NCBI RefSeq assembly: GCF_000226095.1
Contig: NC_016472.1
Location: 496,001-560,000, forward strand
Origin: Thermothelomyces thermophilus ATCC 42464
Lineage: Eukaryota > Ascomycota > Sordariomycetes > Sordariales > Chaetomiaceae
DNA length: 64,000 bases
Direction: 5' to 3'
The stretch's first letter is position 1. Each line of letters starts with the position of its first letter. Of this stretch, positions 1 to 64,000 are shown piece after piece. Made by a program: the position numbers and the translations under genes. The notes beneath the pieces were generated by a model. The model was not told the DNA's origin. It made no database searches and was given only the letters and a program-made list of their open reading frames with translations.

Positions 1-33
1 CTTTCAGAAGCAGTCTGAGTTGGGTTCGTCACA
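1..33 (+). repeat. 3' end of the 5' LTR of gypsy element 1 (cut by window edge)
   Basis: The first 33 bases match the last 33 bases of the LTR at 6718-7131, ending in TTCGTCACA. The rest of this LTR lies left of the window. The end point is confirmed by the RIPed sister element 3, where LTR and internal sequence part at the same place. Confidence 0.9.
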
Positions 34-35
34 CG

Positions 36-46
36 TTGTTACCACT
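36..46 (+). promoter_or_regulatory. Self-priming primer binding site of element 1
   Basis: Two bases after the LTR end lies TTGTTACCACT, the exact reverse complement of AGTGGTAACAA at 6949-6959 in the LTR. That LTR motif starts 39 bases after the start of a TATATA box (6910-6915), where the transcript is expected to begin. An 11-nt match between the transcript 5' end and the primer site is the hallmark of Tf1/sushi self-priming. No tRNA 3' end was recognised as an alternative. Confidence 0.8.
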
Positions 47-60
47 CCCTTTGTTCTGTC

Positions 61-2322
61 ATGGTTCAGAACGGAGGTGACTTCGACCTCGACATCGACA
101 TGGCTACCAACGTCACGGCCGAACAGCTGCTCGCTCAGCTTGGTCAACTCCAGCAGCGGATCCAGGAGTTGGACCAGAGAGACAAGGCTGCTCAAGCTCG
201 AATCAAGGAACTCGAGAACCGCGAAAAGTACTCGCAGAAGTTGGTCAACGAAGCCTACGCCAAAATCGAAGCGCTCGAGACCGCCAAGGCGAGCCGCATC
301 AAGATCGAACCACCTGGTAAATACGGAGGAACCAAGGAGGATCTCGCAGGATTCCTGACAAACCTCCGATCCTACTTCCGGCTCAATGACGACAAGTTTC
401 CGGACGACAAAGCCAAAGTCCTCTACGCAGCCACGAGACTAGAGGGCAAGGCACTCAGATGGTTCGAGCCTACGTGGAACGACTATCTCACGGAGGAAGA
501 CGAAGACGATCGAGACGCGTTTACACGGGCAGTCTTCCGATCTTACGACCGTTTCGAAGAAGAGCTTCGGAAAGTTTTTGGCGACAAAGACGAGAAGATT
601 CATGCGCAAGAAAGACTCGCCAATCTCCGACAGACCAAGTCAGCAGCCTCCTACGCCGCACAGTTCAGACAGGACATGCTCAAGTCTCAGCTTAACGACG
701 AGGCGTTGATGCAACTGTTCTACAACGGCTTGAAGGAAAAGGTCAAGGACGAGCTGTACAAGTACGATCGGCCTGAGACTCTGGATGAATACATCGCGCA
801 GGCCATCAGGATCGATGATCGACTCTACGCACGAGAGCAGCAGAAACGAGGTCGAATGAACGGAACCACGGTTAAGGCCAACGACAAGAAAAAGCGAGCG
901 TACGTTAGTACCTCGTACGGGACGCACCCCGGAGCCATGGATGTGGACGCAGCGCAGAAGCAGGACCAGAAGAAGGCGACCAGAGACAAGTCCAATGTTA
1001 CCTGCTACAACTGCGGAAAGAAAGGGCATTACAAGCGAGAATGCCGGAGCCCGAAGAAAGAATGGAAGCCAGTCCCTGGAAAAGAAATCGCGGACATCGA
1101 CGAAACCACCAAGAACGTCACCGAAGTAGCAGCCACGAGCTACGAAGACAAGGACAGTGACACGGACAGTCTCGGACACGACGGCAACGGTGAAGACGAA
1201 CAAGCACCGTACTCCGAACTGGTCACTGTGGACCCAGAGACAGGTCTTGCCGAATGGGACATGGCAGGAGAGTATGCGCCGCCAATTTCGATTCTCCCAA
1301 TCTTGAGGCAGTGGGGTTTCACAGTCACGCAGAGGCGGGATGGATCGTGGACAACCGACACCCAAGGAATCGAAAGACCCGGACCCAATGCTCTATTCCT
1401 CCAGGAACGAATCGAATGGTACCGCAACGAAGTTTTCCGACTCAACACGGAACTGCGCGAACGGGATGGGCGCTTGACTCGACTCGCCCAGCAGAGCGAT
1501 GAGATGAAGGACGAAATGAGGGAACTCCGACGTATCGTGGAAACCATCAAAGGGGAACAGCCTGTGACATATGATGGGCCCGATAGCTACGCCGAGCACT
1601 TTGACGATCAGCAACTCAGCCACGACGTACGGAACCCCGAGTACCAGTTCATGCGCGCGAACCGCGGAAAAGATGAGCGTACGTGGGAAAGCTACTGGAA
1701 GAAACACTCCTATGTCAGCACTGGAGTACCTACGGTCCACGTACAATGGGAAGGATTCGGGAAAGAGTTCCAATACCTTCCAGGCGACGCCACGCGACTG
1801 CACCCTCGACATGAGGCACATGCGCAAGTGCCCTGGTTCCAGTGTGTGGCACACGAATGCCGATACCACTTCCGCGACAAATTCGAAAACAACCACTGGC
1901 CGACCCGACAGGAGAACGGGGACGGAGGCTTGTGCCCTGTGGAATGGGTCTACGATGCAGGAAACAGAGCGGCCGAATTGCTTTGGAAGATCGAAGCCCG
2001 CGATCTAGAAAGCATCACGATAGTTCCAAGACGAGCCTGGCCTAGGCACTGCGGAACGGGACGAGACACATGGGACTCGTGCTGGAGCAACGATTGCCTC
2101 TATCACGCGGACGAAAAGAAATTGCGAATTCGGGAGCTTCAGATGAAGCTATGGCACGCACGACGGAAAGCAGAACGGACCCAATGGTGGGAAGCCGCAA
2201 GCACTCAATGGCTCACGGAAATGAGCACGATCGACGAAGCCGCTATCAGCCGAACAACCGAAGAGGTCAGCACTGACCTGGGAAACGGGTCAGGGCCCTT
2301 CGAGGGGCCCGGAAACCATTAA
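61..2322 (+). CDS. Gag polyprotein of Ty3/gypsy element 1
   Basis: This is a 753-residue intact frame beginning at the first ATG after the primer site. Residues 20-75 are a predicted coiled coil. Residues about 85-260 are a retrotransposon-type Gag/capsid region. A CCHC zinc knuckle follows (C315, C318, H323, C328), which binds RNA in this family. The 420 residues beyond the knuckle are unusual: a second coiled coil at about 445-498, then a Trp/Cys/His-rich region holding two CX4CX2H motifs (C595/C600/H603 and C674/C679/H682). The frame ends 46 bases into the pol frame, and a -1 frameshift signal lies in the overlap. The product would form the cytoplasmic virus-like particle. The function of the C-terminal extension is not known to me. 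Confidence 0.9.
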   Translation: MVQNGGDFDLDIDMATNVTAEQLLAQLGQLQQRIQELDQRDKAAQARIKELENREKYSQKLVNEAYAKIEALETAKASRIKIEPPGKYGGTKEDLAGFLTNLRSYFRLNDDKFPDDKAKVLYAATRLEGKALRWFEPTWNDYLTEEDEDDRDAFTRAVFRSYDRFEEELRKVFGDKDEKIHAQERLANLRQTKSAASYAAQFRQDMLKSQLNDEALMQLFYNGLKEKVKDELYKYDRPETLDEYIAQAIRIDDRLYAREQQKRGRMNGTTVKANDKKKRAYVSTSYGTHPGAMDVDAAQKQDQKKATRDKSNVTCYNCGKKGHYKRECRSPKKEWKPVPGKEIADIDETTKNVTEVAATSYEDKDSDTDSLGHDGNGEDEQAPYSELVTVDPETGLAEWDMAGEYAPPISILPILRQWGFTVTQRRDGSWTTDTQGIERPGPNALFLQERIEWYRNEVFRLNTELRERDGRLTRLAQQSDEMKDEMRELRRIVETIKGEQPVTYDGPDSYAEHFDDQQLSHDVRNPEYQFMRANRGKDERTWESYWKKHSYVSTGVPTVHVQWEGFGKEFQYLPGDATRLHPRHEAHAQVPWFQCVAHECRYHFRDKFENNHWPTRQENGDGGLCPVEWVYDAGNRAAELLWKIEARDLESITIVPRRAWPRHCGTGRDTWDSCWSNDCLYHADEKKLRIRELQMKLWHARRKAERTQWWEAASTQWLTEMSTIDEAAISRTTEEVSTDLGNGSGPFEGPGNH

Positions 2323-5300
2323 CGCCCGCGCAGCGGCGAGTGGTAGCGCAGTACAGGAGGAACTGGCGCAAGAGACCACTATACCGAGACCTCCCGGCAG
2401 AAACATGGGAAATCGCCGCAATCTTTGGACGACGGCGGCAAGACAAGCGGCTGTGGATAACAGCACAGTGGAAACAGCACGAAATGCTCGCACTAGTGGA
2501 CAGTGGAGCAGAGATGAATCTGATTTCGCCGACACTTGTGAATCAGCTGCGGATACCCTGGAGAATGAAGCGGAAGCATGGCATAGTCAAAGGGCCATTT
2601 CCGACGCAATGGGTACGCAGGGAGACCGAACCGATCGACATCACTGTGGCAGGGAAGACCACAGCAGTCGTATTCAGCATCGTGGACATGGGCAACGACA
2701 AAGACATGATATTGGGGTTACCATGGCATGAAGACTACGACCCGGACATCAGCTGGAAGAATGGTGGCCACCTGCGACCCCGAATGGAGTCGTATTCGAC
2801 CAGCGAGATGGGGAGCGCGCAAGGATCGCGAGCGGACGATGCTCAGAGAAAGGCATGTCCTACGGATCCACCGCAAGAGACGGACAGTGGCAGGCAGACC
2901 ACTACGGACTCTGGAAGAAGCGGCATAACGATACCGACGTTGCGACAGGAGGAACGAGCTGAATCGCCGATAGCTGTTCTCTCCGTTGACGAATGCGGAG
3001 CACTGCAATGGGAGCAGTGGGTTGAGACAGGAGAAATCGCCAGTATCGCCATGGACGGAACCAAGTTCGCATACTACCAGAAAACCGAGAGACGGGACAA
3101 GACTGGGGAAGTACCGAAGGAATACGAAGGACACCCAGCATTCGAACCGAAGCATCTGGAAGGATTACCAGAACACGGCCCATGGGATCACGAGATCAAG
3201 CTCAAGGAAGGAGCACGACTGAAGTTCTTCAAGATTTACCACACGAGCCAGACACAGAACGAAGAACTTAAGCGATATTTGGAGGAGAACCTTCGAAGAG
3301 GACATATCCGCCCGTCGACATCGCCAGCAGGCTACCCAATCCTGTTTGTGCCCAAGAAAGACGGAAAGCTACGGTTATGCGTCGACTATCGGCAACTCAA
3401 CGAACAGACCGTGAAAAATCGATACCCGTTACCGCTGATCTCACGGCTCCGAGATCAGTTGGCAGGAGCCCAATATTTCACGCGTCTTGACTTGCCATCG
3501 GCCTACAACCACATACGGATCAAAGAAGGCGACGAGTGGAAAACGGCCTTTAGGACACCTTATGGCCACTACGAGTACCTCGTCATGCCATTTGGACTTA
3601 CGAACGCGCCGGCAACGTTCCAAGCCCTGATTGATCAAGCTATCCGACCCTTTCTCGACAAATTTGCGGTATGTTATCTCGACGATATACTCATCTTCTC
3701 CAAGACGATGGACGAACACCGGAAGCACGTAAAAGCAGTGCTGGACGCGCTGCACGCGTACAAGCTATCAGTCAACAAGGGAAAGAGCGAATTCCACGTC
3801 AGGAAAACGGTGTTTCTGGGATACGAGATATCCCCAGGACAAATCCGGATGGAACCTTCAAAGGTTGAAGCTATCAAGAATTGGCCACGACCGACGTCAG
3901 TCACGGAAGTACGAAGCTTCATCGGATTTGCAAACTTCTACCGGATGTTCCTCAGGAACTTTGGAGCGATCGCACGACCTTTGCACGAACTTACCAAGAA
4001 GAACGCTGAATTCCAATGGGAAGAGCAACACGAGCAGGCATTTACGCAGATTCGCGACGCCATCACCGAGGATCCAGTACTGGTACTGCCAGACCCCAAG
4101 AAGCCATTCGAGGTAGAAACGGACGCTTCAGACTACGCCATCGGAGGACAATTGGGACAACGAGACGAACAAGGGAAGCTACATCCTGTAGCCTTCTTTT
4201 CAAAGAAGCTCGATGGACCACGTCTCAATTATCCGATCCACGACAAGGAACTACTTGCGATTGTCGAAGCTTTCAAGGAATGGCGACCATACCTCAGCGG
4301 CACGATTGAACCAGTACAAGTGTATACGGATCACAAGAACCTGCGATACTTCACGACGACGAAGGAACTCAACGGACGACAAATACGATGGGCAGAATTC
4401 CTCGCGGAATTCAACTTCGAGATCCGCTACAAGAAGGGCAAAGAGAACGCACGAGCGGACATCTTAAGCCGACGAACGGATCACACGAAAGGACGAACGG
4501 AAACAACGCTACCGTTATTCAAGGAACGAATAGACGGAACGCTGCATCACGAAACGCAGACACCCGTGGAAGACGATCCACTTGACTCGTTCCTAGAATG
4601 CTGCGCAATCTTTCGAGAAGAAAGGATCAACGAGGCACAGTATCAAGCAGCACCCGGACCAGTGGTACCTGACGGAGTAGAAGAGAAAGATGGGAAACTC
4701 TGGTACCGAGGCAAAGCGTACATCCACGACAAAGGTCAACAGCTGCGGATGATTCGAGAACTCCACGAGTCGAAACTCGGAGGACACAAAGGAGTTACGA
4801 AGACTGTCGCACAAGTCAAGAAACACTACGACTTTCCACAGTTGACGACACGAGTTAAGGAAGTCGTACGGAACTGCGACATCTGCAATCGGAGCAAAAC
4901 GGCACGACACAAGCCGTACGGGCTACTTCAGCCACTACCAACAGCTGACAAACCATGGAGTTCAGTTACGATGGACTTCATTACGAAGCTGCCAGAATCC
5001 AAGGACACGGCCACAGGAGTGACCTACGACAGTATTCTTACTGTAGTAGATCGCCTGACTAAGTGGGCATATTTCTTTCCCTACAAGGAGTCCTGGACAG
5101 CGGAACAGTTGGCAGACGTGATCTATCGGCAAGTTGCATCAGTGCATGCTTGGCCGCAAGAATGGATCACCGACAGAGACACCAAGTTCGCATCGAAGTT
5201 CTGGCAAGCGTTAATGCAACGATTGGGCGTTAACAGCAAGCTGTCAACGGCATATCACCCACAGACTGACGGACAAACGGAGCGACTAAACCAAGTTGTT

Positions 5301-6140
5301 GAGCAGTACCTCCGTTCTTACGTCAACTACCAGCAAAACGACTGGGTCATGCTGTTGCCAACAGCACAACTCGCTTACAACACGACGCCAACGGAGACGA
5401 CCAAAGTCACACCGTTCTTCGCGAACTACGGATATGAAGCAGACCTTAGGCAAGGACCAGAGGTCACAGTGCCAAGAGCAGCAGTCAAAGCAGAACAGAT
5501 GCACGCACTGCACGAGAAGCTCAAGAAGGAACTCGAGTTTGTCAAGACCAGAATGAAGAACTACTACGACAAACACAGGCTCGAGGGACCTCGCCTAGAG
5601 AGGGGAGATAAAGTCTACCTGATCGCACGAAACTTACGAACCAAACGACCAAGCACGAAGCTGGACTTCAAGAAGGTCGGACCCTTCGTTATCAAAGAAC
5701 GAATTTCGACATCCAACTACCGACTATCGTTACCGTCATCTATGCGACTACGGACGGATGTTTTTCATATTTCACTTCTCGAACCAGCACCAAAGAACGC
5801 CAAGGTTGCCACGCACATCGAAGCAGAGGACGAAGAGGAAGAATGGGACGTCGAAGAAATTCTGGATTCACGCATCATCAACGGAGAACTGCAGTACCTG
5901 GTCAAATGGCTTGATTTTGGGCCAGAAGACAACTCATGGGAACCAGTTAAGAACCTGAGTTGCCCCGAGAAACTTCAGCAGTTCCACCAGAGGAACCCTG
6001 ACCGACCGAAAGCGACGAACCCGAAACCAACCCGAAATCGGCCAGCAAGGACGGATCCAAAGGAACTTCAGGATACACGGCATCCCAAAGCTGTCCGAAA
6101 TCGGCGGACAGGCGAGATGGGGTCGAAGAAGACGCAGTAA
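2277..6140 (+). CDS. Pol polyprotein of element 1 (protease, RT, RNase H, integrase, chromodomain)
   Basis: The frame is intact and most likely translated as Gag-Pol by -1 frameshifting. Residues are numbered from 2340. An aspartic protease has DSGA at 54-57. The reverse transcriptase covers about 310-500 with catalytic YLDD at 446-449. RNase H starts at the Asp of TDAS (594). Integrase has an HHCC zinc domain (H809, H816, C846, C849) and a D,D,E core (D879, D945, E981). A chromodomain near 1195-1245 has the aromatic residues of YLVKW and SWEP. Chromodomains in this family steer integration to methylated-histone chromatin, which fits the nest of older copies here. The last 194 bases overlap the opposite-strand gene at 5947-6585. 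No disabling mutation is seen. Confidence 0.95.
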   Translation, partial: PGKRVRALRGARKPLTPAQRRVVAQYRRNWRKRPLYRDLPAETWEIAAIFGRRRQDKRLWITAQWKQHEMLALVDSGAEMNLISPTLVNQLRIPWRMKRKHGIVKGPFPTQWVRRETEPIDITVAGKTTAVVFSIVDMGNDKDMILGLPWHEDYDPDISWKNGGHLRPRMESYSTSEMGSAQGSRADDAQRKACPTDPPQETDSGRQTTTDSGRSGITIPTLRQEERAESPIAVLSVDECGALQWEQWVETGEIASIAMDGTKFAYYQKTERRDKTGEVPKEYEGHPAFEPKHLEGLPEHGPWDHEIKLKEGARLKFFKIYHTSQTQNEELKRYLEENLRRGHIRPSTSPAGYPILFVPKKDGKLRLCVDYRQLNEQTVKNRYPLPLISRLRDQLAGAQYFTRLDLPSAYNHIRIKEGDEWKTAFRTPYGHYEYLVMPFGLTNAPATFQALIDQAIRPFLDKFAVCYLDDILIFSKTMDEHRKHVKAVLDALHAYKLSVNKGKSEFHVRKTVFLGYEISPGQIRMEPSKVEAIKNWPRPTSVTEVRSFIGFANFYRMFLRNFGAIARPLHELTKKNAEFQWEEQHEQAFTQIRDAITEDPVLVLPDPKKPFEVETDASDYAIGGQLGQRDEQGKLHPVAFFSKKLDGPRLNYPIHDKELLAIVEAFKEWRPYLSGTIEPVQVYTDHKNLRYFTTTKELNGRQIRWAEFLAEFNFEIRYKKGKENARADILSRRTDHTKGRTETTLPLFKERIDGTLHHETQTPVEDDPLDSFLECCAIFREERINEAQYQAAPGPVVPDGVEEKDGKLWYRGKAYIHDKGQQLRMIRELHESKLGGHKGVTKTVAQVKKHYDFPQLTTRVKEVVRNCDICNRSKTARHKPYGLLQPLPTADKPWSSVTMDFITKLPESKDTATGVTYDSILTVVDRLTKWAYFFPYKESWTAEQLADVIYRQVASVHAWPQEWITDRDTKFASKFWQALMQRLGVNSKLSTAYHPQTDGQTERLNQVVEQYLRSYVNYQQNDWVMLLPTAQLAYNTTPTETTKVTPFFANYGYEADLRQGPEVTVPRAAVKAEQMHALHEKLKKELEFVKTRMKNYYDKHRLEGPRLERGDKVYLIARNLRTKRPSTKLDFKKVGPFVIKERISTSNYRLSLPSSMRLRTDVFHISLLEPAPKNAKVATHIEAEDEEEEWDVEEILDSRIINGELQYLVKWLDFGPEDNSWEPVKNLSCPEKLQQFHQRNPDRPKATNPKPTRNRPARTDPKELQDTRHPKAVRNRRTGEMGSKKTQ
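2280..2310 (+). promoter_or_regulatory. -1 programmed ribosomal frameshift signal between gag and pol
   Basis: The heptamer GGGAAAC at 2280-2286 is aligned with the gag frame as G GGA AAC, a canonical X XXY YYZ slippery site. After a 6-nt spacer comes GGGCCCTTCGAGGGGCCC (2293-2310), able to form a very GC-rich hairpin. The pol frame is open from 2277, has no ATG at its start, and lies exactly in the -1 frame. The hairpin and all but one base of the heptamer are still visible in element 3 near 15000-15032. Confidence 0.85.
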
Positions 6141-6585
6141 CCCCAGAAGCTTCCGCTGCCACCGCCGCCGCAGCCTCCTCACGTTCCACTCGCTCCAACT
6201 CCTCCACACTGTCGATACCCCGAGCGATAGCCCTCATCATCTTCTCAAACCACATTCGCTTCTGTTTCCGGAGACGAAGGACCCGCTCCTCAGCAGCCAT
6301 AAGCTCATCCTCAAGTTTTTGATGCTGAGCCGCAATAGACCGAAGCTGAGCAGGAGAAACGCCAAGAACGTCACAATTCGAACGCTTGTTGCGAACGCAC
6401 TCTGCGCATCGAGAAGAATCGCTTTTCGAAACCTCGCACGAACTAAGGCCTTTGGACTCGCACGGCGTACAAGGACGCATCGTTAAAAGATTATCCGAGG
6501 AGAGAATCGCGGCCAGGAGATGGTTGGCACGAAGAGTCGACGCAGCAGGTTTAGATTTCGACTTCTTTCTCACACGATCAGCCAT
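5947..6585 (-). CDS. Antisense accessory protein of element 1, Zn2Cys6-like
   Basis: This 212-residue frame runs opposite to gag-pol and begins with MADRV at 6585; element 2 has the same five residues at its start. The N-terminus is basic. Six cysteines follow (C39, C42, C50, C60, C63, C71; CX2CX7CX9CX2CX7C), very close to the Gal4-type binuclear zinc cluster (CX2CX6CX5-12CX2CX6-8C). Residues about 80-137 are charged and probably helical, with the motif RGIDSVEELE at 122-131. The tail is Ala/Ser-rich. The frame is open upstream to 6837 in the LTR but lacks support there. Equivalent frames, broken by RIP, occur in elements 2 and 3. A nuclear regulator of the element is my inference; a second nucleic-acid-binding structural protein is the alternative. 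Confidence 0.7.
   Translation of the reverse strand: MADRVRKKSKSKPAASTLRANHLLAAILSSDNLLTMRPCTPCESKGLSSCEVSKSDSSRCAECVRNKRSNCDVLGVSPAQLRSIAAQHQKLEDELMAAEERVLRLRKQKRMWFEKMMRAIARGIDSVEELERVEREEAAAAVAAEASGVTASSSTPSRLSADFGQLWDAVYPEVPLDPSLLADFGLVSGSSLSVGQGSSGGTAEVSRGNSGS
6373..6471 (-). other. Six-cysteine cluster coding segment of the antisense protein
   Basis: These bases encode C39 to C71 of the antisense protein. The spacing is one residue longer than the Gal4 norm in the first loop. The matching segment of element 2 (10067-10156) has exact Gal4-type spacing if Tyr codons TAT are read back to Cys codons TGT. Confidence 0.7.
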
Positions 6586-6702
6586 CTCGACAACATCGTG
6601 GGAAGGCAAAGGAAGGAAGAAACTGGGAAACGCAATTACGTACAGACAGGGGATGATGGCGCTATTTGAAACGGACCGGAGTCTTTCGAGGACGAAAGAC
6701 CT

Positions 6703-6712
6703 GAAGGAGGGG
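6703..6712 (+). promoter_or_regulatory. Polypurine tract of element 1
   Basis: GAAGGAGGGG lies five bases (CATCG) before the 3' LTR. The same purine run plus CATCG precedes the 3' LTRs of elements 2 and 3, so it is the expected plus-strand primer. Confidence 0.7.
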
Positions 6713-6717
6713 CATCG

Positions 6718-7131
6718 TGTCACGATTTGGCTGCATAAGGCGACCCGGCAAGGCGCACAGAACCAATCAGGAACCACAAGACCTAAGGACCAATCAGGAA
6801 GTGATCGCAGTGATCGCACTTCGATCAAGACGAGCACTTGGGTAACGATCGCAGGATCGCAGCAGCGATCGCACGATCAAGACTCAAGGGGGAAAGGACA
6901 AGGAAATTGTATATAGTCACTCGTTCTGGCGAACTCTGGGAGTTCACCAGTGGTAACAATCACAATCACAGTACTCATACCAAGCATTGCTGATTACTGT
7001 GAGAGACAACTCTAAGTGTTGTTGTGAACCCTTTGGCTTCACCGAATCCCTCAGACGACCTGCCTGCTTGTCCCGCTTCACCCACCTCCGTCTGGACCCT
7101 TTCAGAAGCAGTCTGAGTTGGGTTCGTCACA
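6718..7131 (+). repeat. 3' LTR of element 1 (414 bp)
   Basis: The LTR runs from TGTCACG to TTCGTCACA. Its borders are fixed by comparison with element 3. U3 (6718-6948) carries two CCAATCA boxes, five GATCGCA motifs (6803-6873) and a TATATA box at 6910-6915. R is predicted to start at 6949 with AGTGGTAACAA. A TSD cannot be tested because the left flank is outside the window; the right flank is CTTGA. Confidence 0.9.
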
Positions 7132-9720
7132 CTTGACTTGCTATTAGCCTATAACTATATATAGATCAAAGAAGGCGACGAGTAGAAAACAGCCTTTAGG
7201 ACACCCTATAGCTACTATAAGTACCTTGTCATGCTATTCGGACTTATAAATACGCTAGCAACGTTCTAAGCCCTGATTGATCAAGTTATCTGACCCTTTC
7301 TTAACAAATTTACGGTATATTATCTTGACAATATACTTATCTTCTCTAAGACGATAGACAAACACTAGAAGTATATAAAAGTAGTATTAGACATACTATA
7401 TATATATAAACTATTAGTTAATAAGGAAAAGAGTAAATTCCACGTTAGGGAAATAGTGTTTCTAGGATACAAAATATCTCTAGGACAAATCTAGATAGAA
7501 CCTTTAAAGGTTAAAGCTATTAAGAATTGGCCCTAACTGACGTTAGTTACGGAAGTACAAAGCTTTATCGGATTTGTAAACTTCTACCGGATGTTTATTA
7601 GGAACTTTAAAGCGATCGTACGACCTTTATACGAACTTACTAAGAAGAATGCTAAATTCCAATGGGAAGAGCAATACGAGTAAGCATTTATATAGATCTG
7701 TAACGCTATTACTAAAGACCTAGTACTAGTACTACCAGACCCTAAGAAGCTATTTGAGGTAGAAACGGACGCTTTAGACTACGCTATTAGAGGATAATTA
7801 GGACAACGAGACAGACAAGGAAAGCTATATCCTATAGCTTTCTTTTTAAAGAAGCTTGATAGACTACGTCTTAATTATCCGATTTATAACAAGGAACTAC
7901 TTGCGATTATTAAAGCTTTCAAGGAATAGTAACTATACCTTAGTAGTACGATTAAACTAGTATAAGTATATATAGATTATAAGAATTTGCGATACTTTAC
8001 GATAACAAAGGAGCTTAATAGATAACAAATACAATAGGCAGAATTCCTTGTAGAATTTAACTTTGAGATCCGCTATAAGAAAGGCAAAGAGAACGTACGA
8101 GCAGACATCTTAAGTCGACAAACGGATCACACGGAAGGACGAACGGGAATAACACTTTCGTTATTTAAGGAACGAACAGATAGAACGCTACATCATAAAA
8201 CGTAGACACCTGTAGAAGATAATCTACTTGACTTGTTCCTAGAATGCTATATAATCTTTTAAGAAGAAAGGATTAACAAGGTATAGTATTAAGTAGTACC
8301 CGGACTATTAGTACCTAATGGAGTAGAAGAAAGAGATGGGAAACTCTAGTACCGAGGCAAAGCGTATATCTACGACAAAGATCAATAGCTATAGATGATT
8401 TGAGAACTCTACAAGTCGAAACTCGGGGGATATAAAGGAGTCACGAAGACTATTATATAAGTCAAGAAACACTACGACTTTCTACAGTTAATGGCACGAG
8501 TTAAGGAAGTTATATAAAGTTGCGACATCTGTAATTAGAACAAAACGGCGTAATATAAGCTATATAGGCTACTTTAGCCACTGCTAACAGCTAACAAACT
8601 ATAGAGTTTAATTATAATAGACTTTATTACGAAGCTACTAGAGTCTAAGGATATAGCTATAGGAGTGACCTATGATAGTATTCTTACTATAGTAGACTGC
8701 CTAACTAAGTAGGTATACTTCTTTCCCTACAAAGAGTCCTAGACAGCGGAACAGTTAGCAGATGTAATCTATTGGTAAGTTATATCAGTATATACTTAGC
8801 CGCAAGAATAGATCACCGATAGAGATATAAAGTTCGCGTCGAAGTTCTAGCAAGCGTTAATATAACGATTAGGCGTTAATAGTAAGCTGTTAACGGCATA
8901 TTACCTACAGACTGACGGACAAATAGAGCGACTAAACCAAGTTATTAAGCAGTACCTCTGCTCTTACGTTAACTACTAGCAAAACGACTAGGTCATGCTA
9001 TTGCCAATAGTATAACTTGCCTACAATACGACGCCAACGGAAACGACTAAAGTTACACCGTTCTTCGCAAACTATAGATATAAAGCAGACCTTAGGCAAG
9101 GACTAGAGGTCATAGTGCCAAGAGTAGCAGTCAAAGTAGAACAGATGTACACATTATATGAGAAGCTTAAAAAGGAACTCGAGTTTGTCAAAACCAGAAT
9201 GAAGAACTACTACGACAAATATAGGCTTAAGGGACCTTGCCTAGAGAAGGGAGACAAAGTCTACCTAATTATACGAAATTTACGAACTAAATGACTAAGT
9301 ATAAAGCTAGACTTTAAGAAGGTTAGACCCTTCGTTATTAAAGAATAAATTTCGATATCTAACTACCGACTATTATTACTATTATCTATATGACTATAGA
9401 TAGATGTTTTTTATATTTCACTTCTTAAACTAGTACCGAAAAACGCCAAGGTTACTACGTATATCAAAGTAGAAGACAAGGAAGAAAAATAGGATGTCGA
9501 AGAAATTCTAGATTTATATATTATTAATAGAGAACTATAGTACCTAGTTAAATAGCTTAATTTTAGACTAGAAGATAACTTATAGGAACTAGTTAAGAAC
9601 TTAAACTACCTTAAGAAACTGGAACAGTTCTACTGGCAGAACCCGGATCGACCGCAGGCACTAGCTTGGACAAAACGGCCAAGTCAGCCTCCGACAAATC
9701 TAGGCCTAAAGAAGACTAGT
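7132..9720 (+). pseudogene. RIPed pol relic of element 2 (RT to chromodomain)
   Basis: The sequence matches element 1 from 3486 onward, almost entirely with C-to-T and G-to-A differences that create many TAG/TAA stops. This is the signature of RIP. The part left of RT is absent because element 1 inserted here; the missing 5' half should lie left of the window. RT, RNase H, integrase and the start of the chromodomain are recognisable. Similarity to element 1 falls sharply after the chromodomain, near 9600-9720. Confidence 0.9.
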
Positions 9721-9729
9721 TAAATGGGA

Positions 9730-10252
9730 CGTTAGCACCCTAGGACCGTATATTACTAATAACGCGTGCTTTGGAATCCCGCACCCTCTATTCTTCTGCC
9801 TCTATTTCTTCTAGAGACTATATACCTCGACGAAATAGCTTAGAACCCTGCTCCTTCAAGAAACGTTTCTAGCGACGAAGACAAGCCAATCGACTAATAG
9901 CCGTCTAAAGTTAAGTTTAAAGAACGAAAAGGGCCTCTTTAGCATCGGCCTCCTCTTATTCTACGCGTTTTTATTTAAATATAATCTTCATTACCATAAA
10001 AGATTAGCTACAAATATTAAGATAATAACTAGGCTATAAACAAGCAGACGCTATATCGGAACTATCGTAAGAACGACCCCGATATATATACTTGCTACAG
10101 CAAGAAGAGCCTGACGCTATACGACAAGCCAAGTTCCGCTTAAAACACTACAAATACGGCATAACATCTACGCTAGAAGAATCAATAAAAGAAGCAAGTG
10201 CGGCGTGCTATTAGGATTTCAAGGATCGGCGCTTAGAAACACGATCTGCCAT
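9730..10252 (-). pseudogene. RIPed antisense Zn2Cys6-like gene of element 2
   Basis: Reading leftward from 10252 the frame begins MADRV, as in element 1. Positions 33, 36, 43, 52, 55 and 62 read Y, C, C, C, Y, Y. Tyr TAT is the RIP product of Cys TGT, giving CX2CX6CX8CX2CX6C, the exact Gal4-type spacing. Further on is a basic-acidic helical stretch, and RRGI-stop-SLEE (codons 9797-9838) matches RGIDSVEE of element 1. Stops are TAA/TAG, as RIP produces. Confidence 0.65.
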
Positions 10253-10378
10253 CTTGTCAGTTACTAGCAGTATAGGAAAAGGGAAAAATTACGAGGTATA
10301 TATAGAAAAGGATGTTAGTGCTATTTGAAATGACCTAAAGAGGGCTTTCGGGTCGAAAGCCTCAGAGGGAGGGCATCG

Positions 10379-10805
10379 TGTCACGGAAATATATATATAG
10401 CTACCGCCTAGGCCACCGATACAAACGGGCTAATTAAGCCAAGGAATAATGGACCAATCAGGACAGGATCACACTTGGCAAGAAATGATCCTAGCAGAGG
10501 ATCACTAGCTTACGACGTAAGCTAGGTAAGCTAGTACAGAGGATCATTACGACCGCTAGTAATCCTAGGATTATATATATATGTAGATAGTCACTTGTTA
10601 TGGTAGACTCTAGGAGTTTACCAGTGGTAATAATTACAATTATAGTACTTATACTAAGTATTGCTAATTACTGTGAGAGATAACTCTAAGCGTTGTTGTG
10701 AACCCTTTGGCTTCATTGAATCCCTTAGACGACCTGTACGCTTGTCCCGCTTTACCTACCTCCGTCTGGACCCTTTCAGAAGAAGTCTAAGTTAGGTTCG
10801 TTACA
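10379..10805 (+). repeat. RIPed 3' LTR of element 2 (427 bp)
   Basis: It starts TGTCACGG after a purine run and CATCG, and ends TTCGTTACA. U5 is clearly homologous to element 1. U3 differs, with CCAATCA and several GGATCA motifs. The R-start motif AGTGGTAATAA is at 10623-10633, downstream of a TATATA run. Confidence 0.85.
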
Positions 10806-10869
10806 AATGGAAGAAATTATAGTTTAATACGACATCTATAAATAGAGTAATATCGGTTAGTTCCTTAGT

Positions 10870-11730
10870 ATTAGAGTGATTTAAGATCGACCTATATATA
10901 AGATATAGTTAGTCTATGACTAATATATTAGAAAGGTAGTAAGAAGATATAGGCTAGATATACCTAATATATATAAGCTAACTCCCTTAAGCTATAAAGA
11001 ACTTAAAAAGTTCGAAGGGAGCGTTATTGGTATATAGATTAAAGAGTATTAGGAGCTTGTTAGATTAATCCTATACTATATAGTTATACTATATCTAGAT
11101 ATTATATATACCTATTTAGTACTCCCTTAATACCTAACTAACCTAAGACTAGACCACTTATTAGAGGCGTAGCAAGTAGTAAGATATCTATTTAGAAGCT
11201 CTTACCTATTAATCTAGTATAAAGGCAAGCAAGCGTTAGAAAGTCTGACGCTTATAATCACTAGGGACGCTTTATATATAAATGATCTAGATATATAGTA
11301 TTTATTATAAGGATATATCTTCTTCCTATTCGGAGGTCTTATTATATAGAAGGCGTCGTATTAGGATACTATTATAACGTTAAGCACTAAAGCAGAACTT
11401 CTAACGCTCTCCCTTATAACAAGAGAGGCTATAGCACTTAAAAGGCTATTTATAGATATCGATCTTAAGCTTAGGAAACCCTAGAACATCTATTATGATA
11501 ATTAGCAAACTATTTAACTAGTAATAGCTAAGAACGAACGTATTAGTACTTACTTATGGTATATAAATATCTATAATATATAGTTATACTAGGAAGCGGC
11601 AAAAGGAACATTTAAAGTTATATATCTATTAACTAGTTAGATACTAGTAGATAGGCTTACTAAGCGACTTAGCTAACACGCCTTTAAGCGCTAGAGGGCT
11701 CTCCTTAATCTTTAAGATATTAATTATAGG
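10870..11730 (+). pseudogene. RIPed Ty1/copia reverse transcriptase/RNase H relic
   Basis: The plus strand reads, with RIP stops, as the C-terminal RT connection and RNase H of a copia-type Pol. Recognisable pieces are a TPLSYKELKKF-like start near 10981, an LLEAQQVVRYL-like helix near 11160, FGGLIIxKAS, TLSTKAELLTLSL, and a YYDNxQT-like active-site region near 11490. The remainder of the element is not seen next to it. The identification rests on remembered family motifs. Confidence 0.65.
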
Positions 11731-12291
11731 CTTATATAACTAGGGGATAGAAAATAAGTCAAATTCGCTAAACAAAATACCGCCTAATACTCCTTATTTA
11801 CTATTATTAGCCATTACTAGGATTAATAGCCTTACCCTTACCTTTATTCTAGCTAGGTAACAATATAACGCTTAATATATTATCGGACGTACTAACACGA
11901 GTATTACAAGCCTCCTTGATCTTGCCTAACTAGTAGAAGATATTATATATAGAGTAGGCGATCTTCGTAAAATATACGAGTTTAGCCTTATTAAGCTTGT
12001 ACTCCTTTATATTATCTATACTAGCGTGTTTTAGGTCACTCCGAAGAACTATATATAACTTCTTAAGATCCTATATATAACTATTAGCGATTTGCCTATA
12101 TGTTAAGGGTAGAGGTTTAGGATCTAGGGACTTATAAAAGCCTTAGCTCCATCTAGTAGAGCCTTTATTAAATCCTTTACTAACCTAATATAAGAAGTAG
12201 GACTACCATTATAGTTAGTATAAACATTATAGAAGCTATTAGATATATAGGCAATTAGCATATATCTCTTTATACTTATAGAAACTATAGG
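11731..12291 (-). other. Unidentified RIPed DNA with a readable minus-strand frame
   Basis: The segment is very AT-rich and RIPed. The minus strand shows stretches of amino-acid-like sequence, for instance DLKKLYIVLRSDLKHAS near 12050, interrupted by TAG/TAA and at least one frame change. I do not recognise the family. Before element 3 inserted, it was continuous with 19924-20390. Confidence 0.35.
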
Positions 12292-12296
12292 TATAA
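12292..12296 (+). repeat. Target site duplication, left copy (element 3)
   Basis: TATAA precedes the 5' LTR and recurs at 19924-19928 directly after the 3' LTR. Five bases is usual for Ty3/gypsy integrases. Confidence 0.8.
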
Positions 12297-12755
12297 TGTC
12301 ACAAGCTAACTATATACCGTAACCCGGTAGGGCACAAAAGGCTAAATGAACCACCAATCAAGAAGGGCACGAAGCGAGGCTGACATAGGATCGCTAAGGA
12401 GCGCAGGCTACTACAGGTAAACGATTGCCAAAAAGGGAAAGATAGCAGAGGATAGCTAGCTACTAAAGGCGATCTAAGGACAGGATAGAAAGGGACTATA
12501 AGCGATCGGCAGAAGTATATATACATATAAATAGTCACTCGTTATAGTAGACTCTAGGAGTTCACTAGTAATAGCAACCTAACCTATAATTACCGGTACT
12601 TATACCAAGTATTACTAACCATTATAAGAGATAACTCTAGTATTATTATAAACCCTTTGGCTTTACCAAATCCCTTAGATGACCTATACGCTTGTCCTAC
12701 TTAATTTACCTCTATCTAAACCCTTTTAGAAGAAGTCTAAGTTAGGTTCGTTATA
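12297..12755 (+). repeat. 5' LTR of element 3 (459 bp)
   Basis: It starts TGTCACAAG. It differs from the 3' LTR at 19465-19923 by scattered transitions of the RIP type. A TATA-like run lies near 12518-12530 and AGTAATAGCAA (predicted RNA start) is at 12567-12577. Confidence 0.9.
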
Positions 12756-12757
12756 CG

Positions 12758-12768
12758 TTGCTATTACT
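12758..12768 (+). promoter_or_regulatory. Self-priming primer binding site of element 3
   Basis: TTGCTATTACT is an exact 11-nt reverse complement of AGTAATAGCAA in both LTRs (12567-12577 and 19735-19745). The sequence differs from element 1 at three positions, yet pairing is perfect, so site and target have changed together. Confidence 0.8.
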
Positions 12769-12782
12769 TCCTTTATTCTATT

Positions 12783-15044
12783 ATAGCTTAGAATAGAGGT
12801 GATTTTGACCTCGATATCGACATAGCTACTAACGTTACGGCCAAATAGCTACTTACCTAGCTCGGTCAACTTTAGCAGTAGATCTAGGAGTTGGACTAGA
12901 GAGATAAGGTTGCTTAAGCTCGAATCAAGGAACTCGAGAACGGCGAAAAGCACTTGTAGAAGCTAGTTAACGAGGCCTACGCCAAAATCAAGGCACTCGA
13001 AGGCGCTAAAGCGAGCCGTATCAAGATCGAACTACCTAGCAAATATAGAGGAACTAAGGAGGATCTTGTAGGATTCCTGACAAACCTCTAATCCTACTTC
13101 TAGCTTAACGATAACAAGTTTCTAGATAATAAAGCCAAAGTCCTCTACATAGCTACGAGACTAGAGGGCAAGGTACTTAGATGGTTTGAGCCTATATAGA
13201 ATGACTATCTTACTAAGGAAGACGAAGACGACCGAGACACGTTTATATAGGCAGTCTTTTAATCCTACGACCATTTTGAAGAAGAGCTTTAGAAGGTTTT
13301 TGGTAATAAAGACAAGAAGATTCATATATAAGAAAGACTTACTAATCTCTAATAGACTAAGTTAGTAGCCTCTTATACTATATAGTTTAGATAGGATATA
13401 CTTAAGTCTTAGCTTAACGATAAGGCATTAATATAACTATTCTATAATAGCTTAAAGGAAAAGGTTAAAGATAAACTATATAAGTATAACTAGCCTAAGA
13501 CTCTAAATAAATATATTATATAGGCTATTAGAATTAACAATCAACTCTATATACAAGAGTAGCAGAAACAAGGTCAGATAAATAGAACTATAGTCAAGGC
13601 TAACAATAAGAAAAAACGAGTATATATTAGCATATCGTATAGGACGTATCCTAGAGCTATAGATATAGATATAACACAGAAGTCAGACAAGAAAAAGACG
13701 GCTAAAGACAAGTCTAACGTTACCTACTATAACTACAGAAAGAAAGAATACTATAAATAAGAATGTTAAAGCCCGAAGAAAGACTAGAAACTAGTCCCTA
13801 GAAAGGAAATTACAGCTATTAACGAAACTACTAAGGACGTTATCGAAGTAATAGCTATAAGCTATGAAAATAGGGATAGTAACATAGATAGTCTCGGACA
13901 CGATGGCAACGGTAAAGACAAATAAGCACCGTACTCCGAACTGGTCATGGTAGACCCGGAGACAGGTCTTGTCAAATAGGACACGGTAGGAGAGTATATA
14001 CTACTAATTTCGATTCTCCTAGCCCTAAGGTAGTAGGGTTTTACGGTTATATAGAGGTAGGATAGATTATAGACGACCGATACCTAAGGAATCGAAAGAC
14101 CTAGACTTAATGTTCTATTCCTCTGGGAACAAACCGAATAGTATTATAATGAAGTTTTCTAGCTTAATATAGAACTACGCAAACGGGATAGACGCTTAAT
14201 TCGACTTGCCTAGTAGAGTAATAAGATAAGGGACAAGATAAGGGAATCCTAATGTATCGTAGAAACTATTAAAGGGGAACAGCCTGTAATATACGATAGG
14301 CCTAATAGCTACGCTAAGCATTTTGACGATTAGCAACTTAGCCACGATATACAGAACCCTAAGTACTAGTTTATACATGTAAACTGCAGAAAAAATAAAT
14401 GTACGTAGGAAAACTACTAGAAGAAACACTCTTACCTTAGCATTAGAGTACCTATAGTATATATATAGTGGGAAGGATTTAGAAAAGAATTCTAATATCT
14501 TCTAGGCAATGCTATACGACTATACCTGCGATACGAGGCATATATATAAGTACCCTAGCTCTAGTATATATCATACAAATGCTAATACTACTTTCGCGAC
14601 AAATTCGAAAATAATTACTAGCCGACCTGACAAGGGAATAAGGACAGAAGCCTCTACCCTATAGAATAGGTCTATAATATGGGAAATAGAGTAGCCGAAT
14701 TGCTCTGGAAAATCGAAGCCTGCGATCTAGAAGGCATTATAGTAATACCAAAACAAGCCTAGCCTAGGTACTACAGAATAGGACGAGATATATAGGACTC
14801 GTGCCGAAGTAACGACTACCTCTACTACGCGGATGAAAAGAAATCACGGATCTAGGAGCTTTAGATAAAGCTATAGTACGTACGACGAAAAGCAGAACGG
14901 ACCTAATAGTAAGAAGTTATAAGTACTCGATGGCTTATAGAAATGAGCACGATTGACGAAGCCGCTATTAGCCGAACAACCGAAGAGGTTAGCACTGACC
15001 TAGGAAACAGGTCAGGGCCCTTCGAGGGGTCTGAAAACTATTAA
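12783..15044 (+). pseudogene. RIPed gag relic of element 3
   Basis: It aligns base for base with the intact gag of element 1 without net length change. The start codon has become ATA and many CAG/TGG codons have become TAG. The frameshift region survives near 15000-15032 with the heptamer altered to AGGAAAC and the hairpin largely kept. Confidence 0.9.
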
Positions 15045-18000
15045 CGCCTGTATAGTAGCGAGTAGTAGCATAGTATAGGAGGAACTAGCGTAAGAAACTA
15101 CTATATCGAGACCTCCCGGCAGAAACATAGGAAATCGCTATAATCTTTAGACGACGGTAGTAAGATAAGTAACTATAGATAATAGTATAATAGGGATAGC
15201 ACGAAATGCTTATATTAGTAGATAGTAGAGTAGAGATAAACCTAATTTTGCCGACGTTTGTAAATTAGCTATAGATACCCTAGAGAATGAAGTGGAAGCA
15301 TAGCATAGTCAAAGGGCCATTTCTAACGTAATAGGTATATAGGGAGACTAAACCGATCGATATCACTATGACAGGGAAAACTATAGTAGTCGTATTTAGC
15401 ATCGTAGATATAGGCAACGATAAAGATATAATATTAGGATTACCATAGTATAAAGATTACAACCTAGACATTAGCTAGAAGAATAGTAGCTACCTATGAC
15501 CCTAATTAGAATCGTATTTAACTAGTAAGATAGGAAGCGTATAAGGATTATAAGCAGACGATGCTTAAGGGAAGGTATATCCTATAGATCTACTATAAGA
15601 GACGGACAGTGGTAGGCAGACTATTATAGACTCTAGAAGAAGCGGTATAACGACACCGACATTACGATAGGAGGAACAAGCTAAACCTCCGATAGCTGTT
15701 CTCTCCGTTAATAAATATAGAGTACTATAACTAGAGTAGTAGGTTAAGATAGGAGAAATCGCTAGTATTGCTATAGACGGAACCAAGTTTGTATATTATT
15801 AGAAAGCCGAGAGATGAGACAAGACTAGGGAAGTACCAAGGGAATACGAAGGACACCTAATATTCGAACCAAAGTATCTAGAAGGATTACTAGAATACGG
15901 CCTATAGGATTATAAGATTAAGCTTAAGGAAGGAGCATGACTAAAGTTCTTTAAGATTTACTATATGAGCTAGATATAGAATAAAGAACTTAAGCGATAC
16001 TTGGAGGAAAACCTTTAAAGAGAATATATCTACCTATCAACATCGCTAGTAGGCTACCTAATTCTATTTATGCCTAAGAAAGATAGAAAGCTACGGTTAT
16101 ATATTAACTATTAGTAACTTAACGAACAGACTATAAAAAACCGATACCTATTATTACTAATCTCACAGCTCTAAGATTAGTTAACAAGAGCCTAATATTT
16201 TACGCGTCTTAACTTGCCATCGGCCTATAACTATATATAGATTAAAGAAGGCGACAAGTAGAAAACGGCCTTTAGGACACCCTATGGCCACTACAAGTAC
16301 CTTGTCATGCCATTTGGACTTACGAACACGCTAGTAACGTTCTAAGCCCTAATTAATCAAGCTATCCGACCCTTTCTTAACAAATTTACGGTATATTATC
16401 TCGACGACATACTTATCTTCTCTAAGACAATAGACAAACACCGGAAGTATATAAGAATGGTACTAAATATATTATATATATATAAGCTATTAGTTAACAA
16501 GGAAAAGAGCAAATTCTATATTAGGAAGATAGTGTTTCTAGGATATAAAATATCCCTAGGACAAATCCGGATAGAACCCTTAAAGGTTAAAGCTATCAAG
16601 GATTAGCTATAACTAACGTTAGTTATAGAAGTACGAAGTTTCATCAGGTTTACGAACTTCTACCAGATGTTCATTAGGAACTTTAGAGCGATCGTACAAC
16701 CTTTATACAAATTTACCAAGAAGAATGCTAAATTCTAATAGGAAGAATAGCACGAGCAAGCATTTATATAGATCTGTGACGCCACTACTAAAGATCTAGT
16801 ACTAGTATTACCAGACCCTAAGAAGCCATTTAAGGTAGAAATAGACGCTTTAGACTATGCCATTAGAGGATAGTTAGGATAATAAGATAAATAAGGGAAG
16901 CTACATCCCATAGCCTTCTTTTTAAAGAAGCTTGATAGACTATATCTTAATTATCTAATCTATAACAAGGAACTACTTATAATTGTTAAAGCTTTTAAGG
17001 AATAGCAACTATACCTTAGTAGTATAATTAAACTAGTATAAGTATATATAGATTATAAGAATTTACGGTACTTTATAACGACAAAGGAGCTTAATAGATA
17101 ATAAATATAATAGGTAGAATTCCTTATAGAATTTAATTTTAAGATCTACTATAAGAAGGGTAAAGAGAACGTATAAGCAGACGCCTTAAGCCGATAAACA
17201 GATTATATAGAAGGACGAATAGAAATAACGCCACCGTTATTCAAAGAACGAATAGATAGAACGCTATATTATAAAACGTAAACACCTATAGAAGATAACC
17301 TACTCGACTTATTCCTAGAATGTTATATAATCTTTCAAGAAGAAAGGATTAACAAGATATAATATCAAGTAGCACCTAGACCGGTGGTACCTGATGGAGT
17401 GGAAGAAAAAGATGGGAAACTCTAGTACCGAGGCAAAGTATATATCTATAATAGGAATCAATAGCTATAAATGATTTGAGAACTCTATAAATCGAAACTC
17501 GGAGGATATAAAGGAGTTACGAAGACTGTTACACAAGTCAAGAAGCATTATAACTTTCTATAGCTAACGATATAAGTTAAGGAAGTTATATAGAGCTATA
17601 ATATCTGTAATCGAAGCAAAACAGCACGATACAAACCATATAGGCTACTTTAGCTACTGCTAACAGCTGATAAACTATAGAGTTTAGTTACAATAGACTT
17701 TGTCACGAAATTGCTAGAATCTAAGGACATAGCTATAGGGGTAATCTATAATAGTATTCTTACTATAGTAGATTGCCTAACTAAATAGGTATACTTCTTT
17801 CCCTACAAGGAGTCCTAGATAGCTAAATAGCTAGTAGACGTGATCTATCGGCAAGTCGTATTAGTATACGCTTAGCTACAAGAATAGATCACCGATAGAG
17901 ATACTAAGTTCGTATCGAAGTTCTAGCAAGCGTTAATATAATAATTAGGCATTAATAGCAAGCTGTTAATAGCATATTACCTACAAACCGACAGACAAAT

Positions 18001-18720
18001 AGAGCGACTAAACCAAGTTATCGAGTAGTACCTTCGTTCTTACGTCGACTACTAGTAGGACAACTAGGTCATACTATTGCCAATAGTATAACTCGCTTAT
18101 AATATAATGCTAATAGAAATAACTAAAGTCATACTATTCTTCGCAAACTATAGATATAAAGCAGACCTTAGGTAAGGATTAGAGGTTATAGTGCCGAGAG
18201 TAGTAGTTAAAGCGGAACAAATATATATACTATACGAGAAGCTTAAAAACGAACTTAAGTTCATTAGAACCAGAATAAAGAACTACTATAACAAATATAG
18301 GCTTAAGGGACCTTGCCTAGAGAGGGGAGACAAAGTCTACCTAATTATACAAAACTTACAAACCAAATAACCAAGTATAAAGCTAGACTTTAAGAAGGTT
18401 AGACCTTTCGTTATCAAGGAACGAATTTCGATATCTAACTACTAACTATCGTTACTATTATCTATATAACTATAGATAGATGTTTTTTATATTTTACTTC
18501 TCGAACTAGCACTAAAGAACGTTAAGGTTGCTATATACATCAAAGTAAAAGACAAAGAAAAAGAATAGGACGTTAAAGAAATTCTAGATTTATATATTAT
18601 TAATAGAGAACTATAGTATCTAGTTAAATAGCTTAGTTTCGGATTAGAAGATAACTTAGGGGAACCTATTAAGAACCTAAATTGCCCTAAGAAACTAGAG
18701 TAGTTCTATCGACGGAATCC
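15000..18720 (+). pseudogene. RIPed pol relic of element 3
   Basis: Protease, RT (the YLDD codons are still readable near 16395), RNase H, integrase and chromodomain follow in the order of element 1, offset by 12,722 bases, with many RIP stops. Similarity to element 1 drops after the chromodomain, near 18720. Confidence 0.9.
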
Positions 18721-18829
18721 TAACTAGCTATAAGAACTGGCTCTAAAGCCTATTCCCTAATAGAAAAAGAGGGGAACCTGCCAGAATTAGGACCAGGATC
18801 TAACCTAATCAACTCCTAATTAAATATAT

Positions 18830-19378
18830 CAAAAGTACCTAACGCCTAAGCCTAACCTATAAGGGTTCATATCTCCGACATCGGCAGAGGAGTATCTAGT
18901 TCTTCCTCCTCCTCTAGACGAGCTACGCCACGATGAAAAACTTCGGTACTACGATCGCGTAGGGATTGCTATAAACGACGTAATTGACTTAAACGGCTTA
19001 GTGTCTAAGCAAATAGCGCCTTAGTCTTAGTAATCTCTCTTAAAACCTTCTCCTGCTCTGACAAATTCGAAAGGACTAAGATAGTTAGTAACCTAAGACT
19101 ATAAAAAAAAAAACAATAAGGAACCTATAGGCATCTGTAACATTTAGACTACTATACTTCTTACCTATGCAAATATAGTTTTAACACTTGTTTAAACCCT
19201 CTATTATTATATAACGCTTTTATAGCTTCGTATTCTAACAATGCTTACAAGGTATAGTAACCTTATAACCCTCTTGCTTAATCTTAATCACAATAGTATA
19301 TCGTTTACGCTTAAGATTACAACAATTCCTAGGAATATAATTAGCTATAACAAAAGGAAGTTAGCAGAAGAAGGACAT
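18830..19378 (-). pseudogene. RIPed antisense Zn2Cys6-like gene of element 3
   Basis: The minus-strand frame starts with ATG at 19378. It is basic (CNLKRKRYT), then reads IPCKHC, later KC-stop-NYICIGKKY, consistent with CX2C...CX2C...C where some Cys became Tyr. An A/T run near 19101-19112 marks a frame break. The next frame is a leucine-rich helical stretch and ends in HRGVARLEEEEE (18904-18939), which matches RGIDSVEE of element 1. Stops are of RIP type. Confidence 0.55.
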
Positions 19379-19464
19379 TACCTACTAGAAAAAGGGGGTA
19401 TTAGTAGTATTTAAAATAAGTTATAAGAAGCTTTCAAGTCAAAAGCTCTAAAGAGAGGGCATCG

Positions 19465-19923
19465 TATCACGAGCTAACTATATACTATAACCCGGTAGGG
19501 CACAGAAGGCTAAATGAACTACCAATCAAGAAGGGCACGAAGCGAGGCTAACATAGGATCGCTAGGGAGCGTAGGCTACTACGGGCGAACGATTGCCAAA
19601 AAGGGAAAGATAGCAGAGGATAGCTAGCTACCAAAGGCAATCTAAGGACAGGATAGAAAGGGACTATAAGCGATTAGTAGAAGTATATATATATATAAAT
19701 AGTCACTCGTTATAGTAAACTCTAGGAGTTCACTAGTAATAGCAACCTAACCTACAATCACCGGTACTTATACCAAGCATTACTGACTATTGTGGGAGAT
19801 AACTCTAGTGTTGTTGTAAACCCTTTGGCTTCACCGAATCCCTTAGACGACCTGTACGCTTGTCCCGCTTAATTTACCTCTGTCTGAACCCTTTCAGAAG
19901 AAGTCTGAGTTAGGTTTGTTACA
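19465..19923 (+). repeat. 3' LTR of element 3 (459 bp)
   Basis: It begins TATCACGAG (TG changed to TA, as RIP would do) and ends GTTTGTTACA. It is followed by the TATAA duplication. Confidence 0.9.
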
Positions 19924-20390
19924 TATAATAGTAGTAACAAGAGCTAGCGTTAGAATAATTATAATATTTACTAAAAGAATGTCCTACTAGAGCTAACTAT
20001 ATATATATTCTATAGGGTACCTTATAAAGCTTACTAACTACGATATCGCTATATTTAATCAGCTTAAACGATCTTAATATAACTAGTAAAGCGCTAGAAA
20101 ACTACAAAACTAGTATAAAATCAATCGAATAGGGATAATAAGAACACTTATAGTTTAGAAGCTTTAACATACTTACACTTTTAAGGTATTATAAGAGTAA
20201 GAGTCGACCTATTAGCAGTTATAGTATTTATAATAGGCATATCTAACAAGTTATCTATTAATTCAAGCATAGAAAGCGTTATCTTATTATTACTATAATT
20301 AAAACTAGTAATACTATCACTACTATAGTTATAATAGCTATATTTAATCTATAGCTTTAAAGGAATCGCTCTACTATACTCGACTCTTTT
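19924..20390. other. Unidentified RIPed DNA right of element 3
   Basis: This AT-rich stretch is the continuation of 11731-12291 interrupted by element 3. Several stops occur in all frames and no family was recognised. Confidence 0.4.
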
Positions 20391-20517
20391 AGACTTCCGA
20401 ATATAGAAGGCAGGCCCCTAAAGGAGCTATCAAGGTAAGAGCAACAAAGGATATAACACCAAGAGCAGTATCACCACAAAGCGTAGTTAAACGACTACCA
20501 CGTTCAACTAGGGGGTG

Positions 20518-20652
20518 TGTCGGAAGCTGTAGAGCTTCTAAACGTACTAGCCACGTGTTTGCCACAGCTATATAAGGCTGTTTAACGTATTGGCCAGCTC
20601 CTTTGTCTATAAATATCAGTCGTTTTGTCTCCTTTGTAGATAGTTTCAACAA
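20518..20652 (+). repeat. LTR-like sequence at the edge of the RIP island
   Basis: A GGGGGTG run is followed by TGTCGGAAGC, two TATA-like boxes (CTATATAAGG near 20569 and CTATAAATA near 20608) and an end in TTTCAACA. This resembles a short copia-type LTR with a purine tract. A minus-strand frame (20652-20389) runs through it but is probably not a gene. No partner LTR is in the window. Confidence 0.4.
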
Positions 20653-22302
20653 GGCACTCTTTCCTTCGTATAGCCACCCACTACAAACACTGCTTTCAAC
20701 GCTCCCGGAAGCTCATCACTGCGTTCGGCATCGACTAACTATGCTCTGTACTTGAGTACCTTAGTTTTCACCTTCCCAATCTGCTCTTGTGCCTGGTCCC
20801 CATTGAGTCGAGTAGAGTAGACCGTGACCTGGAAGGAACGAAGGTCATTCTCCGATCAAATTTCTGCCACGACACTCGACTTCCTGGTTTGCAGGTGGCC
20901 AACACGTTTGACGGTTCGACAGGCCCAACTGCTCTCTGCCGGTGAAAATTCAAGGTTTCGCATTAAACTATGTTATAGCTATTTCATCCTCATTTTCGTT
21001 CTTCCCTTTTTCTCCCTTTGTGAACTTTTCTTCTGATCATTCATGCGGAGATAAATTGCGCGGGTCATTAATTCCGCCGATTCTAGGCAGTAGTTGATAC
21101 ATCTGCTATCTGGAAGTCCAAGAGTCCGCGAGTCTATTGATCGCTCTTTTTCTTGCCTGTCAAAGAGCCAAGTCCCCCAAGTTTGAGGTGCAATACTTGC
21201 TCTGGAGAAGGAAGGCGATGGCTCACTGTATCGGGCGGCCAATAGGATGATTGCGACTTCATTGCAAGATTTCAAGACCAAGAACCGGCCGCGGGTGGGA
21301 GCGAGGGGAGCGGAAGGGGGGAGGGAGGGAGCAGGGGGAAGGGGTTATGGTATGAAGTAGATTCTGCAGGTACTGCATTCTGGAAACCTCATCAGCTGCA
21401 CTTGTTGCTCAATTTCCACGATGTCTGCGATGCTTTTCTTCCCGGAGGGGCCAAGATAGGCAACGGGGACAAGCTGTCGTTCTTGAATGGCTCAATTTCA
21501 GATTTGGGCACCACAAGCTCCTGAGCAGGCAGTCAACACCCTAGGTCATCGAGTACGCCATCAGGGGTGGAAAAGAGAGAAGGAAAGAGTAAGGGACAAA
21601 AAACAACAAAAGAAGAAAGGATGGAAAGGGAAACAGATATTGAAGTTCAATCACTAGATCTCTGTGACTGAACACTCCCGATGTTCAAAGCTACGCCAGG
21701 TCATATAAGTATTATACGAGGTAAATAAATACACAGGGACCCACAAGCTGGGTGGGAAAGCTTCTGGGACAATATACATGTGTAGGCAGGAGGTTGTCAA
21801 GCGAGGGTTGAGAGTTGCCCGAGGGCCAAGTTTTATCGGGGTAAACCAGCTGTTAACGCCGACGAGACGGCTTCGCCGCTGGCTTGGCGCGTAGATATCC
21901 GTCATTGAGGGACCACCATCGGGGTTTGGAGGAGTGGATTATTGGGGCTCTCTACACAATCTCAATATTCCAAGTCATCTACCGAGACCGAATCGTGACA
22001 ATGTCCGAAACCTGCAAGCCGCATCTCGAGATTGGCCTGTCTTAAAGGCGAACGGAAACGGACTCAGCGTGACTCGGTGACTTACACCAACCAGCCCTCG
22101 GCCAGATCTTGGGAGTCAAGATGCGGCGGCCAACTCGGTTCCGCATGTCGGGACAGAGTATAAGAAGCGAGGCAGGTTCCCGAACCGGGAGCGAAACAAT
22201 TGTGTCTGCACAACCGAGCCAAGTCTCGCGACGCTACTCAAGACCCTTCATACACTGCTCTCGGCAAGTTCGGACGACTCGTAAACGCAAAGGACCAAGA
22301 CC
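20653..22302. other. Intergenic: transition from RIP island to gene-rich DNA
   Basis: Base composition returns to about 50% GC. No conserved coding region was found on either strand. It contains a purine-only G-rich tract at 21297-21344. The last few hundred bases should hold the promoter of the SDR gene. Confidence 0.6.
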
Positions 22303-23371
22303 ATGTCTCTGAGGCCAGTCTTCCTCATCACGGGCGCCTCCTCGGGCTTCGGCGAGGCCATCGCGCACGAGGCTCTCTCGCGTGGGCACCACGTCATCGC
22401 CACGGCGCGCAACGCCGCCAGGTTGAGCGCTCTGCGGTCGGCGGGGGCGACCGTGTTCGACCTGGACGTGACGAGCGACGACGCGACGCTGGCGGACATC
22501 TTTGCCAAAGCGCACGCCGTCCACGGGCGCATCACGCACGTTGTCAACTGCGCGGGGTACCTCCTGGAAGGAGCTGTTGAGGAGGCCAGGTACGCCCTTT
22601 CCCCGTTTCCTCGTCTTTGTCCTTCTTCCTTTCTTTTACCCTCGGGGAGGGCGGAGGCTGATGATGGTATGGTATGTCCAAAGCGCCAAGGAAGTGTTCG
22701 ACCTCTTCAACACCAACGTGCTCGAGACATGCAACATCGCCCGGGCTGCGGCGCCGTACCTGCGCGAGTCGGCCGGGACGCCGGGGCAGACGGCGGCGCT
22801 GGCGACTTTTGGCTCTCTAGGAAGCTGGTGGTTGGGGGCGGCGGTAGCCCATTGTAAGTTCTCGGTTCCGGACCGGTAATGGGCTGGATAAAGGCACTCC
22901 CATGGCTTCTATGCTAACCGGGCGTCGCGCCATCGTGTTACAGACTGCAGCACCAAGTTTGCCGTGAGTGGGCTGACCGAGGGCCTTGCGGAGGAGCTGC
23001 GACCGTTTGGGGTGGACGTCTACTGCTTTGAGCCGGGATACACGCGCACAGGGTTCTTGAAGAACGGGGCGGCCGACGGCGGGGACCACCGGATCAAGAC
23101 GGCGCGCCGGATGGATGTATATCACGAAACCGAGGCGGAGAAGATGCGCGGCGCCATGGACGCCTACAACGGAAAGCAGCCCGGCGATGTTGTAAAATGC
23201 GCGCACGTCATCGTCGACGTCTTGACCAAGGAAGGCGTTGCCAAGGGAAGAGAGGTGCAAGTGAGGGTCGTCCTCGGGTCCGACACCATTGAGGCGGTGC
23301 GAGCCAAGTGCAATGACACACTGAAGCTGGTCGAGGAGTGGGAGGACATTTCCAGGTCGGTTATGCACTGA
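22303..23371 (+). CDS. Short-chain dehydrogenase/reductase (classical SDR)
   Basis: The gene has three exons: 22303-22589, 22684-22853 and 22944-23371 (294 residues). Both introns (94 and 90 nt) have GT/AG ends and CTGAT/CTAAC branch points, and joining them restores one frame. The cofactor-binding motif TGASSGFG is at residues 10-17 and an NCAG motif lies near 85. The catalytic YCSTK spans the second splice site, and the sequence then continues into the usual PG-type loop (EPGYTRTGF). Family knowledge gives NAD(P)-dependent oxidation or reduction of an alcohol or carbonyl. The substrate cannot be told from sequence. It resembles the 17-beta-hydroxysteroid-dehydrogenase-like fungal SDRs. It is the first gene right of the transposon nest. 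Confidence 0.9.
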
Positions 23372-24058
23372 GACATGAGGCTATGCTGGTTGTTTCGGGC
23401 TTCGCTGTGCCTGAGGCGGGTGTGGCATCCCATATCGTTAGCCCCTACCTCATAGCCAAGCAGCCAAGAGCCAAGCGAAGGCCAAGCTTTCCTCCTCCGG
23501 ACTTGGCACCTTCCCAGCGTAACCACCTCGGTCTCGCTAACCGGCGCCGGTTTCCCGGTTTATATCCTCGCTCTCAGATGCAAAGAACAATAGACGTCAC
23601 CTTTTTCCATTTCCTCCTCCTGTAATGAACCAATGAATGATTTGCAATCTACTGCCCCCCCCAATTCACCCGGCCGATGTTTCAGTTGGCGACTTCTCAG
23701 CGACCGTTTGGCAGGGGCTTGGCATCCCAACGCACCCATTCTGCGTTCTCGCATCAGCCCCACCTTCCCAGTTAGGATCCAGTGCGTGCGCATGCAAAGA
23801 GGGCAGTGCACGGGAATACTCCGTGCTTGTATGTACTGACATCAGCTGAGAAGCTTGGGGGTCAAGGCCGGCTCGGGTCTCGGCCTTTCAGTACTTAGCT
23901 ACCTAGGTACCTATCAATTAAATTCCCAAATCCCTCAACTGTTCAAGTGCATTGTCGACCCCATGACTCCAAGCGCCTTCCTTCCTTAACTCCGGTCTGC
24001 GGCTTCGCAAACAAGAAAGAAGGGCTCCCGCTCCCGTTCCAGAGGATCCGGACTCGAA
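23372..24058. other. Intergenic between SDR and IQ-motif genes
   Basis: No gene was seen. It contains the SDR 3' region, a C-rich run near 23655 and a CTACCTAGGTACCTA palindromic simple sequence near 23900. It should hold the promoter of the next gene. Confidence 0.6.
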
Positions 24059-26359
24059 ATGGACACGAGTAACCCCGCCACCGACGTCGAGCACCCGGGC
24101 ACGGCGTCACTGGTCCCGCCATCGTCGCAGGACCCTCCGGGCCAGAGACCGGCAGGGCCAGACGCCGAGCGCCGGGGGTCGCAAGGGTCCATCAGCTCGA
24201 CACGCTCGTCGCGGAGCCATCAGGAATACCTGGACTCGCTGACCGTGCCCAGCAAAGAGCAGATTTCCCGCATCGCCGAGAAGCAGGCCGAGCGCGAGGC
24301 CGAGCACAAGCGCGCCCACCGCCACAAGCAGCACCAGAGCATCGATGCCGTCCTGGCACCGGCCATTCCGGCCGAACCGCAGCCTGAACAGTCCCACCGT
24401 ATCCCCCTCGCCAACCGCTTCGGTTTCAACTTTGGCTGTCGCCCCAGCCTCAGCGACGACGGTCTTCGCACCCACGCCGCAACCGTCATCCAGCGGACAT
24501 ACCGTGGCTATCGCGCCCGCCGCGAGGTTAAGGGACTATGCATCAACGCCTCCACTCGTTGGGTCCATGCCGTACGCGAGGCCCAATGGAGAGAATTGAC
24601 CACACCCCATGCAAGGTCCGACCTCGTCGGCGACGGCTCCGAGGGCCCCGAGCGGCCAGCGGCCGGAAGGCGGTCATCCACCGCCCGCCAGAACTGGAAG
24701 AAGGTCTCCGCCATTGCCCGGCATGCCGGGGGCGACTTGGATGACGATTCATCTTCGACCAGCAGCTCCTCCTCCTCCTCCTCCTCTTCCTCGTCCTCGT
24801 CCGACTCCGGTGCCGGCCGCCACAAGAAATCCGAGGAGCTCAAGAAGGCGGAACGCAAGCGAAAGAAGGAGGCCAAAGCTCGCCGCAAGCAGGAAGCCAG
24901 GATGATGGGCTTGCAATACTTCCTCGAGATGGTCGACCTCAAGCATCGCTACGGCGCCAACCTGCGTGTGTACCACGAAGTATGGAAGCGCGCCGACACC
25001 AACGAGAATTTCTTCTATTGGCTCGACTACGGCGAGGGAAAGGACCTCGACATCGAAGCCTGCCCGCGCGAGGTCCTCGAACGCGAACAGGTCCGCTACC
25101 TCTCGCGCGAAGAGCGCCAGTACTACCTCGTCAAGGTCGACGACGAAGGCCGCCTTTGCTGGGCCAAGAACGGCGCGCGCATCGATACAACCGAGAAGTG
25201 GAAGGACTCGATCCACGGCATCGTGCCCTGCGACGACCCTACCCCTCCCTACAAGCCTCCCTCGGAAAACCAAACCGCCTTTCTCGGCGCCACGACCACC
25301 AACTCCTCCCTATCCTCCCGGCCCTCCACCGCCTCCTCCTCATTGTCAGCATCAACATCCTCCTCCTCCTCCTCCTCTTCCTCCTCCGCCGACTCCTCCA
25401 TTGCCTCGGCGAACGCAAATCGTTACGCCTGCTCCACAACCTCCCTTTCCCCCAAGAAAAAGATCTCTCATCACCTCTCTGGCGCCACCATCTTCAACAA
25501 GCTCCTCCGCAAGACCGTCCGCAAAAACACCTGGATCTTTGTCGCCGACACCTCATTCCGCCTTTACGTCGGCATCAAGAACAGCGGCGCCTTCCAGCAC
25601 TCGTCCTTTCTCCAGGGCAGCCGCATCTCCGCCGCCGGCCTGATCCGCATCAAGGACGGCCGCCTGACCAGCCTCTCCCCGCTGTCGGGCCATTACCGGC
25701 CGCCCGCGAGCAACTTCCGCGCCTTCGTCAAGTCCCTCAAGGAGGCCGGCGTCGATATGAGCCACGTGAGGGTCAGCAAGAGCTACGCCGTGCTCGTCGG
25801 CCTCGAGATGTATGTCAAGGCGCGCAAAAAGGCCGGCGGCGCCATCGAGCGGGTCAAGAAGCACGGCCACATGCTCGCACACGGGCACCTGCACGTGCAC
25901 GACGGGGAGAAGGCGGCCGGGGAGGACGGGCTGGTTGTGCCCGCGCCGGCCAAGGCCGCCGAACGGGGCGTGGAGCAACCTGCGAGGGAGAAAGAAGAGG
26001 CGGAAGATACGAAGGCGGAAGATACGAAGGAAGATACGAAGGCGGAAGATACGAAGGAAGATACGAAGGCGGAAGATACGAAGGAAGATACGAAGGCGGA
26101 AGATACGAAGGAAGATACGAAGGCGGAAGATGTGGCGGTGGCGGCGGCAGATGGCGACCGAGAAGAGGAACGACGGCGACGCGAAGAAGAAGACAGGATG
26201 CGCGGGGAGAACGAGCTCGCCGTCGAGGTCATGCAGGAGCTCAACCTCGGCGACGGGCTGACCGAGCCCAAGGGGCAGAAGGGCGGCGGGGACGCCGAGG
26301 AACAGGGTGCCACGGCCGCGGCCGGCCCCGCTCCTCCTTCTTCTTCTCCTTCTCACTAA
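24059..26359 (+). CDS. IQ calmodulin-binding motif protein
   Basis: This is a single-exon gene of 766 residues. An IQ motif (IQxxxRGxxxR) at 144-154 predicts calmodulin or myosin-light-chain binding. A Ser-run (about 237-253) and a Lys/Arg/Glu-rich segment (257-285) follow. A conserved region from about 285 to 400, rich in Trp, Tyr and acidic residues, is followed by a second Ser-rich linker and a second conserved domain at about 465-590. The tail holds KAEDTKEDT repeats encoded by 27-bp units (26000-26130), then an acidic end. I know such proteins only as conserved in filamentous ascomycetes, without assigned function. The repeat number is probably variable between strains. Confidence 0.85.
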   Translation: MDTSNPATDVEHPGTASLVPPSSQDPPGQRPAGPDAERRGSQGSISSTRSSRSHQEYLDSLTVPSKEQISRIAEKQAEREAEHKRAHRHKQHQSIDAVLAPAIPAEPQPEQSHRIPLANRFGFNFGCRPSLSDDGLRTHAATVIQRTYRGYRARREVKGLCINASTRWVHAVREAQWRELTTPHARSDLVGDGSEGPERPAAGRRSSTARQNWKKVSAIARHAGGDLDDDSSSTSSSSSSSSSSSSSSDSGAGRHKKSEELKKAERKRKKEAKARRKQEARMMGLQYFLEMVDLKHRYGANLRVYHEVWKRADTNENFFYWLDYGEGKDLDIEACPREVLEREQVRYLSREERQYYLVKVDDEGRLCWAKNGARIDTTEKWKDSIHGIVPCDDPTPPYKPPSENQTAFLGATTTNSSLSSRPSTASSSLSASTSSSSSSSSSSADSSIASANANRYACSTTSLSPKKKISHHLSGATIFNKLLRKTVRKNTWIFVADTSFRLYVGIKNSGAFQHSSFLQGSRISAAGLIRIKDGRLTSLSPLSGHYRPPASNFRAFVKSLKEAGVDMSHVRVSKSYAVLVGLEMYVKARKKAGGAIERVKKHGHMLAHGHLHVHDGEKAAGEDGLVVPAPAKAAERGVEQPAREKEEAEDTKAEDTKEDTKAEDTKEDTKAEDTKEDTKAEDTKEDTKAEDVAVAAADGDREEERRRREEEDRMRGENELAVEVMQELNLGDGLTEPKGQKGGGDAEEQGATAAAGPAPPSSSPSH
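26000..26130 (+). repeat. 27-bp coding minisatellite in the IQ-motif gene
   Basis: About four units alternate KAEDT (15 bp) and KEDT (12 bp). Each unit length is a multiple of three, so changes in copy number keep the frame. Confidence 0.85.
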
Positions 26360-27110
26360 TCTCACTAATCACTTGCTTTTTTTTATGACGGTTATGACGC
26401 TAATGACACTCACGACGCTGGAACCGGAGCAGGGAAGGGAAGGCTACTGCAGAGATGGGACGACAACCCGGTAGACGGACTTTGCCTGGCGGTGGACAGA
26501 CATTTGATAATGCGCGTAGAGTGTTGCTGCTGCTACTCTCAATATGCTTGGCAAAACTATGAACTCTTTCTTGAGTTAATTGCAATTTAGAATCTACTCA
26601 CCGTCTGGAACGAGGCGCCTCTGGTCTGTCTCACGGCTCGTCATAAAACCAAGATGGCTCCGATACCAGAAGGAATACAAAGTACAAACCCATATCGAGG
26701 CACTGTTTTCAGCCGCCGTCTAATGAGACTGGGGCTAGGCACACGTGTGCCACGTCTTGAGTCAGTTCTTCTTCACGCCAAGTCTCTGTAAACACAAACA
26801 TGCCCAAACCTCATCAGTGGTAAGCCATCATTAGATCACTCTCGTATAATGTGGTCCGGCTCAGAACAGCAAAATGTAGAAAGATAAAACACATAAGAAG
26901 AGGGGAAGTGTCCGTTTAAGAGAAAAGAGGCTCTTACTTCTCCCAGAGTTAGCCTGGAAGAGTGTTGGATCAAGCAACCGAGATAAAAAAAAAAAAAAAG
27001 GTACGTAACCAGCTCTATCTAAACCAAGGTGGAGCTAGCAGCTTCATGTTGACTGATATGTTGTCATATTATTAACCATCAAAATAGCTTGGATCCTTTA
27101 AACCACAGGC
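26360..27110. other. Intergenic between convergent IQ-motif and NF-X1 genes
   Basis: Both neighbours end here, so it should hold two terminators and no promoter. It contains an A15 run near 26985. No gene was seen. Confidence 0.6.
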
Positions 27111-30100
27111 TCAGGATCCTAGAACTGCTTCCTCTTCCTTGATGTGCTCCGTCTTGGTAGCGTCCGTCTCTGCCTTGGTGTCCTCTATCTTGGTATCCTC
27201 CATCTTGTTCTCCTCTACCTCGAGTCCGTCCCCTCCCTCCCTCTCCTCTCCCGTTTCGACAATACCATCCATGTTGCCGATTGAGACCCCATCGCCAGCG
27301 GTATCGACGATCTCAGATCCGTTGCTGCTCCCAGCTTCTCCTCCCTGCTCCTCTTTCTCCTTCTCAACCGCAGCCAGCCAGTCCTCTTCCACAGGCGCGG
27401 TAGCTTCCTTCTTTTTCCTCGCTTCCAGCCTCCTCAACGCCACGAATGCGCTCGGGGCCCGCTGCTCAGCAGCTGTAGCCTCCGCGGGCGCCTTGCTCGC
27501 TATTTTCCGCCATGAACCACGACTGGCAACCGCGCTCCAACCCCCACTGTTAGCAGCACCTGTGTCTTTTTCCCTGCGGGTAATGGCCCCCGACGCATCG
27601 ACGTGGCACAATGCCACCGTGCCTACAAGCCTCTGCTGCGATACGACCTTCTTTGCGGCTTCGGATTTGAGCTTGTTCAGGACAGCTTCAACGGCTTGCG
27701 GGGTCGAAGCAAGCGAGGTGGCAACAGCTGCCGCCGTCAGGTTAGGCGTAGCCTTGATGACAATCTCGTCCGTCGAGGGAAGGAAACTTGTCGTGAAGCT
27801 TAGGGCTGGGCCAAAGCGGGAGGCGGCCGCTAACTCGGGCGAAAGAGCGGCTTCTAGCTCGTCAATGGTTAGGCCAAACCGGGGGTCTTTGAGCAGCAGC
27901 GCGTTGAAGGAGGGTGGCTGCGGTTTCTGAGCGGGTGTAGCCTGTGCGGATTTCACAGTGGATGTGCCGGTGCCGAGCTTCGCCGCTGTGTTGGCTATTC
28001 GGATGCATTGCGCCAGCGTTTTCTGCGGGGCGGAAACAAACCGCGGGGTCTTAAAGACACACACATGCCGATGTGGTTCCGGATCTTGACTCTCTGTTTC
28101 TAGGCCAAAATCTTCGGCAAGAGCATGTATGAACGCGCGCTGGTGGGACGGCATAGGTTTGAATCTGATTCGCTTCTCCTCTGGGTCGGCAGCAAAAAGG
28201 CGGAGCTGACGTTCTTGCTCCTGTGCCCAACTGACGTTCTCCCGAAACCGTCGGAGAGTGGTGTCAGAATAGGGAATATGGTCGTCGGTATGCGTTGCGG
28301 GATCTATATTCAAGGCTTCGGCTAACTTGCGGTTGCGTTGAAGCCGCAGGCATTCGTCGTCGCATTTGAGAGTAGACTCTTTCGTGGGGAACGGGTTAAG
28401 TAGCGTAGCCTGGCATCGAACCTCCTGCTTCCGGTGCTGACAAGGGCAGGTAATGAACGTTTTGGATTGACACGGCTTGTCCTCCATGCAGGGATACGGC
28501 GCGTGGCACTGGTCGGCGCATGTATGCTCACACGATTTCCGGACCTTACCACACGGCTGAGAGCAATGTGACCCGGAGATTCCAGCGTCCTCGCATTCAC
28601 CGGGCTTGTGACAGGATTTTCCGCATTCATGAATCCCGCACTTGAGCTTTTTTCCGCATGGAAGGCCACACCTTCCTTCCTCGAACCAGCAGGGCTGATT
28701 CTTCAGCACCTTCTTGCCACAGATGCAGGGTTTCTCCATCAAGAAGGGACATCTTGGACAAGATGCGTCGTCAGGATGGCATTGGTGCTCGACCGACGGA
28801 TGACCACACGGGCGTGGTCTTGTGCAGAGGAATCGACACTCGGGGGGCCGTGTCCCGCATGGTTGGGGCGGCTGAAGCACAGTTCGTCCGCAGGCACAGC
28901 TGATCTCATCGAAGATGGCCTCCGGACACGACATGCAGGGCCCTTTGTGGCAGAGCTGCTGGCACGTGTGCTTCCCGCACTTGAGCCGGCGGCCACACAC
29001 CTGCAAGCAGATATGCTCAGGTTCGTAATTCTCGTTGACACTCCTCTTTTGTTTCCGCCGCTCAGCCGCCGCCTTCTCGCCAGGGCAACAGTGCTCTCCA
29101 CACTCGTGTCGCCCACAGTTGAGCTGGGCTCTACAGATGCGGAAACACAAGGGATGGGAGACGTTGCCTTGGTGGCAAACAGACCGGACCGTTGTCCTTC
29201 CGCATCGGCACGAGATGTCGGCGTACTGAGTACAGGGCGCGCAGGGGCCAATATGGCATTCGTCCGGGCATAGATGGCCGCAGGCCAGAACCTTATTGCA
29301 TGGCTTCTTGCAGTGTGGGACAGGGTCCTGACATGATTTCCTTGGTTCCAAGGGCATCGAGTCGAGCGAGGTCTTGCCGCATGGGCAGTGGGTGACCACA
29401 TCAGGAGACAAAGGGCAATGAGCGGCGCCTTCATCTTGAACGTGACAGGGCTTCTGGCAGGTATGGTGTCCGCAGTCGAATGGCCTGCCACAGACATTGT
29501 CACATTGGAACGATCCTTCGAACCAAGCGTCTGAGGTATGCTCTTCGCCGCTAGGTGTTGACCGTGGTGTGACTTGACCATAGTTGAAAGATTCCAGGAT
29601 ATCGTTGCGCTGGCTGCAGGATATCTCTCGCGATTCCTTTCCGCAATAGCAGGTAGCCCACACAGGTACCTCACAGGAACCACACAGCCCGGCATGGCAC
29701 GTCTGTGTGCAGTAGTGCTCTCCGCACGGAAGCAGATCGCCGCAGGGTTCCCCGCAGCTCCAACCCTTTGCGTAGTCCGTCTCGCTGCACCGCTTGGTGA
29801 ACGTATTCTTGCCGCAGAAGCAAGTCTGAGTCGGGCCCATAAGTGTGCAAGGCGGGCAAGGCCCTGCGTGACACATCAAGGAGCATTGGTGCGGACATGT
29901 GGCCCGAGGCTTCGAACATGTCTGTCCGCATGTGTGGGGAGGAAGACCAGCAATGGGTTTTGGGTCGACGTCCTTGCCGCACCAACAACGATAGGGCCCA
30001 GGCTCCTCGTGTAACGTCGAGTTGCAACCTGGACACCGCCAGCCCTCTGGCTGATTTGGGCCCGGGTTTTCTCGCCGCTCCTTCATTTGGTTCGTGTGCC

Positions 30101-30850
30101 ATTTCTTCACACAGTGGAGGTGGGTCACAGTCCAGCAGACTGAGCAGGACCACACCTTGGAGTTTCGCAGCACTTCGTTTGTGCATATGACACACTCGTA
30201 CTGACGGTGGTCAATGTCTTCGTGAATCCGTGTTGGCAGGTCCTCTGCTGTGGACTTGGGCAAAACCTGCGACGCAGTTTCGGGCCTCCGTCGTACAGCT
30301 GATTGCGGTTGATCGGAACTATGACGTACATGAGTATAATCCCGCCGGGAAGGCGTGGAGAAACTCACCCCAAGGAAGAAATAGAAACGGGTTGACCAGG
30401 AACAAACTCGGGAGCAGCGGCGCTAAGCCCAGGCCCAGACGGACCGCTGCCCCCGGAGCCTGGCACGGGGTGTGGCCCTCGCCCGCCCCGATGCGATACC
30501 ACGATCGAACGTTGACCGGTCCCACGTCTCCCTCCGCCGCGCCTCCCCCTTCCACCGCTTCCCCTCCCTGGCTGGGGATCTAAGCGTGGAGCCACATCTA
30601 CAGCCTGACTGGCGGTAGCGACTGGCTCACGAGAACTCACGGCCGGCTCTGGCTGTGCTGGCTGTGCTGGCTGTACAGGCTGACTTCCCTCGGCCGGAGG
30701 ATCTGATCGCCTTGGTCCATGCTGACGGCCTCTTCTGAACCGACTTCCGCGCCACCCTCTTCCTCGATGAGAGCCTCTCTGCGAGGTGGCCGTTGGTGGC
30801 ACCTCGGTCATAGTTGTTGTGATTGGTGTCAGAATGCCCAACTCGGTCAT
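27111..30850 (-). CDS. NF-X1-type zinc-finger protein (Fap1/NFX1 family)
   Basis: There are two exons, 30850-30369 and 30318-27111, giving 1229 residues. The 50-nt intron has a GTGAGT donor, and joining restores frame; without it the long frame has no ATG. An alternative ATG is at 30811. The N-terminus is Gly/Arg-rich (RGG-like). A RING/PHD-type C4HC3 finger lies at about 203-259. Next come many NF-X1 fingers of the form CGxHxC...CHxGxC to about 800, and an R3H single-stranded nucleic-acid-binding domain near 865-930. The Ala/Lys/Glu-rich tail is probably disordered. Family members are nuclear regulators or E3 ligases; yeast Fap1 binds FKBP12 and affects rapamycin response. A role here is inferred. 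Confidence 0.9.
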
Positions 30851-33457
30851 AGAATGAGAAATAGAACAGCTTAAAGGCCCAACCAATTAAAGGATGAATG
30901 AGTCTCGGCAGAAGGTCGTTTGTCGTGCGCTTTTTGAAATACAGCGACTTCAGAAATCGAATCTGAAAACACAGAAAAAAAAGAAAAAGAAAAAAGAAAC
31001 AGAACCTCTATGTAAAACAGGCCAGCTCCGACACAGAAAACGGAAGAGGGTTCAAAAAGACCAGAAAGACTAGGAGACGGAAGGCAAATCGCTCAAGCAA
31101 AATTGTTTCGAGGCTGATGGCAAATACATACAGAAATCGCAACCCAGCACGCCGTATGAGTAACGACGAGTAATACAGTATATTGTTTCTTGGCAGGCAC
31201 TGTTCCCAGCGCCTCGCGGCATGAGTTGGTCCGCCAGCGGCACCGTAAAGACACGGCTTACTTGCCTTAACGAATACCTGTAAATACATAAGGTACAAGA
31301 TCAAATCACGTATAGGCGGCTCTTTTGGGCCCGCTCCAAACGAATCGAATCAGGACCTGCTTTTACCTTTCCATTTAACACCCGACCTATCATCGTACAA
31401 TTCGCCCCCAGATGTGCCAAGTTGGGATATGCGAGGTATAGGCAATCTACGATAGCACGAGACACTAACAGAGGTCAACCTGCTGTAGGTTTTGGCGGAA
31501 TTCAATGCGAGTTGAGGCATCAAGCCGCTTGCTTCACCGGACGCTTGCCACAACGACTGTTATGGTGGCGACCATGCTCGGTGTTTCGCCCAAATTGTCG
31601 AGTCCAAAGTCCGCTGCCAAAACTGTCATGTGGGCCGGGTTTCTTGATGGCGGGGCGAGAGCGAGGCTGGTTCATTAGATCCGGCACACCGGGCCCCCAA
31701 AAGATGCGGAGAACCGGGGTCAGTCCCTTAACCCCGCCTACCAAACTAACGAGTCTACGGATTACTTAGTAGTACTCCGTCCTACCGTGCACTACGTATG
31801 GTGGTGTAGTAAAATCCGTAGGTGACTATCCATCCAAATCACTCTATAGAATTGTCACTTAACTGACTCAGAAATTCGAATCATCTAGAAGAATAGATAC
31901 CCTTATAGTAGATACCCTCATACGACAGGGCAAACATTAGAGAGGTCATCCTGGGCTCCTTAGCCTAACCATGCGGGATCCGTGTCGGCCCTATGACATG
32001 TCTTGTCGAAATCCAGGTTGTCGCGCGCTGGTGGCTCGGGAAAGTGAAATCACAAACGGCTTCTTCTTAAGGCGCTTAAGTATGATGAGCCTCATACTGG
32101 AATTGCTCGAGGCTACTCGGAAGAGGGGTGCCAGCAAGCATCCTCCTGAACATTCTGTCATCTCACCTAGTGAAATTGGCCCAATGCTGCAATTGTTATG
32201 AAACGGTGCCCTGAGTCGTTCACAATGGTGCATTCTCATGGAAGCCGGTGGAATCTGAACGGGCAGATCGAACGGGTTGGCCCAAACCGAGATATTAGCG
32301 CTTGCGCGCGGACCAAGCTTCCTGGGGTGAAACAGGGCCGTACCGCTGCCACGCCGCAAACAGATAGGACGACTTACTGCTGTCGGCATTGAGGAGAGCT
32401 TGACTCTACCATGAAGCAAAGCCCACGCATGGAAAGGCTTTGTGGTCCCTGAGATCATCGCTCCAAGCTCTGGAGCCATTTTGGATCGTCGGAGCGATGG
32501 TGTGGGGTGGCGAAGGAGCGCTCTTTTACACTAATGCTCAAGATGCGGACGATCGTGATCCGAGGATCTCGACTATTGACGAGAAGGCATATAGTTAGAG
32601 GGAGCGGCATGCCTTCCGTGGCCGGTGTTTCGGTCTGTCACCCAACTCCGATCACAGAACAGATTTCATATATCTGTCTGACCTTTTGTTCGTCAAAAGC
32701 TGCTTCACTCTTCCTATTGACTGAGTCGTTCAACGGTTTGGAGTTGAATTTGAGTCAACTGCCAGAACGGGGAGGGAGAGTGAAACCCCAAGCGATCTAA
32801 GATTGCCCAGTGATTCCACTGAACACTTACGCAGGCAAGCACGACGGCGCATGATTAGCATTGCCAATCAGTGCTCCCGCCCCCACAAACTTGTCCCGTT
32901 ACTGCGGATTCCTCCACTAGCGGTTAGGCGCCTGTTGCCGGATAAAGCCCCCGCCTCAACCCCCCCTTTCCCTTGGCTGCATGGGACCGAGCCTAGCCTG
33001 CAGCCAACCGTTGGTGTGCACTCCATCTCGCTCGTCACTCGGCAAGGAGCGCCTGCCTGCGCTGTAACGCCCCGACTTCGACTGACCGACCGTCTTCTAC
33101 GTCCTGCCTAGAGTTACTTTTCCGCGAGACTTGCGCTTCACATATTTTTATCCGCCGGTCATGCCCTCGGCGCCAACTCAATAAGCGATCGGTTGGAATT
33201 CCTACGATCTCGACACGTGGGCTTTCCAGCCACGCCCAACGCGATCTTGACAATAAACCGGACAAGAACAACGCCCGTCTGCAAACGGACTGTCTTTGTT
33301 GCCATTGTCCATCCTGCGCTTCCGGTCTGTCACCTAGCAGACGTCTATCCGACCGTCGCCGCTTCATTTCGAACTGAACCGAACTTCCAACTCCATATGC
33401 ACCCTTGTTACCCGTGACAGATCCGGTTTCCCGAGTGCAGCCTATACCTCGGTCAAT
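30851..33457. other. Long intergenic region between divergent NF-X1 and proline-rich genes
   Basis: No coding sequence is convincing. It has an A/G-rich run at 30966-31005, simple tracts, and a more AT-rich patch with CTACGGATTACTTAG-type sequence near 31750-31960. A 162-codon minus-strand frame at 31991-32479 is open but shows no recognisable domain. The ends should hold the promoters of both neighbours. Confidence 0.5.
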
Positions 33458-34414
33458 ATGGAGCCGGTCCCCGAAACGGAGAGGATGGAGGAGTTTCGAT
33501 CATCACCCCTTCCGAGCTTGCGACTTTCGCCGACTACAGCTCTCGGCGCTCACGAGCCCGACATTCTCCGGAAACCTCCTACCGTCCGCCGGTCGACAGA
33601 CCCGCCCTCACCTCCTCCCATCTCGCCGTCGTGGATGCCACCCGCGCTTCCCTACCGACCCCGGGCATCCTCGCCGTTGTCTAGCAGCCACGTCAGATCA
33701 CGGTCGGCAGCGAGCCTGGCGCCTCCCATGGCTCGCACCCAGTCGATGCCGAGCACGAATGCCACGGGCCACCTTTTATACTCGCCCCATATCCGCCCGC
33801 AGAGCCCCTCGGGCACCCCCAGCCGGATTCGCCTTCCGCGGAAGCCGGTCGACGAAACATTCCCTTCCTCGCCAACCCGCATCTCCATTTTCGACCATGA
33901 GCGGAAGACGCCAGAGGGGAGCAGCTCGCCCAACCTAGCCATGGGGATCACCCCTCTCGCATCGGTGCCGAAGCTCCGCAGACCGTCGTCCCCTCTCTGC
34001 CAGGTTTCCCATGCCCCAACCACGCCCTCGTCCCTTGCAACCTCGCCCTCGCACCGACCGTACGACTCTCTATCCGGCGGCAACTACGGATACTCAGGCA
34101 CTTACCCGTCCTCTTCTGTGCCCTCGACCCCTACTTCTGCCAGATCCAGGAGCCCCAGCATCTCCAGTCTTGAGACTATACCGGACTCGCCGGATGCCGA
34201 GGAGGCTGCACTGGAAGCTGAGCGAATTGCCCAGCTAAAGGCTGCCGCTGACGCTGCCGACGCCGGAGACACCAAAGGGAGGAGCAGTTTGGATGTGCCG
34301 ATTCGCGGCCGAACACTGAGCGGTTTCAGTTCGCGCGACAAGCGGAAGCGATGGAGTGTGTGCGGCGCCGAGAGGAGACAGGATCTGGATCTAGAGACGA
34401 TCTGGGAGGACTGA
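33458..34414 (+). CDS. Basic proline-rich protein
   Basis: This is a single-exon gene of 318 residues, rich in Pro and Ser and basic overall. Many SP/TP sites suggest phosphorylation and disorder. A helical patch EEAALEAERIAQLKAAADA lies at about 247-265. The C-terminus ends in a conserved block KRWSVCGAERRxDLDLETIWED, typical of ascomycete proteins given this name. The molecular role is unknown. It is divergent to the NF-X1 gene and convergent with rrd1. Confidence 0.8.
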   Translation: MEPVPETERMEEFRSSPLPSLRLSPTTALGAHEPDILRKPPTVRRSTDPPSPPPISPSWMPPALPYRPRASSPLSSSHVRSRSAASLAPPMARTQSMPSTNATGHLLYSPHIRPQSPSGTPSRIRLPRKPVDETFPSSPTRISIFDHERKTPEGSSSPNLAMGITPLASVPKLRRPSSPLCQVSHAPTTPSSLATSPSHRPYDSLSGGNYGYSGTYPSSSVPSTPTSARSRSPSISSLETIPDSPDAEEAALEAERIAQLKAAADAADAGDTKGRSSLDVPIRGRTLSGFSSRDKRKRWSVCGAERRQDLDLETIWED

Positions 34415-35173
34415 GGGCCCTTAGCCTTCGTACCACAGCGGGTATACGTATAGTCGGCCGACTGACGCGTGCGTCACTCGGCGGCCTGTGGCCCTGCACG
34501 GGGAGGCTGACCTAGGAGAGAATGGGATGTGCTGGATGGCTGTACCAGCTTAAGGAGGCGTCTTGGCACGCGGGTTCTGTTTCATTTTCCTTTTCTTCTT
34601 TTTTTTCTTGCTCTTCATTCAGCACTATGGCAAAGGGGGACTCAGCATTGGCGGCGTTTAGTGGAGAATCAGCTGTTTTGATACCCTTCTTCATCGGCAT
34701 TCAGCAGGGCAAAGTGGCGGCATCCCCACAACAACGGGACTGCATTTATTTACACTTGGAGCTCGGGTCTGAGCGGAATTCAACGCCTGCTCTATCGTGG
34801 ACATCTCAGGTCCTTTTAAGTTGAGCACCAGCAGGAAGCATTGTTGTACTCTACTCAAACTGTGGTTATCTCAACCAAGATTTGACGGCTTGATAGTGAC
34901 AGCTTCTATCGGAATATGTGAATAAGTCTAGCCCATTGCAAACGAAAGCTCTAGCAACAACGATACCGTGCTACACCTAGCCGTGATCTGCACATGATTG
35001 CTACTTTCACTTGTAATAAAAGACATGTTATTGGTCTGTCATTGTATGCATTGCACACTCTCGGATCTCCTATTAAACTCTTATTCCCCGTCAGCCACAG
35101 CAAGCTAAGAGATGGGGTCTCGGCTGGTACCAGGTCCTGAACAACAACAACTTGCTCAGCCGCCACCATTCCT
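34415..35173. other. Intergenic between convergent proline-rich and rrd1 genes
   Basis: No gene was seen. It contains a T/C-rich stretch near 34578-34620 and the 3' regions of both neighbours. Confidence 0.6.
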
Positions 35174-36565
35174 CTAGTCGAACGGTATCCTCCTTAGCTG
35201 TTCCCCGGCCCCCTTCTTCTTCATCTCTGCGGCCGCGGCGATGCTGCTCGGCACTCTGATCCCGCAGCAGTCCCCCCAGCCGCTCGGCTGGTGCACATGT
35301 CTCACCCCGTTCTGGTCATCAAACACCTCCACCTCGCCACCTTCCTCCTCGTCGCCGTCCTCCTCCTCCGCCCCTTCTTCGCCCGCCCCGCCCTCCTTTG
35401 AGGACCGCCGCGGCGGCGGCGGCGGCGGCTCGCTCATGCCCTCGGCGGCGGGGATCAGGCTGCCAAAGAGGAAGTGCTGCATCACGGGCAGCTTGCCGAG
35501 CACCTCGGTCACAAACATGCGGCGCATGCCGGCCTCGATCTTGGCCCAGTTCTTGGCGCCGCTGATGTCGTCGAGCATGGGGCTGTGCCAGCGCAGGCCC
35601 TTGACCGTCTTCGTGCTGTTGACGAAGGCGACCTGGCCGAGGTAGAGGTACTCCGGGCCGAACTCCTCGAGGGTCAGCTCGTGGTGGACGGCGCGCGGGG
35701 TGAGGAAGGGGTGGTGCAGCAGCTGGCTGGCGCCGAAGAGGAAGGGCAGGAACTGGTAGTCGTCCAGGCCCCACACGCCGTGCGAGCCGGCCGGCTCGAG
35801 GTAGTAGGCGCCCTGGACGCGGCGCATGACGGTCAGGTAGCGGGCGAAGACGCGCAGGACGAGCGCGGGGAAGTCGGGCGCCGGGGAGAGCAGGGAGAGC
35901 TGGTGCAGGCAGAGCAGCCACATGAAGAAGTTGAGCTCGTGGCCGGAGCCGTAGTCGATGCGGGCGCGGTTGCCGAACGAGTGGCAGAGGTAGGCCGACA
36001 ACTCCGGCACGGCGGCCGGGTGGGGGACGCGCAGGAGGGTGGTGTGCCAGGCCGGCGCGCGCTTCTTGACCTTGTCGAGGAAGACGCGGAAGGCCTTGTT
36101 GCCGAAGCGGGAGCCGCCTTGGTCCTCGGGCGGCGAGTCCGCGCAGAGGGCCTCGACCTCGTCCAGGATGGCGAGGATGGCCCGCACGGTCGGGGAGAGG
36201 TCGGCGTCCTTGACGGAGGAGATGGGCCTGTCGACGACCGAGTCGGACAGGCCGAAGATGAAGGAGAGGATGAGGGTGTAGGTCGGCGACGAGAGGAAGA
36301 GCTGGTGGTCGCTCTGCGAGAGGATCCTCCTGGTGGGGACGGTGAAGTTGAGGGTTGCCGGATCCGGCCGTGGCGGTGCCGGCGGCGTCTCCGGGACGGG
36401 CATGGGGTTCGCCGGCTCGGCCTTCCTCCGCCGCGGTTCCAGTTTCGGGATGCGGTCCCTCAGGTTGGGAATAGCCCCGCTTGGCCCCGGGCGCGGGGCA
36501 GCGCCCGAGTCGGGATTCTGGTCCTTTTTTTCGGGGACCGTAGGTGGGGATGTCGATGTCATCAT
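35174..36565 (-). CDS. rrd1: Serine/threonine protein phosphatase 2A activator 1 (PTPA family)
   Basis: This is a single-exon gene of 463 residues starting at the tandem ATG codons at 36565/36562. The PTPA fold covers about 80-375, with the family blocks GNKAFRVFLDKV, YGSGHELNF, GVWGLDDYQFLPF and GLRWHSPMLDDI. Family members are ATP-dependent peptidyl-prolyl isomerases that reactivate PP2A catalytic subunits in cytosol and nucleus. A Pro-rich N-terminus and an acidic Glu/Asp stretch near 400-420 precede the terminal GWGDCCGIRVPSS block, which points to the Rrd1 rather than the Rrd2 paralogue. It shares a 598-bp upstream region with the divergent rrp46 gene. Confidence 0.9.
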   Translation of the reverse strand: MMTSTSPPTVPEKKDQNPDSGAAPRPGPSGAIPNLRDRIPKLEPRRRKAEPANPMPVPETPPAPPRPDPATLNFTVPTRRILSQSDHQLFLSSPTYTLILSFIFGLSDSVVDRPISSVKDADLSPTVRAILAILDEVEALCADSPPEDQGGSRFGNKAFRVFLDKVKKRAPAWHTTLLRVPHPAAVPELSAYLCHSFGNRARIDYGSGHELNFFMWLLCLHQLSLLSPAPDFPALVLRVFARYLTVMRRVQGAYYLEPAGSHGVWGLDDYQFLPFLFGASQLLHHPFLTPRAVHHELTLEEFGPEYLYLGQVAFVNSTKTVKGLRWHSPMLDDISGAKNWAKIEAGMRRMFVTEVLGKLPVMQHFLFGSLIPAAEGMSEPPPPPPRRSSKEGGAGEEGAEEEDGDEEEGGEVEVFDDQNGVRHVHQPSGWGDCCGIRVPSSIAAAAEMKKKGAGEQLRRIPFD

Positions 36566-37163
36566 GTCGAGGTTCCTTGTTTGTTTTCGGTGATGGAGAG
36601 AGAATCTTGGTACGACTTCCGATGGGGTGATGAGTTCACGAGCGAGTTATTTGAAAGAAGTGGGTTTGAGCCGTAAGAGGTACCTACCTGGATATGTAAG
36701 GTAGGTACTGTATCGGTGCTGAGTGCTAGTTACTACGTAAGATAATAACTTACATTGCTGCGTTCGAAATCCATTTCAACTTCGCCACCCGATTTCGGAA
36801 TAGGCGTCGGCAGGACTTTGTGACGACTACCGAATATTTCTTTCGACGAGACGCTGTGAAATGGAATATTCTAACGCCATGGAACTCGCTTCAAAGTCGG
36901 GCATGTGTGCAGTGGTGCCTAGGCCCGCTGACGCAGCAACCGTGGACCCTGCAGGTCGCTGCCTTGCTTGCCTGGAGCTCGCTGAACTGCGGGGCTGATC
37001 GTTTGCAGGTCAGCCCAGAAGCCTGCCGCAAAACTCGATTGGGCAATCTCGTTGCGTCCCCAAGTCGAAAATTAGGTGAGAAGCCAGCGCGAGTGAACTA
37101 CATAATTACAATTCGACATCCAGTCACAAATCAAGTCGTAAAAAGCAGAGAAAAAAGGTCAAG
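36566..37163. promoter_or_regulatory. Shared upstream region of divergent rrd1 and rrp46
   Basis: The two start codons face away from each other across 598 bp. The segment holds ACCTACCT simple sequence near 36680-36720. No clear TATA box was seen. A bidirectional promoter is inferred from the layout only. Confidence 0.45.
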
Positions 37164-38085
37164 ATGACAGCAACAACGGCACCAGAAGCTGCACTCGGAG
37201 TTCTTCCGCGTTCGGACGGTTCTGCAAAATATTCCCACGCCGGGTACACCGTCACGGCGTCGGTCAATGGCCCCATCGAAGCGCAGAGGAGGGATGAGCA
37301 CGCATACGAGGCACACGTTGACGTCGTCGTACGGCCAGCAGCGGGCGTCGGAGGTGGGAGACTCCTCTCGATTTCCCCGTCGGCACGTGGGAAGGGACTT
37401 CTCAACCCAGACTGACTCTTGCGCTTCCCTTTAGGAACCCGGGAGCGGCACCTCGAATCCCTCTTGCAGTCCTCTCTCACTCAGCTCATCCTCGTCAAGA
37501 ACTTCCCCCGCTCTCTCATCCAGATCGTTCTCCAGATCGAAGACTCTCCAGAGAACGACCATGTGAACACGAAGCTTGTTCAGGCGAGCCTGGTGAGTCG
37601 TGATCCGAAACGGCACTTAGCGGGGAAAAAAAGAAAGGAAAGGGGCTTCGACTACTGACCGCCTGCGTCAGAACTTTGCCATTATGCCGGCGTTGGTCCA
37701 GGCGGCTATCCTGGCGCTCCTCTCGGCCGGGGTGCCGATGAGGGCGACGGCAACGGCAACGGCCGTTGCCATTGTGCGTCAAGACGGCGGCAAGAGGACG
37801 ATAGTAGACCCTTCGCCGAGGGAAGTCGAAACAGCAGAGTCAGTTCATGTACTGGGTTTCACGTCCCATGACGGCCTTTTACTGGCAGAGAGCGAAGGCG
37901 ACTTTACAGTCAGCGAATGGGACCAAGTCTACGAGATTGCAAGGGCGATCTGCTGCCGCTCCGCGCCAGCCAAGGAAGGGATGGCCATGGTACTAGACGA
38001 CGAGCAGACCAGCGGACCGGATATGCGCCAGTTTCTCCGGTCAGCTATGGAGTCAAAGGTGGCTGCGGACCTTCATTGGAAGTGA
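37164..38085 (+). CDS. rrp46: Exosome complex subunit Rrp46 (RNase PH-like)
   Basis: The gene has three exons: 37164-37353, 37435-37592 and 37672-38085 (253 residues). The introns are 81 and 79 nt with clear GT/AG ends and CTGAC branch points. The RNase PH fold is seen in the N-terminal DGSAKYSHAGYTVTASVNGP strand pair, the RERHLESLLQSSL helix, the LIQIVLQI strand and the NFAIMPALVQAAILALLSAG helix. The family forms the ring of the nuclear and cytoplasmic RNA exosome, and eukaryotic ring subunits are catalytically inactive. A short insertion rich in Ala/Thr follows MRATATATAVAI. Confidence 0.88.
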
Positions 38086-41000
38086 GAGGGCGGACTCCTG
38101 TCGCGATCCTCGATCCAGCTTGAACCGGGGAGGGTGCAGCGCCGAGGCGAGCTCTGAGGTAAAGCTCGATGGGTTAAAAGTCGCTGAAAGGGGCGGGCTC
38201 ATGGAGGGAACCCCGAGGCGTGTACGGCTCGAAATACGGACATCGCTCGCCTCGCAATGATGAGTTCTAAAACGCCCCAAGACGTGGCGTCCCCCGCATT
38301 GTGTGTGAAGGGGGAGGCAGGAAAGCAGGAGCAGGGAAACACAGATGGAGGAGCAGAGTGTAGGATACGAATGTCCGGATGTTCACAGGAGCAAGCCTGA
38401 AATGATGCGCGACAACGCGACGAGATACCGGCCATCGGCAACGGTGCCCAGGCCAACGGGCAGCTTGGCAGCTATCACGACAAAACAAAATGAATGCCGC
38501 TTCGCGGGACTTGTTAGGATGGATGTCTTGTGTTGTCAGGAAGCACCAAAAAAACCTGTTACCATCTCAAACATTTGGTGGGCCCGCTTGCAGGGTCGCG
38601 TGCGGGCTGGTCTTATTTTGCGGGCCGAGGCCCTGTTTCATCCTTCGCGGCTACGCTACCTACGCTACCTACACTAACCGGGGCTCCGTTCACAGTATCC
38701 TCCTCACCGCTTCCCAGGAGTTACGATGCTGCCTCCTCAGGGTTTATCGGTCATGTTGCTCTGTACAGGTCGTGACCGCGGGTTCGAGACTCCCCGGGCG
38801 CTTGCTGAGGGTTCAATTGTTCCTCACTCCGGAATGTGGGGGGCCCAGGTAAAGCCTTGCATGTGTAGTACATACATGCAGTTGTGGATCTCTGTTTTTT
38901 GACGCCGACCTTTCGAAACATCCCCGGCGGCTCTCTTAAGACCCCGACCTCTGAGGGCTTGAGCATCTTGTGAACCTTATTGCAGAGTTATTGATACGCT
39001 GGACTCGAGAAGCCGGCTGCTTGGCGTCGTCCCTGCTTGATTCACGCCAATGGTGTTGGGCAGAGCGTATCATCTCTGTGGGGCTGACAGTGCTACTATG
39101 AGCTCCCTGTAAGTATGTATGTTACTGTACTCCGTATGTACGTCCGTACATACGCGGCCTTTTACTATGTATGTATGTATGTACAGAAGACCTCCAATCT
39201 GCCTAGCAAATCCCCAAACGTTTTGGAGCTCCTCCGTAACTTGGGGTTGTCGTCGAAAACTGGGTCCTTTAATGCGGCTCCCTGTAATCCGTAGTTATGA
39301 GCGCTGGGGTTGCGGAACCGATCCCTTAGCCGCAGCTGCAGCTGGCTCGAGCGGCAGATGTGCGGGTCCCCGCTTGAGGCTGTCAGGGGGTTGCTCCGCT
39401 GGTCGATCCCACTGGGGGAGAGCTCAACACTAGACTGCTCGCCTCCAGACCCTGGCATCCAGGAGCCAGGAGGCAATGCTGAGACTCGCAGACCCGAACG
39501 CCCAGACACATCCCTTGTTGCTGGGCCCCCAGCGAGGGGAGAACGAAATAACGATGCCTGTTATTGACACCCTATTACGTGGAGAAAATGATGCGAAACC
39601 AGGGAGTTAGAATGGGGCTGTCATGAGAAAGAAACCGTCGAGTGGTATCGATGCCTCGGGGGAAGCTTGTCATCCCAAGTGCAAGACGTAGAGAATGCCG
39701 CTTTTCCGGAACGTGATGTATGGAGTTGCATGTATCTACACTAGTTACTCTCTGTATGTGTATGTACATACATACGTCTCGTACTCCTTACAGAGACACT
39801 CCTACACTAAAGCCGGCTCAATGTGCCGGAGCTGCATGGGGACGAAGTTGGAGGCAGACCAGGAGTTTGCCGATGACACAGCGTGATGCTGAACTCGGCA
39901 CGCGGAAACCAGCTTCTCGGCGTGTAAGAGGGGTGGGTGTTACAGTACTGTACAGTACATAGTACTGCAGTTTGAGCGTATGTATGTACAAGGTACTTAG
40001 TGTACAGTAGTGTACCTCCCTCGTCGTTGTGTTTACCCCTAGTTACGCTACTCATCCCCTGCCTTCTTCACACGAGGGGGAAGGACATGGGAACATGGTC
40101 GTCGTGTATCGAGATATTAAACTATCCAGATGCGCATGCTGCTAGTGTACGCCTTCTCTCTTCAGTCGCGTCTTGATGACCCAGATTGCCGTTCCTTGAC
40201 ATCTTCCCTCCTCTTTTCTTCGCTTCTTTTCTTCCGGCTCTGAGAGCCTGCCTGGTTTAGAGCTCTGGCAGTTCTTCTAATCTTCGTCTCCTCTGCCCCC
40301 CCCTTTGACTGCACATCTCTTGGCTTATTACTTTTTATTTTGTTTACTATTCGCTATTCTTTATACCTTAGCCACAAACGGTCTAATTCTTCGACACTCC
40401 CTCGGGACCTTTTTCCGAAGACACGAAATCCAAACTTGGCATTAGCACGCGCTATCACGCACTATCACGCTCGCTCTGCGTGCCGCAAGCGGTCACAAGT
40501 TCTCGGCAATTTCTGGATCCGGCATCCCCTCAATTCTTGATCTCAGCATTTTTTCGAGCACCATCACCACTGGTCACGATACGCCTGATCACGCTTTTGG
40601 CGGTTCAACCACGTGAAAGGACAGACTGCAGACTGCAATCGAGTCACAAAACCAACGTGCAGCGCAGCATCGCCAATCGGTGCACCAAAACGGCCAACAC
40701 CACCCGCACAACCTCAGCAACCAGACGGTCGGACCACTGACAGCCGGCCTGTGTGTCCTGTTGACCCTACTGCCCTCAGCCCCCCACCGATTGTCCCCCA
40801 CAACAAAAGCCATTCCCGTCCCCATCTGCAGCTCGGTGTCAAGTCCCCGAGACATTCTTGGTTCAGGTTCTGTCGGGGCAGCGTGCACCGCAAATACAGC
40901 AGCGTAAAAGCAATTCGCCGGTCGAACCTTGCGGACTTTGGTACCCTTGGAGGTGAGCGAGCTCTGCGGCTTTTTAATATATATATTTTTTTTCCTGTTC

Positions 41001-41872
41001 TTCCCCCCCCTCTGCATAGCCTTCAATACCTACCTTCGCGCAGACGTCCCTTCCCTTGCTGCAAGTACGGGATCGAAGTACCCACTCAAAGCACACCACA
41101 CGGGGTTGTGCCTTGCTGCTCAGGCCCTGTCTGGCCGGGCCAGGCAGTGGCACAGTGCCGCACGCACCCACTGGCATTGTTCGCTTCGGCGTTCCAAGTC
41201 CAAAACAAGCCATGATTACGCACGGGGGCAACGCCACTAACACACCGCTCTCGGAGACAGTCAATTCTGTGCACATCCAACTACGTCCCCTGGCTGGATC
41301 TCAACTTTCTCGGGCAGTGCGGCAGGGTCTGATCTTTAGCCAATCGACCCGAATTCCGGCTCCGACTTTGCCATTCGGTGACGTCGGCAGAACAGCGTGT
41401 CGGGTCGCTTCGTGCATTTCCTCTTTTCCCCCGACTCTCTTGCAGGAACTCGAGGGTTACACGGGGAAAAGTCACACCGCTCTCATCTTGCCGCACTCGG
41501 GTCTCTGTAACCAGCCTGAGCGCCACAGCCGTCCAATTCGGCCCTGTTCCCTCCTTAGAGAAAGGAAATAATCCCCGACGGGAACGAGCGAGCGCCCACG
41601 CGCACCGGCGAGGCGAGTCCTACTGCGACTATTTGCAGGACGCTACTGCAGTGTTGACCCTGACGTGACGGCCAGGGGCGGGGGAAACGTGCGCATCACC
41701 GACGCAGTATCCGTAGCGAGGTGCCTGCTTGTTGCGTTGCACTACACTACAACTAGGCCGTGCTCCGGACACATATTTTCGCCCCGAGCCAAGACAGCAG
41801 CAGCCAAACTTGCACTGAGCGGGCGGGGCTGAAAATAGCAAACCCCCACCAACCCTCCCCCCCAGTCCGACC
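38086..41872. other. Long intergenic region upstream of NAD kinase
   Basis: No conserved protein was found. GTAC/TATG-rich simple sequence is common (39110-39190, 39740-40015), including a perfect palindrome at 39133-39154. The right part is pyrimidine-rich and may be a long transcript leader. Open frames such as 40613-41215 (+) lack domain features. Confidence 0.5.
40953..41019 (+). other. Possible leader intron of NAD kinase
   Basis: AG/GTGAGC and a long T/C tract ending in TGCATAG define a 67-nt intron-like segment. It lies about 850 bp before the start codon. Support is from splice-signal form only. Confidence 0.3.
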
Positions 41873-43472
41873 ATGTCCGGTTCAATTCACCCAGTCCCAG
41901 GGATCCCCGCTGACATCCCGCATCCCCTGCGCCAGGAGCGTTATGCCCTGGATGGAGTTAATAAACCCTCGTCCGCGATTTCCGAGACCTCGCTGGCTCC
42001 GAATGGATTCCTCCCCCTGACTCTGGCGCCTCCGGACAACGGGGATCCGAGCTCCTCGTCATCGCCTGCAGACCTCGACGACGACGCAACTGTGACTGCG
42101 ACCTCGTCGAGTGCTGCAGACGCAGCAGCAGCCCCACCAGCAGCACCTCCAGCAACCATCACAACGACAACAACAGAGAATCGAGATGACGGTTTCGTCG
42201 CCGCGCCGCAATCCACTCTGCCTATAACAGGCGCACTGGTTCCGCCTGATTCCGATTTCTCTCAGCAGCAGCAGCAGAAGCAGCAACAGCAGCAACAGCA
42301 ATACTCGCCGTACAGCAGCCGCCCCGGATCTGCTGCCACCGCCTGTCCTGCCCCCGCCCGGGGACACCGCAAGAACGTGCCCTCGACCGAGTCTGTCCCG
42401 CGACAGACCATCTTGAAAGCACTGGCCTCGGTCGCACGCAACAACAAGCCCCAGGCCCTCTCGCTGACCGGCATGCTGTCCGCGCACAGCGCCTCCAACG
42501 GCGCCGACGACCGGCCCGAGTCCGCCTCCTCGCAGCAGCTTTGCGACGCCCTCAACGGTCTCGCCAAGGCCCAAAATGCCCGCTCCATCTCCGCCGTCAC
42601 CCCGACCGCCGCCTTCCCGGCGCTGCAGTCGCCCTGCTTCTACCACAACGGCTTCGATGACGCCGTCAACCTGGACAAGGTGCTCGAGGAGATCAAGGAC
42701 GACGAGTCTATGTCGCACTCGCGTCTGGTCCAGACGGCGCGGAGCGTGCGCGAGGTGTCGAAACAGCTCCAGCGCCGGCCCTTCAAGCGCGCCTTCAAGA
42801 ACGTCATGATCGTGACCAAGGCCCGCGACAACCAGCTCGTCCTCCTCACCCGCGAGCTCGCCATGTTCCTCTTGCTGACCCCCCGGTACGGCTCCGACGT
42901 TGGCGTCAACGTGTACGTGGACGCCAAGCTCCGCCACTCGAAGCGCTTCGACGCCCGGGGCATCACCGACCTGGACCCCCGCTTCAAGGAGATGCTCAAG
43001 TACTGGACCCCCGACCTGTGCTGGAGCCAGCCCGAAACCTTCGACCTGGTCCTGACCCTCGGCGGCGACGGCACCGTCCTCTACACCTCCTGGCTCTTCC
43101 AGCGCATCGTGCCCCCGGTCTTGTCCTTCAGCCTGGGGAGCCTCGGCTTCCTGACCAAGTTCGAGTTTGAGCAGTACAAGGACCACCTAAACCGCGTCAT
43201 GGGCGACGAAGGCATCCGCGTGAATTTCCGGATGCGCTTCACATGTACCGTCTACCGCGACGGCAAGGGCCAGGAGGTGGAGGAGGGCGAGCAGTTCGAG
43301 GTCTTGAACGAGCTCGTCATCGACCGCGGGCCGTCCCCCTACGTCTCCAACCTGGAGCTGTACGGCGACGACGAGCTGTTGACTGTGGTTCAGGCGGACG
43401 GCTGCATCTTCTCGACGCCGACCGGTAAGCGCGTTTTACCCACTTTCTCTCCTCCCCCCTCCTTTTCTTTCC

Positions 43473-43507
<35 letters not shown>

Positions 43508-44038
43508 ACATGCCCACGCACAGGATCCACGGCCTACTCCCTCTCCGCGGGCGGCTCTCTCGTCCACCCCGACATCCCCGCCATCCTGCTAACCCCAATC
43601 TGCCCGCACACGCTCTCGTTCCGGCCCATGGTCCTGTCGGACACCATGTGCCTGCGCGTGTCGGTCCCGCGCAACAGCCGCGCGACCGCTTACTGCGCCT
43701 TTGACGGCAAGGGCCGCATCGAGCTCAAGCAGGGCGACCACGTCACCATCACTGCCTCGCAGTACCCTTTCCCCACCGTCCTCCGCACGCCCACCGAGTG
43801 GTTCGATAGCGTGTCGAGGACGCTGCGCTGGAACGTGCGTGCCGCCACGCAGAAGGGCTTCGACCTCGGCGGCGGCAACAAGGGGGGCAAGGCCGACGGA
43901 AACAACGGCGAGTCGGCCGACGGCAGCGAGGACGACGAGGGGTGGGACATTGACACCGACTCGGCCTGCTACGCGAGCGAGGAGAACAGTACCGCTGCTA
44001 GTCCTCTGAGGAGGCAGATGAGCATGCTGGGCTTGTAG
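41873..44038 (+). CDS. NAD kinase (Utr1/Pos5 family)
   Basis: There are two exons, 41873-43424 and 43524-44038, giving 688 residues. The enzyme phosphorylates NAD to NADP. A 280-residue Ser/Pro/Gln-rich N-terminus holds a Gln run at about 131-143. The catalytic part has GGDG at 397-400, an NE/D-type motif (VLNELVIDRG) near 480, and TPTGSTAYSLSAGG across the splice site. The long N-terminus and the lack of a mitochondrial presequence favour a cytosolic Utr1-like enzyme. The 99-nt intron is a multiple of three and has no stop, so the unspliced RNA is also open; see findings. The C-terminus is acidic. Confidence 0.92.
43425..43523 (+). other. In-frame 99-nt intron of NAD kinase with (CT)n tract
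   Basis: The donor is GTAAGC and the acceptor CACAG. A CT run of about 30 bases lies at 43477-43506. The conserved motif TPTGSTAY is restored only by removal. Retention would add 33 residues, including repeated Leu-Ser. Confidence 0.85.
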
Positions 44039-46074
44039 CTTTTTTCTTGTGACCCGCTTTATTTATTATTTCTCTCCCCCCCTTTTTCATCTCTTCTTCT
44101 CCTCACCTCTCCTGTCCTGATGATATTGTTGGCTTCCGTTGCCATAGAAGGGGGTGACCCCCTTATTCCCTATTATAGGATCATATCGGGTTCGAGGACA
44201 AGCTGGTTGGGCGGGATTCGAGACCATAGCGAAAGAATCTTCATAGCGCGGTGTATGTGCGTGTTGCGTGTGTCTCAACGGGGCATGATGGGTTTGAAGA
44301 AGCATGGCATAGGTTTTTCGCTTTGCTGGTTTCCGTGCCGCTGTGCTTGGTACGCGGGATGTCAATTTGCGCGATCGTTTCTTTATATCGGGGAGGGCGT
44401 TTTGGGTGTGTGTTTATCTTTCGATGACTTCGACATACAAATCGGGATCGATCCGGGATGATGAAGAAACGGGAGAAGATGGATGGTTTATATATATTTG
44501 TTTAAAGAGAAGAGGGGGGAACTCAGAGTTTTATTTGCCTACGATTCGGCAATGAACGTACGATTCTGGGATCCATTAGCTCTCGGGGGATGTCATCAGC
44601 AAAGGGGGATTCCGACCTCTTACAAGACTGGAACGCAGCAACCCCGCAATCCTAGAGCCCGTTGGTTGTCGAATCGAACCAGACGACATCTCACATGCCT
44701 GCCATTATTGGTTGCTTCTGCGTGCCCGGGTCTGGCCGTCACATTCCTCAGCCGTCAATAATAGCCCTGCCCTCTTCTCTCTTGTGTGTGCAGGACAGCA
44801 GGCGCCACGTCCTGTCGTCTCCCCTGATTCTCTGGCTGTCGAGGAGCCGAGGAGCCGAGGGGTTGAAAGAACTTTGTCGTGCCATGATCACGCGATTTCC
44901 AAAGCAGGATCTGGCTGTAATTCACTAGCGTGCTTCGTATCCGTCAGAGGGGGACGACGGCTGTCACCTGCACAAGGCCGGACAGCCGGCCTCGATGCTC
45001 CTTTATTTTAATCTTATTTTACTTTTATTCTCTGATTTTCGACCTCCGGGGCATAACCGGGCGTCACAGAAAAGCCGGACAGACACCGGGCCGTTGGTTC
45101 TCCGGCCGGCATCGGCATCGGCATTACCGCGCGCCCGGCTAACAGATACCAATCCGTGGCATGGCTTCCGGATCTTCCCCGAGGGACCAAAGAGCGAGAG
45201 AAGAGAGCCCTGAATGTGCGGCAACATTGATTGAGTTTGTCATGTTGTGTTCATGTTGTTAAAACTGTTAGGCGAGAGCAGGGGGCCTGTGGTTGTACTT
45301 CAACCGGGAAGGGAAGAAGCACTTCCCAGACGACCCGTCGTGCCAACCGCTCTTCCTAGGGTGCAATGGATCCATTGCCGACCAAGCGAGGCCCCAAACA
45401 CCATCCACAACACTGGCAACGCTCATCATCTGTAACCCAGCCCATCCCGTTCGTCAATCAAACCAACGTTAAAGCTGTCGGCAAAGACTCGTATGCACCT
45501 AAACGTCCAGGAACAGTGGCCCCTGTAATCCTAGAGGATGAGCTCCCTGCCCCTAAGGGGTAAGAAAGGGTACTATATCCCTAACAATCCCGGCAAAACC
45601 AGCGGAACCCTCTCATTCTGCATACAACGTATACATACAGCATGTCCAGTAGACTCCCAGCGGACAACGACGGCATAAAGCGAGAAGGAAAGAGCTCATG
45701 GCCAACCAACGCCCTCGCCTCCCACCAGCTGAGTAACTGAGCCAAGATATCCCACAAAATTCACCCAAAAAAAAAAAATGGGCCGACTAAAGTGTATCCC
45801 GGGCCTTTTGGGCAACCATGGGTTTGGCGTCCATCTTTTAAAACGCCAATGCAACGCAACACAAACGGAAACCGCGCCGGTACTGTAAACAAACCACCAT
45901 ACCTCCCAACTGCCATCCTTTTAGAAAAATTGCGTGAGCTTGCGGGATAGCGAAGCAAATACGCAGTCCTCAATCAATCAGCATCAAACTTTTTAACTTG
46001 ATATTATTCTCTGACCGAGATCTGGTCAGGCTGCGACGTCAAACATTGTTGGTAAATCTGCGGAACCCCACCGC
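44039..46074. other. Intergenic between convergent NAD kinase and homeobox genes
   Basis: No gene was seen. It contains a 17-bp odd palindrome at 44148-44164 (AAGGGGGTGACCCCCTT), T-rich runs near 45005-45035 and an A-run near 45768. Confidence 0.5.
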
Positions 46075-48239
46075 TCAGCGCGCGAATTTGAGGGCAATTA
46101 AATTCGCCGCGGCGTCCACTTCCTTCTTTTTGCTGGGACTGATCTCGGCAGCGGCAGCAGCCATGAAGCGCTGAACTTCATCTGCGTCACCGCCCTCGTC
46201 GCGGTCGTCATTGTCGTCCTCGTAAATCAATGGAACATCAGGCTTGACTGGGGAGCGCCGCTGCCTGCTGCCACCTGTCTGGAACTGCTTGGAGTAGGCG
46301 GCCCAGGAGGACGACGATACGGGCGAGGTGGCGCTACGCGAAAGGGAGGCACTCGGACGATGCTGCTGCGGGTCCAATAGGGTCCGGCGCGGGTTCTTTT
46401 CGCCGTTCTTATCCGACGGCGGGCCCGAGGGGAGTCGCCGCCTGCCGCTCGGGTTGGTGACAGAGGAAAGAGTGCGGCGGAAGGGGCGAGGGTTGCCGTC
46501 CTCGTCGGGACTCAAGTTCTCCTTGTCGGATTCGGACGCCAGCAGCGACAGGTGGTCGAGCCCGCTCATGGGCTTGGGCTTGCTGGTGGTGTAACTGGGG
46601 ACTCTCTGGATGTTGTGTCGCTGGCTGAGGGCCGAGGTTGTCTCGATCCGCGCCTGGCTGCTCCATGCCCTTTCAAGCCTCGGCCGTTTGAGGACGGCAT
46701 GACGGCTCTCTGCGGTATGGGCCAGAAGATGGCTGCGGCGCTTCGCCCTGCTGCCGATGCTCTGGTCAAAAGAGTTGGCACTGACCGAGCTCAGTGACCT
46801 GAGCAAGCTGATCTCTGCCGTCGCGGAACCGCTGCTCTCGTGCTTGGCCTGCGCGATCAGAGGGTCCTCCTGGCTGGTTGCGCTGGCACAGTCTTCCCAG
46901 ACGTGGACGTCGCTCGACCTGCCACGCAGGAGACGGGGTACCCTCCGGCTGCTGTAGGCCGAAAGGGAAGAGCGACGGGGGACTGATGACTTTGAAAGGT
47001 CTGGCCACGGGACGGGTTCTACGGGCGTTGGTGGGGGGATCGGGCGAGGTGGAGAGTCTACTGCCTCGACGATCTCAGCCTGGCCTGTTATGGACATGGA
47101 CAGGCGGATTTGCGACGGCTGGGAGCTCGGCTTCCACGCGGAGGCATCGGGACCCGTACACGAAGGGTTCGGTTGCGAGCTCGGGGATGGCAGCGGCTGG
47201 GATCTGCGACACGGGTGAGCGGTAGCACTTAGGAAGGGACCGGACGGCTACATACTTGAGGGGCTCATGATGGCTAGGGTTCGATGCGAAGGAAGGAGCA
47301 CTGGCGGCGTTCCGCCGGTTGGCCAAATAGCCAGGCGTGCCCGAGGTGGACCAAGAGGGAACGGGAGGAGCAGGGTCGGCGCTTGTCACAAGTTCTCTGC
47401 CCTGAGAAGTGAAAGATCCCCCCTCCGGCCGCGCTTGTGATGCACCTCCAGGGCCAACATCGGAGCGGCAACCAGTAGAGTCCGGAAGGCCAGAGGAACC
47501 CGCGCGGAGCTCCGGCGGCGACAGGCCCTTCGAGTCGGCAGGGAAGCTCTCGGGGTTGCAGGGGTTGTTCCCCGCGGGGTCGGCGGCGAAGCGTGAGACA
47601 GAGATGCGGCCCTGGGTGATGGTTTCTATGAGCTGGGGCGACAAGGGACGCGCCTTGCGGCGGTCATTTTGGCGCCTGTTCTGAAACCATATCTGGCGGG
47701 GTCGTCAGTATTGGTGTGCCCAGCCAACGCCGCATCGAGACGCGCCATCCTGGACCTTACCCTCACGGCCTGCTTGCTCATTGAAACGCGTGATGTGATC
47801 TCGGCAATCTCGTCCTGGCTCGGCTGTGGATTTTGCTTGTAGGCTTGCATGAGAACGGCCTTGTCCGCCGGCCTGCATCCAAAGTACGTCAGCATGCAAC
47901 GCTCCTAAGGACACGCGGTGGCGGGGGGGCAGGGAAGCGGAGAGGAGTGGAGGGAAAGATGGGGCGCACATACGAGGTCCTGTTCCTCTTGCCTTTAGGG
48001 TGCTGGCTCTTCGGGCGGTCCTCCCTCGTCGCGGATGGCGACACCGAGTCCGAATTGGTCTGCAGTGACTGCTGAGAGGCACCCGGTGTTGTGGCGCTGC
48101 TCTGCAGCGAGCCAGCGGGCGACGCGGCGGGGGGAGGCGAGGCCTGGGAAGAGGACTGGGAAGAGGCCAGGGAAGAGGCCTGGGGGGAGGCCTGGGGGGA
48201 GGCCTGGGACGAAGATTGGGGCGAGCTTTCGGACGCCAT
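46075..48239 (-). CDS. Homeobox transcription factor
   Basis: There are four exons: 48239-47974, 47872-47761, 47692-47256 and 47203-46075 (647 residues). The introns are 101, 68 and 52 nt; the first two have CTGAC branch points and all restore frame. The N-terminus is a Ser/Gln/Pro-rich repeat. The homeodomain spans about residues 83-143: the basic arm GKRNRTSPADKA, helix 1-2 text, and helix 3 IWFQNRRQNDRRK, with W, F, N and R of the recognition helix present. Intron 2 falls exactly before IWFQNRR. The remainder is disordered and Ser-rich. Fungal family members act in conidiation, fruiting-body or stress control. Which one this is cannot be said. Confidence 0.88.
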
Positions 48240-49181
48240 GTCGGGCAGGCCAAAAGGTGGATTCAACACGCGTCGAGCGCCCGCAGCTTCGGTTGTCGGA
48301 AAAGAGGGAAAGAGGAGGGAAGGGAGGAAGGACGGGGGAAGGGAGGGAGGAAAGAGAGAATGAGCTACTAGCTTTGGCAAATCCACATGCTCGCTCAGAG
48401 AGTAAGAGAAGGAGCTGTGGCGGGTAGAATTGACAGGACTCCGGACGTGTTGAGGGGGAAGGTCGCGGTCGAACTGGGATTTATTGCAAGACGCGCGGAG
48501 CAAGAGCGGGTGGGAGGGTGCAGCAGAGCCCGAGCCCGCAATCATCTGCAAGAGCCGGATCCACCGTTGGCGCGACCTTCGCGGCCGCGTCAGCTTCGAC
48601 CAATCACGGCTGCGAGAGGCTGCCTGATCAGGAAACTAGTCAACAGAGCGACCGGGGAAACAAGCACGCAGTTTAAACCGCCAAGAGTCGTGAATTGACC
48701 GCGATTTCCTCTATTTTCCTGAACCATCTCCGCCATCCACCTATCCACGATAGAAAGAATGGTTATGGCATGTCAGTGTTGTTAGCAATTGAAGCAGAGG
48801 AGGAAGCACGCGGTGCCCTTTCGTTCTAATATTCCGCTCTAGAGTTTCTCCAATTCAAGGATCGATTCGAGTTGAGCTCATGAGGAAAATAAGCACGTCA
48901 GGGATACATGTGTGGAATCCACTTGAGATTTGCATCAATTCTCCAGACTCATTCAACAGGGCATTGGCAATCCCACAAACGCCCCGCATCCGACTTCAAC
49001 CTGGAACAAGAACTGGAAAAAAGGAAAAGAAAATGGTGGTATCTACAGAGGCTGAGATGGATGCAGCAACCCAACATGCTCCCAACAACGACAAAAACAA
49101 CAACAAACGTTATACTTACAGAATGCCTTATCCCCTTCTCTGTAGCCGTTACTTGCATTTTAGCGTTGACCGACCCGTCAG
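48240..49181. other. Upstream region of the homeobox gene
   Basis: It contains a purine-rich (AGGG-type) tract at 48290-48360 that would be a pyrimidine tract in the homeobox leader. It also holds the end region of the GRF gene. No separate gene was seen. Confidence 0.5.
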
Positions 49182-50869
49182 TCACAAATCACTCGTCACC
49201 CCCCCACTCCTGCCGCTTGTTAGCGCTCTCGCTCTCACCCTCACGAGCCCTGACCCCTGACCCTGACCCTCACCCTCACCCTCACCATCACCCTCGCCCT
49301 CGCCCTCCAGCGACGACGAGAGTAGTAGGTCCTCCTGCGACAGGGCGAGCAGGTCGCTCCGCAGCACCTCCCTGCGCATCCGCCGCTCGTTCTCGAGCTG
49401 GGCCACGCGCGCCCGCAGCTCCGCCAGGGCGGTCTCCCGCGCCCGCAGCGTCTGCCGGAGCGAGTCGCGCGCCTGCTCGACGCCGCGCGCCCGTCGCGCG
49501 TGCCGGTTCAGCTCCTCGCGCACCGCCCGCCGCGCCGCCGCCGACACGGGCTCCGCCCGCAGGAGGGAGAGCACCGTCGTCGTGATCTCGGCGTCGCCCT
49601 CGTGGCTGTTGCCCGGTGGTGAGAGCGCGGCAGTGGGGGTAGTAGCAGTGGGGGTAGTAGCAGTGGTGGTAGTGGTGGTGGCGGTGGCGGGGGAAGAAAG
49701 AGTCGATTGTCGTTGTGCCGCTGCTCCTGCAAGGGCGTTCCGCGTGCGCGCCGGCGTCGGGGTGACGGGCACGCCCCGGGCCGTCCTGAGGCGCTTGGCA
49801 TCTGGGCCGCCGGACGTGACCGAGGCGAAGCTATTCCCGGACTCGGGCGTCGACAGGTCTCCGCGACCGAGGCCGGCGCGGCTTGGGGTGGTGTGCGGGC
49901 CGCTGATCTGGGATCGGTGATGGGGCGGCTGGGCCAGCCGAGGTCGGTGCAGGCGCTCGGCCTGGTTCGTTACCTCGACCAGCTCGTCGGCCATCTCTGC
50001 GTCGAGGTCGGACAAGTCTGTCGCCGCGTTTCTGCTGGGCGAAGGAGCATCCGGGGCGGCCGCGTCGTCGACATCAGATCGTTTCCTCTTGGGCGTCGGC
50101 GTCGTCGTGCCCGCGCGTCGGTCGTCGTCCGCGCCGCTGTCGTCACCGTCCTCGTCCTCGTCCTCGTCCGAGCTCCAGGACGCGGCCCCAGCACGCGGGA
50201 CGCCGCGGAAGATGCGCTGCCTCGGCCCGGGCGTGAACGGAATGCTGCTCGCGGGCGAGTACAGCGGCCCGCTGCTCGTCACGGTCGACGCAATGTCCCA
50301 CTGCGGCGTCCCACCACTACTCGCCGGACGCCGCTCGCTGCTCTTGCCCGTCGCTTTGCTGCCGAACAGAGCGTTCGCAGCATCCTGTCGACGGGGAGTC
50401 TCGGGGCCTCCAGCGGGCTGCTCGTTGCCATGATTACCGTTCATCGGGCCGTTGCTGCTAGAGGCGCCGCTTGCGACTCTAGCGCCGTGCTGCTGGACGG
50501 TGCGGGGGCGATTGAAGACAGACGGCTCATTGCGCGCGCTCTTCTCCCGGGCCCTCGCCGCGTCCTCCCACAGGAAGAACCTGCATTGCTCTTCCCGCGG
50601 TTTCTGGCAGGTGTAGAACCAGCGCCCCTTGTTGGCGCCCTCCTTCTTCACCTGCAGAAACGACGCATTCAACGCGGGTTCGCAGGCGCCTGTGCGTAGA
50701 GAACGAAATTCGACTTGTCAGATTGAGCGAGGACCGGGATGCAGTCTATGACGCGGGCAGAGGATCCGAACTTACAATACCAGGTGCCGCCCTCGAATCT
50801 GCCTACCGCGGAGCTTTGGTGGCCTCTCTGGGCTCGAGTTGATTTCGAGGAATCAGTGGCTACTGACAT
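49182..50869 (-). CDS. GRF-type zinc-finger protein
   Basis: There are two exons, 50869-50776 and 50689-49182, giving 533 residues. The 86-nt intron (GTAAGT/CACAG) splits the zinc finger. The GRF finger spans residues about 24-75: GRFEGGTWYCAC, then KKEGANKGRWFYTCQKP and the Cys/Phe/Trp end EEQCRFFLWED. GRF fingers bind single-stranded DNA/RNA in topoisomerase 3, APE2 and NEIL3. Beyond the finger the protein is low-complexity and charged, with a coiled coil near 420-470 and a Gly/Glu repeat at the end. The function is unknown, possibly nucleic-acid processing in the nucleus. Confidence 0.85.
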
Positions 50870-51794
50870 GGGCTCGAGCCAGCCAGCTGGCGCAGGTCTG
50901 TTTGTATTATATTATACACGTATATCAGTTCAGGGGCCAATAAACACCCCTGGCCTCATTCGGGGGTGGGGGGTAGAAAAGTGGCGACGAGAAACAACGC
51001 AGAGTCGGTGATGAAGGCGGTGACGATGGGTGCGCGACTCCAAAACACGTGCACGGTCGTCGGGCGGAGGGGCAGCGCCGGAATGAGTGGCTGGCCCCGG
51101 CGACCGAGATAGGATGAAAACGGTCACGACCATGAGCGCCCGACGAAACGCCGGCATGGGAACGCTCTTTGCTGCCAAGACCATTGTTGATTGAGCTGGG
51201 AGTGAATTGGGCGACAGCTGTGAATACAGTACTATGTCGCAAGTCCATTAATATGTATTCGTGAAAGGATGGATCAGTGCAACACTTCATCGAGATATCC
51301 TGCCGCCACGAAAGTTCATGCAGACAGCGGCAACGGCAGACCCGACACTGTCAATCAGAGAACCCAAAGCAGGACGGACCAGACAACGGTTTCTTGATTT
51401 CATAAAGGAAACCAGCAGAAAGGGCCCTATGCTACATCCAACAAGCGGAAAGGAAAGAATTGCACCGTACATACATAGAAAAAGATGAATCTATAATATA
51501 AAACTCAGAAAAGGGTATAAGAGAGACTATATATAGTATAGTGAGGATGGACATGGGGTATCCGAGACCGAGGGAACGCTTAACAAGAAACAAAAAGAGA
51601 GGAATGCATCGCTAGACTGGTGAAAGGTAAGAAAAGAACAAAGAGGAACCCGGACTCATTCGCGCTTCGGCAGAAAAAAAAAAAAAAAAGACAAATGCGT
51701 CGGCGGACCAAACCTCCTCCCATGCCAAAAGCAAAGGACACAAAAAAAGGGAAATGGAAAGGAGAAAAGAAAAGAAGGAGGAAGGAGCTTCTTT
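50870..51794. other. Intergenic between GRF and ELMO genes
   Basis: No gene was seen. It includes an A-run near 51671-51687 and the ELMO 3' region. Confidence 0.55.
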
Positions 51795-54164
51795 TCAGAT
51801 GTCGTAATAGTAATCCTCGTCCAGCCCTTCCCGGCTCGGGACCACGCCCACGCCGCTGCCCTGCGGAGGAGGGCCGGCGTACATGTGCTCCAGCCGGACG
51901 TTGAGCAGCCGGATCTTGAGCCCGTACTCGCTGATGAGCGTCACCAGCTTGTTGGTCTCGGCCGTGATGGGCGCCTGGTTCAGCAGCATGAGCAGGCCGT
52001 CCAGCCACTCGGACGCCAGGCTGTGGTTGGGCGGGTACAGCGTCAGGACGGGCTGCTCTCTGGGTTCGCCGGTGCCGGTGCCGGTGCTGTTGCTGTTGCT
52101 GTTGCGGTTCGGGGCGGGGGTGCTCGTCGCTGTCGTGTTGTTGTCGAGCGAGTGCGGCGTGTTGCTGGACGGCGGGGCCATGATGTCCTCGACGAAGGAG
52201 TAGATGGTGATCTTGGTGGTCGGTCTGGCGGCGGCGTGGTGGTGGCGGAAGGTGGTCGTGCTGGAGTTGTGGCTTTGGTTGTCGCCGTCTGCCTCGGTAG
52301 CCGCCGCGGAGCCGGCGCAGTCGGCCTCCGGGTTCGCCGACACGTTGGAGACGACGGAGCTGATGGTGCCGAGGTCGATCTTCTCGGTGAGGGCGTCGAG
52401 CCCCGGGTCGTAGGGCAGCTTCTCGGGGAAGTCGGCGTAGTGGAGGTAGCGGCGGTTGTGGGAGAGCTTGGCGAAGCGCCACGGCTGGTAGAGCGGCCGC
52501 TTGGTCTGGCTCTCCTGGCGCACGTGCGGCATGGGCTTGGTGAACCAGCTGCCCTGCAGCAGGCACCTGATGCGCTGCTCCTTGACGAACTGCAGGGCCT
52601 CGTGCTTGAGCTCCTCGCGCACCTGGACGAGGTGCGGCCCCCACTGGTCGTCGAAGGACAGCTCCAGCAGTTCCATCTGGATCTCCCGGAGCCGCCCGGC
52701 GTCGTACTCGTGCAGCTCGTCCTCCACCTCGAGCACGTCCTTTGTCCTGCTCGCCTGGCCCACCACCTGCTCGACGAGGACGCGCACCAGCTCGGCCACC
52801 TTGTCGAAATCGTCCCGCCGCGCCCCGGTGGACTTCCACAGCCGGAAGAAGGCGTGCAGACCGGCGGTGTGCAGGCGCGACCACTGCAGCAGCAGGGGGC
52901 GGAACAGCTTGTCGTGGGACTTCGCGTCGCCCAGGGTCAGGTAGACCCTGATGTCCTCGTTGTCGGACTTGTCCACCTCGAAATGGTCGTAGAGGATCAT
53001 GGTGACGGCCAGGCTGGCCTTGGCCACGGGGCAGCGCTCGCTCAGCGGCCTCGTCGACTGCTCCAGCAGCAGCTTCTGGAAGCCGTCCTCGTTCTTGCGC
53101 ACGTAGTCGGTCAGGTCCATCATGCCGAGGAAGCCGGCCGTCTCGAACTCGGCGGCGGGAGACTCGGTCTCGAAGCCCAGCCGCCGCCACTTCTCCGGGT
53201 TGTGCTTCCTGCTGCCCTTCCTGGACGCGTCCCCTTCCTCGGCGGCGAGGCCGGCGGCGACGCCGTTCACGTGCCGCCTGTCGGGGGCGCTCGCGAGGTG
53301 CAAGCCCTTCAGCGCCCTCCTGTGCTCCGGCCGCTCCAGGTCGACCCTCACCTCCCTCCACTTCCGCAGCAGGACCTTGGTCAGCGACTGGAACTCGAGC
53401 AGCGGGAGCGCCAGGTCCTGCAGGGCCGAGCTCTGCAGCAGGTTGTAGACGGCGCGGATCAGGCCGAGGTCCTGCAGGCGCTTGATGAACTTGCTCCACT
53501 CCTCGCCCGTGCCGTTGTTGCTGCTGCCGTCGCCCGAGACGGCGTCGCGGATGAGCGCGTTGATGAGCATCAGGGCGTTGGCGCACAGCGCGTGGTCGGC
53601 GCTCTGCAGCTGCTGGATGACGAGCTCGAAGAAATGCGGGTACACGGCCACGGCGGGCTTGAGCGCGCGGAAACCGAACGTGCCGGGGGGCGGCGCGCGG
53701 GGAGGCGGCGGGCGGCCCGCGCCGTTTCCGTTTTCCCCTCCCGGCGCCCCGGCTGGCGGCGGTGGTGGTGGCGGCGATGCCGAAGAGGTAGAAGAAGACT
53801 GCGACCTGCCGACCAGGGCGACCAGGATGGACATGGCGCCCCTCAGGATGTTGACCAGCGGGTTCTTGACGATCAGCTCCACGATCCTCTCGACCAGCTC
53901 CCCGGCCCCGGGGCCCTCGAAGATGTCCCAGCCCATGTCGACCTCGAGCAGGCGGGTGAGGCTCTGGAGCGAGTAGGCGAGCGTGTTGCCGCCGGTGACC
54001 ATGATGAGGCGGCGCAGGATGGCGAGGCCGCCCGACGAGATGAAGACGTCGGCAAAGGCCGGATCGTTGATGGACGACTGCAGCTTGAACACGGCCATCT
54101 TGCGGGCGGCGTCCTCGTCGGACGCGAGGCGCGCGAGGAGCGCGGGGATGTCGGCTTGGTCCAT
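51795..54164 (-). CDS. ELMO/CED-12 family protein
   Basis: This is a single-exon gene of 789 residues. The N-terminal 330 residues read as armadillo-like helical repeats (AVFKLQSSI, SLTRLLEVD, AVYPHFFELVIQQLQ). The ELMO/CED-12 domain lies at about 330-500, including the block MDLTDYVRKNEDGFQKLL. A PH-like region follows to about 725, with the end block EWLDGLLMLLNQAPIT. Animal ELMO acts with DOCK proteins as a two-part exchange factor for Rac at the membrane; in fungi it is linked to polarity and development. Ser-, Pro- and Asn-rich inserts are typical of the lineage. Large frames on the other strand are composition artefacts. A CTT-repeat tract lies directly upstream (54165-54205). Confidence 0.88.
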   Translation of the reverse strand: MDQADIPALLARLASDEDAARKMAVFKLQSSINDPAFADVFISSGGLAILRRLIMVTGGNTLAYSLQSLTRLLEVDMGWDIFEGPGAGELVERIVELIVKNPLVNILRGAMSILVALVGRSQSSSTSSASPPPPPPPAGAPGGENGNGAGRPPPPRAPPPGTFGFRALKPAVAVYPHFFELVIQQLQSADHALCANALMLINALIRDAVSGDGSSNNGTGEEWSKFIKRLQDLGLIRAVYNLLQSSALQDLALPLLEFQSLTKVLLRKWREVRVDLERPEHRRALKGLHLASAPDRRHVNGVAAGLAAEEGDASRKGSRKHNPEKWRRLGFETESPAAEFETAGFLGMMDLTDYVRKNEDGFQKLLLEQSTRPLSERCPVAKASLAVTMILYDHFEVDKSDNEDIRVYLTLGDAKSHDKLFRPLLLQWSRLHTAGLHAFFRLWKSTGARRDDFDKVAELVRVLVEQVVGQASRTKDVLEVEDELHEYDAGRLREIQMELLELSFDDQWGPHLVQVREELKHEALQFVKEQRIRCLLQGSWFTKPMPHVRQESQTKRPLYQPWRFAKLSHNRRYLHYADFPEKLPYDPGLDALTEKIDLGTISSVVSNVSANPEADCAGSAAATEADGDNQSHNSSTTTFRHHHAAARPTTKITIYSFVEDIMAPPSSNTPHSLDNNTTATSTPAPNRNSNSNSTGTGTGEPREQPVLTLYPPNHSLASEWLDGLLMLLNQAPITAETNKLVTLISEYGLKIRLLNVRLEHMYAGPPPQGSGVGVVPSREGLDEDYYYDI

Positions 54165-56018
54165 TTTCTTCTCTTCTTCTTCTTCTTCTTCTCCTTCTCC
54201 TTTCCCTCCCCCTTTCCTTTGGTTTTACTAGTATTATGATATTATTATCCTTATTCTTATCATGCGAAGCGATCGTGGTTGTTGTGTACCCGGTCGGAGT
54301 CGCGGTCGGTTATTCCTCTTTGCTTGAACGAATGGGGGAAAGGGGGGAGTGATGTGCGACTTCGGGGAGGGATATCGTTTTCGGAGGGACTCGGGAGATG
54401 CAGATGCAAGGGGCCATTGAAAGCCCAACAAGGCTCGGTTCAGCAGCGTGCGATAAGTCGGACCGGATCGCTCAATCGAATCGAGGAGTTTGCTGCGGCA
54501 CGGCGGGGATCCCGCGATCCGTATGGTGGTTGTGTTGCGCAAAGGAGCCAAAAAGCCCACTTCCCAAGGGTCGAATCGGCGTGCCCGTCCGCTGCCGTCG
54601 ATCGGGTGCCTCCTCTCCGTGGATCCGTTCTTTTTGAGATGAACGGCTCCGGAGGTGGGGATGACTATGCAGGAACCAACTACTGTTTAGGGAACTAATC
54701 GGGACATAGTGCGGAAAGCGGGGCTTAAGGGCGGTTCACCCGTCCATTGGTCAATGCCTGTCGATCCCTCCTACTCCCTACTCAGAAGGGATCTCCTGCT
54801 GACAACCAGGCTGTACGGATGTCGCTACCAAAAGAACTGGCTCACCGCCAAATTTGACCGGCAGAATGAAGCCGCTAAAAGCAACATAAAGTACAGTGGG
54901 GCAAAGCACTATAGCCACTAAAGCCTAGGCACTGTGGCCGATTGTTAGTGAAGATACCTTCTAAAACTTTAGCGACCTTGTATGGTTCGTGCACAAAGGC
55001 GGTGAGCCAGTTCTTTTGGTAGCGACATCCGTACATACATACACTGACCGGTTTGGGTCATAGTTGTAGCGGCACACTCCGAACTCACGGCAAGAATAAT
55101 CTAACACAGATGATTTCAGAAACGGCATAGTTGTCTCTCTTTTTGAATTGCTTATTATGCACATAGTTCCATTTGGAGAGCCGGAGCAACGCGCAACTCC
55201 GCTGAGGCATCCCAATCGATGGAAGTCGCCATCGCCTGCCCCAGTCCATAATCCGTTGTTCCCCGGTGCTGCTCCCCTTGGGGCATTGTTCCTCATAAGG
55301 AGCAGATGGCTGAGGTTGGGAGTCAATTGTCAAGTTCAGACTTGTCTCAACTAGAGATCCAGCCGATGGTGCAGCGCTGAAGAGGGACGCTCGCGGTTGA
55401 CGGGGCCATCGTTCCGTGACACCTTCTGAGAAGAGCGCCTTCAGATATTTTACTCTTTTCCTACATCTGTATAGGACACTTCCCTTTTTGTTGGTTTTTG
55501 TTGATCTACCTATGTAAACTTGGCTAGTGATATCCATAATTTGCAATACCACTAATGATCTTTTCGAGGCCCAAGATTTACGGCATGGGCATTCGCCGCG
55601 TAGAGCTCGATCGTCGCTCCCAGCAATCTGCCACCGTTTCATAGCCCTTCGAAAGACAGCACGTATTAGTCTCCAACAATACCGAGAAAGACTGTAAGAC
55701 GCTCCGTTCCAATCCGATCTGCTGTATTGCTGTATACCTATGTTTTATTGAAGAACCCCATTGCCCAACTAACCCCCTAGAAGCAGACTCACCAAAATCA
55801 AGGAGCAGAGACCAGAAATAAAGAGGATTGCCCCCGCCAAACAAAGCAGTATTAATGCTAATCCAATGCAGAGAGATACCGTAGAGTATTGAAACCAGAT
55901 CGTCAAATCAGGCTGCTTTTCATAACCCGAAACCCACCTTCCTTCTTCCCTTCCTCTCTGCAGCCCCAACTGCTCGCAAGGTCTGCGAGCTCAGCGACCA
56001 ACCACCGCCGCCTGCCAA
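54165..56018. other. Intergenic between ELMO and tricalbin genes
   Basis: No gene was found. It contains the ELMO upstream CTT tract, a perfect inverted repeat at 54813-55034 and the tricalbin 3' region. Confidence 0.5.
54813..55034. repeat. Perfect 37-bp inverted repeat with a 148-bp spacer
   Basis: Arm 54813-54849 is the exact reverse complement of arm 54998-55034. The outer ends are GTACGGATG and CATCCGTAC. The 222-bp unit could be a MITE with terminal inverted repeats, in which case TA or GTAC at the borders could be the target duplication. It could also be a transcribed hairpin. Perfect arms suggest recent origin. Confidence 0.8.
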
Positions 56019-59000
56019 CTAAGAAGGAGGCGCTCCATCCCGGCTCGGCAGCCTCAGCTCCCGCTTGTTCAAGATGCTCCGCCTAACCCCGCCGGCGATG
56101 GACTTGGTCGACTTGGGGCTATCCGGGATCAGCCTGCTGCCACCACCGTCCTCCGACGGCGTAAACGAGCTCTTGATGACGACCGTGCCGCTCCCCACCG
56201 CCAGCGTCCTCTCCATGCCCGTGTTGGAGTCGTCCACAAAGTACAGAGTCTCTCCGAGCGCGTCGTCGCTGCCAAACGTGTGGTGCTCCTTGGCCTCGAC
56301 CTTGAACTGCGCGTCCGGCGTGCACTGGATGCGGAACGTCTCGTCGAACTTGACCGTGCCGCTCGACGACTTGCGGTGCTTGGTCTTTCCGACCTGCTTC
56401 GACTTGCCGTCCCGCAGCTGGGTGACGACCACGTACACGTCGGCCGACGGCGGGAAGCCCGAGGCCGAGATGATGGTGAACGAGGCCGTGCCCGATGCCG
56501 CGCCGGGAACGATGGCGCTGTGGATCGACGAGGCGCCCACGCTCTTGGTGCGGCTGTGGCGCCCCGGGGACACGCTGCCGTCGGCGGCCGCACCGTTGCT
56601 TGTTTCGTCCGCGCCTCCGCTCGTGACGATCCGCGGAACATCGACCGAGTTCCGGTCCGACTCGCTGCCGCTGTCGTCGTCCTTCTTGCCGCGTATCCCG
56701 CGGAAGAGGAACGAGGCTCCCTTGCCCACGCCATGACCAACCGCCCCGGCCACTGCCACGCCGCCCTTGATAGGAACGCCGGCAACGCCGGTCACGATCC
56801 TGGTTGGCACCGAAAATGTCCCCGCCAGGGTCGATGTCCCCTGTCTCGTGCGGGTCACGTAGTCGGGAGTAAAGAGCATGCGGACACGGAGCACGCCCGA
56901 TTTGCCATCCAACACGTACCTGAACTCCTGCGCTCGGAAAGACTCGAGCTGGGCCAAGTTGATATCGACGCCTCCGAGGTAGTCGGGCTTGTCGGCAAAG
57001 TCCCAGTCCCACACCGTGGCCCGGAACTTGGCGGCGGTCCGGGAAGGAATCGACACGTTGAACACCTCGCCCCACGTTGGGTTCAGCGTCTTCTTCTGCG
57101 TCTTGGTCTTGAAAACCTCCTGGCCGTTGAGTTCGAACCTGACGAAGGGGTCGCTCTTGCCATTGGAGTCGGCAGCCGGGAGATCTTGGGCATCCAGAAC
57201 GTCGACTCGGAGGTTGCCCATGTTGTTGATGCTTTCGCTCGGGTCGAGTTGCATCCTGACCGGGACGTACTTGAGGCTGACTCTCACCGAGTACATTTCG
57301 CCGTCTTCACCCCTCATCTTGAGAACCGTAGGGTTGTTCTGAGACGGTTAGCCGGTGCAACAAAAAGCAGTAATTTTGAAACCAATTGTCTGCTTACCAG
57401 GCACTGCTTCAGAGTGTCGAGCGTGTTGCCAGACAAACGAGCTAGCGCGCGCTTCTCGTGAGCATCGTCGTGCTTGTCTCCTTTCTCGGTGACCACGATG
57501 GTCAATTTCGAGAACTCCAGCTCGCGGATGAAGCAGTCACCAATCTCGTCAAACTTGTTATTCCGTGACTTTGCCGTCGAGGAGACATAGGAGGGGAAGG
57601 CCATGTCGTCGACGTAGACCTCGATGCGGCACTGGCTCCTGGGAAGTTCCGCCTCCATGAGACGGAAGATGACGACGCCACAGTCGTGCCTGAGCAGTTC
57701 CTCAGGCGTGAGGTACACCTTGGGGGGTTCCCTCTCATCGCGCGACCTCCTAGGGGAGATAACGGACGTAGGACTGGTTGGCGTCGCCGGCGCACTGAGC
57801 TCTTTCCCGTCGTTGGACCTCACGTCCAGGGACTGCCTGACAGACGCCCTCGCGTCGAGCGACGGCCTGCTCAGGGAAGACTTGTCCTTGTCGCTCCCGG
57901 CTTCCTTCTTTTCCTGCCCGTTCTCTTGCTCTTGCTGCTTTTCGTCCCCTTTTTCCTTTTCTTTCTCCTTCTCTTCTTCCTCCTCCGGGTCCGCGACATT
58001 GAGAGTCGGGTAGAAGGCCACGGTGTACGTCAGCACGCCCTTTGCCGTTCCCTTACCGTGCATGCGCAACCCGTCGTGATGCTCGACCTTCTCGTCGTGC
58101 ACGAGCCACTCGCCGTTCTCGCCTTGGATCACGTAGTCGGCCTTGTCGATCTCGGTGAGCCCGAGGCTGCGATCCTTTCCTACATTCTCGGCGTCCATGA
58201 CCTCGAGCTGCATACGTCCCTTCGGACTCTGGAGGGGAATATAGAGCACCTCGTCCCAGTCAGGGTCGAGGTTGTTCTTGAATGTGACTGTCCTGCCCCT
58301 TTCGATGCCCGCACTGACAATCCGGGCATACGGGTCGGACTTGCCGAGGGCCTCCACGTTCCGGAGCTGCCTGGCGTACTTGAAGTGAACCCGCAAGACG
58401 CCGATTGGGGTCCTGTAACCGCCAGTGCCGGTTGCGATACCCGCAATCGCTACCGGTCTCCATTGGGCCATCATCTTGACGCGGCCGGTTTTGACTCCGG
58501 CGAGGTTGTACCACTCCCGGCCCTTGGCCATGAGTTCGAGCATGTCCTCGAGTTTGATCTGATACGTTCCAACGAGCTGGTCGCCAGCGATGTCACGGTC
58601 GTCCTTGATGGCCACGCCGAGCTTGGCGTTCTTCTTGTCCGTGATCAGGATCTCCTTGGACCCGTTGTCCCAGATCGGGTTGTTGGTCCGCTTGAGTTTC
58701 TTTGTAGTGTGTACCTCCTTGCCGTTCAGGAGAAGCATGGCGTACGGGTTGAGCAAGCCGACCAGGCTCTTCGATCCATCTAGCTCCTTGGCTTGCTCGA
58801 CAGTAAAGCGCAGGATACCCTGGTTTGACTCCGGGGCAGGTTCCGCGGCTCCGTCTTCACCCTCCCTGGGTTCCAAGACCGGGAAGAAACGGATGTCGGC
58901 AAGCACGACACCCCTCGCCTTACCGTCATGCTTGAGTTCCAGCCTCTCGTTCTCGTGATCGTACACTTCCTCCACGTTTTCCAACGCGAAAGATGCGGAG

Positions 59001-60741
59001 CCAAGTTTCTTGTCCTTGCGGATGTCGTTGTAATCGAAAACTTCAATGTCCAGGGAATCGTTGAACGAGGTGATGATGACGTAGTGCGTCTCGTTCCAGC
59101 GAGGGTTGGCGTTCTCCTTGACCACTTTGGTCTGCGCGAGCGGCTGTCTCTTGTTGAGGGAAACCACAGCATATGGATCGGGTGTGCCGGCAAACTTGTC
59201 GGTGTTCTTCAGCCCCTGGGCGCCATGCAGCGTGATGGCAATCACACCGATAGCCTGGTCGACGGGCGTGCCGGCCAGCATCTTGGCGACCTCGATCGGG
59301 AACACGTTTGGCGCGTACATCATCGGGGCGAGGGTCCCGTGGATCTGCTCCATGATGAACTTCTCAAGGCCGGGGATAAAGTTGATGTCGAAACCAAACG
59401 TCTCGCCTCCCAGCGGCTTGCAGACGTAGTCGATAGTGGGCCGTTCTAGGAAGCTCATCTCGATCTTCTCGACGTGAGGGAAGGGAATCTGCAGTTTGAT
59501 CTTGAGGCGCATCAGACCGGTGAAGGCCATATCCTCGACGATCACATCCAGGCCTTTGCTGACCATGGACTTGCCGACCCTAATCTCCAGGATGACCTTG
59601 GGATTGACCTTGTTCTTGATTTGGCGCGCCGTCATATCAGCCGTGTCATTGGGGGTGAAGCTGAACATCCAATCCATTATCACGACATCGTCCTCGGCCT
59701 TGGGGTACGTCTTGACGTGCTCCATCCGTGGCGGCTTCGAGCCCAGGGTGAAGGACTTGAGCTTGAGGCTGTCCAGGAAGGCCGGCGTGGCGTTGCTCAG
59801 GACCTGGTCGACCGTGTTGATCACGGTTTGGGCGAGAACGGGCTGGTAGATGGGCCAGAACTTGACCAAGAAGGAGTTGATCCACTCGACGGACTCATTG
59901 TCTGTCTCGAGCTTCTTGAGAGACAATTCGCGGGTTATGTCGTCCCGAAAGTTCCGACGGACTCGGCGGATCGAGGTGCGGTAATACGTCGCGCAGATGG
60001 CCATGATGATGAAGACCCAGGCGAGACCGCCGCCCAGCACGGCCACTAGCCATGAGGAGAGACATGCAAAGGCAATGACCGCCGCGTTGTGGTACCAATC
60101 TGTACGGCATGATTGTGAGCCCCAAGACAAGCCACCGCCGATACACCGGGGAGGACCCTACCTCCAAAGAACTTCTCGGACAATTGCGACTCGACCCAGG
60201 TCGAATGGTCCAGCATGTCCTCGCCCTCGTCGGCGGGCTCGTCAGGCCAACCGAACCTCGGAGCCCAACCTGCTTTGCTCCAATCGAACTCTTCCTCGAT
60301 GGCCTGGCCATCCGCAACTAGCTTCCCGCTCTCGTCCTTGACGACCTCGACCGCTCCGGCTTTGGAGGGAGATGGCAGGTCGACATCGGCCGTGGTTCCG
60401 CCGTCGATATCGCTCACGATCGCGACGCCTTTGGGCCTGTGGTGGAAACCCTCGGGGATCGCCTAACCATGGTCAGCACCGAAGGAGCTAGCGACGATAA
60501 AACAACCCATCACACCGTTGGGTATTGGGAATGTTAGGCTCGCACGTACCTCTCTTGCCTGGGCTTTCTTCTCTTCTGGGCTAGCATCAGGGTCGAAGGT
60601 GAAGGCTGTCACTCCTGCCCCCATGCTGTCCTCAACAATCCTGCGTTCGGCATCCTCGGCGGTCACATTGCTGTTGGGGTCTCGCGAAGCTTCGATAGCG
60701 CCCTGCTGCTTGAGCTCGTTGGCGGCCGCGGTCGTCGCCAT
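56019..60741 (-). CDS. Tricalbin-type SMP and multi-C2 lipid-transfer protein
   Basis: There are four exons: 60741-60550, 60462-60162, 60099-57398 and 57338-56019 (1504 residues). The introns are 87, 62 and 59 nt and all keep frame. A hydrophobic hairpin at about 170-200 anchors it in the ER. An SMP domain lies at about 238-438. C2 domains lie near 451-571, 588-705, 728-848, 968-1065, 1105-1218 and 1348-1435. The fifth keeps the Asp pairs (AADSNGKSDP and WDWDFADKPD) expected for calcium binding. Family members (yeast Tcb1-3, extended synaptotagmins) tether cortical ER to the plasma membrane and move lipids. Length and order match the family. Confidence 0.92.
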
Positions 60742-63408
60742 GGTGGGCAAGGGCTGTCGCTGCGTCTGCAGCCGTATCCCTCCTGCTGCTCAATTGCTTC
60801 AACGGCAAAGCTCGGCAGATGATTGCACTCGGGGAGACGGAGTGTGTGTCGGCAACAAAGTAGGAGCAATTGGGTTGGGCTAGGTGCGGTTCTTCGGCCG
60901 GAATTAGATCCAGTACTCCGTTACGGCGGAGAAAGCGGCACGGAGGTACCGAACAATGCGGACACTAGGATGCGGGACGGGAGGGGGGGAAGGGAGGAGG
61001 AAAATGGCGAGCGAGCTCAGGGAAGAGGCTTTAGGCTGCTGAGCGGCCGCTACCGAGGAAAGGAAACCATCAGGGATCCTGTGAAAGAGATAAAATGTGG
61101 ATAACAACTGTGGAGAGAGAAGAGAAGCTCAGCAGCGGCGATGAGTCGTGTAACCTCGTGGGGAGAGCTGGAAACAGACGTGTGTGTTTCGATGAGTGAA
61201 TGAACGAATGCTGTCTTGGCACGGCCGCGCCCCAGTGATGGCAAGGTCTAGCTGGGATGGAGATCAGCAGCGATCGGGGTGCTACGTCAGATAGTTAGGC
61301 CCCAGAGCGGGGAGCGGGCTGCACCACAGCTGCGCTGGCCAGGTAAGGGGGTCGGCAGCGCGTCGGCTAAGCCAAACCCGGGGGGGGTGGGGGGTGCTGG
61401 TCAATGGTTACTTAGTTTAGTAGTTGGTTCGAAGCGATTGCCAACATCTGGAGTCCAAAGGGGCTAGGACACGCCAATCGCCCAGTCCCTTGCAGTTGCG
61501 GACATTAACTCGCCAGCTGAAAGGTGCAGAACGGGGGCATGGGAATCCATGAAACTTGATCGGCGAACCCTGGGACAGCTGGTCTTGCCCGCGCACCAAG
61601 ACCCAGAATATTGCGCGTAACCTTGGCGGAGCAAAAATAAAACTTGGCGCGCGTAAGAAACATCATGAGGGGAAAGGGTATGAGATAGCAGTTTGCCCTC
61701 TCCGCTTCGGACGACTTGCAGCTTTAGATTTACTCGCTCACATGCTTGCTTGCCTATCGGCTTGCGCTACCTAGCATACAGTACGTGTTAACTACCTACA
61801 GTCCATGTCCAAGCCACCCCCCTCCCCTGTGTAATTTGTAGTGTAGGTAGACTGCAGTGGACGAGCAGTGGAGGACCTGAGGTGTTTTCGGTTGCGTTTC
61901 AGTGAGCTTCCGACTTGCTTCCCTCAGGTGGTCGGAGCGCGGGAGGCCCCAAATCTTGGGTTGATGAGGGTGGGGTACACTAGGCAGGCGGTAATCCTGG
62001 TCGTAAATCTCGGCACCAGCCATCCGGTCGCACCGGCAGCTCGGTTTCCAGAAGCCGGATTGTAACCCAATTTTGCGTCAATACGAGTCGCAAGTGCCAG
62101 GATAGAACGTCTTTATGATTCATGGCGCGTGCAGATAATGTACACTTACTCTAGTATTGTGGATTATGTGTGCATATACATACATATATGAGCGCAAAGA
62201 GGGTTCAGGATTTGAAGATATTGACATGCTCTTTGAATTAACAAATTCCTCTACGGATACGGCATCGTCGGTGCCAGGGTGGCAGATATTTTTTGCTCTC
62301 CTCTGTACACTTAGCGGCAGTGGCAATCTATCTTCCACGTGAGCAGGATGGAATTGCGGATCAGCCCCTGCACAAGCGAATTGCTACTTACCCCGAAGCG
62401 TGGATGGTGATGTTGCACTGGGGCGTTAGAGATGAGAGAATGCGACGGCAGCAATAAAAAGCGTGGTTGCGTGGGGCGTTTTCAAAAGGGGTAGGAATAC
62501 AGGCTGCCTCCGATCTCAATTCCTCCCTATATGCTCACTGTCTTGAGCATTTCGGGAGACAGCCTTGTTTTATTACGGATTTATGGTCTCCGAGTAACTA
62601 CTTCGTACCCCACCCAGTACGGATTCTTTATTCCTCGTCCTTTGTGATAAGCTCCACTTATGTAGTGTGATACTGCTGGTGCTTTTTCTTGCAGCAACGA
62701 GCGACAATGCGTATCTTACAAGTTAGACGACCAAAAACTGACCTGATTTCTACAGTCTGGCCGACCTGTACTGTACGCCCACAGCAGAGTGAGAATGAGC
62801 AGACTCTTGAGCGTTTTGATCCAGTTTGGTTTCTACGAGCACTCTACAGAATAAATGAGGGCGCCACGAGTCTCATATATGCCATGGCAATGGAAGAGCT
62901 GCCAAAGCATTGAATACGGAGTACGGATAAGGATGTACGGTACTTTCCGTTGGTTAGTATCAGTATGCGCAACAGCCGAGCTTAAAAAACTGGAAAGGCA
63001 CGGACCAGAATGGGACGGAGACGTTGATTCTGGAAGCTTCAGCCACAGTTTACTCAGCCTTAGCTTGGCATCTCGGCCAATGCTTTCCACTTGCTTTCCG
63101 CTTCATCAGCCACCTGTGGCAAATAGGGCGATTTTCTATCAACCAGCCTCTTGTGCCTGTTCTGCGTTGACGAGTCGCGACTGCGATAACTACCATTCAC
63201 CCAACTACACACGCAGGACGGAGTTACGACTCGGTCGATCGACCACGCGAAGCCACAAAAGCAATCATTTTATTGCCCAAATCAATCTCCAGTTTTCCTT
63301 TTTTTTCTTTCCTCTCGACAGCCAACGCGAAGCAAATTCCTTTGCCGACGAGTTATCTTCGACACACACTCCATCTCCATCTCCCCACCGGAGCTCCGAC
63401 CGCCGACC
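60742..63408. other. Intergenic between divergent tricalbin and U2AF genes
   Basis: No conserved gene was seen. It contains G-rich tracts (60972-61000 and 61378-61395), scattered TATG repeats near 62170 and, just before U2AF, a T/C-rich leader (63290-63330). Confidence 0.5.
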
Positions 63409-64000
63409 ATGGCCAACTTCCTCGCCTCCATCTTCGGCACCGAGCAGGACAAGGTCAACTGCTCATTCTACTACAAGATCGGCGCCTGCCGGCACGGCGA
63501 CCGCTGCAGCCGCAAGCACGTCAAGCCGTCGTACAGCCAGACGATCCTGATGCCGAACCTGTACCAGAACCCGGCGTTCGACCCCAAGAACCGGATGAAC
63601 GCGTCGCAGCTGCAGAACCACTTCGACGCCTTCTACGAGGACATATGGTGCGAGATGTGCAAGTACGGCGAGCTCGAGGAGCTCGTCGTGTGCGACAACA
63701 ACAACGACCACCTGATCGGCAACGTCTACGCCCGCTTCAAGTACGAGGACAGCGCGCAGCGGGCGTGCGACGACCTCAACTCGCGCTGGTACGCCGCCCG
63801 CCCCATCTACTGCGAGCTCAGCCCCGTCACCGACTTCCGCGAGGCCTGCTGCCGCCTCAACAGCGGCGAGGGCTGCGTCCGCGGCGGCTTCTGCAACTTC
63901 ATCCACCGCAAGAACCCCAGCCCGGAGCTCGAGAGGGAGCTCGAGCTGTCCACCAAGAAGTGGCTCAAGATGAAGCCGCGCTCGCGCAGCCCCACGAGGT
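63409..64000 (+). CDS. U2AF small subunit (U2AF35), 5' part
   Basis: The frame opens at the ATG in ACCATGGCC and runs to the window edge (197 codons plus one base). The last bases, ACGAGGT, could be a splice donor. A first CCCH finger (CX8CX5CX3H) lies at residues 18-37, a U2AF-homology/RRM-like domain at about 44-145, and a second CCCH finger (CX7CX5CX3H) at about 149-166. The start of an Arg/Ser stretch is at the edge. The protein recognises the 3' splice-site AG with U2AF65 in the spliceosome. The 5' part has no introns. Confidence 0.93.
   Translation, partial: MANFLASIFGTEQDKVNCSFYYKIGACRHGDRCSRKHVKPSYSQTILMPNLYQNPAFDPKNRMNASQLQNHFDAFYEDIWCEMCKYGELEELVVCDNNNDHLIGNVYARFKYEDSAQRACDDLNSRWYAARPIYCELSPVTDFREACCRLNSGEGCVRGGFCNFIHRKNPSPELERELELSTKKWLKMKPRSRSPTR

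Follow-up and report, generated by a model that had tools for sequence, protein, structure and literature searches.

The window analysed here, a stretch of 64,000 nucleotides of Thermothelomyces thermophilus ATCC 42464 (NC_016472.1, positions 496,001 to 560,000), opens within a retrotransposon that carries a long open reading frame on the strand opposite to gag and pol, and this raises two questions: is that frame a gene and, if so, what might a mobile element gain from a product resembling a fungal zinc-cluster protein? The element (element A) is a young Ty3/gypsy chromovirus in which Pfam identifies gag (61..2322, plus strand; Retrotrans_gag and a zinc knuckle) and pol (2340..6140, plus strand; protease, RT, RNase H, integrase and a C-terminal chromodomain). 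All domains score above their cut-offs save the integrase core rve, which lies slightly under it (30.9 vs 32.6 bits). Both LTRs are identical, 414 bp long and delimited by TG...CA. The 5' LTR (L009:621-1034) reaches into the window only with its end (1..33, plus strand), the remainder lying to the left (L009:621-1001), and the 3' LTR occupies 6718..7131 (plus strand), the TSD CTTGA flanking the element on both sides (7132-7136 on the right). With an approximate boundary, the 3' LTR can be divided into a U3 part (6718..6913), strongly diverged among A and its relatives A2 and B and presumed to hold the antisense promoter, and an R-U5 part (6914..7131, plus strand), nearly identical between A and B. 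The DNA to the right of the element (7132-7431) matches the element's own pol region at 80%, with related positions at 16208-16507 and 3486-3785, so that the site where element A landed was probably an older, damaged relative.

According to the original prediction, an intact 212-codon gene lies between pol and the 3' LTR and overlaps pol by 194 bp, and its coordinates are borne out: on the minus strand, the ORF (P0001) runs from an ATG at 6585 to a stop ending at 5947, as given by the ORF list and by 15 genomic matches that span it in full without a stop. It shares 194 bp with pol (5947..6140, both strands), and the other 445 bp (6141..6585, minus strand) code on the antisense strand only. The start codon stands 132 bp from the 3' LTR, behind an indel-rich non-coding spacer (6586..6717) that is presumably the 5' UTR of an antisense transcript. 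At 6596 (minus strand), 11 bases ahead of the antisense ATG, there is a further ATG, out of frame, that could open a short upstream frame. The three features first described for the product are likewise present, namely six cysteines with near-Gal4 spacing (residues 39, 42, 50, 60, 63 and 71, spacing 2-7-9-2-7, that is, C-x2-C-x7-C-x9-C-x2-C-x7-C by residue count; 6373..6471, minus strand), a helical region, modelled by AlphaFold2 as a long, coiled-coil-like helix (residues 78-121; 6223..6354, minus strand; block pLDDT 85-95 over residues 81-120), and the motif RGIDSVEE (residues 122-129; 6199..6222, minus strand), whose equivalent at the same place in subfamily B is RGLSTLDE.

Does the frame behave as a gene? 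The antisense protein gave 71 matches in the genome (38,744,216 bases, 7 contigs), 15 of them full-length and stop-free and nearly all the others interrupted by stops, mostly TAG, which is the pattern that RIP would leave; the final two of the 71 (one stop-free) are weak and fall inside matches of subfamily B. With 18 further genes of type B, this single genome holds 33 stop-free antisense genes, which makes their role directly testable. As A and B are too diverged for dN/dS, and RIPed copies distort it, transversions and indels were used in its place: each copy, represented by its best aligned piece alone, was aligned to the window and its changes were tallied region by region, leaving out L019 and L020, duplicates of L032 and L034. 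Among 40 RIPed A copies, distinct indels amounted to none in 843 bp of pol, none in the 194-bp overlap and one (6 bp, in frame) in the 445 bp of antisense-only coding sequence, and, beyond the antisense start, to 18 in 133 bp of spacer (6586-6718) and 46 in 409 bp of LTR (Fisher p 2e-11 for the antisense-only part vs the spacer, and 3e-14 in a second test, with spacer and LTR lengths taken as 132 and 414). Indel protection stops at the antisense start codon.

Since those 40 copies had been picked through their antisense-protein matches, the count was repeated on the 18 that a search with pol alone recovers as well, with the same outcome: no indels in pol, in the overlap or in the antisense-only part, 9 in the spacer (6586-6717) and 30 in the LTR. 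The best 117 of 1007 pol candidates include 22 RIPed A-type copies, 21 with a full or near-full antisense match (by eye) and one that retains antisense residues 126-212 only; four of the 22 stand outside the indel count, two belonging to group A2 and two, among them the copy with residues 126-212, not having been fetched. RIP makes no transversions, and those common to at least two of the 40 copies fall 2/2/7 on minus-frame codon positions 1/2/3 (7/11 at the third; p 0.04, one-sided), the pol control giving 6/1/11 in its own frame. This third-position excess is small and weak by itself, and it points in the same direction as the indels. The five A2 copies, if included, contribute 13 more distinct gaps to the antisense-only part, and for 8 of these the length is no multiple of three; A2 has diverged so far in this stretch that it aligns poorly. 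By tblastn, all five are readable in one frame over residues 1-212. ORF length says less than conservation: at least 212 amino acids are reached in 7 of 5000 dinucleotide shuffles of 5947-6717 (three minus-strand frames), and the better evidence is the set of stop-free copies, the near-lack of indels and the homologues in sister subfamilies. Taken together, the evidence supports a real gene under coding constraint that encodes a Zn2Cys6-like cluster, and constraint on the minus strand outside the pol overlap shows in the indels and, weakly, in the transversions of the RIPed copies.

These homologues belong to subfamily B and family C. Subfamily B comprises at least 18 copies stop-free in the compared pol part, with 94-95% identity to A over 320 amino acids; copy L023 is 96.3% identical to A over 5972 bp of gag-pol, and the differences are mostly third-position. 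Its antisense gene is distantly homologous to that of A and comes in two pieces (two-sequence BLASTP E 1e-11 and 2e-6; identity 31% and 36%), with cysteines and motif kept, and the first piece has a cysteine spacing of 2-6-8-2-6, the exact Gal4-type pattern (counted by eye). In family C the homologue also comes in two pieces (tblastn; 13 RIPed copies read), and the copy L030, in which all six cysteines survive, shows the same 2-6-8-2-6 (by eye); a substitution comparison in this family offers two informative columns only, its copies being RIPed and too alike. When A and B are compared in all six frames, the antisense frame scores best (55.8 bits), with two plus-frame pairs at 48.5 and 38.5 and another minus pair at 31.6, and since several frame pairs score, the comparison does not discriminate. 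Searches for relatives outside this genome, in viral contigs (protein and alignment) and genome contigs, returned pattern matches and no relative, and a sequence search of the PDB with the antisense protein gave nothing relevant.

What separates the two pieces looks like an intron of the minus strand. In 18/18 intact B copies the break starts with GTAAGC, contains a long T run and ends with TAG; it is 66-80 nt long, and in 9/18 copies the length is not a multiple of three (70 in L073, by hand), whereas the exon pieces are constant in length and identical across the 18 copies save for one third-position change in one of them. In C, the gap at the matching place measures 49-50 nt, with GT in 11/13 copies, TAG in 11/13 and a 1-nt length change in 4/13, and its phase agrees with that of B (by eye). 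The two breaks are putatively one old intron, absent from A. A length that varies while the exon pieces keep theirs suggests that the minus strand gives a spliced transcript of its own, and so does the retention of the break itself, as retrotransposition would remove an intron from the sense strand. Judged from these sequences, the antisense gene is probably transcribed and spliced apart from the other genes of the element, and the putative intron provides a clean test of expression, given that its removal could come only from an antisense transcript. The T run spans 19-33 bases and varies between L072, L074-L083, L023-L027 and L031 despite identical exon pieces, differences that could equally reflect replication slippage or assembly error. 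The same run could act as a copy tag.

How far, then, does the product resemble the Zn2Cys6 proteins? The pattern of these clusters (Zn_clus, PF00172) is C-x2-C-x6-C-x5..12-C-x2-C-x6..8-C, from which the window copy departs by a first loop one residue too long; the Pfam search for Zn_clus gave no match for it, and the first piece of B reached 13.6 bits, below the gathering cut-off of 21. The AlphaFold2 model of the A protein (pLDDT 66.6) places a short helix after each CxxC and is confident for the long helix 78-121, and that of the first B piece (pLDDT 57.8) has the same two short helices; the MAFFT alignment supplied for structure prediction had the second B piece misplaced. Against the PDB, Foldseek returned Leu3 as the top of two matches for A (E 7.6, not significant) and Put3 as the sole match for the B piece (E 4.5, not significant), both of them Zn2Cys6 DNA-binding domains. 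Given the weak Foldseek and Pfam support, the protein is termed here Zn2Cys6-like and not a member of PF00172. The original claim of a Zn2Cys6-like product thus stands in part: the exact spacing in B and C and the non-significant matches to Leu3 and Put3 speak for it, and the off-pattern spacing of the window copy, with no Zn_clus match, speaks against it. Basic residues between the second and third cysteines are typical of Gal4-type clusters, and (by eye) there is one in A, none in B and two in C and A2. The 20 N-terminal residues carry a net charge of +6 in A and +4 in B, and towards its C-terminus the protein is acidic and has aromatic residues, although this part lies opposite pol, whose coding may have produced it as a by-product. 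As modelled, the layout would suit a small dimeric nuclear DNA-binding protein, with a basic N-terminus, the cluster, a coiled-coil-like helix, an RGxxSxEE-type motif and a tail. In common with Gal4, Leu3 and Put3, there are the cysteine pattern (exact in B and C), the short helix after each CxxC and, in the A model, the coiled-coil-like helix that comes next; unlike them, the antisense product falls under the Pfam threshold, has few basic residues between cysteines 2 and 3 in A and B, has no large regulatory domain and is coded by a retrotransposon.

The zinc-bearing half of the gene varies together with U3. A and B are 96% identical in gag-pol and agree in 99/100 positions of one R-U5 block, whereas between about 6011 and 6913 (antisense gene, spacer and U3) their DNA is mostly 40-47% identical, with 73/100 at the LTR start. 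The five A2 copies differ from A by few transversions up to about 6200, by many through the zinc half and U3, and again by few from 6900, the number being lower at 6600-6799 than in the rest of that stretch; for the zinc half, this comparison is a full alignment in L011 and L012 only and a partial one in L013. The A/B and A/A2 mosaics differ in their left breakpoint and nearly share the right one. This geometry would fit a strong-stop transfer onto a second packaged RNA and then a single crossover, and the switch of the zinc half together with U3 in two mosaics, with gag-pol and R-U5 nearly unchanged, is what template switching would give. A bolder reading of the same sequences, which we consider rather doubtful, is that a zinc-cluster transcription factor from a spliced 3'-LTR transcript would recognise its own U3, so that gene and U3 would form a lock-and-key cassette passed on whole from lineage to lineage by template switching; each lineage would then regulate itself privately and might escape cross-regulation by its relatives. 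Further recombination inside pol is hinted at by 6 clustered transversions at 5600-5699 that some A and A2 copies carry and others lack.

U3 also contains short repeats. GATCGC/GCGATC occurs six times in that of A (6803-6872), a count reached in 0/2000 shuffles, and GGTGATAA three times in that of B, reached in 5/2000. In the U3 of RIPed A copies, transversions are 21.7 per kb in the bases of the GATCGC motif vs 11.9 in other U3 bases; GATCGC is not conserved in these copies, and the repeats were dropped as candidate binding sites.

Are antisense genes in this position new? The retrovirus HTLV-1 encodes HBZ, a bZIP antisense regulator started from the 3' LTR, which resembles the present case in logic only, with no homology claimed. 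Closer at hand, Zhao et al. (2011, Virology) reportedly described Boty-like elements of Botrytis cinerea carrying an antisense gene, brtn. The view of the original prediction that a gene of this kind lies outside the established parts of these elements is not supported as it stands, as brtn is already published as an additional antisense gene in Boty elements of Botrytis and Sclerotinia (PMC7264820, PMC8365987, PMC4227169, PMC5987419, in the portions available). Boty resembles element A in being an ascomycete chromodomain-bearing element (PMC4227169) with its antisense gene between pol and the 3' LTR (PMC7264820), a comparison made by description. In plants, the aORF-3R genes (Grande gene23, RIRE2, Retand, PvRetro13) share this location and are present in most copies, and the Grande product is nuclear; they differ in that the accessible part of the review describes no clear protein similarity save an SMC domain in PvRetro13 and mentions no zinc cluster (PMC7264820). 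Spliced antisense transcripts of transposable elements are also recorded in another ascomycete, Blumeria hordei, where 823 lncRNAs arise from the antisense strand of such elements, Ty3 included, and some are spliced, with the difference that the available text terms them without meaningful peptides (PMC10648671). The antisense arrangement itself is therefore already known in a few plant and fungal Ty3 elements. A literature search over titles and abstract openings, with most subscription papers outside it, recognised no zinc cluster in such a gene, and the zinc-cluster nature, the antisense intron and the exchange of zinc half and U3 go beyond what that search found described. The known antisense genes beside pol mostly lacked a biochemical identity; the present one joins a constrained frame with a recognisable and likely DNA-binding module.

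The reading that we find fairly probable is that the frame is an accessory protein gene of a fungal Ty3/gypsy chromovirus lineage, expressed from the minus strand by a transcript of its own. RNA polymerase II would initiate on the antisense strand within either the 3'-LTR U3 or the 132-bp spacer, and the transcripts of B and C, to judge from their GT...AG signals, would be spliced; the genomic RNA, of the opposite strand, would stay unspliced at that place, so that the intron survives retrotransposition. The product would most likely bind DNA of the element, probably U3, and tune its expression or chromatin, a role to which we give about an even chance.

Must the protein be a regulator? It could instead be a structural or accessory factor, acting in RNA or Gag binding, in nuclear import of the pre-integration complex or in integration targeting together with the chromodomain, which we regard as possible though unlikely. 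Nucleic-acid binding of that sort would also fit the basic character of the N-terminus and of the cluster's second half, the match to Gal4-type proteins is weak, and the review of plant elements suggests accessory roles alongside the nuclear Grande product (PMC7264820, as far as available); against this, in both mosaics the zinc half goes along with U3 rather than with gag-pol, a hint of a partner in U3 for which, however, template-switch geometry alone could suffice. Less probable still, and in our view improbable, is that the antisense strand acts as a non-coding RNA pairing with the genomic RNA and feeding small-RNA silencing, the frame being incidental. The spliced lncRNAs of Blumeria hordei (PMC10648671, available text) and the formation of dsRNA, named as a possible role in the accessible part of the plant-element review (PMC7264820), give this idea some footing, yet it needs neither a nearly indel-free frame of 445 bp outside pol beside 18 indels in the next 133 bp nor cysteines conserved across A, B and C; coding and non-coding roles could, besides, coexist. 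That the ORF is a functionless by-product of pol coding and chance is highly improbable, for although the frame partly overlaps pol and shuffles occasionally produce one as long (7/5000), its 445 bp outside pol are guarded against indels, homologues at 31% and 36% identity retain cysteines and motif, and B and C have an intron-like break at a matching place.

Two further loci place antisense genes of different types close together. Within 4.4 kb, L011:1-4358 holds a B antisense gene that is undamaged but truncated by the end of the locus, together with one RIPed copy each of B and A2, and in L016:3780-5399 antisense genes of A2 and C type adjoin, which suggests nested elements.
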